The notes beneath the pieces were generated by a model. The model was not told where the DNA came from and made no database searches. It saw only the letters and a program-made list of their open reading frames with translations. Positions 1-30,450 of a stretch of DNA of 30,450 nucleotides are shown one piece after another. The stretch lies in IMG/VR virus record IMGVR_UViG_3300042314_000291, positions 1 to 30,450 of that record. One strand, written 5' to 3'. A program made the translations under genes and the position numbers. Source of the stretch: a virus. Numbering within the stretch: position 1 is the first letter of the stretch; the number at the start of each line of letters is the position of its first letter.

Positions 1-2
1 AC

Positions 3-350
3 GGCAAAAAAGGCAAGATGTGGAGCAAGGGTTATCACACAGGCGTAGACTTTGCAGTTCCGCAGGGAACAGACATTGTTGCAGTAGCTGACGGCAAGAT
101 TGAAAACGCATCTTGGGGCAAGTCCTACGGAACTCAGTTGGTACAAAAAGTTGAAGGTGGCTGGGTAATCTACGCGCATCTTTCTAAGGCTCTTGTTAAG
201 GCTGGCGATAAAGTCACCAAGGGTCAGCACATTGCTGAGTCAGGTAACACAGGCAATTCTTCCGGGCCGCATCTTCACTTTGAAATGCGCGACAACATTC
301 GTTGGTCAGCCGGCAAAGACATTGACCCAGCTGCGATCTTAGCGAAGTAA
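3..350 (+). CDS. M23-family metallopeptidase endolysin, 3' part
   Basis: This is the C-terminal catalytic domain of a zinc endopeptidase of the lysostaphin/LytM (M23) family, which cuts peptide cross-bridges of peptidoglycan. The visible zinc-site motifs are H-T-G-V-D just after the window start and H-L-H near the end (context GPHLHFE), with the typical glycine-rich turns between them (VADGKIENASWG, VTKGQHIAESGNTG). The reading frame is already open at position 3. An ATG at 18 exists, but it lies only a few residues before the first zinc ligand, so the gene almost certainly begins upstream of the window and 18 is not the true start. The stop overlaps the ATG of the next gene (TAATG). Followed by a secreted protein and a one-TM protein, it forms a probable lysis cassette. 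Family assignment is firm; the role as phage endolysin is inferred from context. Confidence 0.9.
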   Translation, partial: GKKGKMWSKGYHTGVDFAVPQGTDIVAVADGKIENASWGKSYGTQLVQKVEGGWVIYAHLSKALVKAGDKVTKGQHIAESGNTGNSSGPHLHFEMRDNIRWSAGKDIDPAAILAK

Positions 351-808
351 TGAGCAGGCGATTAGCTGCCTGCGCTATCGCTTTATCTTTAGTCTTTACG
401 TCACAAGTCCACGCCGAAGCGGTTGAACCTTATCTAGTTCCTATGGCTAAAAAGTCTGGGCTGTGCAAGGTTGAATCTAATCAAAGCGTTACAGGCAAGT
501 GGCAGACGTTTAAGAACTGTGACCCATTTGTTCTTGGCGGTGAGCGTTCTTTGTTCTTTGTTCAGCTGCACATTAACTGCGAGAAGCGACCTAAGTACGT
601 CAAGTTGCGTTTAGCCCGGTTACTTCCTGACGGTAAGCGCGACACCACAGGCACAACCACGTTCTCATTTACTAAAGACACAACTAAAGACTGGCAAGGG
701 ACTATGTGGTGGGAAGCTAAAACCAATCACCCAATCGTGGCTCAGTATAAAGTTGTAGGCGGTAAGTGTTATTCAGATGAACGTCAATTTAAGTGGTGGC
801 AACCGTAA
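350..808 (+). CDS. Small secreted protein of the lysis region, unknown function
   Basis: A 152-residue protein with a clear Sec signal peptide: basic MSRR, a hydrophobic core around residues 7-19, and a probable cleavage site after V-H-A near residue 22. The mature part has four cysteines (in LCKVE, NCDPF, NCEKR and KCYSD), which could form two disulfides, and a lysine- and tryptophan-rich C terminus. The start overlaps the endolysin stop by one base and the stop overlaps the next ATG by one base, so the three genes are translationally coupled. No known family is recognised. Position suggests a role at the cell surface during lysis or superinfection exclusion, but nothing in the sequence proves this. 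Confidence 0.75.
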   Translation: MSRRLAACAIALSLVFTSQVHAEAVEPYLVPMAKKSGLCKVESNQSVTGKWQTFKNCDPFVLGGERSLFFVQLHINCEKRPKYVKLRLARLLPDGKRDTTGTTTFSFTKDTTKDWQGTMWWEAKTNHPIVAQYKVVGGKCYSDERQFKWWQP

Positions 809-1086
809 TGGGACTAATTGAAATAGGGCAATACGCAGGAGCTTTAACAGCGATTGCAATACTTGTGGGCATGGCTATCAAGTGGGGAATCGTCAAGCCC
901 ATTAAGGCGTACATAGATTTAGCCACTTACCCAATTAGCCCAACGGCAAATGGTGGCAAGTCGCTCCCAGATATAGCGCACACAGTCAATCGCATTGAAG
1001 CCCGTATTGGTGAACTTGACTATCGCCTTAACTCAATCGAGGAACTGGTTACAAAACCGACACGCGCCAAGAAACCAACTACCTGA
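808..1086 (+). CDS. One-TM coiled-coil protein, holin candidate
   Basis: A 92-residue protein starting MGLIEIGQ. One transmembrane helix (about residues 8-25, rich in A, I, L, V) is followed by a basic loop, a Pro-rich turn, and a helix with heptad-like spacing near the C terminus (IEARIGELDYRLNSIEELV). The tail ends in K/R/P residues. An in-frame GTG at 793 would lengthen it by five residues, but the ATG at 808 overlaps the previous stop as TAATG, like its neighbours, and is preferred. Single-TM proteins with a coiled coil next to an endolysin are common in actinophages and are usually annotated as holins or DUF2746-like. The topology fits, but function is inferred only from location. Confidence 0.7.
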   Translation: MGLIEIGQYAGALTAIAILVGMAIKWGIVKPIKAYIDLATYPISPTANGGKSLPDIAHTVNRIEARIGELDYRLNSIEELVTKPTRAKKPTT

Positions 1087-1097
1087 CGTACCTGCGC

Positions 1098-1113
1098 TCT
1101 AGACTTATCTAGA
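1098..1113. repeat. Short inverted repeat before the HTH gene
   Basis: Two TCTAGA hexamers separated by CTTA form a perfect 6-bp dyad in the short gap between the lysis cassette and the HTH gene. It lies just upstream of the ribosome-binding site GAAAGG (1115-1120). It could be an operator for the HTH protein that follows, or a weak hairpin. There is no T-run, so it is not an obvious terminator. Confidence 0.35.
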
Positions 1114-1128
1114 CGAAAGGTGGTCACA

Positions 1129-1371
1129 ATGGCCTTACTTGACGATCTAGAAACTGTTGGCAAAAGCAGTTATGAATGCGGTATTAGTCGCATCTTAAAA
1201 AAGTTACCAGCAAAAGAATCACAAGCACTAAGCAAAGCAATAGACGATTTAGAGAACTCAGCCACAAGCCTTGCAAGAGTCCTAACTAAAAATGGCTACC
1301 CGGTAAGCCGTCAAACCATTAACAGGCACAGGGCTAGGGGCGTTAAAGATACAGGTTGTGTTTGTAAATGA
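1129..1371 (+). CDS. Small helix-turn-helix protein
   Basis: An 80-residue basic protein. ATG 1129 is chosen over the in-frame GTG at 1120 because GAAAGG ends at 1120, giving normal spacing of 8 bases. The N-terminal half is helical; the C-terminal half ends in a helix-turn-helix-like stretch (VLTKNGYPVSRQTINRHRARG) and a C-V-C-K tail. This resembles small actinophage HTH proteins that choose sites on DNA, sometimes linked to terminase or origin function; a specific role cannot be assigned. It overlaps the next gene as ATGA (1368-1371), so it is co-translated with the metallophosphoesterase. Confidence 0.7.
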   Translation: MALLDDLETVGKSSYECGISRILKKLPAKESQALSKAIDDLENSATSLARVLTKNGYPVSRQTINRHRARGVKDTGCVCK

Positions 1372-2546
1372 GTCTTGCAGATGATCTTTCAAAGCTAGGC
1401 GATGACGAACAGCGCAAGCGCGTTGCTAAGGAAATACCCAAGGGCTTTGAACCCGGCATTGAGTACGACTCAAGCGGTGGCGTTCTGCGCTCAGTACCTA
1501 GACCAGCAGGCGATGAACCCGATCACGCTGAACTACTAGCTGAGTTCGAGCTTGACCCTGCCAAGTGGCGCATCACAGGTCTGCGCCGTAGCAAGTGGCA
1601 GCGTTGGGATGGCGAATGGCTAGAGTCATTTAGGGCTACGTTCGTGCCTACAAGTGGCGCGTTGCACGTTCCCATAGATGACCTACTGCAAATAGTAGGG
1701 AAGTGGAAGCCACAGAATACCTCTAGGAAGCCCACAGAGCCACGCTCAGGCTCTTTAGCCTATGTTGTGGTACTTGCAGACACACAGGTTGGAAAGATTG
1801 ACGGTGGTGGTTCTGAGCAAATCATTAAGAATGTATTACACAAGACAGATTTAGCCGTTGACAGACTCAAAGAGCTACGCAAGGCAGGGCGCGACATTGG
1901 CACTATCTACATTCCACAACTCGGTGACTGTATCGAGGGCATGAACTCGCAAGGTGGCAAGCACATCTGGCGTACAGATTTAGATCTAACTTCACAGATT
2001 CGTGTCTATCGCAGGTTGCTGTTGCACATGATCAAAACATTTGCGCCACTGGCTGACCGCCTGATTGTGCCTTGTGTTCCCGGTAATCACGATGAAGCAG
2101 TGCGCGTTGGAAACTCAATGGCAACTACTTACACGGATTCGTTTGCACTCGATGCAGCTTCTGCCGTAGCTGATGCGCTTGAAGATCACCCTGACTACAA
2201 GCACGTTAGTTTTGTGTTCCCTAAATACGACACACTTACAGTCACGCTAGACATGGCTGGCACAGTTGTTGGTCTAGCTCATGGTCATCAGTGCCGGGGC
2301 AAGGCTGTTGATTGGTGGAAGAACATGGCACACGGGCAACAAGACATTGGCGAAGCTACGTTGCTATTAACTGGTCACTATCACCACTTGCGAATTGAAC
2401 AGTCAGGGCGCAAGACTTGGATGCAAGCACCAGCACTAGACGGTGGCTCAACTTGGTTTGAGAACTCATCAGGGCAAGCTGCACCAGCAGGAATGCTTAC
2501 GCTAACAGTAGGACAAGGTAGGTGGGATGATGCCAAAATCTTGTAA
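1368..2546 (+). CDS. Calcineurin-like metallophosphoesterase (Mre11/SbcD-like)
   Basis: A 392-residue protein with an N-terminal phage-specific region (about 1-125) and a two-metal phosphoesterase domain from about 130. The motifs are in order: D138-T-Q (first metal motif, with Q where H is usual), G186-D187-x-x-E, G239-N-H-D242, H305-G-H307, and G336-H-Y-H-H340. This order matches the calcineurin/Mre11 superfamily; the spacing and the DNA-metabolism context favour a DNA exo- or endonuclease of the Mre11/SbcD type, as commonly annotated in actinophages. The unusual D-x-Q is seen directly. No SbcC/Rad50-like ATPase partner appears in the window. The start overlaps the upstream stop as ATGA. 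A phosphodiesterase or phosphatase activity on another substrate cannot be excluded. Confidence 0.85.
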   Translation: MSLADDLSKLGDDEQRKRVAKEIPKGFEPGIEYDSSGGVLRSVPRPAGDEPDHAELLAEFELDPAKWRITGLRRSKWQRWDGEWLESFRATFVPTSGALHVPIDDLLQIVGKWKPQNTSRKPTEPRSGSLAYVVVLADTQVGKIDGGGSEQIIKNVLHKTDLAVDRLKELRKAGRDIGTIYIPQLGDCIEGMNSQGGKHIWRTDLDLTSQIRVYRRLLLHMIKTFAPLADRLIVPCVPGNHDEAVRVGNSMATTYTDSFALDAASAVADALEDHPDYKHVSFVFPKYDTLTVTLDMAGTVVGLAHGHQCRGKAVDWWKNMAHGQQDIGEATLLLTGHYHHLRIEQSGRKTWMQAPALDGGSTWFENSSGQAAPAGMLTLTVGQGRWDDAKIL

Positions 2547-2640
2547 ACATGAATGGGTTTTATTACGGTTTGTAACTGAGCCTGATGATTTTTACTATTG
2601 CATTAAGTGCAGAGATGAGAAACCAGCCAATGACAAGTGA
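2527..2640 (+). CDS. CxH...CxxC zinc-ribbon microprotein
   Basis: A 37-codon gene nested between the metallophosphoesterase end and the next gene. Tandem ATGs at 2527 and 2530 follow an AAGGTAGG ribosome-binding site. The product begins MPKSCKHEW after the second Met and carries C-K-H near the N terminus and C-I-K-C about 20 residues later, followed by an acidic/basic tail ending NDK. This C-x-H...C-x-x-C arrangement is a minimal zinc ribbon; the same pattern appears fused to the N terminus of WhiB 1 (5568-5906). It overlaps the upstream gene by 20 bases and the downstream gene by 11, as expected of a real gene in this packed operon. Function is unknown. Confidence 0.65.
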   Translation: MMPKSCKHEWVLLRFVTEPDDFYYCIKCRDEKPANDK

Positions 2641-2851
2641 AGAATTAGCTGATCAAGTGACTCGTTGCGTTGAGTCTTTGCGCTCACGGATTATGGGTAC
2701 AGGTGATGAGCAATACAGTCGCGGTACTGAACAGAGCATTGAAACTAAATCAGGTGAACAGATTGTTTTAGAAACGCTAGAAGAACTAGATGATGCCATT
2801 GTGTATTTGGCACACTTACGCGCTAGACTGGGCAAACTTGCGCAGCTCTGA
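2630..2851 (+). CDS. Small acidic helical protein, unknown
   Basis: A 73-residue protein starting MTSEELADQ. An in-frame ATG at 2585 exists, but it lies inside the zinc-ribbon microprotein; ATG 2630 overlaps that gene's end by 11 bases and gives a normal soluble N terminus. The protein is mostly helical by composition, with two amphipathic stretches (ADQVTRCVESLRSRI and LETLEELDDAIVYLAHLRARLGKL). No family is recognised. It is the last gene before a terminator. Confidence 0.65.
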   Translation: MTSEELADQVTRCVESLRSRIMGTGDEQYSRGTEQSIETKSGEQIVLETLEELDDAIVYLAHLRARLGKLAQL

Positions 2852-2869
2852 GCGATCCTCAGACCGTAG

Positions 2870-2910
2870 ATGCCACCTGCTTATGCTTTGTCGGGTGGCA
2901 TTTACTTTGC
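2870..2910 (+). terminator. Probable intrinsic terminator after the first operon
   Basis: A perfect 8-bp stem, ATGCCACC (2870-2877) with GGTGGCAT (2894-2901), and a 16-base loop, followed by a T-rich but interrupted tail (TTACTTTGCC). It sits about 20 bases after a stop codon and directly before a strong promoter. Confidence 0.65.
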
Positions 2911-2935
2911 CTAAAAACCCTTTAGACACGCGGAT

Positions 2936-2964
2936 TTGCTATGTATAACAAAGTGTGCTAAACT
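2936..2964 (+). promoter_or_regulatory. Sigma-70-type promoter with extended -10
   Basis: TTGCTA (2936-2941) and TAAACT (2959-2964) are separated by 17 bases, with TG one base before the -10 (extended -10). The predicted transcript start is near 2971, about 38 bases before the ATG at 3009. It is flanked upstream by a terminator, so it begins a new transcription unit. Confidence 0.65.
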
Positions 2965-2976
2965 ATTTACATAGAC

Positions 2977-2990
2977 GTTGGGAAACCAGC
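2977..2990 (+). promoter_or_regulatory. 5' UTR hairpin with GAAA tetraloop
   Basis: GTTGG (2977-2981), GAAA, CCAGC (2986-2990): a 5-bp stem including one G-U pair, closed by a GNRA tetraloop, lying a few bases after the predicted transcript start and before the ribosome-binding site ACAGGAG. A 5'-terminal stem-loop of this kind can protect mRNA from 5' decay. A similar arrangement occurs at 5989-6005. Confidence 0.45.
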
Positions 2991-3008
2991 TAGGACAGGA
3001 GTAAGAAA

Positions 3009-3251
3009 ATGGCAACAAAGCAAAAGGTTATTAAGGCACTAGATGAGCTAGGTGCATTATTAACCCAAGACCCCGGTAAATACGATTTTGAAGAAATTGA
3101 AATACTTGCACCGCAGGGCAAATTTTGGGAGTCTAACTTATGTGGAGTCTTATGTTATGAATTTGATCGTTATAGCATGACAAAGGCTGAACTTTGGGAT
3201 GAAGTTTTGAACGACATTGAAGCTGGTTTAGTAGATGACTGCGAGAGCTAG
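3009..3251 (+). CDS. Small acidic early protein, unknown
   Basis: An 80-residue protein with a good ribosome-binding site (AGGAG about 8 bases before ATG). It is acidic, especially at the C terminus (LNDIEAGLVDDCES), with two cysteines in the middle (NLCGVLCYEF). No family is recognised. It is the only gene between a strong promoter and a terminator, so it is probably transcribed alone and strongly. This is typical of small early phage proteins that act on host functions, but that is inference. Confidence 0.75.
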   Translation: MATKQKVIKALDELGALLTQDPGKYDFEEIEILAPQGKFWESNLCGVLCYEFDRYSMTKAELWDEVLNDIEAGLVDDCES

Positions 3252-3265
3252 TAAATAATTTAGCG

Positions 3266-3298
3266 ACAGCCCTGCCTAGCGGTGGGGCTGTTTGCATT
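3266..3298 (+). terminator. Intrinsic terminator
   Basis: ACAGCCC (3266-3272) pairs with GGGCTGT (3285-3291) across a 12-base loop, followed by TTGCATTTG. It comes just after the stop at 3251 and ends the single-gene unit. The tail is T-rich but not a pure T-run. Confidence 0.6.
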
Positions 3299-3312
3299 TG
3301 TTAGACAATGCG

Positions 3313-3320
3313 TATAACGT
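3313..3320 (+). promoter_or_regulatory. Candidate leaderless promoter for mom-like gene 1
   Basis: TATAACGT holds two overlapping -10 choices (TATAAC 3313-3318, TAACGT 3315-3320), ending 9 or 7 bases before ATG 3328. TTGCAT (3292-3297) lies 17 bases before TAACGT but matches the -35 consensus poorly. No ribosome-binding site precedes the ATG, and a terminator lies directly upstream, so a local promoter giving a nearly leaderless transcript is plausible. Confidence 0.4.
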
Positions 3321-3327
3321 CAGTGAC

Positions 3328-3996
3328 ATGAAGCAGATGCAATGGCAGTCAAGTTTCTTTGACGTGCTAGACGGATACTCAGTTGCACCGATACAAGCTC
3401 AGGATGCTGATTACTTAATTCTCAATGTTCATTACGCAAAGCGCAGACCTTCAATCACTCATGCCTTTGGATTGTTCAATTCAGGTGAGTTAGTCGGAGT
3501 AGTTACTTATGGAACTCCAGCATCATCTACTTTGTTGCGCGGTATCTGTGGTGACGATTGGGCGCAACACGTTTTAGAGCTGAACCGTTTGGTGTTAGTT
3601 AATAACCAACCACATGAAGCCAGCCGATTAGTCGGAGCATCACTCAAGCTATTACCTAAGCCAAGCATCATTGTTAGTTATGCAGACACAAAGCAAAAGC
3701 ATGAAGGCATTGTTTATCAGGCTACGAACTTTATTTATACAGGATTGAGCAGCAAGTTTCGTGATCCAGTAGTTCGTGGTTTAGAACATCAGCACCACGC
3801 AACTTACGCGCATGGCTTGACTAACGCGCAGCTTATAGAAAAGTATGGTGCAGACAATGTTTACTTTATTGAGCGATCTAGAAAGCACCGTTACATAATC
3901 TTTGTTGGTTCAAAGACTCAACGTAAACAAATGCTTAAAGACTTGCGGTATGAAATTCAGCCGTATCCAAATAAAGAAAGGTCTGCCAGTGGCTGA
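3328..3996 (+). CDS. Mom-like DNA adenine modification protein (paralog 1)
   Basis: A 222-residue protein of the GNAT-like Mom family. Mu Mom converts adenine in DNA to N6-acetamidoadenine (methylcarbamoyl form), shielding phage DNA from restriction. Motifs here: N33-x-H-Y36, V-G-V-V-T-Y-G, L-x-R-L-V-L-x-N, and a signature block starting S117-Y-A-D120 and running through K-Q-x-H, Y-Q-A-x-N-x-I-Y-T-G, S-S. The C terminus has K-H-R-Y and ends in P-Y-P-N. The same blocks occur in the protein at 11672-12325. The frame is open to a TTG at 3292, inside the terminator; ATG 3328 is preferred. It overlaps a ribbon-helix-helix gene by 8 bases. Family assignment is from motif recognition; the exact chemistry is not shown. 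Confidence 0.75.
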   Translation: MKQMQWQSSFFDVLDGYSVAPIQAQDADYLILNVHYAKRRPSITHAFGLFNSGELVGVVTYGTPASSTLLRGICGDDWAQHVLELNRLVLVNNQPHEASRLVGASLKLLPKPSIIVSYADTKQKHEGIVYQATNFIYTGLSSKFRDPVVRGLEHQHHATYAHGLTNAQLIEKYGADNVYFIERSRKHRYIIFVGSKTQRKQMLKDLRYEIQPYPNKERSASG

Positions 3997-4147
3997 CGAA
4001 CAGAAAGAAACGAAAGAGAATCTAATTGCATTGCGTTTGAACAATGAACAGATGCTTGCAGTTAGACAATGGGCGCATCAACATAACGCCAATGTAAGTC
4101 AAGTGATCAGATCAGCAATAGAACTAATGACAGGAGCAAAGCAATGA
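3989..4147 (+). CDS. Ribbon-helix-helix DNA-binding protein
   Basis: A 52-residue protein read from GTG 3989, which follows the ribosome-binding site AAAGAAAGG (3973-3981) and overlaps the mom-like stop by 8 bases. The frame is open further upstream, but only as a shadow of the mom-like gene. The sequence LIALRLNNEQMLAVRQWAHQ followed by NVSQVIRSAIELM is a classic Arc/CopG/MetJ ribbon-helix-helix: one beta strand (LIALRL) and two helices. Such dimers bind operators. It is translationally coupled to the mom-like gene and could autoregulate the unit or regulate early transcription. Confidence 0.75.
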   Translation: MADEQKETKENLIALRLNNEQMLAVRQWAHQHNANVSQVIRSAIELMTGAKQ

Positions 4148-4449
4148 GAACACCAAGCGAACAGTTGGTGCAAACAACTTGGATGGCAGACCACAAACTA
4201 TTTGCAAATCACGATGCAGTTACCCCGGTTGATTGGGCTAAGGTTTGGGAAGTTATTGACAACATAGATGAGCCAGAGTTTGACGAACACCAGCTTGTAA
4301 TAGTTGCAGTTCTAGAGTTCTTGTGTGGTTCTGAAATGGTAGAAGTTAGCCTTGATGAGATCGCTAACCTGCCAGAGATTGAACGTCAAGCAGTAGCAGA
4401 AGCCTTGCGCCTAAAATGGTCTAAAGTCGAGTTCCAAGAAAATCTGTAA
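4144..4449 (+). CDS. Acidic protein of unknown function
   Basis: A 101-residue acidic protein (many D/E: NIDEPEFDEHQL, VEVSLDEIANLPEIERQ) with a tryptophan-containing N-terminal half and helical C-terminal half. It starts ATGA-overlapped with the RHH gene and ends TAATG-overlapped with the replication initiator, so it is firmly within the operon. No domain is recognised. Acidity and location next to DNA-binding proteins leave open a DNA-mimic or inhibitor role, but this is speculation. Confidence 0.65.
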   Translation: MRTPSEQLVQTTWMADHKLFANHDAVTPVDWAKVWEVIDNIDEPEFDEHQLVIVAVLEFLCGSEMVEVSLDEIANLPEIERQAVAEALRLKWSKVEFQENL

Positions 4450-5222
4450 TGGACAACGACAAAGCAGAAATTCACGTTGATCCTTTACCATTCCAACAGA
4501 TACCTAACTGGGTATTTGAGTCGGATGTTTCAGCTACGGCTATCAAGTTATACCTAGTGCTGCGCAAGAACGGGGATAACAAACGCGGTGTTAGTTTTTG
4601 GTCGCGTAAGAAATTGGCAGAGCAATTAGGAACGTCTACAAACACAATGGACAGAGCTAAAAAAGAACTAATTGACATGGGCGCACTGTGCCAGATCAAC
4701 CGTAAAAATAAAGACGGTGACTGGACTTCTAACCTGTATCACTTGCACACATCTAGCCTTGTTAATTGCAGATACCTATACTCACCAGTGGGTACACCTA
4801 TACCCACAGATGGGGATACCCCTATACCCACCAGTGGTGAACAAACTAATAACCATATAGAACTTAGAACCAATGAACTAACTCGCACCTACGGTGACGA
4901 GAATCATCAGGCTTGCAATCTCTTAGCAGACCTAATTGCAGCTAACGGTTCAAAGCGACCAGCAGTGACTGATAAATGGTTAAGCGACATGGAACGACTT
5001 AATCGAATAGATGAACGCTCATGGGAACAGATCACGAAAGCGATTGAGTGGTGTCAGGCTGATGACTTTTGGCGTGGCAACATTATGAGTCCAGCGAAAC
5101 TACGCAAGCAATATGATCAACTGCGCTTAGCTGCACAGCGAGGAAACAAACAATCTAAAGTCACTCAGACTCTTAGCTGGTTAAGTAACTTGGCTAATGA
5201 CACAAAGGAACTAGAGCGATGA
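4449..5222 (+). CDS. Replication initiator (winged-helix, O/DnaD-like)
   Basis: A 257-residue protein with the two-part design of phage replisome organizers. The N-terminal winged helix-turn-helix (about 15-100) contains the aligned start QQIPNWVFESDVSATAIKLYLVL and the recognition region RKKLAEQLGTSTNTMDRAKKEL, then a G-A-L-wing. A Pro/Thr-rich linker (about 112-128, TPIPT repeated) follows. The C-terminal region (about 150-235) resembles the helicase-recruiting domain of such proteins (WLSDMERLNRI...WCQADDFWRGNIMSPAKLRK). The linker is encoded by iterons, as in lambda O. The next gene is a probable helicase loader. Function as origin-binding initiator is well supported by layout, though partners are inferred. 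Confidence 0.85.
   Translation: MDNDKAEIHVDPLPFQQIPNWVFESDVSATAIKLYLVLRKNGDNKRGVSFWSRKKLAEQLGTSTNTMDRAKKELIDMGALCQINRKNKDGDWTSNLYHLHTSSLVNCRYLYSPVGTPIPTDGDTPIPTSGEQTNNHIELRTNELTRTYGDENHQACNLLADLIAANGSKRPAVTDKWLSDMERLNRIDERSWEQITKAIEWCQADDFWRGNIMSPAKLRKQYDQLRLAAQRGNKQSKVTQTLSWLSNLANDTKELER
4775..4837. other. Putative replication origin: three 17-bp iterons
   Basis: Three copies of the consensus CCTATACYCACMRRTGG lie inside the initiator gene at 4775-4791, 4797-4813 and 4821-4837, starting 22 and 24 bases apart, so they fall on roughly the same DNA face. The outer two differ at a single base. The repeats carry dyad symmetry (CCAC...GTGG; TGGGTA...TACCCA). An AT-rich stretch (about 4838-4882) follows directly, as a melting region would. 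The layout parallels lambda ori within gene O. Confidence 0.7.
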
Positions 5223-5560
5223 ACAAGCTAGAGATTGGTCAAGTTCTAACTATTGCAATGGCAATAGATGCGCGGTTAAGTGCATCTGATGAGAATGCTT
5301 TTAGAGCTAAAGTCGAGGGTTGGTCACTTGCATTAAGTGAAAGCATGACGTTTGACTTTGCGCGTGATGCGATTGGCAAGCATTACAAATCAGCAACGGA
5401 TTCAATTATGCCGGCTCATCTAAATTCAATGTGGACTGCTCATAGATCACGTCAGCATGAAATAGATAACGTCAGAGCTATTGGGTCAAGCCATAAATCG
5501 CAGGGAATGCCTGACGATGTACGCGCCAAATTAGTGGAACTGGGGTTGAAGCGACCATAA
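5219..5560 (+). CDS. Probable helicase-loader-like replication protein
   Basis: A 113-residue helical protein. The pattern IGQVLTIAMAIDARLSASDE, then W-S-L-A-L, F-D-F-A-R-D-A-I-G-K-H-Y, then I-M-P-A-H-L, resembles small phage proteins grouped with the G39P/G40P helicase loader-inhibitor family, which deliver host or phage DnaB helicase to the initiator. ATGA overlap with the initiator gene supports this role. The resemblance is to a general pattern, not an exact motif, so an alternative replication accessory role is possible. Confidence 0.6.
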   Translation: MNKLEIGQVLTIAMAIDARLSASDENAFRAKVEGWSLALSESMTFDFARDAIGKHYKSATDSIMPAHLNSMWTAHRSRQHEIDNVRAIGSSHKSQGMPDDVRAKLVELGLKRP

Positions 5561-5567
5561 TAGATGG

Positions 5568-5906
5568 ATGCTCAAAGACTGTGATCACGAGGCGTGGCTA
5601 GATTCTGGCATGTGCCTAATCTGCTCTGCACCTGAATCATGGATGTATTTAGGTGAATGCTCTAAGCATGACCCTGATACATGCTTTCCACCTGATGACG
5701 AACCTCACCTATACGCCATAGCTAAAAGACTTTGTGAAGAATGCCCTGTGGTGGGCTTCTGTTTAGAGATTGGTCTAGACGAGAAATGGGGTATGTGGGG
5801 CGGAATGACCCCAGATGAGCGTTACAAGCTCAGCAAGTCCCCAAAGCTGCCTAAAGAAAGACTAGAAAAACGTAGGTTTTTAAGGGTATTTGCGTACACA
5901 AATTAG
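5568..5906 (+). CDS. WhiB-family [4Fe-4S] regulator with extra N-terminal zinc ribbon
   Basis: A 112-residue WhiB-like protein, a class essentially confined to actinobacteria and their phages; these bind the sigma factor and DNA through an iron-sulfur cluster. Cluster ligands: C39, C56-x-x-C59, C65. The G-[VI]-W-G-G turn is G75-M-W-G-G79, followed by a basic tail (KLPKERLEKRR) for DNA contact. Residues 5-19 carry a second cysteine set, C5-x-H7 and C16-x-x-C19, matching the microprotein at 2527-2640, so a zinc ribbon appears fused in front. C31 is an additional cysteine. The start has no clear ribosome-binding site; CATAAT ends 6 bases before the ATG (possible leaderless start), or translation may be coupled to the gene ending 7 bases upstream. 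Confidence 0.9.
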   Translation: MLKDCDHEAWLDSGMCLICSAPESWMYLGECSKHDPDTCFPPDDEPHLYAIAKRLCEECPVVGFCLEIGLDEKWGMWGGMTPDERYKLSKSPKLPKERLEKRRFLRVFAYTN

Positions 5907-5975
5907 AACAAATGTACTAAAAAAAGATTAAAAAACTTGCGAAATGGGCTAGACAACTGCCCCAATTCGTGTATT

Positions 5976-5983
5976 GTTATACA
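5976..5983 (+). promoter_or_regulatory. Extended -10 promoter for the second early operon
   Basis: TG (5975-5976), one base, then TATACA (5978-5983) make a good extended -10. The -35 region is weak (nearest fit TAGACA, 5950-5955, too far). It lies in the only sizeable gap between WhiB 1 and the next operon. Predicted transcript start is near 5990. Confidence 0.5.
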
Positions 5984-5988
5984 TAAGG

Positions 5989-6005
5989 GAAGGCACAAAG
6001 CCTTC
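5989..6005 (+). promoter_or_regulatory. 5' UTR stem-loop
   Basis: GAAGGC (5989-5994), loop ACAAA, GCCTTC (6000-6005): a perfect 6-bp stem starting at the predicted transcript start and placed before the ribosome-binding site AAAGGAA (6015-6021). It is a likely mRNA-stabilising 5' hairpin, parallel to that at 2977-2990; an operator is the alternative. Confidence 0.45.
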
Positions 6006-6029
6006 AGAGAAGCAAAGGAAACAAAGCAA

Positions 6030-6326
6030 ATGGAAACAACATACATAACACCAGCAGAAACAGCAAAGCTAATCCGCGCAGAACTAAAGGCAACATTCAC
6101 AGGCGTTAAGTTCTCAGTACGCAAAGAACACTTCGCAGTCTGGGTAACTATTCCAGCAACAGCATCAGTCACAGTAGCTGACGTAGAAGCAATTACAAAG
6201 AACTACGAAGGTTCAACATTTGACGGAAGCATTGACCTAGCATCAAACCAGACTCACTTAGTAGACGGCAAGAAAATTCAGTACCTAGCAGATTATGTAT
6301 TCGTACAGAAAGATCAGGTGGCGTAA
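6030..6326 (+). CDS. LPD29-domain protein
   Basis: A 98-residue protein; ATG 6030 is preferred because it follows AAAGGAA with normal spacing, while the frame upstream to TTG 5937 covers the promoter and leader. The pattern ITPAETAKLIRAELKATFTGVKFSVR...YEGSTFDG matches the Large Polyvalent protein-associated Domain 29, a small domain found alone or in large polyvalent proteins of phages and conjugative elements. Its biochemical function is not established. It opens the second early operon behind its own promoter and 5' hairpin, so it is probably among the most strongly expressed early genes. Confidence 0.75.
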   Translation: METTYITPAETAKLIRAELKATFTGVKFSVRKEHFAVWVTIPATASVTVADVEAITKNYEGSTFDGSIDLASNQTHLVDGKKIQYLADYVFVQKDQVA

Positions 6327-6532
6327 TGAAACTCAAAGCAGTTAAAGATGCAATCGGTGGCTACCGCGTAGCTGGTACAGACATAATCTGGGCGCGACAA
6401 AATGAATGCCGTTGCTGCTGGTATGTGTTTGATGATGCACAAATTGAAACTGTTGCTTATGCCAACAGCTACGCACAAGCAAAAGAGTACGCATTCAAAT
6501 ACGTTTTAGAAATGGAGTTACAAAATGCGTAA
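6326..6532 (+). CDS. Small protein, unknown
   Basis: A 68-residue protein coupled by TAATG to the LPD29 gene. It contains a C-R-C-C cluster in NECRCCWYVFDD and an alternating aromatic/helical C-terminal half (YANSYAQAKEYAFKYVLEME). No family is recognised. The last 8 bases overlap a membrane microprotein. Confidence 0.6.
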   Translation: MKLKAVKDAIGGYRVAGTDIIWARQNECRCCWYVFDDAQIETVAYANSYAQAKEYAFKYVLEMELQNA

Positions 6533-6647
6533 CTGGAACTGGACACCACGCGCCAAGATGATTGGCACACTATTGCAAGCAGTTGCCGTTGTCGGTATTG
6601 GTTACGTCTTATTTGTTGGCACTTGGTTTGCGTTAGGTGGTAACTAA
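6525..6647 (+). CDS. 40-residue membrane microprotein
   Basis: Starts MRNWNWTPRAKM, with two tryptophans and a basic residue pair, then one transmembrane helix (about residues 13-36, LLQAVAVVGIGYVLFVGTWF) and a short G-G-N end. Overlaps the previous gene by 8 bases and the next by one (TAATG), which supports real coding. Function unknown; possible membrane anchor or superinfection factor. Confidence 0.65.
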   Translation: MRNWNWTPRAKMIGTLLQAVAVVGIGYVLFVGTWFALGGN

Positions 6648-6868
6648 TGGGCTATGTACCTTTTGGGATGGAACGCGCATCACTAGATGAGAAGCACAAG
6701 ATTAGAAAGATGCTGGAATACATAGGCATCACACATCCAGCGCATCAGGTTGAGTTTATGTCAGCCCTACTTGATAAACCTTTTGACACAACAAAGATGA
6801 GCCGTCAAGACTTCTACACACTTGTAGGCAAACTTCAAAACATACAAGAGAACAGGAACAAAGCATGA
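6647..6868 (+). CDS. Small helical protein upstream of the annealing protein
   Basis: A 73-residue protein with overlaps at both ends (TAATG, ATGA). The pattern DEKHKIRKMLEYIGI...LLDKPFDTTKMSRQDFYTLVGKLQNI resembles small helical modules that follow phage recombinase or annealing domains, here as a separate gene. Coupling to the Rad52-like gene suggests a partner role, but this is inferred. Confidence 0.6.
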   Translation: MGYVPFGMERASLDEKHKIRKMLEYIGITHPAHQVEFMSALLDKPFDTTKMSRQDFYTLVGKLQNIQENRNKA

Positions 6869-7428
6869 AACAAGAACAACAGGATGCGTTACGCGCACCA
6901 TTTTCTAAAGAGCAGATTCAGAAGCTGCCAACTGGCGGACTGCAATTAGATTACGTCAGTCACGCATGGGTGACAGATCGCTTGCTTCAAGTAGACCCGT
7001 TGTGGACTTGGAAGCCGTTAGCGTTTACAGATGCAGGACTTCCAGCATTTGATTCAAACGGTGGTCTATGGATTGAACTCACAGTTTGTGGAGTTACAAG
7101 ATACGGCTATGGTGAACCACAAGGACGCGACAAGTTCGACATGACTAAAGGCGCAATCGGTAACGCAATCAGGAACGCTGCAATGCGCTTTGGCGTAGCA
7201 CTTGATCTCTGGGCTAAAGAAGCACCAGCAGAAACCAAGCCAGCACCTAAAGCTACAACAGAACTAAGCACAGCTACTCAGAAGATGATTGAGCGTATCG
7301 GTCTTGCTGCATCACTAATTGAACTTACTGAGGTTGTGCCACTTATTCAGGGTGGAGCATTTACAGATGCAGAGAAGCGCAACTTACGTCTTATCTTTGA
7401 CAATAAGAAAGTGGAGTTAGGCGCATGA
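6865..7428 (+). CDS. Rad52-like single-strand annealing protein
   Basis: A 187-residue protein. The N-terminal ~125 residues match the Rad52/Sak-type annealing fold: L-R-A-P-F-x-x-x-x-I-x-K-L-P, L-D-Y-V-S-H-A-W-V-T-D-R-L, W-T-W-K-P, then G-A-I-G-N-A-I-R-N-A-A-M-R-F-G-V-A-L-D-L-W, the last being the conserved helix end of this family. A linker of A/P/K/T separates a C-terminal helical region (about 145-185) that probably binds SSB or DNA. Together with SSB, RusA and the metallophosphoesterase it forms a recombination set. Exact subfamily is uncertain. Confidence 0.75.
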   Translation: MKQEQQDALRAPFSKEQIQKLPTGGLQLDYVSHAWVTDRLLQVDPLWTWKPLAFTDAGLPAFDSNGGLWIELTVCGVTRYGYGEPQGRDKFDMTKGAIGNAIRNAAMRFGVALDLWAKEAPAETKPAPKATTELSTATQKMIERIGLAASLIELTEVVPLIQGGAFTDAEKRNLRLIFDNKKVELGA

Positions 7429-7574
7429 GTTTTGTATTAGGAGCAGTGTTATTTCTGCTAGGCGGATTCTTTGGAATGCTAATCATGGCGTTTGCTCAAT
7501 CATTACCGCGACAGATACAAGAACAGCATGACGAACTTGTGGCGCAGTTGCGTTTGGTGGTCGAAGATGAGTAA
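7425..7574 (+). CDS. 49-residue membrane microprotein
   Basis: Begins with a strong transmembrane helix (residues 2-24, FVLGAVLFLLGGFFGMLIMAF) and ends in a charged helix (QIQEQHDELVAQLRLVVEDE). ATGA overlap upstream and 8-base overlap downstream support it as a real gene. Topology N-out/C-in with a cytoplasmic helix is likely. Function unknown. Confidence 0.65.
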   Translation: MSFVLGAVLFLLGGFFGMLIMAFAQSLPRQIQEQHDELVAQLRLVVEDE

Positions 7575-7890
7575 CGCAAGCTATCAGAGCGCAGCGATTA
7601 GCAATGGCTTTCATGGAATGCAACTTGCTTTAGATGCTCAGCCAGATTGGGCTGATCAAGCACTAATAGCAATTTTGCAACTTGCAAAGCGTGGCACAGA
7701 GTTTACGAGTGAAGATGTAATTGAGATTATTGGCTTGCCGTCTGGCGCAGTGGGTCAACATAAGAACAACGCATCAGGCGCAATTATGAACAAAGCAGCT
7801 CGTGCTGGTTGGATTCGTAAAGTTGGTTACGGCAAAGCAAAGCGCAAAGAATCACACGGGGCAGTCCTAGCGATTTGGATAGGCGCGTGA
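7567..7890 (+). CDS. Winged-helix protein next to RusA
   Basis: A 107-residue protein from ATG 7567 (the frame is open upstream, but that part overlaps the membrane microprotein). Pattern: FTSEDVIEIIGLPSGAVGQHKNNASGAIMNKAARAGWIRK, then a basic K-A-K-R-K-E-S-H-G wing and a final strand AVLAIWIG. This architecture is common in actinophages directly before Holliday-junction resolvases and looks like a winged helix. No specific function is established. The end overlaps the resolvase start as GTGA. Confidence 0.65.
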   Translation: MSNASYQSAAISNGFHGMQLALDAQPDWADQALIAILQLAKRGTEFTSEDVIEIIGLPSGAVGQHKNNASGAIMNKAARAGWIRKVGYGKAKRKESHGAVLAIWIGA

Positions 7891-8306
7891 TTAGCTACTT
7901 TGTTGAGGGTGAGCCAGCACCGCAAGGCTCAAAGAATGGCTTTGTTAAAAATGGTCGAGTAATCATGGTTGAGTCAAGTAAAAAAGTTAAGCCTTGGCGC
8001 GAAGCTGTTGCAACTCAAACGCAAGAGTATCGAGCTAGTAAGTGGCCTAACGCTGAGCAATGGACAATGACTACACCTGTCGAGATCGCTTTGGTGTTTC
8101 ATTTACCTAGACCTAAGAGTGTCAATCGTAAGTGGCCAAGCGTTAAGCCTGATCTAGATAAGTTGATTCGCTCAACCTTTGACGGATTGACTACTGGTGG
8201 ACTTTACACAGACGATGCCTTAGTAATAGCTGTGAGCGCATCTAAGCAATACGCCAAAGATCGCATTGGTTGCCAAATAATTGCAAGCGAGGTGCAAGAT
8301 GTTTAA
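7887..8306 (+). CDS. rusA: RusA-type Holliday junction resolvase
   Basis: A 139-residue protein that cuts four-way DNA junctions during recombination or before packaging. N terminus F-V-E-G-E-P-A-P-Q-G-S-K is typical of RusA. The metal-binding block is K-P-D89-L-D91-K-L, followed by F-D-G-L and Y-T-D109-D110-A-L-V. Start GTG 7887 overlaps the previous stop (GTGA); TTG 7875 is possible but adds four residues absent in typical family members. Neighbours (annealing protein, SSB) fit. Confidence 0.9.
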   Translation: MISYFVEGEPAPQGSKNGFVKNGRVIMVESSKKVKPWREAVATQTQEYRASKWPNAEQWTMTTPVEIALVFHLPRPKSVNRKWPSVKPDLDKLIRSTFDGLTTGGLYTDDALVIAVSASKQYAKDRIGCQIIASEVQDV

Positions 8307-8631
8307 CACAGACGGCGCAGCTTGTATCGGTTTAGACCCAGAGTTATTTTTTCCAACAAACAACATAAGTCCTAAGATCGAGGACTTACTAAAAAAAACT
8401 TGCCTACGGTGTCCAATCTTTGATGCTTGCCTTGACTATTCGTTAAAGGTAAAAGTTGAAGGCTGGTGGGCAGGAACGTCAGATAAGGAACGTGTAGACC
8501 TACGCAGGTTCTTTGGCATAACACCCATACGGATAGATGAAGAATACAAACATCACTTCCAACAAGAAACAAATCAAGCTAAGAATTCGCGCACATACCG
8601 TGAGCGACTAAGAGAAGCAGGAGCAAGATAA
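8299..8631 (+). CDS. WhiB-family regulator 2
   Basis: A 110-residue WhiB-like protein. Start ATG 8299 follows GAGGTG and overlaps RusA by 8 bases; a TTG at 8281 is unlikely. Iron-sulfur ligands: C9, C35-x-x-C38, C44. The turn motif is G55-W-W-A-G59, a variant of GVWGG. The C-terminal half is long, hydrophilic and basic (YRERLREAGAR), consistent with DNA binding. Unlike WhiB 1 it has no zinc-ribbon extension. Phage WhiB proteins such as TM4 WhiB modify host gene expression by competing with host WhiB; whether this one does so is unknown. Confidence 0.85.
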   Translation: MFNTDGAACIGLDPELFFPTNNISPKIEDLLKKTCLRCPIFDACLDYSLKVKVEGWWAGTSDKERVDLRRFFGITPIRIDEEYKHHFQQETNQAKNSRTYRERLREAGAR

Positions 8632-9005
8632 TGGCATTACCCACAATCACAGCAACAGGAAACTTGGTATTTGAGCCAGATTTCCAAGTTACTCAGTCAG
8701 GCGTTAGCCGTTGCAAGATGCGCATTGCTTGCAATGAACGCAAGAAAGCGCAAGACGGCACATGGTCAGACGGTGAAACAAGTTACTTCGACATTGTTTT
8801 ATGGCGAGGACTAGCAGAAGCAGCAGCAGACACCTTCAAGAAAGGTCAGCCGATTCTAGTAGTCGGTAAGTGCAAAGTTGTAAAGTACGAGGACAAGAAC
8901 GGCGTTGAGCGTACAACCGTAGAGATTACAGCTGACGAAATTGCAGCAGTAGTTAAAGCATCCAAAGCAAAAGTAACATCAACAGAAAGTGACCCTTGGT
9001 TATGA
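8631..9005 (+). CDS. ssb: Single-stranded DNA-binding protein
   Basis: A 124-residue OB-fold SSB. Recognisable features are the N-terminal strand T-I-T-A-T-G-N-L, the S-Y-F-D-I-V-L-W-R-G-L-A-E-A-A core, K-G-Q-P-I-L-V-V-G-K, and an E-R-T-T-V-E-I-T-A-D-E-I end of the OB domain. The tail is short and ends S-D-P-W-L, which replaces the usual D-D-I-P-F tip that recruits partner proteins; the acidic/hydrophobic character is kept. Start overlaps WhiB 2 as TAATG. Confidence 0.93.
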   Translation: MALPTITATGNLVFEPDFQVTQSGVSRCKMRIACNERKKAQDGTWSDGETSYFDIVLWRGLAEAAADTFKKGQPILVVGKCKVVKYEDKNGVERTTVEITADEIAAVVKASKAKVTSTESDPWL

Positions 9006-9217
9006 TTATCGCTTTAATTCTTTCAGTAGTATCAACAACTATTTTGGTATTCTTTGCAGGCTATCGGTTAGCACTGCATCACAAAGCACAGCAACACATA
9101 GCTTGGCTTGATTATCTAAACGGTCATACAGACTCACTAGAGCCAATCTTTGCCAAGCTAGATCGTGAGTACGCATACACAGATGAACTAACTAAGCCGT
9201 TTACTGATGACAAGTAA
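9002..9217 (+). CDS. Small one-TM protein
   Basis: A 71-residue protein from ATG 9002 (ATGA overlap with ssb; the frame's TTG at 8996 lies inside ssb). One N-terminal membrane helix (residues 2-22, IIALILSVVSTTILVFFAGY) is followed by a soluble, histidine-containing helical region. Unknown function. Confidence 0.65.
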   Translation: MIIALILSVVSTTILVFFAGYRLALHHKAQQHIAWLDYLNGHTDSLEPIFAKLDREYAYTDELTKPFTDDK

Positions 9218-9476
9218 ATGTGGTGTTTGCCCACGGTCATCCTCTATTGGGGATGGCTGGTGGGCAGTTCATAACTACAAGACAGACCCACCGACTGTCT
9301 ACGATCTATGTCCAAGCTGTTACCGCAACAAGAGCCTTATTGCTTACAGAGAGTCAATCATTGAAGCTCTTGAAGCTATTAAGATTACTGATCAAGAACC
9401 TGCGCTTCACGTTGCAATGCAAGTAATGAAACAGCATTGCATAGGCAAGGTTAGGGACTTACCATTCAATGACTAA
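9207..9476 (+). CDS. Zinc-ribbon protein, unknown
   Basis: An 89-residue protein. C5-x-x-C8 and C35-x-x-C38 enclose a W-W-containing loop, giving a four-cysteine zinc ribbon. The C-terminal half is helical (ESIIEALEAIKI...ALHVAMQVMKQH). The start overlaps the previous gene by 11 bases and the end overlaps the HNH gene by 8. Nucleic-acid or protein binding is likely, but not specified. Confidence 0.65.
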   Translation: MTSKCGVCPRSSSIGDGWWAVHNYKTDPPTVYDLCPSCYRNKSLIAYRESIIEALEAIKITDQEPALHVAMQVMKQHCIGKVRDLPFND

Positions 9477-9750
9477 ACCAATAAGACCACGCTCTAAAAA
9501 AATGGAAAGTCTTTACGCAACCGAACGCCGTAAGTTAGTAAAAGAGTTGCTTAGGGATTTCCCTGCGTGTCAGCGTTGCGCGATAGCTTATGCAACAGAC
9601 GTACACGAGATCAAGACACGCGCTAGAGGTGGCAGCATTGTGGACAAAGATAACCTTGCGTTACTTTGTAGACCTTGCCACACTTACATAACGCAGAATC
9701 CAGCAATAGGTAAGTCTGAGGGCTGGCTAAAGAATAGTTGGGATGACTAA
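9469..9750 (+). CDS. HNH endonuclease 1
   Basis: A 93-residue HNH nuclease. Structural cysteines C-Q-R-C and C-R-P-C bracket the catalytic region D-V-H-E-I-K-T-R-A-R-G-G and N-L-A-L-L-C-R-P-C-H-T-Y-I-T, giving the H-N-H triad. Small phage HNH proteins of this type can act as homing or repair nucleases or assist packaging. A second HNH gene lies nearer the terminase (10722-11027), so this one, inside the replication/repair operon, more likely serves DNA metabolism. Confidence 0.88.
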   Translation: MTKPIRPRSKKMESLYATERRKLVKELLRDFPACQRCAIAYATDVHEIKTRARGGSIVDKDNLALLCRPCHTYITQNPAIGKSEGWLKNSWDD

Positions 9751-9866
9751 TGACTGAACCGAATGGTATTTGTCGTGCTGGTTGTGATACACAAGATCAC
9801 GAGAGTTACTGGGATTGCTTACAAGCTGCCAACGTGTCAATAGACAAATCAAGTCTTAGACCTTAA
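9750..9866 (+). CDS. Cys/His microprotein (38 residues)
   Basis: Coupled to HNH 1 by TAATG. Sequence pattern: C8-x3-C12-x4-H17-x5-C23 (C-R-A-G-C, D-H-E-S-Y-W-D-C-L-Q-A-A-N-V), a four-ligand set that recurs in tiny actinophage proteins. Zinc binding is likely. Function unknown. Confidence 0.6.
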   Translation: MTEPNGICRAGCDTQDHESYWDCLQAANVSIDKSSLRP

Positions 9867-9872
9867 TAGACT
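9867..9872 (+). promoter_or_regulatory. Candidate leaderless -10 box
   Basis: TAGACT lies 6 bases before ATG 9879, which has no ribosome-binding site. The nearest -35-like hexamer, TAGACA (9841-9846), is 20 bases upstream and weak. The same TANNNT-N6-ATG layout occurs at 11145 and 5556. Confidence 0.4.
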
Positions 9873-9878
9873 AAGCGC

Positions 9879-10175
9879 ATGAACTGGACAGATACTGTTG
9901 GCGTGACGATTCACAATGACCTTGTGCGTTCGGCGTTGAAGAACAAACCAGAAGCAGACATTGACAAGCTAGAAGCCAGCATCAAGCGCATGAGCCTAAG
10001 CGTAGGCATTACACGCATGGCAATAGCATCAGTGTTAGATGCAGAGATAGAAGCTATGGCTGCCTATCGCGTACTGGGTGACTCATCTATAACGAATGAA
10101 TACTTAGCAGGGATGCAGTCAGCAGCTGACTTAGTTAGATACGGCGTTCACCTAACAGACGGAATAAAGTTATGA
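9879..10175 (+). CDS. Helical protein, unknown
   Basis: A 98-residue protein with helical composition (DIDKLEASIKRMSLSVGITRMAIASVLDAEIEAMAAYRVL). No family is recognised. No ribosome-binding site is visible. It overlaps the Ntn-hydrolase gene as ATGA, so the two are likely a unit. Confidence 0.65.
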   Translation: MNWTDTVGVTIHNDLVRSALKNKPEADIDKLEASIKRMSLSVGITRMAIASVLDAEIEAMAAYRVLGDSSITNEYLAGMQSAADLVRYGVHLTDGIKL

Positions 10176-10732
10176 CCACAATCATCACAACAACAGGCAA
10201 CAACTGCGCTACGATAACAGCAGATCAAGGCATAACTTCAAACCTTATTCACCCTGACATGCACAAGATAGTTCAGCAAGACACATGGCTTATTGGTGTT
10301 GCAGGAAGTGCAAGAGCTTGCGATCAGTTGCAGTATTCAATCGAATACCCGAAGCCACCTATTGAAGTAGTAAAGTCTGGCGAGTGGATGAAGTGGTTAG
10401 TTACTAAAGTAATTCCGTTGATAGATGACACTGTTAAAGATGCTGAGATGGATGCTGAGTGCTTACTACTTACACATGGTCAAGCATTCTTAATCAGCGA
10501 GAATCTAAGCGTACTAACAGCTAGACCTTACTGGGCAATAGGCACAGGCGCAGAGCTAGCACTAGGTTCACTAGCTGAGAAACAATACAAGCCTGACTGG
10601 CACAAGAACCATGATCTATCAGCTAAGCGAGCCATTGAAGCTGCCAGTATGCATGACCCCAATACCAGAGGCACGATCAACCAGTTCAAGAGTTACACGA
10701 ATGGAAAGATAATTGTAAGCAATGGCGTTTAA
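10172..10732 (+). CDS. Proteasome-fold (Ntn hydrolase) protein, HslV/beta-subunit-like
   Basis: A 186-residue protein. After Met removal the N terminus would be Thr1 (M-T-T-I), as in HslV and proteasome beta subunits, where Thr1 is the nucleophile. A-D17-Q-G matches the conserved Asp17 position, and K31 is close to the expected Lys33. Later W-L-I-G-V-A-G-S and A-I-G-T-G-A-E-L-A-L-G match the conserved glycine-rich elements of the fold. No ATPase partner (HslU/ARC-like) is in the window. Possible roles: host-protein turnover, a maturation protease, or a non-catalytic fold. Family is recognised from the pattern; peptidase activity is inference. Confidence 0.7.
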   Translation: MTTIITTTGNNCATITADQGITSNLIHPDMHKIVQQDTWLIGVAGSARACDQLQYSIEYPKPPIEVVKSGEWMKWLVTKVIPLIDDTVKDAEMDAECLLLTHGQAFLISENLSVLTARPYWAIGTGAELALGSLAEKQYKPDWHKNHDLSAKRAIEAASMHDPNTRGTINQFKSYTNGKIIVSNGV

Positions 10733-11027
10733 GAAACCTTGCTTGAAGTGCAAGACCCTGCACCGTAACTCGTCACTATGTGACAGTTGCCAACGCCTAG
10801 CCGATGCCACCCGTAACGCCAATAGACCTCATTACAAAGGTAATTATGCCAAGCAAGCAAAGATAGTCAGAGATACCGCTACTGTCTGTTGGCTATGTGG
10901 GCAAGGTCGCAGGCTGGATGACCCCTTTACGGCTGACCACTACTACCCAAGCGATCCAACAAGTCCGTTGATCGCAGCTCATAGGTCTTGCAACAGTCGC
11001 AGGGGAAACACACCCCCTACCGCATGA
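10722..11027 (+). CDS. HNH endonuclease 2, next to packaging genes
   Basis: A 101-residue protein with an N-terminal zinc ribbon (C-L-K-C, C-D-S-C) and an HNH core: C-W-L-C-G, T-A-D-H-Y-Y-P, H-R-S-C-N-S-R-R-G. An HNH gene directly upstream of terminase genes is typical of cos phages, where the HNH protein aids terminase cutting of cos. Start overlaps the previous gene by 11 bases. The stop lies inside a GC-rich inverted repeat that could be part of cos. Confidence 0.88.
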   Translation: MAFKKPCLKCKTLHRNSSLCDSCQRLADATRNANRPHYKGNYAKQAKIVRDTATVCWLCGQGRRLDDPFTADHYYPSDPTSPLIAAHRSCNSRRGNTPPTA

Positions 11028-11090
11028 CTAGGGGGCGGGTCAGAATCTCACACACACACCCCACCCTGAACCCCGACCTAGCACCATGTG
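11013..11090. other. GC-rich inverted repeat and noncoding region, cos candidate
   Basis: CCCCCTA (11013-11019) and TAGGGGG (11029-11035) form a perfect 7-bp inverted repeat around the HNH stop codon. It is followed by a C-rich tract with a short CA run (11049-11058) up to about 11090; then the sequence switches to AT-rich DNA before the ParB-like gene. No ORF of note lies in 11028-11156. The position between HNH and terminase genes and the abrupt GC peak fit a cohesive-end or packaging site; a terminator is the alternative, but no T-run follows. Confidence 0.4.
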
Positions 11091-11144
11091 TAAAGTCGCG
11101 AAATTCCCGATTTTGAAAAATTCAATGTTTGCGCGATTTTCGCC

Positions 11145-11150
11145 TAGAAT
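11145..11150 (+). promoter_or_regulatory. Candidate leaderless -10 box for the ParB-Mom unit
   Basis: TAGAAT lies exactly 6 bases before ATG 11157, with AT-rich DNA upstream and no ribosome-binding site. No convincing -35 is seen (TTCAAT at 11121-11126 is weak). Confidence 0.5.
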
Positions 11151-11156
11151 GATTGC

Positions 11157-11675
11157 ATGACTGAACTGCGCATTGAAACTGTAAACATAAACAGCTTGAC
11201 CTTTGATCCTGCTAATGCTCGAAAGCATGACGGCAAGAATCTGAAAGCAATAGCAAGCTCATTAGAAAAATTTGGGCAACGTAAGCCAATTGTTGTAACG
11301 CCTGACTCGATAGTTGTAGCCGGCAACGGAACACTAGAAGCTGCAAAGTCTTTAGGCTGGTCAGAGATCGCAGTGGCTCGAACACCTATTGGCTGGACTT
11401 GGGATCAAATCAAAGCCTTTGCTTTAGCTGATAACAGAACAGCAGAACTTGCAGAATGGGATGCAGACGTTCTTAAAGAACAAATGTTAGAGCTAGATGC
11501 TAACGGCTGGGAATTAGAGGAGTTAGGTTTTGAATCTTTGCAACCGCCTAGTGATCCTGAGTTTCTGCCAACTATGGAAGAACAGCCAAGATTAGATGAA
11601 CTAAAACCAACAACTTGCCCTAATTGTTCTTTTGAATGGCGCACAGACTCCAAAGGCAACATAGAGCCAGTATGA
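11157..11675 (+). CDS. ParB/Srx-domain protein with C-terminal CxxC
   Basis: A 172-residue protein. It has the ParB-N core: N-A-R-K-H (20-24), I-A-S-S-L-x-x-F-G-Q-x-K-P-I-V-V, G56-N-G-T-L-E-A-A63 in place of the G-E-R/H-R box, and A-D-N-R-T-A-E-L-A-E-W-D (91-102), typical of phage ParB-like proteins linked to DNA modification. The C terminus has C144-P-N-C147 and an S-K-G-N end that may form half a zinc site. It overlaps the mom-like gene as ATGA, so the two are co-translated. In phages, ParB-like proteins associate with DNA methylases and other modification genes; acting as the DNA-targeting or nucleotide-switch part for the Mom-like enzyme is inference. Confidence 0.85.
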   Translation: MTELRIETVNINSLTFDPANARKHDGKNLKAIASSLEKFGQRKPIVVTPDSIVVAGNGTLEAAKSLGWSEIAVARTPIGWTWDQIKAFALADNRTAELAEWDADVLKEQMLELDANGWELEELGFESLQPPSDPEFLPTMEEQPRLDELKPTTCPNCSFEWRTDSKGNIEPV

Positions 11676-12325
11676 CAATTCAAATAGCAGGAGTAGATCA
11701 CAAGACTGCTCAGTTTGCAGTTATGAACTTTCATTACTCGCAACAAATGCCAATTGGAAAGTTAATTAAATTTGGTGTTTGGGAAGATGAAAAGTTTATT
11801 GGTGCTGTGCTTTATGGTCGTGGAAGTTCACCACTCTTAGGTGCTGCTTATGAACTACAACAAACAGAAGTTTGTGAATTAGTTAGAGTTGCTTTGACAA
11901 ATCACAAAGCACCAGTTAGCCAAATTGTCAGCTTGACTATGAAGCAATTAAAACTAGACAATCCAAAAATGCGCTTGATAGTTTCTTTCGCTGACTCTAG
12001 GCAGAATCATCATGGTGGTATTTATCAAGCTATGAATTGGATTTACACAGGCAAGAGCAGTGAAGCAAAAGAATACTTTTATCAAGGTAAGTGGTATCAC
12101 CAAAGAATGATTGGAAAGACTGGATTTGGTGGGGATACGGTTTTATCAAAGCTGACAGATGAAGAAAAAAAGAACTTGATAGTCCGAAAGATTGACGGCA
12201 AGTATCGTTACTTGTATCCTCTTGATAAGCAGATTAGAAGAAAAATTGTTAAACTAGCGTTACCTTATCCCAATGCCGTTGAGGGCTTAGAAGTAAGCCA
12301 CGACAATTCCGTTGTCGAGGTGTAA
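11672..12325 (+). CDS. Mom-like DNA adenine modification protein (paralog 2)
   Basis: A 217-residue GNAT-like protein of the Mom family, starting at ATG 11672 (ATGA overlap with the ParB-like gene; the frame upstream to 11636 is inside that gene). Motifs shared with 3328-3996: N19-x-H-Y22, K-F-G-V-W, F-I-G-A-V-L-Y-G, E-L-V-R-V-A-L-T-N, and the signature S105-F-A-D108 followed by R-Q-N-H-H-G-G-I-Y-Q-A-M-N-W-I-Y-T-G-K-S-S, then K-Y-R-Y and P-Y-P-N near the end. Mu Mom adds a carbamoylmethyl group to adenine N6, protecting DNA from nucleases. This copy sits next to terminase, so it is probably expressed late, before packaging. Substrate is unproven. Confidence 0.8.
   Translation: MTIQIAGVDHKTAQFAVMNFHYSQQMPIGKLIKFGVWEDEKFIGAVLYGRGSSPLLGAAYELQQTEVCELVRVALTNHKAPVSQIVSLTMKQLKLDNPKMRLIVSFADSRQNHHGGIYQAMNWIYTGKSSEAKEYFYQGKWYHQRMIGKTGFGGDTVLSKLTDEEKKNLIVRKIDGKYRYLYPLDKQIRRKIVKLALPYPNAVEGLEVSHDNSVVEV
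12284..12317 (+). repeat. Two tandem perfect hairpins at the end of mom-like gene 2
   Basis: GGCTTA-GAAG-TAAGCC (12284-12299) is followed after one base by CGACAA-TTCCG-TTGTCG (12301-12317). Both are 6-bp perfect stems with small loops, in the last codons of the mom-like gene and about 50 bases before the small terminase gene. There is no T-run. They might be a processing site, a translational control element, or part of the packaging region. Confidence 0.45.
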
Positions 12326-12364
12326 GTGCAATTCTTACCAACGGCTCAAAGTTAGTAGGTTGAA

Positions 12365-12814
12365 ATGGCTCCAAGAGGTAGACCACCAAAACCGATAGAA
12401 CAGAAACGCTTAACAGGCAACCCGGGCAAGCGCACACTGCCAGACCAAAAAGAACTTGTGCTGTTGCCGTCTGCCTATGACATTCCAGAGCCATCACGTC
12501 AGCTACTAAGTGCAGGTCAAGAACTTTGGGATCGCATTTGGGGAATGGGTCAAACTTGGTTAAGCCCTACTACCGATGTTGATTTATTGCTTATGACTTG
12601 CGAGCTTCTAGATGAACGCCGTAACTTGCGCATTCAAGTTATGCAGAATAACCGACCAGATGAACGTAAAGCCTTGCGCGATCTTGACCGCCAGTTAGTC
12701 GCTAACCTTTCGCTCTTAGGATTTACGCCAACAGACAGATCACGTTTAGGCGTGGCAGAAGTTAAACGTCAATCAAAGCTAGAGGAACTGCGATCTCGTG
12801 CCAGCCAAAATTGA
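12365..12814 (+). CDS. terS: Terminase small subunit (P27-like)
   Basis: A 149-residue protein with the P27-family N terminus G-R-P-P-K-P-I-E-x-K-R-L-T-G-N-P-G-K-R, then a helical core (W-D-R-I-W, L-L-x-T-C-E-L-L-D-E-R, L-R-D-L-D-R-Q-L-V-A-N-L-S-L-L-G-F-T-P-T-D-R-S-R-L-G). It recognises the packaging site and guides the large subunit. Start is preceded by a weak AGG. It overlaps the large terminase by 17 bases. Confidence 0.9.
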   Translation: MAPRGRPPKPIEQKRLTGNPGKRTLPDQKELVLLPSAYDIPEPSRQLLSAGQELWDRIWGMGQTWLSPTTDVDLLLMTCELLDERRNLRIQVMQNNRPDERKALRDLDRQLVANLSLLGFTPTDRSRLGVAEVKRQSKLEELRSRASQN

Positions 12815-14312
12815 GTCATGGCCACCGACTTGGTTAACACCTGTGAACAAAGCAGCTCTTAACAAATCGCGTGGCTGGGAAGTTTCAGACTTCATAGATA
12901 CTTTTGCTATTCAGACTAAGGAAACTGTTGCCGGTTATGCAGGTGACAAGATGCAAATGCGCGAATGGCAGAAAGAACTTATGAAGCATCTGTTTGCTAT
13001 TGGTGCTGACGGAAAGTTTAGACACCGCACTGCGCTAATTGGAATGGCCCGGAAGAACGGTAAATCAGCAATCGGTTCTGGCATTGGTCTTTGGTCTTTA
13101 ATCATGGGGCCTAACGGTGGTGAAGTTTATTCTTGTGCAGCTGATAAAGAGCAGGCTCGTATTGTTTTCGGTGATGCAAAGAAAATGATTCAGGCTGAAC
13201 CTGAATTAGAAGAACTTTGCAATGTCTACCGAGATGCAATAGAAGTACCAGCAACGGGTTCTGTTTATCGCGTTCTATCAAGTGAATCATTTACTAAAGA
13301 GGGTCTGTCACCCACAATGGTTATCTTTGATGAGCTTCATGCTGCACCTAACCGCGAACTCTTTGACGTTATGCAACTTGGTATGGGTGCAAGACGTGAG
13401 CCTATGCTCATTGGTGTTACAACTGCTGGCGTAAGAGCAGATTCAAGTGGTCAAGATTCTATTGCATACAACCTTTATCAGTACGGGCAGAAAGTAGCTC
13501 GTAAAGAAATAGATGATCCAACATTCTTCATGGCTTGGTGGGAAGCGCAAGCAGAAGCAGACCATCATTTAGAGCAAACTTGGAAAGACGCTAACCCTGC
13601 CTTTGGTGATCTCAACGACCCTAAAGACTTTGCAGCAATGGTTAAGAGAACCCCAGAAGCAGAGTTTAGAACTAAGAGATGCAACCAATGGGTAAGCAGT
13701 CAGACAGCTTGGCTACCTAACGGCTCATGGGAACAACTAGAGATTCAGCGTGAGATAGGCGCAGAAGTTCCAGTTGTTTTAGGCTTTGACGGTTCGTTTA
13801 GCGGTGATGCATCTGTAATCATCGGCGTAACTGTCGAAGATCAACCTTATGTCTTTATGGTCAAGGCTTGGGAAAAGCAGCCAGAAGATGATGATGAATG
13901 GCGCGTGGACATTCTAGATGTAGAAAATACAATTATTGAATTCTGTTCTACTCATAACGTCAAAGAGATAGCCTGTGACCCATTCCGTTGGCAACGCACT
14001 ATGCAAGTTCTAGATGAAGCAGGATTTCCAATCGTTGAGTGGCCGTCTACTTCGCCGGCTCGTATGGTTCCAGCTTGTGCAAAGTTCTATGATGCAGTGG
14101 TATCTAACAAGCTAACCCATGACGGCAACCCATTACTTACAAGACACCTATCAAATGCGGTAGTTAAGACTGACAGACTTGGACCGAGAATTGTGAAAGA
14201 ACACAGAGGTTCACCGAGAAAGATAGATGCTGCCGTTGCTAGTATCATAGGATTTGATAGGGCAACTGTTTCAAGAGAAGAACCCGTTGTGCCACAGTTC
14301 TTTAGCTTCTAG
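12798..14312 (+). CDS. terL: Terminase large subunit
   Basis: A 504-residue packaging motor. The ATPase domain has a Walker A-type loop G82-M-A-R-K-N-G-K89-S90 and Walker B M-V-I-F-D168-E169. The C-terminal RNase H-like nuclease has acidic residues D321 (F-D-G-S), D384 (A-C-D-P-F-R-W) and a late K-I-D-A-A. It cuts and pumps DNA into the prohead. Start is GTG 12798, inside the small subunit gene; no better downstream start is seen. Length is usual for the family (about 500). Confidence 0.95.
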   Translation: MPAKIESWPPTWLTPVNKAALNKSRGWEVSDFIDTFAIQTKETVAGYAGDKMQMREWQKELMKHLFAIGADGKFRHRTALIGMARKNGKSAIGSGIGLWSLIMGPNGGEVYSCAADKEQARIVFGDAKKMIQAEPELEELCNVYRDAIEVPATGSVYRVLSSESFTKEGLSPTMVIFDELHAAPNRELFDVMQLGMGARREPMLIGVTTAGVRADSSGQDSIAYNLYQYGQKVARKEIDDPTFFMAWWEAQAEADHHLEQTWKDANPAFGDLNDPKDFAAMVKRTPEAEFRTKRCNQWVSSQTAWLPNGSWEQLEIQREIGAEVPVVLGFDGSFSGDASVIIGVTVEDQPYVFMVKAWEKQPEDDDEWRVDILDVENTIIEFCSTHNVKEIACDPFRWQRTMQVLDEAGFPIVEWPSTSPARMVPACAKFYDAVVSNKLTHDGNPLLTRHLSNAVVKTDRLGPRIVKEHRGSPRKIDAAVASIIGFDRATVSREEPVVPQFFSF

Positions 14313-14320
14313 GAGTTTGC

Positions 14321-14458
14321 GTGATCCCCTCAATCCTGCAAGTGGTTGGTCTAGCAACAATCTCGATAGGTCTAGGTTTGTTCATCCTGCCATTAGGAAT
14401 AGTCGCAGCTGGCGTAAGTATTTTGCTTGTCGGTATCGCATTTGAGAAAGGCAAGTAA
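14321..14458 (+). CDS. 45-residue membrane microprotein between terminase and portal
   Basis: Starts at GTG 14321 after TAGGAG. The product is almost all hydrophobic (LGLFILPLGIVAAGVSILLVGIAF), one long or two short transmembrane segments, ending E-K-G-K. TAATG overlap with the portal. Similar tiny membrane proteins occur at this place in other actinophages. Function unknown. Confidence 0.7.
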   Translation: MIPSILQVVGLATISIGLGLFILPLGIVAAGVSILLVGIAFEKGK

Positions 14459-15993
14459 TGCTTGGGAATTTGACCGGCGGTAATAAAGAGGAACGCGCAA
14501 TTAGTTTCCAGTCAATCTGGGGTTCTGGCGATTCGTTTGCTTTCACCACAGAAGCAGGAACGAACATAGATCAAACACAGGCGATGAAGATAAATGCTTT
14601 TTACGCTTGTGTGCTTTTAATCTCCGACACTATTAGCACTTTGCCAGTTGATTGTTTCCGCAGGGTAGATGGTGACCGCGTACCTTATCGCCCACAGCCT
14701 GCATGGATTCAGCGACCAGACGTAGACTTATTGCGTTCTGAGCATTACCAGCAAGTTCTTATTTCATTATTGCTAGACGGTAACTCTTTCACTCGTGTAT
14801 TCCGTGACAATCGTGGCGATGTAGTAAACCTAGTTTGTATTGCGCCTAACCGCGTTCAGGTCGTGCGCAACATTCGCACTCGTGAAATTGAATACATTAT
14901 TGACGATAATCAAGACGTGCCAGTTAGCAAGCGTGACATGCTTCAAATTACTGAGCTTCGCAAGGCTGGCGATCTACGCGGCATGTCGCGTGTTACAGAG
15001 ATGAAAGATAACTTAGGTCTTTCAAGTGCGTTGCAGTCTTTTGCTTCACGTTTCTTTGGTCAAGGCGCAACTACTCAGGGAATCATTGAAACCCCACAAG
15101 ACCTAAAGAGCGATCAAGCCAAACAGCTAGTTGATAGCTTTAGCAACCGTCACGATGGTTACCGCAAGGCACACAAGACTGGACTACTTACAGGTGGCGC
15201 AAAGTTTGTAAAGACTGGCATTAACCCAGATGAAGCTCAGATGCTAGATAGTCGCAAGCTAGCGATTGAGGAAGTAGCTCGTATCTTCCGCGTACCACCG
15301 CACATGATCGGCGTTACAACACCCGGTGCAATGTCGTACGCATCAGTAGAGCAAAACGGTATCAACTTTGTAACTCATACCTTGCGCCCATACATAGCTA
15401 AGATTGAAGATGCTTACAGCGCACTTCTACCTGATGCTGCGTTTATTCGTTTCAACGTAGACGGTTTACTTCGTGGTGACTTTGCTACAAGAATGAATGG
15501 TTACTCAATCGGTTCACAGGCAGGATTCCTTTCAGTCAATGACATCAGAAGATTTGAAGATTTGCGACCTGTTACAGGTGGTGACGTTTATCGCGTTCCT
15601 TTGGCTAACGTGGATTTGGGTGCTGCTTCACTCGTTGAAACCGACAAGCGTGTCACGATGGCTCAGAAACTTATCTATTCTGGGTTCGATCCTGCTGGCG
15701 TTTTGGCTGCTCTAAATCTTCCTAACATAGATCACACAGGAGTTCCGTCTACGCAGTTGCAGCAAGTTGCACAGATTGACCCAGCAGCTCCTGAGTCTGT
15801 TTATGACGTACAACGTACACACGATGTAAACGTGCAGATGCCAGAAACGGTTGTTAATGTACCGCCTGCGATCATTAACGTAGCACCGCCACAAGTTACT
15901 GTTGAAGCACCACAACAGCGCACAGTTATTAGAACCGTTGAACGTGATGATGATGGCAAGATTGTTACTGTTACTGAAAGAGTTGAGGGCTAA
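14458..15993 (+). CDS. Portal protein (HK97-type)
   Basis: A 511-residue protein. Recognisable portal pattern: M-K-I-N-A-F-Y-A-C-V-L-L-I-S-D-T-I-S-T-L-P-V-D near the N terminus, L-L-D-G-N-S-F-T-R-V, and the stem/crown region E-V-A-R-I-F-R-V-P-P-H-M-I-G-V. It forms the dodecameric ring at the capsid vertex through which DNA passes. The last ~80 residues are a low-complexity extension of V-P-x repeats (V-N-V-P-P-A-I-I-N-V-A-P-P-Q-V-T-V) and a V-E-R-D-D-D-G-K tail, as in many actinophage portals. Confidence 0.93.
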   Translation: MLGNLTGGNKEERAISFQSIWGSGDSFAFTTEAGTNIDQTQAMKINAFYACVLLISDTISTLPVDCFRRVDGDRVPYRPQPAWIQRPDVDLLRSEHYQQVLISLLLDGNSFTRVFRDNRGDVVNLVCIAPNRVQVVRNIRTREIEYIIDDNQDVPVSKRDMLQITELRKAGDLRGMSRVTEMKDNLGLSSALQSFASRFFGQGATTQGIIETPQDLKSDQAKQLVDSFSNRHDGYRKAHKTGLLTGGAKFVKTGINPDEAQMLDSRKLAIEEVARIFRVPPHMIGVTTPGAMSYASVEQNGINFVTHTLRPYIAKIEDAYSALLPDAAFIRFNVDGLLRGDFATRMNGYSIGSQAGFLSVNDIRRFEDLRPVTGGDVYRVPLANVDLGAASLVETDKRVTMAQKLIYSGFDPAGVLAALNLPNIDHTGVPSTQLQQVAQIDPAAPESVYDVQRTHDVNVQMPETVVNVPPAIINVAPPQVTVEAPQQRTVIRTVERDDDGKIVTVTERVEG

Positions 15994-16376
15994 TGGCTAC
16001 TGGAATGAGCGCACACTTAGCGAATAGCTTGTTAAATGCTTTAGGCAATAACACTGCTTACGCCGTGACGAATGTTTATGTGCAACTACACATAGGCGAT
16101 CCGGGTGCTGCTGGCACCGCCAATGGCGCAACAGAAACCACACGCAAGGCTGTTTCATTTGCTGGCGCATCCACTGGGTCTATTGTTTCTGATGCTGACG
16201 TATCGTGGACAAACATTAGCGGTTCACAAGATGCAACATTCTTTACCGCTTGGGATGCACTAACCGATGGCAGTTTCTTGTTCTCTGGAACGATCACGGG
16301 TAATCCTTACACCGCAGGCGATACCTACACGATCTCATCAGGATCATTTACAACTTCGCTTACACTAGCGAGCTAA
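15993..16376 (+). CDS. Gp80-like virion protein (tail-fibre/decoration family)
   Basis: A 127-residue beta-rich protein. The pattern V-Y-V-Q-L-H-I-G-D-P-G-x-x-G-T-A-N, R-K-A-V-S-F-A, W-D-A-L-T-D-G-S-F-L-F-S-G, A-G-D-T-Y-T-I matches a common phage structural family usually annotated as tail fibre or Gp80-like. TAATG overlap with the portal. Its location in the head module favours a capsid-fibre or decoration role over a tail one. Confidence 0.65.
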   Translation: MATGMSAHLANSLLNALGNNTAYAVTNVYVQLHIGDPGAAGTANGATETTRKAVSFAGASTGSIVSDADVSWTNISGSQDATFFTAWDALTDGSFLFSGTITGNPYTAGDTYTISSGSFTTSLTLAS

Positions 16377-16379
16377 GAC

Positions 16380-17201
16380 ATGAGTTCATCAGAACTCAAT
16401 GACTTTGAATTAAACCTTGATCGTCTAGCGCGACTTGCGCAGATGGTCTTAGATCAACGCGCTTTAGATTCATCTGCCGTAGGTGGCAAGTCTGCCTATA
16501 ACAGTAACGACTTAGTTTACGACTCAGCCGTATCTAGTTTTGATGGTACGTTTACTCAGTTAGCTAGAAGTTCTGCAAGTCTTAATGGTCTTAATGCAAG
16601 CATTGCATCTACGCCAGTAGTCGTAGTTTCTGCATCTGGTGCTTTAGGTGGATTGACCAGTTCAAGCATTTCAGTAGTAAGCCACACTGCTTCATCTACT
16701 GCATCACTTGGGTCTATAAATTCCACAGCTACAACTATTCCACAAATCTTGCCAGTATTAGATGCTCCGCTTGGTGATCTTGCTAACTCTGCAAGCGCAA
16801 TAGTTACACACATTGCAACGGCTGCATCTGAGCTAGGCGCAATGACTGCAACGGCAAACAGCCTGCCAACAATCAAACCCGTATTTATGGGTTCTCTTGG
16901 TGAACTAGAAGCTACGGCTAATGCAACTGTTATACCGCCGACACCACCAGAACCAGAGATACCGGGTTACGGTTCTAACCGCCCATACCCTGCACCACCA
17001 ATACGCCAGCCAAAGGTTGAGCCGCTACCGCAACCACCAACGCCTGTAATTGTAGAAACACCACCAGCGCGACCTGTAAGAATGCCTGCAACAATTACGG
17101 CTACGACTTCTGCACTAAGTCCAGCATTCTCTGTTAGCGTTCAAGCGCAAGTAGAATGGTCAATACTAGAAGATGAAGCAGACTTGCTTCTAATGCTCTA
17201 A
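16380..17201 (+). CDS. Repetitive Ser/Ala/Thr-rich structural protein
   Basis: A 273-residue protein with a short N-terminal helix (NLDRLARLAQMVLDQRAL). About 55-185 is a series of imperfect repeats, each with L-G-x-L-x-x-x-A followed by alternating small residues and P (S-G-A-L-G-G-L, A-S-L-G-S-I, A-P-L-G-D-L, S-E-L-G-A-M, G-S-L-G-E-L). A Pro-rich linker (about 190-235) leads to a C-terminal acidic segment D-E-A-D-L-L-L-M-L. Composition fits a fibrous decoration protein. No family is recognised with confidence. Confidence 0.65.
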   Translation: MSSSELNDFELNLDRLARLAQMVLDQRALDSSAVGGKSAYNSNDLVYDSAVSSFDGTFTQLARSSASLNGLNASIASTPVVVVSASGALGGLTSSSISVVSHTASSTASLGSINSTATTIPQILPVLDAPLGDLANSASAIVTHIATAASELGAMTATANSLPTIKPVFMGSLGELEATANATVIPPTPPEPEIPGYGSNRPYPAPPIRQPKVEPLPQPPTPVIVETPPARPVRMPATITATTSALSPAFSVSVQAQVEWSILEDEADLLLML

Positions 17202-17209
17202 GGATTTGA

Positions 17210-17485
17210 ATGCCAATCTCAACAGCGCAGTTCACACTAACTGCAAACACACCGCGCCAGATAGTGCCACCTGATCGCATGAATCAGCACGTTTGCATTC
17301 ATAATCACGAACACGCACAAAACAAAGAAATTTACATTGGCAATTCAGGCGTGACTATGACTACTGGAATCCACGCGGTAGCAACTCAAACTTCTATGAT
17401 TACTATTGGCCCCGGTGATGATCTGTGGGCTGTGTCAGATACAACGGGAGTTGAAATTCAAGTGCTAGTAGTTAAGCAGGACTAA
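17210..17485 (+). CDS. Small head-associated structural protein
   Basis: A 91-residue beta-rich protein, start after AAGGA. Pattern N-T-P-R-Q-I-V-P-P-D-R..., V-C-I-H-N-H, E-I-Y-I-G-N-S-G-V-T, I-G-P-G-D-D-L-W-A-V-S-D resembles a small capsid/decoration protein common in phage head modules. Role not proven. Confidence 0.6.
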   Translation: MPISTAQFTLTANTPRQIVPPDRMNQHVCIHNHEHAQNKEIYIGNSGVTMTTGIHAVATQTSMITIGPGDDLWAVSDTTGVEIQVLVVKQD

Positions 17486-18990
17486 TGCCGTACTTCATAA
17501 CAGATAGCGCAGAAGGTTGCTCAGGCTGGGCAACTACTAAAGAGGATGGCGAAGTTATCGGCTGCCATACAACAAAGCAAGCTGCCATAGATCAGATGGT
17601 TGCCGTATCTCTAGCTGAGGACATGGAACCGGGTGGGGAACGCGCCTTGCCAGAGAATTACAGACCAGCACTAGCGCAAGATGTTCCAGAGGGTCGCGCC
17701 TGTGGTAACTGTTTCTTCTATGACGATGACGTAGTTAGTGAAGATGGCACTAAGGCTTATTGCCGTAAGTGGGATGAATTTGTTGATGGCGGTTACTACT
17801 GCAACGCTTGGCAGTCAGACGATGACATGAATGACATGGATGAAGATGAGGATGACCTACGCGCCATAAATCAAGATGCACCTGCCTACATGCGATCAGC
17901 TGCAAGGCGTGGACTTGAATACAATGCTGAGGGTCTTGGCGGTGATGGCTTAGTTGAGCGCACTATTCGTGAAGCCCGTCTAATGGCAGACGGTCAAGTT
18001 TCAGATGACAAATGGATTCGCACAGCTGCTTGGATAGCTCGTCACTTAGGCGATCTAGATTCACCAGATGCAAACCCTAACTCTGAAAACTACCCAAGTG
18101 CAGGAGTCGTAGCTCATTTACTTTGGGGAAGTGGACCGACTAAGCGACAAGCACAACGTGCTTTAGATTATGCACAGGGTGTTGTAGAACGTATACGCGC
18201 AGAAGAACGCACCGCGAATGATTTACAAAATGAGAAATGGCGTTCAATCGCGCTAAACTTAAACAAGGATGAAAGGCAGTCAATGACCACCAATGTAGAA
18301 CGCCGTGTTAATACCGTTGAGTTTGATGTTCGTAATGGGGAAGCATCAAGCGATGGCATGAGCTTCACTGGCTATGCAGCCGTTTTTAATAGTCCGTCAG
18401 AACCGCTACCGTTCACAGAGGTAATCCGTGAGGGTGCATTTAAGCGTTCCTTGAAGTCACGCAATGAGATCAAGCTATTTATGAATCACAATACTGACGT
18501 AGTTCTAGGTTCTACACGCGCTGGAACTCTAAAACTAACTGAGGATTCACGCGGTCTACTTGCTCAGGCTGAATTGCCAGACACTAGCGCAGGGCGCGAT
18601 CTATCGGTTCTTATGAAGCGTGGCGATGTATCGAGCATGTCATTTGGCTTTAGCGTTCCACCAAAGGGTGATGCTTGGTCAAGCGATGGCGCAACTCGTG
18701 AACTTCATCAAGTACGTTTGCACGAGGTTTCCATTGTTACTGGATTTCCAGCCTATGAAGCAACAACTGCAAGCGTTCGTTCGTTAGACATTCTTGCAGA
18801 ACGTACCGCCGTTGATGTTGATGCTCTAAGCGATGCGATTCTAAAGCTAGAAGCAGGCGAAACTTTAGATGCTAGTCATGCTGATTTAATTAGTGAAGTG
18901 GTGCAGAAGTTACGCGTTGACCAGCCAAGTCAAGTAGACATGCTAGAGATTAAGCGTAAGCAACTTGATTTAATGCTAAAAACGTTCTAA
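17485..18990 (+). CDS. Multidomain prohead maturation protease
   Basis: A 501-residue protein of four parts. Residues 1-45: a W-A-T-T-K-x-D-G-E-V-I-G-C-H-T-T-K module. About 70-110: a four-cysteine unit C73-x2-C76, C93, C106 resembling a HiPIP-type iron-sulfur or zinc site. About 125-240: a helical domain A-A-R-R-G-L-E, G-L-V-E-R-T-I-R-E-A-R, W-I-A-R-H, V-A-H-L-L-W-G. From 270: an HK97 gp4-type serine protease with H335 (M-N-H-N) and S386 (M-S-F-G-F). The protease alone is the usual size when read from an internal ATG at 18283. It processes the capsid protein encoded downstream. TAATG overlap with the previous gene. Confidence 0.88.
   Translation: MPYFITDSAEGCSGWATTKEDGEVIGCHTTKQAAIDQMVAVSLAEDMEPGGERALPENYRPALAQDVPEGRACGNCFFYDDDVVSEDGTKAYCRKWDEFVDGGYYCNAWQSDDDMNDMDEDEDDLRAINQDAPAYMRSAARRGLEYNAEGLGGDGLVERTIREARLMADGQVSDDKWIRTAAWIARHLGDLDSPDANPNSENYPSAGVVAHLLWGSGPTKRQAQRALDYAQGVVERIRAEERTANDLQNEKWRSIALNLNKDERQSMTTNVERRVNTVEFDVRNGEASSDGMSFTGYAAVFNSPSEPLPFTEVIREGAFKRSLKSRNEIKLFMNHNTDVVLGSTRAGTLKLTEDSRGLLAQAELPDTSAGRDLSVLMKRGDVSSMSFGFSVPPKGDAWSSDGATRELHQVRLHEVSIVTGFPAYEATTASVRSLDILAERTAVDVDALSDAILKLEAGETLDASHADLISEVVQKLRVDQPSQVDMLEIKRKQLDLMLKTF
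18271..18285 (+). promoter_or_regulatory. Internal ribosome-binding site and start in the protease gene
   Basis: GAAAGG (18271-18276) lies 6 bases before an in-frame ATG at 18283. Initiation here would give a 235-residue protein starting MTTNVERRVNTVEF, exactly at the border of the protease domain. Confidence 0.55.
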
Positions 18991-19003
18991 CATAAATTCA
19001 AAG

Positions 19004-19048
19004 AACAGGCTCAGATGTGGGGAAGCATCTGGGTCTGTTTTTATTTGT
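19004..19048 (+). terminator. Strong intrinsic terminator between protease and capsid genes
   Basis: A 14-bp stem, AACAGGCTCAGATG with CATCTGGGTCTGTT (12 Watson-Crick pairs and two G-U), 8-base loop, followed by TTTTATTTG. It starts 14 bases after the protease stop. Confidence 0.85.
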
Positions 19049-19070
19049 GCCATAATTAGATAAGCATTCT

Positions 19071-19104
19071 GTGGAGCCATAGGTGCGCTACTGTCGTGGA
19101 GCCA
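19071..19104 (+). repeat. Direct repeat GTGGAGCCA in the capsid-gene leader
   Basis: GTGGAGCCA occurs at 19071-19079 and again at 19096-19104, 25 bases apart, between the terminator and the capsid-gene ribosome-binding site. The second copy, with flanks, is a dyad (CGTGG-AG-CCACG). Possible protein-binding sites or leader structure for capsid expression. The TAGATA at 19057-19062 is a weak -10 candidate. Confidence 0.4.
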
Positions 19105-19151
19105 CGCAGAACCTGTAAGACCCAATCCAATCTAAGACTTTAGGAGTCCAC

Positions 19152-20345
19152 ATGTCTGACTACATCCGTCAGCAAGCGGAAGCTCGTGCAAAGGCTTGGG
19201 AAGAAGCAAAGGCTCTTCTCGACTCAGCAGCAGCTGAAAAGCGCGATCTATCCGCAGAAGAAAACCAAACCTATGACCGCATCATGGCTGACCTTGATTC
19301 ACGTTCACAGGTAATGGAAACAATGAAAGCCCAAGCAGAGCGTGAAGAACGTGCTGCCGAAGCAATGAAGGGCTTTGAAGCCCAAGTTAAGCCAGCCGTT
19401 GTATCTGTTCCAGAAATCAACGAAGCCGAACTAATCCGTTCCCTTGCTCGTGGTGAGATTCGTTCCCACTCGTTCGAGAAGCGCGATGTAACAAAGGGTT
19501 CAACTGGCGCACCAGTACCGACCTCTTTCTACGATCAGGTAATCATGCTTGCTCGTCACGTTGGCCCGATGCTAGAAACATCAACAATCCTTAACACTGC
19601 TGGCGGCGAAAACCTTCAGATTCCTTCACTAAGTGCTTACAGCACCGGTACGGTTTCTTCTGAAGCTGCTGCTATTGGTGAAAGCGATCCAACATTCAAC
19701 GCATTCAAGACACTTGGTGCTTACAAGTACTCATTCTTGACCCAGATCAGCCGCGAAATGGTTGAAGATGCAGGCGTAGACATTCTTGGATTCCTTGCAC
19801 AGCAAACAGGTAACGCTCTTGGCTACGCAGTCAATGGCGCACTAACAACTGGAACTGGAACAGTACAGCCAACAGGTATCGTAACTGCTGCAGGTTCAGG
19901 CATCACTGGTGGAACTGGCGTAACAGGCGCATTCACTGCTGACAACCTAATTGACTTGGTTTACAGCGTTGATACCGCAGGTCGCACTCTACCGGGTACA
20001 GGATGGCAAATGAATGCTCAGGCAATCGCTGCTGTTCGTAAGCTAAAGGATTCAGCCGGACAGTACCTGTTCAGCCCATCCCTATCTGCTGATGCTCGTG
20101 ATCTATTGCTTGGTTACCCAATCTTTGAGAACCCAGCAATGGCAGCTCCAGCAACAAGCGCGAAGTCAGTAATCTTTGGTCACTTGCCAAGTTACTTTGC
20201 TCGCACCGTTGGTGGATTACGCCTAGATCGTTCGGATGACTATGCCTTCCAAAACGATTTGATCACGTTCCGCGCAACCATGCGCGTGGACGGAAATCTA
20301 ATCCAGACTTCACATGTGAAGTATTTTGCTGGTGCAGCTTCCTAA
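19152..20345 (+). CDS. Major capsid protein (HK97 fold)
   Basis: A 397-residue protein. Residues about 1-80 form a charged coiled coil (delta/scaffold domain: AEARAKAWEEAKALLDSAAAEKRD...), followed by the likely protease cut region near residues 95-120 and the HK97-fold body (P-T-S-F-Y-D-Q-V-I, F-L-T-Q-I-S-R-E-M-V-E-D, L-L-G-Y-P-I-F-E-N-P-A-M, G-H-L-P-S-Y-F-A-R-T-V-G-G-L). Start follows TAGGAG (19141-19146). It is flanked by strong terminators on both sides, so it is a single-gene unit, consistent with high expression. Usual family length. Confidence 0.95.
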   Translation: MSDYIRQQAEARAKAWEEAKALLDSAAAEKRDLSAEENQTYDRIMADLDSRSQVMETMKAQAEREERAAEAMKGFEAQVKPAVVSVPEINEAELIRSLARGEIRSHSFEKRDVTKGSTGAPVPTSFYDQVIMLARHVGPMLETSTILNTAGGENLQIPSLSAYSTGTVSSEAAAIGESDPTFNAFKTLGAYKYSFLTQISREMVEDAGVDILGFLAQQTGNALGYAVNGALTTGTGTVQPTGIVTAAGSGITGGTGVTGAFTADNLIDLVYSVDTAGRTLPGTGWQMNAQAIAAVRKLKDSAGQYLFSPSLSADARDLLLGYPIFENPAMAAPATSAKSVIFGHLPSYFARTVGGLRLDRSDDYAFQNDLITFRATMRVDGNLIQTSHVKYFAGAAS

Positions 20346-20365
20346 TAAGGAAACCCAAAAACGTG

Positions 20366-20411
20366 GAACCCCACCGAGAGCGCAGGCTTGGTGGGGTTCT
20401 GCTTTTATTTG
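20366..20411 (+). terminator. Strong intrinsic terminator after the capsid gene
   Basis: GAACCCCACC (20366-20375) pairs perfectly with GGTGGGGTTC (20390-20399), 10 bp, 14-base loop, followed by TGCTTTTATTT. Separates the capsid gene from the sugar module. Confidence 0.9.
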
Positions 20412-20461
20412 ACCACGTTTTAATGTAAGGTTCAAAGCACCTGCGAATAAAGGATTACCCT

Positions 20462-21637
20462 GTGTCAAAACCCTTAGCAATCGGATGGAACAGCAACGCA
20501 CCTTGGGCTGCAACTGGTTATGGAACTCAAACAGCGCAAGTAACCCAGCGACTAAAAGAGCTTGGTCACGATGTAGCGATCTTTAACAACTACGGTCTAG
20601 AGGGAAGCAACACAGACTGGAACGGGATGACCGTTTATCAACGTGGCGCGGACTTGTATTCAAATGATGTAGTTCCTGCACACATGCACGATTGGACTAC
20701 ACGCCACCCTAAGCAGGGTCACATTCTTTTTACTCTCTATGATGTATGGGTTTTCAAAGGTGATCGTTGGTCTGACTGGAACGTGGCTAGCTGGGTTCCA
20801 ATAGATCACATTCCTGCACCGCCAGAAGTAACTAGGTGGCTAGCACAAGACTTTGTAACGCCTATTGCTATGAGCCAATACGGGCAGTCAATGATTGAAA
20901 ATGTAGGCATTGAATCGCTTTATGTGCCACATGGAATTGAGTCAGTCTTTAAGCCAATGAAACGCCATAAAGGAACTACTGGCAGAGATTACATAGGCAT
21001 TGGCGAAGATAAATTTGTTGTAGGAATGAACGCAGCTAATAAAGGTGTTAGCCCTAATCGCAAGGCATTTGGTGAGAACATTCTGGCGTTCTCTATGTTT
21101 GCACAGAAACATGATGACGTAGTTCTTTATCTGCATACTGATCAGCTTGGCTCACTCGGCGGAATTAAGTTAATGCAGTTGCTTCAATCTTGTGGAGTTC
21201 CTGAGGACAAATTTAAGTTTGTTGAGCCATACACTTATCGGACTGGTATTGACCAGCAGACTTTAGCCACGATCTATACGGCTATGGATGTATTGCTTGC
21301 TACTTCATACGGCGAGGGTTTTGGTATTCCAACTATTGAAGCGCAAGCCTGTGGAACACCTGTAATCGTTAGCGACTTTGCAGCTTCAACAGAGCTACTA
21401 GGTGACGGCTGGCTAATTGACGGGCAACCGCTTTGGGATGCACCGCAGTCATCTTGGTTCCACATGCCTAGCGTTCCTGCAATCGTGGATGCACTAGAGC
21501 AGGCTTATCAGCGTGGACGTGGCAGATCAGAAAAGGCACAAGAGTTTGCTAAGGCGTATAACGCCGATACCGTCTTTCAGCAGCATTGGAAGCCAGCTTT
21601 AGCAGTCTTAGAAACTAAAGCCTACGAGCGACTATAA
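20462..21637 (+). CDS. GT-B glycosyltransferase (GT4-like)
   Basis: A 391-residue protein starting at GTG 20462 after AAAGGA. The N-terminal glycine-rich loop G-W-N-S-N-A-P-W-A-A-T-G-Y-G-T-Q binds the acceptor side; the C-terminal nucleotide-sugar site has the E-x7-E motif E285-G-F-G-I-P-T-I-E293-A-Q-A-C-G-T-P-V-I. This is the retaining GT4 pattern. It probably transfers a sugar from a nucleotide-sugar donor. First gene of a four-gene sugar block between capsid and connector genes; modification of virion proteins is the simplest role, DNA or host glycan modification being alternatives. Confidence 0.85.
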   Translation: MSKPLAIGWNSNAPWAATGYGTQTAQVTQRLKELGHDVAIFNNYGLEGSNTDWNGMTVYQRGADLYSNDVVPAHMHDWTTRHPKQGHILFTLYDVWVFKGDRWSDWNVASWVPIDHIPAPPEVTRWLAQDFVTPIAMSQYGQSMIENVGIESLYVPHGIESVFKPMKRHKGTTGRDYIGIGEDKFVVGMNAANKGVSPNRKAFGENILAFSMFAQKHDDVVLYLHTDQLGSLGGIKLMQLLQSCGVPEDKFKFVEPYTYRTGIDQQTLATIYTAMDVLLATSYGEGFGIPTIEAQACGTPVIVSDFAASTELLGDGWLIDGQPLWDAPQSSWFHMPSVPAIVDALEQAYQRGRGRSEKAQEFAKAYNADTVFQQHWKPALAVLETKAYERL

Positions 21638-21639
21638 GC

Positions 21640-22443
21640 ATGAAAATAGGCTGGTACACGCATCACATAGAGAATGCGCCTAAAGTGGCTCACGGTGGCT
21701 CTGTGAGTCCCAGAGGGCTATTCACGGGGCAGTTCGCAGGTGGGGCTGAAATGTCTGACTATGAATACCGTTTACAAGCTCCTCTAGATTATGAGATCGA
21801 AATTGTCACCCCATACACATTCGATACACACGACATACACCAATTTGATTCAGTCATAGTCACAGGCACAGATGCGTTCACGGAGGCTCAGCTATACAGA
21901 CTGGCAGAGTATGACCCATTTGTATTCGTGCATCACTTACAAACCCCACGCGCAGGGCTTAATGCTTTGATTCGTGGCTCTCGCTTATTCGCAACCCATA
22001 CCCCTGCACACATGCGCAGAGAGTTATCTTGGACAAAGCCACGCAAGACAGCGCAAGTTCTAAGCTACTTTGATACGAGCAAGTGCTACGACCACATGGA
22101 CAAGAAACCAATAGCACTATGGGCTGCTAGGAATCATCCGCTAAAGGGGCAGCTACGCGCTCACGCTTGGGCAGCACAAGCAGGTTATGAGTTCAAAGCT
22201 CTGACAGATGTACCGCGTGAACAGGTACTAGATGCAATGGCAAGAGTCGAATGGTTTGTGCATTTACCATTAGCCTTTGAGTCAGAATGTCGCGCAGTAA
22301 TGGAAGCGGTGCTTTCAGGTTGCAGGATTCACACGAACGAGAACGTAGGAATTACTAGCGTTGAAGATTGGCATGATGCAGATGCATTGCGCCACATGAT
22401 AGATAAGGCAGGCGATACATTTTGGAAACTGGTGCAGCAATGA
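21640..22443 (+). CDS. Second GT-B-like glycosyltransferase
   Basis: A 267-residue protein. N-terminal G-G-A-E-M-S-D sits where GT-B enzymes bind acceptor. The C-terminal H-L-P-L-A-F-E-S-E-C-R-A-V-M-E-A-V-L-S-G-C matches the donor-site helix with E spacing like E-x7-E. It is shorter than usual GT4 enzymes (about 350-400) and may be compact or act with the upstream transferase. Begins two bases after the previous stop; ATGA overlap with the next gene. Confidence 0.7.
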   Translation: MKIGWYTHHIENAPKVAHGGSVSPRGLFTGQFAGGAEMSDYEYRLQAPLDYEIEIVTPYTFDTHDIHQFDSVIVTGTDAFTEAQLYRLAEYDPFVFVHHLQTPRAGLNALIRGSRLFATHTPAHMRRELSWTKPRKTAQVLSYFDTSKCYDHMDKKPIALWAARNHPLKGQLRAHAWAAQAGYEFKALTDVPREQVLDAMARVEWFVHLPLAFESECRAVMEAVLSGCRIHTNENVGITSVEDWHDADALRHMIDKAGDTFWKLVQQ

Positions 22444-23114
22444 GAATGCTTACAATCATTCCGACAAGAGGGCGCAACGATAACGCCATTAGATTATTTG
22501 AAGCTATCAACGCAACGGCAGACTTTACAGAAGTCATCTTTGCAATAGATGCAGATGACGTTAAAACATATAACGGACTCATGGCAGAAACTGCTGGGCT
22601 AAATAACGTCAAGGTTTGCATTGCTGATCGTATGGGGATGAACGGCACACTTAACCACTGGGCTTTATGGTTTGCGCCTGACTATGATTACATCTGTTTT
22701 ATGGGTGATGATCACCTACCGCGCACAGGTGGCTGGGATACGAAACTTGCAGAAGCTATTGGGACTGAGCCGGGCATTGCTTATGGAAACGATTTACTGC
22801 AAGGCGAGAACCTACCAACTGCCGTAGTTATGTCTAGCAAGATCATTAGGGCTACTGGATTTATGTCACCGCCAGCCTTAAAGCACTTGTTCCTAGATAA
22901 CTACTGGCTTGCAATGGGTCACGCTTTAGAGAACGTGAACTACTTGCCAGAGGTAATCATTGAACACTTGCACTACACAAACGGTAAGGCAGCCCATGAC
23001 GATAGATACGCAGCTGTAAACACCGTTGAGATGCACAATGGCGATCAGGCTATCTTTGCTGAATACCTAGCCACAGAATTTAGCAATGACGTTGAGAATG
23101 TAAAGGCTTGGTAA
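22440..23114 (+). CDS. GT-A glycosyltransferase (family 2-like)
   Basis: A 224-residue protein from ATG 22440 (ATGA overlap; the frame upstream lies in the previous gene). N-terminal I-I-P-T-R-G-R-N-D-N-A, then I-D-A-D-D (about 36-40), and the metal-binding D-x-D-type motif M-G-D90-D91-H-L-P. These are features of GT-A inverting transferases. The C-terminal part (W-L-A-M-G-H, H-Y-T-N-G-K) probably shapes the acceptor site. Acceptor is unknown. Confidence 0.78.
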   Translation: MRMLTIIPTRGRNDNAIRLFEAINATADFTEVIFAIDADDVKTYNGLMAETAGLNNVKVCIADRMGMNGTLNHWALWFAPDYDYICFMGDDHLPRTGGWDTKLAEAIGTEPGIAYGNDLLQGENLPTAVVMSSKIIRATGFMSPPALKHLFLDNYWLAMGHALENVNYLPEVIIEHLHYTNGKAAHDDRYAAVNTVEMHNGDQAIFAEYLATEFSNDVENVKAW

Positions 23115-23974
23115 TGAAGATTCTTATTACAGGGCATAAGGGTTTCGTAGGTCGTAACTTTGTTAAGGCTTTGCCAGATAGCGACATAACAGGCATTGAC
23201 CTAAAAGACGGCAATGATTGCAGGGATTTCTTCAAAAGCAATACAGATCAGTTCGATCTAGTAATTCACTTAGCAGCCATTGTTGGTGGTCGCGCAACTA
23301 TTGAGGGTGAGCCACTAAGCGTAGCCACAGACTTATCCATAGATGCAGAGTTCTTTAACTGGGTGCAAAAGACTAAGCCTAAGAACGTGGTCTACTTTTC
23401 TAGCTCGGCTGCTTACCCGATTGACTTGCAGAACTCACACCGCAGACACCGCCTAGCTGAATACGACTTGAATCTAGATGGCGTTAGGAATCCAGACCTA
23501 ACTTATGGCTGGGCAAAACTTACCGGGGAATACCTAGCGCAGTTTGTAACTGACTCAAACGTGTTTGTCTTTAGACCTTTTAGTGGTTACGGATCAGACC
23601 AAGATGCTGACTATCCGTTTCCTAGTTTCATTGACCGCGCTCTAGCCAAGGTAGAAGTCTTTGACATTTGGGGTGACGGTGAGCAAGTGCGCGACTTCAT
23701 CCACATTGAGGACATTGTTCAAGCTGTGCTGTGGCATGTTCAGACTGGGTACTTTGGCACGTTTAATCTATGTTCAGGCTTTGCCACTAGCTTCAATGAC
23801 CTTGCTCAAATGGTCTGCGAGGAAGCAGGCATCAAACCAATCTTTAACCACATAGTGACTGCGCCTACTGGGGTTGAGTATCGCGTTGGTGATTCGCATT
23901 TATCGCATCAGTATTTTATTCCGCAGATTACTTTGCGTGAAGGTATCCGTAGGGCATTAGCAGAACGCAAGTAG
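23114..23974 (+). CDS. NAD-dependent nucleotide-sugar epimerase/dehydratase
   Basis: A 286-residue extended short-chain dehydrogenase. Rossmann G7-H-K-G10-F-V-G13 binds NAD(P). H-L-A-A-I-V-G-G, S-S-S-A-A-Y-P and catalytic Y131-G-W-A-K135 are the family signatures, with R-P-F-S-G-Y-G and R-D-F-I-H-I-E-D-I as the sugar-nucleotide parts. Reaction is a change in a nucleotide sugar (epimerization or dehydration), supplying a donor for the neighbouring transferases. Start ATG 23114 overlaps the previous stop (TAATG). Confidence 0.9.
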   Translation: MKILITGHKGFVGRNFVKALPDSDITGIDLKDGNDCRDFFKSNTDQFDLVIHLAAIVGGRATIEGEPLSVATDLSIDAEFFNWVQKTKPKNVVYFSSSAAYPIDLQNSHRRHRLAEYDLNLDGVRNPDLTYGWAKLTGEYLAQFVTDSNVFVFRPFSGYGSDQDADYPFPSFIDRALAKVEVFDIWGDGEQVRDFIHIEDIVQAVLWHVQTGYFGTFNLCSGFATSFNDLAQMVCEEAGIKPIFNHIVTAPTGVEYRVGDSHLSHQYFIPQITLREGIRRALAERK

Positions 23975-23999
23975 AATAGACCTAGACTTAGGAGTTACT

Positions 24000-24605
24000 T
24001 TGGCAATAAACAACGGATACGCAACTTTAGCGCAGCTCAAAGCGGCACTAAGAATTCAAGATGCCGTAGATGATTCGCTATTAGAAATGGCTGTGGAGTC
24101 TGCTTCACGAGCTATTGACGGACATGCTGGGCGATACTTTTACTCATCAGGAACAGCAACGCGCTACTATGCAGCTGACGATTCTTACGTTACACAAATT
24201 GACGATATTTCAGGCACAGCAATAACACTGCAAAGTTCATCTGCCGGTGATGGAATATTTGACACAACTTGGGCAGTAGGTGACTATCAACTAGAACCAC
24301 TTAACGGCAACGTAGATGGTTTACAAGTTCCATACACACGCATTCGCGCTGTTGAAAATTACTTGTTTCCAGTTGAATCAGGTCAAGCACTTGTCAAACT
24401 AACAGCCGTCTTTGGTTATTCATCTGTTCCTATCGCTATCACTCAGGCTTGCATCATTCAGGCTAGCCGTATCTTTAAGCGGCTCGATAGCCCACTCGGC
24501 GTGGCTGGCTTCGGGGATCTCGGCGCGATCTCTGTAACTAGGGACATTGACCCAGACGTTGCGCAGTTGGTAGCTCCGTATCGCCGTATGAGAAACTTTG
24601 CTTAA
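24000..24605 (+). CDS. Head-tail adaptor (gp6-like connector)
   Basis: A 201-residue protein starting at TTG 24000, five bases after TTAGGAG (23988-23994). N-terminal A-T-L-A-Q-L-K-A-A-L-R-I-Q-D-A-V-D-D-S-L-L-E-M-A-V-E-S-A-S-R-A-I-D is the characteristic HK97 gp6/SPP1 gp15 start: helix bundle, then a beta insertion, then A-C-I-I-Q-A-S-R-I-F-K-R. Forms the ring under the portal. Confidence 0.88.
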   Translation: MAINNGYATLAQLKAALRIQDAVDDSLLEMAVESASRAIDGHAGRYFYSSGTATRYYAADDSYVTQIDDISGTAITLQSSSAGDGIFDTTWAVGDYQLEPLNGNVDGLQVPYTRIRAVENYLFPVESGQALVKLTAVFGYSSVPIAITQACIIQASRIFKRLDSPLGVAGFGDLGAISVTRDIDPDVAQLVAPYRRMRNFA

Positions 24606-25012
24606 TGGCTCAACTATCTGAAATCCGTACAGGGATTGCCACTAACCTTGCAAGCATTACTGGGCTACGCACCGCAGCCGTTATGCCTGATAACCCAAGT
24701 CCACCGATTGCAATAGTTCAGCCTGACTCGATTAACTACGATGACACATTCCAAAGAGGGATGCAGACTTACACGTTTACAGTCATTGTTTTAGTTGGTC
24801 GTGTAGCTGAGAGATCAGCCCAAAACGCCATAGATGCGTTCTGTTCTAGCACTGGTGCATCCAGCATTAAGTTAGCCATTGAGCGAGATAAGACACTAGG
24901 TGGGAAAGTGTATGATTTAAGAGTTACCGATATGAGAGCGTATGCCACGATCTCAGTCGGTGAAGTAAACTATTTAGCAGCAGAGTTCCTAGTTCTCTGC
25001 TACGCAGACTAA
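24605..25012 (+). CDS. Tail terminator protein
   Basis: A 135-residue protein, TAATG overlap. Pattern I-R-T-G-I-A-T-N-L, P-D-N-P-S-P-P-I-A-I-V-Q-P, Y-T-F-T-V-I-V-L-V-G-R, V-D-M... matches phage tail terminators of the lambda gpU fold, in the right order before the major tail protein. Caps the tail tube and joins it to the head. Confidence 0.75.
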   Translation: MAQLSEIRTGIATNLASITGLRTAAVMPDNPSPPIAIVQPDSINYDDTFQRGMQTYTFTVIVLVGRVAERSAQNAIDAFCSSTGASSIKLAIERDKTLGGKVYDLRVTDMRAYATISVGEVNYLAAEFLVLCYAD

Positions 25013-25026
25013 GGGAGCAACACACA

Positions 25027-25434
25027 ATGGCGAAATTCGCAGCCACCGATTACAAGGTAACAATCAACGGCACAAACTTTTCAACAAACCTAAACAGCGT
25101 TGAACTCAGCATAGAATCCGATGACCTAGAAACCAGTGCTTTTGGTTCTGAGTGGAGAACTCGGATTGGTGGGTTAAAGTCCGGTTCTTTAACACTTCAG
25201 TTCATGCAAGACTTTGGTTCATCTTCAGTAGATGCAACTCTGTATCCATTGCTTAACACTTTGGCTACCGTTGTAATCGTTCCAACTTCAGGTTCTGTTA
25301 CATCAACCAACCCTTCATACACCGCAACTTGCTTGGTAAACAGCTACTCACCATTTGCATCAAGCGTTGGCGACATTGCAACCTTGTCTGTAACTTGGCC
25401 TGTATCTGGCACAGTCACACGGGCTACGGCATAA
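25027..25434 (+). CDS. Major tail protein (tube)
   Basis: A 135-residue beta-rich protein. V-T-I-N-G-T-N-F-S, S-V-E-L-S-I-E-S-D-D-L-E-T-S-A-F-G-S-E-W-R, G-G-L-K-S-G-S-L-T-L-Q-F resembles the short actinophage tube proteins; the D/E-T-S-x-F-G-S element is common in them. It precedes the tail chaperones, the usual order. Ribosome-binding site GGGAG is clear. Confidence 0.85.
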   Translation: MAKFAATDYKVTINGTNFSTNLNSVELSIESDDLETSAFGSEWRTRIGGLKSGSLTLQFMQDFGSSSVDATLYPLLNTLATVVIVPTSGSVTSTNPSYTATCLVNSYSPFASSVGDIATLSVTWPVSGTVTRATA

Positions 25435-25437
25435 CCA

Positions 25438-25689
25438 ATGAAGATCAACCTGCGCGTTACTTTTAATGATGAATCGGTAGAAGAAGTATCTGCTACTGCG
25501 CGTGACCTTGTTGCCTTTGAGGACAAGTTCACCAAGTCTGTTGCTTCGCTTGAAACAGATTTTCGGATTACCGATTTATTATGGCTTGCATGGCACTGGT
25601 TAGAACGTCAGGGTAAAACCAAAAAGACGTTTGAAGATTGGTGCGATGACGTAGAAACCATTGAAGCGAGTGAACAAAGCCCAAAATAG
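25438..25689 (+). CDS. Tail assembly chaperone, short form (gpG-like)
   Basis: An 83-residue protein; M-K-I-N-L-R-V-T-F-N-D-E-S-V-E-E-V and L-L-W-L-A-W-H-W-L-E-R-Q-G are typical for the N-terminal chaperone of actinophages. Ends E-A-S-E-Q-S-P-K at a TAG right after the frameshift heptamer. It coats the tape measure and recruits tube subunits. Confidence 0.85.
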   Translation: MKINLRVTFNDESVEEVSATARDLVAFEDKFTKSVASLETDFRITDLLWLAWHWLERQGKTKKTFEDWCDDVETIEASEQSPK

Positions 25690-25838
25690 TTGGGTTGGGC
25701 GATAGTTCCCAACACTGGTATTTGGCTTATCTTGCGTGTGAAACTGGTATTGCTCCATCAGTTTTAATGCAAGAATCTGAGCGTATGCTTTTTACTATGA
25801 GCATGTACCTGCGTTGGAAAAACAGTCAGGGGAACTAA
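25438..25838 (+). CDS. Tail assembly chaperone, frameshifted long form (gpGT-like)
   Basis: Slipping back one base at 25680-25686 joins 83 residues to a 50-residue extension beginning I-V-G-L-G-D-S-S-Q-H-W-Y-L-A-Y-L-A-C-E-T-G and ending W-K-N-S-Q-G-N, stop 25836-25838. The extension has no good start codon of its own and includes the short S-Q-H-W-Y-L-A-Y pattern seen in long chaperones of related phages. The product is 133 residues. The stop overlaps the next gene's ATG (TAATG). Confidence 0.85.
25680..25713 (+). promoter_or_regulatory. Programmed -1 ribosomal frameshift signal
   Basis: The heptamer C-CCA-AAA (25680-25686) is in the right phase (frame codons CCA, AAA, TAG). Seven bases later a perfect 6-bp hairpin begins: GTTGGG (25694-25699), 8-base loop, CCCAAC (25708-25713). 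This is a textbook slippery site with a downstream structure, at the normal place in a tail chaperone gene. Confidence 0.88.
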
Positions 25839-26359
25839 TGGCTATCAGTCAATACATCACAGGTCGTGCCGGTGGTGCTGCCGTACAGATCGAAATCGAA
25901 GGTTTGTATTCTGCCCTAGCTCGTTGGTCTAAAGCCGACCCAATGTTTAATAAAGAGATACGCAAGGCATCTGTTCATTTAATCGGTCAGGTGGTTACTG
26001 AAGTTCAGGCAAGTGCGCCTAATGCTCCTAATCCACGTCAGGCAATCGAATCAGCTAGAGGATTCAGGGCAAGACCAGACCGTGTCCCGGTAATCAGATT
26101 AAGCAGTTCTTCTAACTTCGTATCTCAATCACGCCCTAACCGTAGGCGTAAGACAAAGGTTACTCGTGGCGATGTGTTCTTTGGTGCTGAATTTGGCTCT
26201 AACCGTCTAAAGCAATTCCCTGCCCGTTCCCCTAAGTTGGGTGGTGGCAATAGGGGTTATTTCTTCTGGCCTACTATTGAGCGCATGGGGCCTAAGATCA
26301 ACGCAGAATACCTAAAATCCCTAGATTCCATACTGGCGAATCTAACCAGAATGCGCTAG
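25838..26359 (+). CDS. HK97 gp10-like neck/tail component
   Basis: A 173-residue protein from ATG 25838 (the frame upstream to TTG 25814 lies within the chaperone). Helical N terminus, A-S-V-H-L-I-G-Q-V-V-T-E-V-Q-A-S-A-P-N-A-P-N-P-R, a basic R-P-N-R-R-R-K-T-K-V, F-F-G-A-E-F-G-S, F-F-W-P-T-I-E-R-M-G-P-K-I pattern, which resembles HK97 gp10-type proteins. Such genes are usually before the tail terminator; here it follows the chaperones. Confidence 0.65.
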   Translation: MAISQYITGRAGGAAVQIEIEGLYSALARWSKADPMFNKEIRKASVHLIGQVVTEVQASAPNAPNPRQAIESARGFRARPDRVPVIRLSSSSNFVSQSRPNRRRKTKVTRGDVFFGAEFGSNRLKQFPARSPKLGGGNRGYFFWPTIERMGPKINAEYLKSLDSILANLTRMR

Positions 26360-26368
26360 ACATACCGT

Positions 26369-26385
26369 ATAACATCTGCTAACGT
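26369..26385 (+). promoter_or_regulatory. Candidate promoter for the primase-like gene
   Basis: TATAAC (26368-26373) and TAACGT (26380-26385) are -10-like. TAACGT ends 7 bases before ATG 26393, the same TAACGT-N7-ATG layout as before mom-like gene 1 (3315-3328). No ribosome-binding site is seen. Which box is used cannot be told. Confidence 0.4.
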
Positions 26386-26392
26386 CTGACGT

Positions 26393-27118
26393 ATGTACGC
26401 AGTTAAGTGGTGGTCTGTCAAGGACAACAAGCCAAAGCCCTATGCCGATACTTGGGCTGACTTTGTAGCTTCGCTTTCTAAGCACGCTGAACGTGAGGAC
26501 AAATACAAAGGGCATCTATACAGCCCAGTTACCTATGTTGAGAACGGTTATCGCGGTAATAAGAACGTCATTGCCATTAACGCATTCGTTGCTGATCTAG
26601 ACGGTGAAGAACTAGCCGATACCTTAGATAAACTGCAAGGCTACGAATACATTGCCTATACGACTTACAGCCATAAGGAAGATGACCAGCACTGGCACAT
26701 TGTCATTCCTTTTGATGAACCCGTACCTAGCCATCAGTGGTACTCAGTCTGGAAGCAGATGCACGACTTCCTAGACATTGTTGGTGACCCACAGACCAGT
26801 GACCCTGCCCGTATTTTCTTTGCACCACAGCACGCACCTAACGCTGTGTTTCATACCTTGCGTGGACACGGTGAGATTATGCAAGCACCTGAGTTTAGGT
26901 ACACAGACAGACCACCTGTAAGCCTTGCAAGACGTGAGCCACAAAGAGCAGTAGACCACTGGGAATGCAGATGCACACTAGAAAAGGTCTGCACCAAATG
27001 TGAAATAGAATTTAAGGACATTGACTTATCTAGGTACAATGGAATGAGTCAAAAAGAAATACGGCAAGACATGCGCCGTGAGTTTCTAGAGTTAATGGCA
27101 GGTGCTTCTGCCACTTAG
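26393..27118 (+). CDS. Primase-polymerase-like (AEP superfamily) protein in the tail module
   Basis: A 241-residue protein. It carries the motif order of archaeo-eukaryotic primases: A-F-V-A-D68-L-D70-G (hhhDhD), T-T-Y-S93-H94, H100-W-H102-I-V-I-P-F-D, and D135-P-A-R138-I-F-F-A-P. The pattern resembles the AEP domains of phage/plasmid replication proteins such as the NrS-1 type. The C-terminal part has C-R-C, C-T-K-C (about 192-203) for possible zinc binding, and a helical end. It has no helicase domain. It is surrounded by tail genes and a local promoter, so it looks inserted. AEP membership is by motif, not by a search. Confidence 0.6.
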   Translation: MYAVKWWSVKDNKPKPYADTWADFVASLSKHAEREDKYKGHLYSPVTYVENGYRGNKNVIAINAFVADLDGEELADTLDKLQGYEYIAYTTYSHKEDDQHWHIVIPFDEPVPSHQWYSVWKQMHDFLDIVGDPQTSDPARIFFAPQHAPNAVFHTLRGHGEIMQAPEFRYTDRPPVSLARREPQRAVDHWECRCTLEKVCTKCEIEFKDIDLSRYNGMSQKEIRQDMRREFLELMAGASAT

Positions 27119-27126
27119 GAGTTTTG

Positions 27127-29427
27127 GTGGCACAGGCAAGCAAAACTTTTGAAGTCAAATTTACAGGCAACACAACTGACCTGTCTAAGTCTTTCCAAAA
27201 GTTACAGCGCGATGCAGGCGTTTTAGGCAAGTCGGTATCCACTAGCTCTAACGTGATGCGTAACGCTCTTGCTGGCGTATCTGCTGTTGCTGTTGTGCGT
27301 GGTTTGCAGTCAGCTGTTATGGCTGCATCTAATCTTTCTGAATCTATTTCTAAAGCCAATGTTGTATTTGGTAGAAATGCTGAAGCCGTACAGAACTGGT
27401 CTAAGACCACAAGCAAGGCATTTGGTATCAACCGTCAGGCTGCACTCGAAGCGGCTGGCACTTACGGCAACTTGTTCCGCGCCTTTGGTTTAACTGAACA
27501 ACAGTCTTACTCAATGTCTACAAGCCTTGTTGAGTTGGCTGCTGACATGGCTTCGTTCAATAACACTTCCGTTGATGATGCATTACTAGCTTTGCGCTCT
27601 GGTCTATCCGGGGAAACTGAACCACTAAAGAAATTCGGTATTGCTCTTACTGACGTTCGCTTAAAAGAACAAGCAATGAGCATGGGTCTTATTAAGACCA
27701 CATCTGGCGTATTGCCACAGGCTATTAAGACTCAAGCCGCCTATGCCTTAATTATGAAAGATAGCGCACTAGCTCAAGGTGACGTATCGCGCACAGCAGG
27801 TGGACTTGCTAACCAGTTAAAATTCTTACAAGCCGGGCTTCAAGATGCTAAGGCTGGCTTTGGTGAAGCATTATTACCTGCTGCGCTTGCAGTCGTATCC
27901 GCTTTCAATGACAAGTTACTTCCTGCCATTCAACGTATTGTAGAAGCAATCAAGTTTCAGGGTGCAGAAGGTGGTCTTAAAACTTTAGGCGTTGAGATCA
28001 GCAACGTAATAAGTAATCTCAATGGAACTGCAAAGGCCGTTAAAGACTTAATCCTTGTATTTATTGGTATCAAAGTAGTTATCCCAATAGTCACCGGGTT
28101 GCGCACAGCTTGGGTAACTCTTTCTGCAACCATTGGCGCAACTGCCACAGCTACTCAGATTGCTGCTGGAGTTATGAAGTCTGCGTTGATAAGCACAGGC
28201 ATTGGTGCGCTTATCGTGGTTGCTGGTGTATTGGTAGCCAAGATTATTGACATGCGCATTCAGGCTGGCGCAACTGACAAGACTATTCGCATTATGGAAA
28301 GCAACGGAACTAAGGCGTTCCGGGGTATGTCACAGGCTGCGCAAGGCACAATCGTAACAATCAACGCCGTAGCTCTAGCCGCAAGTCGCGCTGCTGATGA
28401 ACTAGATAATGCTGGTATCAAGAGGGTTAAGCAAGGTCGAGTTCCACCTGTTGCCGTTGCAGTTCCTGAAACTGATACTGGACTGGCTGGCACAGCAGGC
28501 AAGGCTGCTAAGGCGGCTACTGCTGTTAAGGGATTAAGCGAAGCCGGGAAGTTAGCGCAACAAGCAATGGCTAAGTTAGGCGATGAACTAGCTCGTAGCA
28601 ATGACATTCTTTCCAAAGCCAAAGATGCTTACGCAAACTTCAAAGACACAGTTAAGGGTGCGATTACTGGCATCATAGATTTTGGTGCTGCTGCTACTGC
28701 TGAATCTGGCTCATTTCTTGAAAACCTAGTTGCTCAAGCGGCTAAGGCTGCTGACTTTGGAAGCAAGGTCAAGCAACTTCTAGCAATGGGTCTGTCTGAA
28801 TCTGCTATTAGTCAGGTACTAGCCGCAGGCGCAGATGCTGGAACTAAGATTGCCGATGAAATTATTGCCGGTGGCGCAACTGTTGTAAATCAAATCAACA
28901 CGCTTGTTAGTGCCACCCAATCCGTAGCTGATGCCGTTGGTGAGTCGGCTGCTTCACAGTTCTACACAGCAGGTATCACCGCAGGTCAAGCCCTTGTAGA
29001 TGGTGTCAAGGCGGCTATCGCTGCTGCTGGCTTTACTATCAACGCTGACGGTTCGCTGATAAATCAGGGAGCTATCAACCAAGTCAATCAGGCTATTGCC
29101 AACGCCAGAAGCAAGAAGTCCAAAAAGGGTACAAAGATCAGTGCTGGTGAGCGCAAAGACATTCAAGCCCTTGCCGCATCTCTTGGCGTTGAAGTTCCTG
29201 CCTTTGCTAAGGGTGGCATTGTTACAGGCCCAACCCTTGCACTTATCGGTGAAGCAGGCCCTGAAGCCGTTGTGCCGTTATCAGGTCGCAATGCAGGTAT
29301 GGGCAACACATTCAACGTAACTGTGAACGCAGGTATGGGCGCAGACGGTGCTTCTATTGGTCGTGAAATTGTAGATGCCATTAAGAGATATGAACGCGCC
29401 AGTGGCCCGGTATTTGCGAGCGCGTAA
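27127..29427 (+). CDS. Tape measure protein
   Basis: A 766-residue protein from GTG 27127, five bases after AGGAG (27117-27121); TTG 27124 is too close to it. It sets tail length and is ejected into the cell. N-terminal F-E-V-K-F-T-G-N-T-T-D-L-S-K-S-F, then the minor-tail domain with F-G, A-A-D-M-A-S-F-N-N-T-S-V, L-R-S-G-L-S-G-E-T-E-P-L-K-K-F-G-I. A hydrophobic stretch (about 310-385) with several helices is the likely membrane-spanning part. The end has F-A-K-G-G-I-V-T-G-P-T, E-A-G-P-E-A-V-V-P-L. At the usual ~0.15 nm per residue it predicts a tail near 115 nm. Confidence 0.95.
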   Translation: MAQASKTFEVKFTGNTTDLSKSFQKLQRDAGVLGKSVSTSSNVMRNALAGVSAVAVVRGLQSAVMAASNLSESISKANVVFGRNAEAVQNWSKTTSKAFGINRQAALEAAGTYGNLFRAFGLTEQQSYSMSTSLVELAADMASFNNTSVDDALLALRSGLSGETEPLKKFGIALTDVRLKEQAMSMGLIKTTSGVLPQAIKTQAAYALIMKDSALAQGDVSRTAGGLANQLKFLQAGLQDAKAGFGEALLPAALAVVSAFNDKLLPAIQRIVEAIKFQGAEGGLKTLGVEISNVISNLNGTAKAVKDLILVFIGIKVVIPIVTGLRTAWVTLSATIGATATATQIAAGVMKSALISTGIGALIVVAGVLVAKIIDMRIQAGATDKTIRIMESNGTKAFRGMSQAAQGTIVTINAVALAASRAADELDNAGIKRVKQGRVPPVAVAVPETDTGLAGTAGKAAKAATAVKGLSEAGKLAQQAMAKLGDELARSNDILSKAKDAYANFKDTVKGAITGIIDFGAAATAESGSFLENLVAQAAKAADFGSKVKQLLAMGLSESAISQVLAAGADAGTKIADEIIAGGATVVNQINTLVSATQSVADAVGESAASQFYTAGITAGQALVDGVKAAIAAAGFTINADGSLINQGAINQVNQAIANARSKKSKKGTKISAGERKDIQALAASLGVEVPAFAKGGIVTGPTLALIGEAGPEAVVPLSGRNAGMGNTFNVTVNAGMGADGASIGREIVDAIKRYERASGPVFASA

Positions 29428-30450
29428 ATGTCTAACCCAGAAACTAAGGTCTACATTGCCTTTGACCTCACAGCATCAGGTGGTTCGTTCTTTGCGCTTG
29501 ATGATCCAGTTCGTGGCGTTCTTGATAGCGACTATGTTCTTGGTGGCGATGTTCTGGTTGATGTTACTCACCATGTCGCTAATGCTTCTATTTCTCGTGG
29601 CAAGTCACGGGAACTAGACCGCTATACCGCAGGCAACGCATCTGTTACCCTGCACAATGACGATAGAACCTTTGACCCGTTCTATGAGGACAGCCCGTAT
29701 CGTTCCCAGATTCTGCCGCGTAAGCAAGTCGTTATTGAAACCAACGGCATCCGTCAGTTCACGGGCTACATAGATGACTGGGATTTAAGTTACGAGCTAG
29801 GCGGTAAGTCTTACGCTTCGATCAGTTGCGTGGATGGTTTCTTGCAGTTATCGGCTACCCAGATTGACTCATTTACAAACGTTGCTCAGTTATCTGGTGA
29901 ACGTATTGAAACAATCCTTAACCGCCCTGAAGTAGCTTGGCCTGCTGGTGAGCGCGACATTGACCCCGGTCAAGAAACCTTGCAAGCAGACCTAGTACCT
30001 GAGAATACCAACGCGCTTCAGTACCTACAACTGGTTGAGTCCACAGAACCCGGCGCATTGTTTATGTCTAAATCAGGTGCGCTTACATTCCGTGACCGCA
30101 TCACAGTTCCACCACTTGTGGACACCCTAATCTTTGCTGACGATGAACGCCCTGAATCTGTTGGCTATAACAACATTGCCGTTATCTACGGGTCAGAGAA
30201 CCTTTACAACCGCGTGGTAATTACACGCGAAGGTGGAACACCACAGGTAGCTGACAACCTTTTATCCCAAGACATTTATGGCGTACAGACTTTATCCCTA
30301 GACGGGCTGTTACTAACTAGCGATGCTGATTCACTTATTCTGGCTGACTATTTGCTAGGTCGCTACGACCAACCAGAGCTACGCTTTAGCAGCTTGAACG
30401 TAACCCTGCACGACAAGAACACCGCAGATCAGGCTGAACTTCTAGCCGTT
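29428..30450 (+). CDS. Distal/minor tail protein, cut by the window end
   Basis: The frame runs open from ATG 29428 to the window end (341 codons, no stop), starting one base after the tape measure stop. Pattern: Y-V-L-G-G-D-V-L-V-D-V-T, I-S-R-G-K-S-R-E-L-D-R-Y-T-A-G-N-A-S-V-T-L-H-N-D-D-R-T-F-D-P, F-T-G-Y-I-D-D-W, S-C-V-D-G-F-L-Q-L. This is the actinophage minor tail protein directly after the tape measure, with a Dit/Tal-like base. The C terminus is outside the window. Confidence 0.88.
   Translation, partial: MSNPETKVYIAFDLTASGGSFFALDDPVRGVLDSDYVLGGDVLVDVTHHVANASISRGKSRELDRYTAGNASVTLHNDDRTFDPFYEDSPYRSQILPRKQVVIETNGIRQFTGYIDDWDLSYELGGKSYASISCVDGFLQLSATQIDSFTNVAQLSGERIETILNRPEVAWPAGERDIDPGQETLQADLVPENTNALQYLQLVESTEPGALFMSKSGALTFRDRITVPPLVDTLIFADDERPESVGYNNIAVIYGSENLYNRVVITREGGTPQVADNLLSQDIYGVQTLSLDGLLLTSDADSLILADYLLGRYDQPELRFSSLNVTLHDKNTADQAELLAV

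Follow-up and report, generated by a model that had tools for sequence, protein, structure and literature searches.

A ParB-like gene, a mom gene and an overlapping tRNA-Gly as a probable three-part DNA-hypermodification cassette in phages

In the window, a virus record of 30,450 bases with actinophage-like gene content, a gene for a ParB-like protein, a gene for the DNA-modifying enzyme Mom and a tRNA-Gly lie together immediately before the terminase genes. It is proposed, with fair confidence, that these form a three-part DNA-hypermodification cassette, in which the tRNA would supply the glycyl donor of Mom and ParB would act on the DNA side. The earlier reading of this DNA missed the tRNA-Gly, which is the most informative part of the cassette.

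Position and expression of the parB–mom pair

The parB gene (11157..11675, + strand) encodes a ParB-like protein of 172 aa, assigned by profile (phrog_620) and predicted structure, and mom (11672..12325, + strand) encodes a protein of 217 aa, assigned by profile (PF25680), PDB match and fold to the GNAT-fold DNA adenine-modifying enzymes. Both ORFs, and the 4-nt start–stop overlap ATGA (11672..11675, + strand) by which they had been said to be joined, were confirmed; the mom start is taken as the ATG at 11672, while the longest ORF would begin at 11636. Purifying selection acts on both genes (dN about 0.15–0.17 and dS >1 in comparison with L003/L004).

A leaderless promoter had also been suggested for the pair. 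A putative -10 box, TAGAAT (11145..11150, + strand), lies 6 nt before the parB ATG, and a TANNNT sequence starts exactly 12 nt before this ATG in the window, in L003 and L004 (TATACT) and in L042 (TAACAT); in L005-type relatives, an SD-like GGAGGC is present upstream of parB in its place. Conservation of the spacing despite base changes is as expected of a leaderless promoter and supports the suggestion, but a simple sigma-70 scan found no promoter before parB. Scans for sigma-70 promoters and for terminators gave nothing informative.

The original prediction placed the pair between a cos candidate and the small terminase gene. The downstream side was borne out by profile searches, with terS at 12365..12814 (+ strand) followed by terL at 12798..14312 (+ strand); the TerL translation contains a GMARKNGKS Walker-type motif and was used as the seed for the TerL search. 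Evidence for the cos side is indirect and comes from contig ends. A GC-rich stretch (11020..11085, no strand assigned) is a weak candidate for the region of the genome end. The contigs of L001–L003 and L042 start 68–86 nt before parB, and contig ends lie 50–99 nt upstream of parB in 9/65 cases, compared with about 0.7 expected if they were uniformly distributed; some of those near parB start with GGTTAC or GGTAAC. This fits a genome end just before parB.

The contig starts of L054, L075, L076, L080 and L087 share a motif, CTAGCRACAGA, shortly before parB (CTAGTAACAGA in L080), which may be a promoter or a terminase site near the genome end. Two small HNH-type genes are found upstream of the cassette (window 10722–11027 and 9469–9750), one of them directly before the presumed cos. 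Glycosyltransferase-like and sugar-epimerase-like genes, recognized from translations only, are situated in the structural region (window 20462–23974).

The Mom proteins

Mom matches PF25680 (9e-48) at 163.1 bits, against a cut-off of 27.1, over positions 2–201 of the 202 in the profile, and also matches phrog_1384. The sequence matches Mu Mom in the PDB (8bv8) at 3.8e-14. The AF2 model (pLDDT 85) matches the same structure at Z 19.5 over 194 residues, the next GNATs being at Z 12.6. S83 aligns with Mu S124, and S105-x-A107-D108 with SFAD, and all are invariant in alignment A4, so that both the serine altered in the inactive 8bv8 protein (S124A) and the SxAD motif are conserved. The window Mom is thus a predicted DNA adenine-modifying enzyme.

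The original label of the gene, mom-like gene 2, implied the existence of another, and a second Mom is indeed present at about 3331..3996 (+ strand; PF25680, 6.9e-37). It is 29% identical to the Mom of the cassette, belongs to a different clade of the tree, where it groups with ParB-less Moms, and has neither a ParB nor a match to the tRNA models beside it. Elsewhere, tandem Moms occur behind a single ParB (L013 7330–8699, L020 2363–3704 and L070 497–1728), with a tRNA-Gly element at the last copy only.

Recurrence of the ParB–Mom link

The survey of gene neighbourhoods strongly supports a conserved ParB–Mom module beside the packaging genes, as originally predicted; the pair recurs far above chance, whereas the prediction had named a lack of recurrence as its refutation. 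In IMG/VR, ParB is directly upstream in all query-close Mom loci that have upstream sequence, and an alignment search brought in a further 80 viral and 80 genome loci. A tree built from 157 Moms contains a clade of 127 members (SH-aLRT 98), of which 117 have ParB immediately upstream and span many bacterial phyla, nine have no ParB and one is at a contig edge. Outside this clade, 22 of the 30 Moms have no ParB, including Mu, which has Com, and the second Mom of the window; in five, all from Chloroflexota, ParB is downstream (support 100), and in two it is upstream. The tree was made by a quick method and includes numerous weakly supported inner branches. Given the Chloroflexota arrangement and the two ParB-upstream Moms outside the main clade, the link probably has more than one origin.

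The spacing is tight. Across 156 distinct ParBs followed by Mom, the gap has a median of −4 nt and is exactly −4 in 49, and the genes overlap or touch in 128. TerL lies within 4 kb of Mom in at least 69 of the 121 loci with room for it, at a median of 433 bp past Mom, and pairs occur away from the terminase too. No ParB–Mom fusion proteins were seen among the loci surveyed.

Distances between ParBs and between Moms correlate (r about 0.55). Co-evolution of the ParB tail with a particular Mom partner was looked for but did not show; the tail and the N-domain correlate with Mom about equally. A ParB that is identical, tail included, can adjoin Moms that differ by 42–46%, which again gives no sign of partner-specific co-evolution, and the reverse case was also seen. 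Adjacency of the two genes rebuilt each time in this way argues for a generic ParB–Mom interface rather than a finely co-evolved one.

Moms without ParB occur naturally in Mu and in Pseudonocardiaceae, and ParB is therefore not required by every Mom. In L127 (4971–7746) and other Pseudonocardiaceae loci, Mom is accompanied by neither ParB nor tRNA, and the L127 Mom directly precedes terS/terL-like ORFs. No phrog_620 match was found anywhere in the Lentzea genome G003. Mom and ParB-methyltransferases are of known kinds; a description of the conserved ParB–Mom pair was not found in the literature searched, and earlier base-modification papers may contain one.

Exchange with methyltransferases behind a common ParB domain

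A scan of the ParB family with a single N-domain query returned 80 loci, of which seven contain Mom; almost all the rest encode ParB-methyltransferase fusions, which occupy the same position ahead of the terminase. A phrog_620 search of genomes likewise returned mainly methyltransferase fusions. Comparison of L014, L201, L202 and L204 with L205, L208, L211 and L221, in which the flanking DNA is about 93–97% identical, reveals a replacement extending from LADN, a conserved motif at about residue 93 of ParB, to the start of terS. One group carries the C-terminal half of ParB, Mom and a tRNA-like element; the other carries a linker and an N6_N4 methyltransferase. The L014 N-domain has 85% aa identity to that of the ParB-methyltransferase fusions, and the same exchange is found in other lineages with flanks of 64–77% identity. 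In the window, the portion corresponding to that retained is the ParB/Srx N-domain, residues 1–93 (11157..11435, + strand), delimited by the breakpoint at LADN in L014 versus L221, L208 and L211.

Since Mom and methyltransferase interchange behind one N-domain, ParB is very likely a shared partner of exchangeable modification enzymes. Other neighbours of the family are methyltransferase, TAGT (TET-associated) glycosyltransferase, queuine-transglycosylase-like, ABC-GNAT and PAPS-reductase genes. The general association of phage ParB-like proteins with DNA modification, on which the original prediction drew, is supported by both the exchange and these neighbours. In L224, L232, L237, L266 and L294, ParB is found beside an ABC-GNAT fusion (phrog_11143), a queuine-transglycosylase-like gene, a TAGT glycosyltransferase or a PAPS reductase, often just before the terminase.

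A tRNA-Gly at the end of mom

A tRNA-Gly with anticodon UCC (12275..12349, + strand) overlaps the 3'-terminal 51 nt of mom in the sense direction. Its 3' CCA is not encoded, the element ending T-CAA. It was identified by ARAGORN (12275–12347), by Rfam RF00005 (12275–12346) and by covariance model R2 (5.7e-14, with the window copy in the training set). The 17 Mom residues that overlap it are at the end of the Mom model, where confidence is low. Glycine identity is indicated by UCC, U73, G1:C72 and C2:G71, but the third pair is C3:G70, which is present in 3/35 full-size forms, while the other 32 and 32/32 mini forms have G3:C70.

A survey of 225 Mom loci gave 24 tRNAs no more than 150 nt from the Mom stop, 18 of them Gly and six of unclear anticodon. 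Identified tRNAs near the stop are thus Gly in 18/18 cases versus 2/14 in other parts of these loci (Fisher p 4e-7, with near-identical loci among those counted). A structure scan revealed two forms, one full-size and one a mini form without a D-arm, which often end in U73-CCA and have a CC-containing anticodon-like loop. RNAalifold, applied to each set, gave acceptor, anticodon and T arms, with compensatory changes in 19/22 pairs of the full form and 14/19 of the mini form. Compared with shuffles, the full-form cloverleaf has 97% versus 66% paired cells and 220 versus 52 double changes, which none of 500 shuffles (0/500) equalled. G1C2/G71C72/U73 belonged to the search pattern and their invariance is therefore partly by construction; the unbiased evidence for glycine is the ARAGORN result and the pairs that were not searched for. 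Among the full forms, the D-loop GG is present in 15/35 and T54-G55-C56 in 13/35, and anticodon loops of 5 nt occur among the elements. Such noncanonical loops suggest that these may be non-decoding tRNAs. The mini forms were not reported by Rfam at its gathering score.

A first scan for acceptor stems missed window-type tRNAs inside the ORF and had a 9% background in control windows; covariance models for the mini (R1) and full (R2) forms were therefore used and run over 200 loci. An element is present at the 3' end of Mom in 104/130 ParB-upstream Moms, at offsets of −47 to +139 relative to the end of the Mom profile match, with a median of −19. Many of the tabulated matches are members of the training sets and match by construction, but these contained no Chloroflexota case. 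In the ParB-downstream Moms of Chloroflexota, 5/5 have an element 2–5 nt before the 5' end of the Mom profile match (E about 1e-12 to 1e-16), giving the order tRNA-Mom-ParB, a mirror image. Among ParB-less Moms, it is found at 1/34 (L292). Nine matches fall away from the scored Mom end; three of these (L029, L030 and L322) are still at a Mom gene, split or unlabelled, L101 and L168 are other tRNAs (Trp and Met by ARAGORN), L235 is a ParB-methyltransferase control and the other three (L143, L145 and L150) lie far upstream of ParB. The models found no element at the Mom of Firmicutes (e.g. phiEf11) and Yersinia prophage ParB–Mom pairs or of Mu, and the tRNA is therefore dispensable in these pairs. 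Over six independent pairs on the tree, ParB and the tRNA changed together in 4.5 on average, with almost no case of opposite change (median p 0.06).

In Acidobacteria-type loci (L143 1819–1895, L145 1840–1915 and L150 838–913), a tRNA-Gly element lies about 2–2.5 kb upstream of ParB rather than beside Mom. Salinibacter phage B2_17 (L322 1578–2781), an isolated phage, encodes ParB, a Mom annotated as hypothetical, the frame of which looks truncated, and a tRNA-Gly; it is a possible experimental model.

The phage tRNA-Gly probably provides the glycine that Mom puts on DNA. An unlikely alternative is that it has nothing to do with Mom chemistry, and is a translation supplement, an integration site or punctuation for RNA processing. 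tRNAs are common in phages, and a processing site at the position of this one, between mom and terS, would split messages, but Gly is the sole tRNA identity at this place, the D-armless and 5-nt-loop forms are unlike decoding tRNAs, and the element goes with Mom, not terS, both in the exchange and in the mirror-order Chloroflexota loci. In addition, adenosine hypermodification in Mu depends on tRNAGly for glycyl transfer, according to one sentence of a 2025 conference summary (PMC12908700), the only report of this dependence in the literature searched. The tRNA-Gly at mom had been found before this statement came to notice. A phage-encoded donor tRNA embedded in mom was not found described in the same literature, to which key base-modification papers may add.

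The ParB-like protein and its role

ParB matches phrog_620 at 8e-35, while the Pfam ParB_N match (17.2 bits) is below the 26.3-bit cut-off, and a sequence search found no relative of solved structure. In the AF2 model (pLDDT 88), built, like that of Mom, from an alignment made in this analysis, residues 5–126 match CTP-bound ParB 7bnr (Z 15.8, rmsd 2.2, 118 residues). Beyond residue 126, the 172-aa prediction contains only short strands and no C-terminal dimerization domain of the chromosome-partition type, and a domain search found no methyltransferase on the polypeptide, as would characterize the phrog_498 fusions. The arginine of the superfamily GxxR motif is replaced, the window having GNGT where most relatives have GHGR; about 19 relatives share the replacement (GNxT). 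The protein is therefore assigned to the ParB/sulfiredoxin superfamily by fold and profile and no activity is claimed, a CTP clamp or nuclease function being doubtful for this copy.

The C-terminal tail, FLP...QPRLDELKPTTCPNCSFEW (11562..11648, + strand), contains CPxC, and L146, C154 and C157 are invariant in an alignment of 51 ParBs, which confirms the CxxC element noted originally. The CPxC tail is present in 139/154 ParBs with Mom behind (a count that takes in L149, L157 and L170, in which Mom had escaped the script) versus 1/108 other ParBs, most of which are fusions ending in methyltransferase. A direct search for the tail showed that Abba carries it with no Mom beside it, and the Mom-linked ParBs of Bacteroidota and some Clostridia have a different tail.

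ParB most likely works on the DNA side. It may instead handle the charged tRNA, the CPxC tail or the domain catching Gly-tRNA and passing it to Mom, although this too seems unlikely. ParB and the tRNA co-occur (96 loci with both, one with tRNA but no ParB, 29 with neither and 17 with ParB only), and the two are jointly missing in Pseudonocardiaceae, which makes such a role possible. However, some ParB–Mom pairs have no tRNA, and the same N-domain works with methyltransferases, which need none.

A nuclease role, in which Mom would shield phage DNA while ParB nicks or cuts unmodified host DNA, has a precedent in a Bacillus cereus ParB-methylase reported to nick DNA nonspecifically (PMC5512222). 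It is less likely here given the loss of the GxxR arginine, and the existence of ParB without Mom (Abba) and of Mom without ParB shows that neither is tied to the other as a lethal pairing would demand; the nuclease role is rated as rather improbable.

It is also improbable that ParB mainly regulates mom in the manner of Com, with a zinc-knuckle tail binding RNA or an operator and controlling Mom synthesis. The position of parB, directly upstream of mom and overlapping it like com in Mu, and the invariant CPxC are suggestive of this, but the analogy with Com, drawn in the original prediction, finds no support. Com, an RNA binder, has a CCCC zinc finger (PMC6483171), whereas the window ParB has two cysteines in its tail and no such finger. 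RNA folding at the ParB/Mom junction resembles that of shuffles in five of six loci (z −0.4 to 0.5), the exception being L056 (z −2.6). Moreover, the N-domain also occurs in methyltransferase fusions, where regulation of mom is impossible, and the gene order is reversed in Chloroflexota. Simple hitch-hiking of ParB and Mom in a hypervariable slot beside the terminase can be dismissed almost entirely: the slot before terS is variable, but ParB became linked independently in Chloroflexota (in reverse order), L194 and L236, the overlap is kept across phyla and the pair is also found away from the terminase.

Proposed mechanism and significance

The reaction mechanism of Mom has been open for decades. 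In Mu, the product is N6-carbamoylmethyladenine, whose mass equals that of adenine and a single glycine residue together. Here, a single transcript starting at the parB ATG would encode ParB and, by translational coupling at the ATGA, Mom. The tRNA-Gly in the 3' end of this message would be excised and then charged by the glycyl-tRNA synthetase of the host, and Mom, with its GNAT fold, would move the glycyl group from Gly-tRNA to the N6 of adenines. ParB would grip DNA with its N-domain, which may work as a nucleotide-dependent clamp, and would couple to Mom through its C-terminal tail, as the N-domain serves the fused methyltransferase in sister phages. Progeny DNA would be modified before packaging, which the location of the cassette beside cos and the terminase fits, and would be protected against host nucleases. 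Mu would use a host tRNA-Gly, while the window phage and many others would bring their own. The parts, their conservation and exchange, and the covariation and glycine identity of the tRNA are read directly from the sequences compared; from these we infer the charging and use of the tRNA, the ParB–Mom contact, the DNA role of ParB, its direction or regulation of Mom and the timing.

A bolder form of the proposal, which may as readily prove wrong as right, is that the cassette is a ribonucleoprotein-like machine found in many phyla, made of a ParB-type DNA adaptor, a Mom glycyltransferase and a dedicated, often D-armless mini-tRNA-Gly within the mom message, which would be charged by the host, unsuited to the ribosome and reserved as the glycine donor for DNA.

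These genomes offer independent evidence for the chemistry reported in Mu, in that the donor tRNA is carried at the end of mom, including a minimal tRNA that goes unreported by Rfam at the gathering cut-off. About a hundred natural enzyme–donor pairs are available to test, and the minimal tRNA would be useful for studying recognition by glycyl-tRNA synthetase and the protection of DNA against restriction. Phage ParB-like genes annotated as nucleases are likely to be adaptors for exchangeable DNA-modifying enzymes.

Comparison with known systems

The com-mom operon of Mu shares with the cassette the fold and family of Mom, a small upstream gene overlapping mom and the reported dependence on tRNA-Gly (PMC12908700). 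It differs in having no ParB and no phage tRNA at mom, and Mu Mom is outside the ParB-linked clade. The ParB-methyltransferase fusions (phrog_498; ParB_N and N6_N4_Mtase) have in common with it the N-domain, the slot before terS/terL and a DNA-modifying partner, but the partner is fused, the chemistry is methylation, and there is no CPxC tail and no tRNA at the cassette. The CTP-dependent proteins ParB, Noc, KorB and PadC share the fold of residues 5–126 (Z up to 15.8); in contrast, the window ParB has only 172 aa, lacks a folded domain beyond residue 126, has lost the GxxR arginine and has no ParA partner that could be seen. In Rhodococcus phage Tonitrus, a parB-like gene is present in a thymidine-hypermodification cluster at the genome end; clusters of this type differ in their thymidine chemistry (TET/JBP, kinase, aGPT-Pplase2), with no Mom and no tRNA reported (PMC11955845).

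The idea that a tRNA-Gly is kept to supply glycine to a non-ribosomal transferase has a counterpart in staphylococci, in which a dedicated non-translational tRNA-Gly is used in cell-wall synthesis. Unlike that peptidoglycan donor, the tRNA described here is phage-encoded and includes mini forms without a D-arm, and its proposed target is DNA.

Follow-up and report, generated by a model that had tools for sequence, protein, structure and literature searches.

Based on profile matches, motif conservation and predicted fold, we confirmed that the open reading frame at 26,393-27,118 (+ strand, ATG start, 241 residues) of the viral DNA analysed here, a stretch of 30,450 nucleotides referred to as the window, encodes a stand-alone archaeo-eukaryotic primase (AEP; primase-polymerase-like) domain; its gene keeps one fixed place in the tail module, directly after a gene that we call gp10-A. 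The function that we favour, with modest confidence, is that of an accessory, moron-like, catalytically competent and dNTP-using AEP, which would act early and prime or fill DNA for a phage that relies on the host replisome. We infer the catalysis, the early timing and the action on phage DNA from the sequence.

The protein is organised as an AEP domain (approximately residues 1-170), a variable linker and a conserved C-terminal helix (approximately residues 211-240). In a profile search, the ORF matched the PHROG DNA primase family 9765 (E 2.7e-19) and, additionally, PHROGs 256 (E 2.2e-8), 2135 (E 1.6e-7) and 3228 (E 5.9e-6); these primase matches fall inside residues 31-163 and are beyond chance. 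No model in Pfam or NCBIfam matched the ORF, and PDB sequence searches with the protein returned nothing useful. The DLD, SH and HxH motifs, which an earlier note on this DNA had read in AEP order, are located at residues 68-70, 93-94 and 100-102 (HWH), respectively; the SH motif held in part, being present at 93-94 with an H94 that varies among relatives (149 of 154 rows). According to the alignment of relatives, the codons of motif I (D68-L69-D70, the predicted metal ligands) lie at 26,594-26,602 (+ strand) and those of the motif III region (D132-P-x-T-x-D137-P-A-R140) at 26,786-26,812 (+ strand), while the alignment of the tail-module proteins places H100-W-H102, in the motif II region with the predicted triphosphate-binding histidine, at 26,690-26,698 (+ strand). 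The extra C-terminal cysteines mentioned in the same note are also present, as CxC (192, 194) and CxxC (200, 203), and the cluster C192, C194, C200 and C203 is encoded at 26,966-27,001 (+ strand). These cysteines do not belong to a conserved AEP core: they are a lineage-specific feature of the window's own group (group 1, below), found in 29 of its 29 distinct rows, and the alignment is gapped at these positions in all other tail rows. A general zinc-dependent priming element was thus rejected as an explanation of the cluster.

From a shallow alignment of near-identical sequences, AlphaFold2 gave a model of low quality (pLDDT 56.4). An alignment of 64 diverse rows raised the mean pLDDT to 81.3; block means reached approximately 82-96 across AEP residues 1-160, and the prediction was poor for residues of approximately 170-210. 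Structure prediction had been proposed as a check of the AEP assignment, and the predicted fold was AEP-like: the top PDB match of the model was 6zp9, the AEP domain of the cyanophage S-2L PrimPol (Foldseek E 1.2e-6; Z 9.1, rmsd 3.5, 139 residues aligned), and the next matches were RepB' (Z 7.3, rmsd 4.5, 143 residues aligned) and a CRISPR-associated Prim-Pol (Z 6.7, rmsd 4.4, 137 residues aligned), followed by archaeal/eukaryotic primases and LigD.

The functional residues of S-2L PrimPol are Y63, E85, D87, T112, K115, H118, D146, R157 and H163 (PMC8065100). Pairing by order and spacing, rather than by a residue-level structural alignment, gave Y48, D68, D70, S93, H100, H102, D132/D137, R140 and H147 as plausible counterparts in the window protein, where both D132 and D137 are candidates for the ligand aspartate of motif III. 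The conservation alignment comprised 154 distinct tail rows, including L232, a misfiled sequence of the cyanophage type, which leaves 153 true tail rows. Y48, D68, S93, D132, D137 and R140 are present in all 154 rows; D70 is present in 153, with E in L321; H100 and H102 are present in 153, the exception being the misfiled L232, in which H102 is replaced by R; and H147 is present in 143. The catalytic-type residues are hence near-invariant in the 153 distinct tail-module relatives, which is the conservation among homologs that the AEP assignment had called for. D132, D137 and R140 are also found in 28 of 28 cyanophage-type rows. Additional features shared by the relatives are the C-terminal helix, seen in the model, and W190, seen in the alignment. 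The median pairwise dN/dS of the AEP in group 1 was 0.096; in this and in the distance tests, ten near-duplicate loci were dropped, and for dN/dS, pairs with dS outside 0.1-1.5 were omitted. Because the catalytic-type residues are near-invariant and dN/dS is low, the AEP active site is likely to be competent, and the occurrence of Y48 at the steric-gate position suggests the use of dNTPs.

Used as a query against viral contigs, the window protein matched 38 loci with 77-100% identity, which constitute group 1, and the group-1 alignment used as a query reached group 2, with 40-45% identity. Groups 3-5 and the cyanophage-type set were obtained with a degenerate DNA pattern for GDPxTxDxxR; among the matches listed, groups 3-5 are tail-module AEPs 34-42% identical to the window protein, and the AEPs of approximately 315 residues encoded on cyanophage-type contigs are 18-26% identical to it (A4). 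The five groups were set by pairwise identity and sequence pattern rather than by a tree, and their related sequences do not count as independent trials. In the stand-alone AEPs of approximately 315 residues (L200, L208, L229, L241 and L106, among others), K-x-R replaces H-x-H. With group-1 patterns, no AEP relative was confirmed in bacterial and archaeal genome contigs, and the plasmid matches were distant (16 records, less than 60% identity). In the phage collection, a group-4 AEP had no match and a group-3 AEP had three distant ones.

The gene order around the AEP begins with the major tail protein and tail terminator genes, identified by PHROG, which precede the gp10-A region. The tail chaperone G and its extended form G-T span 25,438-25,838 (+ strand), with the 0 frame at 25,438-25,689 and the -1 frame continuing to 25,838; the slippery sequence C CCA AAA at 25,680-25,686 makes a -1 programmed frameshift into the T-like extension likely. 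The -1 frame extension also occurs in relatives, AEP-free ones included, and the RNA after the slippery site was not more stable than shuffles. gp10-A itself (25,838-26,359, + strand), at the tail-completion/neck position, is labelled from its position only, and it matched no Pfam or PHROG family and nothing in the phage collection. Directly 3' of the AEP, the tape measure gene (27,124-29,427, + strand; PHROG 1535, E 9.4e-36) starts 6 nt past the last base of the AEP stop codon, and no + strand terminator-like site was found between the two. The placement of the AEP between a gp10-like gene and the tape measure, as given by the earlier note, therefore stands by profile for the tape measure, while "gp10-like" describes a position.

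This arrangement is constant. In group 1, gp10-A is directly upstream of the AEP in 38 of 38 loci and the tape measure is downstream in 37 of 38, the other contig ending there. In group 2, gp10-A is upstream of the AEP in 7/7 and 42/42 loci of two overlapping sets, some loci having a small insert between the two genes, and in the set of groups 3-5, three loci of which belong to group 2, gp10-A is upstream in 32/32 and the tape measure downstream in 30/32. In the reverse direction, we searched with gp10-A, starting from a group-4 sequence and keeping the best 80 of at least 527 relatives: the AEP comes right after gp10-A in 78 of these 80 loci, and the two remaining contigs end 76 and 4 nt past gp10-A. 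The tape-measure side and the MTP are exchanged freely, and gp10-A and the AEP stay together. The absence of any separation in the 78 testable loci (from the best 80 of at least 527) exceeds the expectation from simple proximity, because the pairing spans deep divergence while the tape measure swaps. The AEP and gp10-A distances correlate with r 0.50 (n=28), compared with 0.45 for the AEP and G and 0.40 for the AEP and the tail terminator; this correlation, modestly above the others, leaves close co-evolution of AEP and gp10-A unsupported.

Based on these data, the view of the AEP as a stray replication gene in one phage has to be given up, as the gene has a fixed gp10-A neighbour in many phages, and a recent random moron insertion is ruled out by the constancy of site and partner in five groups. 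In every mapped locus, the AEP lacks the marks of a replicative primase-helicase, i.e., a fused or adjacent helicase and a place in the replication module. Two observations concern particular loci. In part of group 2, a gene for a CopG-type ribbon-helix-helix protein of 45-46 residues lies in the insert that follows gp10-A and overlaps the AEP start (L069:1783-1923 and L094:1258-1395), and the same insert also encodes a 73-residue protein without family. The L017/L115 contig contains an inverted repeat of the gp10-AEP region, with tail genes on both strands, and is probably an assembly artefact.

AEP-free relatives from the same phage group were gathered by a head-tail adaptor search. Among the 68 newly fetched loci, 14 carry the AEP and 31 have G and the tape measure visible without it; the rest end too early for an AEP call. 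In 24 of 24 inspected AEP-free loci, the place of AEP and gp10-A is filled by a gene for a protein of approximately 175-190 residues, gp10-B. Two gp10-B proteins match Pfam HK97-gp10_like (PF04883), one above the cut-off (E 4.2e-4) and the other just below it (E 7.6e-4), and a profile-profile comparison of gp10-A with gp10-B revealed no convincing similarity (probability 3%). The window's gp10-A (25,838-26,359) and gp10-B (L126:6041-6610 and relatives) occupy the same site after G/G-T in near-identical phages. Among 21 longer records searched whole, each of the 11 with the AEP has a single copy and the 10 without it have none at all; as all of these are linear contigs and some are short, this absence from the rest of the genome is firm only for the four AEP-free records of approximately 31-34 kb (G012-G015).

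When the window was compared gene by gene with six AEP-carrying and four AEP-free records (31-35 kb), the two sets were fully separated by gp10-A and the AEP only. All four AEP-free records contain the initiator, annealing protein, RusA, SSB and major capsid genes, and three of the four contain the large terminase; one distant AEP-carrying record, of group 2, has no replication homologs. As the same replication genes occur in AEP-free relatives, the AEP is accessory rather than a required primase, and an essential replicative primase was rejected, given that these relatives keep initiator, annealing protein, RusA and SSB and, firmly so in the four records of approximately 31-34 kb, have no AEP at another site. 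Among isolates, the nearest is Pontimonas phage phiPsal1, with a major capsid protein 45% identical to that of the window; it lacks the AEP and carries a gene resembling gp10-B (E 6e-5). In most AEP-free relatives, the tail terminator is approximately 70% identical to that of the window; a strict link of the AEP to the tail terminator allele was rejected, as L147 has gp10-B and lacks the AEP although its terminator is close to that of the window (87%).

Other genes of note lie elsewhere in the window. Two Mom-type genes, at 3,328-3,996 (PHROG 1384) and 11,636-12,325 (Pfam Mom, E 1.1e-47), are both patchy among relatives. A block of sugar genes at 20,462-23,974 (a group 1 glycosyltransferase, further genes and a nucleotide-sugar epimerase) is located between the capsid and head-tail adaptor genes, and phiPsal1 likewise has glycosyltransferases between its capsid and head-tail adaptor genes.

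Between gp10-A and the AEP, we identified a promoter-like element by consensus and conservation (26,357-26,392, + strand). Its -35 sequence, TAGACA (26,357-26,362, + strand), overlaps the stop of the upstream ORF, and its -10 sequence, TAACGT (26,380-26,385, + strand), follows after a 17-nt spacer and is separated by 7 nt from the ATG. In group 1, TAGACA-17-TAnnGT-7-ATG is conserved without a Shine-Dalgarno sequence, an arrangement that corresponds to a leaderless mRNA. When the + strand of the window was scanned strictly (-35 with at least 5/6 matches, 16-19 nt, TAnnnT, ATG or GTG 5-9 nt on), this element was the sole match. By eye, groups 3-5 have TTGACT-16-TACCCT or TTGCCA-17-TACGCT, followed by a Shine-Dalgarno sequence, and in group 2 TTGCAT-16-TATCCT is conserved. 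Relative to single-base shuffles, a -35 of at least 4/6 with TAnnnT precedes the AEP in 37/38 group-1 loci (shuffles 8.2) and in 29/32 loci of the group 3-5 set (5.8), and one of at least 5/6 in 27/38 (1.0) and 26/32 (0.8), respectively, the latter set including three group-2 loci. The group-2 count was not above shuffles (at least 4/6 in 9/42, with 6.8 expected; 5/6 in 0/42).

No promoter of at least 5/6 was found before the tape measure, distal tail, tail terminator and gp10 starts tested, and before G one was found in 1/36 loci of group 1; in the AEP-free relatives, the region before the tape measure had 0/18 at 5/6 and 6/18 at 4/6. In groups 3-5 (L213, L254 and others), the major tail protein gene has a strong promoter-like element as well, with 12/26 at 5/6. 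A consensus scanner with a TATAAT -10 found no + strand promoter before the AEP; the promoter assignment therefore rests on conservation and on the TAnnnT -10, which is of the actinobacterial type. We propose that the element is a putative sigma70/SigA-type promoter. The two WhiB genes of the window are consistent with an actinobacterial host. The resemblance to the region before mom-like gene 1, pointed out in the earlier note, was traced to a motif shared by both, TAGACANNNCGTATAACRTC, which occurs exactly twice in the window (3,302-3,321 and 26,357-26,376), against a chance expectation of 0.03 (100 shuffles, up to three mismatches). The GTATAAC sequence in the spacer of the AEP promoter is conserved in the AEP group and is perhaps a regulator site.

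The suggestion that the AEP is a moron was supported in part. The gene appears to have its own promoter within the late operon, with the reservation that group 2 does not rise above shuffles, and it is absent at the same site from close relatives (24/24 sites and 10/10 whole records). It has, however, neither a terminator of its own nor independence from its neighbours, its presence being locked to gp10-A. The replication genes seen in the window are an O/DnaD-like initiator, SSB, an annealing protein and RusA, and no polymerase or helicase gene was seen there. In the function that we favour, the AEP would be read from its own host-sigma (SigA/sigma70-like) promoter and, because of this promoter, would probably be produced early, and not solely along with the late tail operon; with a two-metal, dNTP-using active site, it would prime phage DNA or fill gaps, helping a phage otherwise dependent on the host replisome. 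A late role is also conceivable, and readthrough of the late operon would transcribe the AEP too. A general role in DNA repair would not account for the pairing with gp10-A.

The patchy presence in close relatives and the promoter-like element could alternatively reflect a moron engaged in conflict with the host, in which the AEP would serve anti-defence, superinfection exclusion or host takeover and would form one moving cassette with gp10-A. Such a role would fit the motif that recurs in the promoter region of a gene for Mom-type DNA modification, and also the CopG-type gene overlapping the AEP start in some group-2 loci. Morons used in conflict usually turn over, whereas the site and partner of the AEP are constant in all loci seen; the lack of a terminator-like site before the tape measure also speaks against this role, and expression in lysogeny is unsupported, an integrase or resolvase being found in 0/17 records. 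We consider this alternative unlikely.

Slightly less probable is that the AEP works with gp10-A at the head-tail neck and is carried or ejected with the genome, filling or priming the ends of the incoming DNA, for which the polymerase domain of bacterial LigD offers a comparison. The succession of gp10-A and AEP in 78 of the best 80 of at least 527 loci, across groups 34-45% identical to the window protein, is in agreement with such a partnership, as is the exchange of the tape-measure side and the MTP around a pair that does not swap. Additionally, the positional counterpart gp10-B matches HK97-gp10_like, the fold search also matched LigD polymerase domains, and ejected primases or PrimPols are discussed for polyvalent proteins in PMC5512222. 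Nevertheless, an early-type promoter of its own is unexpected for a virion protein, gp10-A is without a known family match, and the correlation between AEP and gp10 distances is only modest (r 0.50, with 0.45 for G and 0.40 for the tail terminator). The large terminase is alike in relatives with and without the AEP, so the packaging type need not differ between them. The more specific proposal that gp10-A and the AEP make one neck unit, with the primase-polymerase loaded at, or delivered with, the packaged genome end and acting at entry, is a shade more doubtful still; if true, an enzyme that synthesises DNA would here be coupled to a tail-completion protein.

It is improbable that the AEP fold has been exapted to bind nucleic acid or nucleotides without catalysis, for example as a regulator of tail genes or an assembly factor. 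The location in the tail module, the extra conserved C-terminal helix with W190, and the lack of a helicase or PriCT partner would fit such a protein, but inactive enzyme copies normally lose their catalytic positions first, and here the acidic and triphosphate-binding positions are all kept under strong purifying selection. Finally, a HUH (rolling-circle Rep) endonuclease misread as an AEP is hardly credible and was set aside: an HxH is present, so that HWH could be taken for the HUH motif, and Pfam REP_ORF2-G2P matches weakly in 6 of 19 A2 members (best E 0.029), but the fold search favours AEPs over pMV158 RepB (Z 3.5, rmsd 4.1, 96 residues aligned, against Z 9.1 for the best AEP), DxD is invariant, and the replacement of the second histidine by R in cyanophage-type relatives fits triphosphate binding by an AEP rather than metal binding by a HUH protein.

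AEPs form a known superfamily; among the papers that the literature searches listed, none was found with a single-domain AEP that keeps a fixed tail-module position and is linked to one gp10 type. By title or abstract, no description of an AEP in a phage tail module was found, and the word "primase" is absent from the main text of two papers on freshwater phages (PMC6802176 and PMC10202952). Sister phages with and without gp10-A and the AEP together provide a natural experiment on a primase-polymerase. They raise the questions of what a phage gains from an AEP when it already replicates through its host, and whether assembly of the virion or entry of the genome can be functionally linked with an enzyme that synthesises DNA.

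Among known systems, S-2L PrimPol (6zp9; PMC8065100) has the same set and order of catalytic-type residues as the window AEP, including the Y steric gate and the H/R/H triphosphate set. PMC8065100 describes S-2L PrimPol as the sole candidate polymerase of S-2L, and as a multi-domain protein in which PriCT-2 and a C-terminal domain accompany the AEP. The window AEP, in contrast, is a single-domain protein, 12% identical to S-2L PrimPol over the aligned part, and it lies in a tail module, with relatives that have the same replication genes and no AEP. The primase-helicases of PHROGs 9765, 256, 2135 and 3228 have profiles of 713-939 positions, of which the window AEP matches approximately 115-130 residues; they are annotated as replication proteins, whereas the window AEP has no helicase part and is found among tail genes. 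The AEP fold is also shared with RepB' (3h20 and 3h25; Z 7.2-7.3, rmsd 3.9-4.5, 140-143 residues aligned), a plasmid replication primase with 7% identity to the window AEP.

The closest stand-alone relatives among the matches listed are the cyanophage-type AEPs of approximately 315 residues, such as the "DNA primase" of Phage C48C1, whose gene is located two genes after the DNA polymerase and beside a methyltransferase gene. They share with the window AEP the DxD motif, mostly S93, D132/D137, R140 and W190, and differ from it in having K-x-R for H-x-H and a longer C-terminus. The AEP fold is likewise found in the CRISPR-associated Prim-Pol (Z 6.2-6.7, rmsd 4.4-4.6, 134-137 residues aligned) and the LigD polymerase domain (Z 5.1-5.7, rmsd 3.8-4.1, 128-137 residues aligned); by reading the ORFs of the window, no ligase, Ku or CRISPR partner was noticed. 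Many phage AEPs have helicase, PriCT or zinc partners, and the window AEP stands without them. AEPs are replication and repair enzymes, unexpected among tail genes, and here one of them occupies one site in five divergent groups of aquatic phages.
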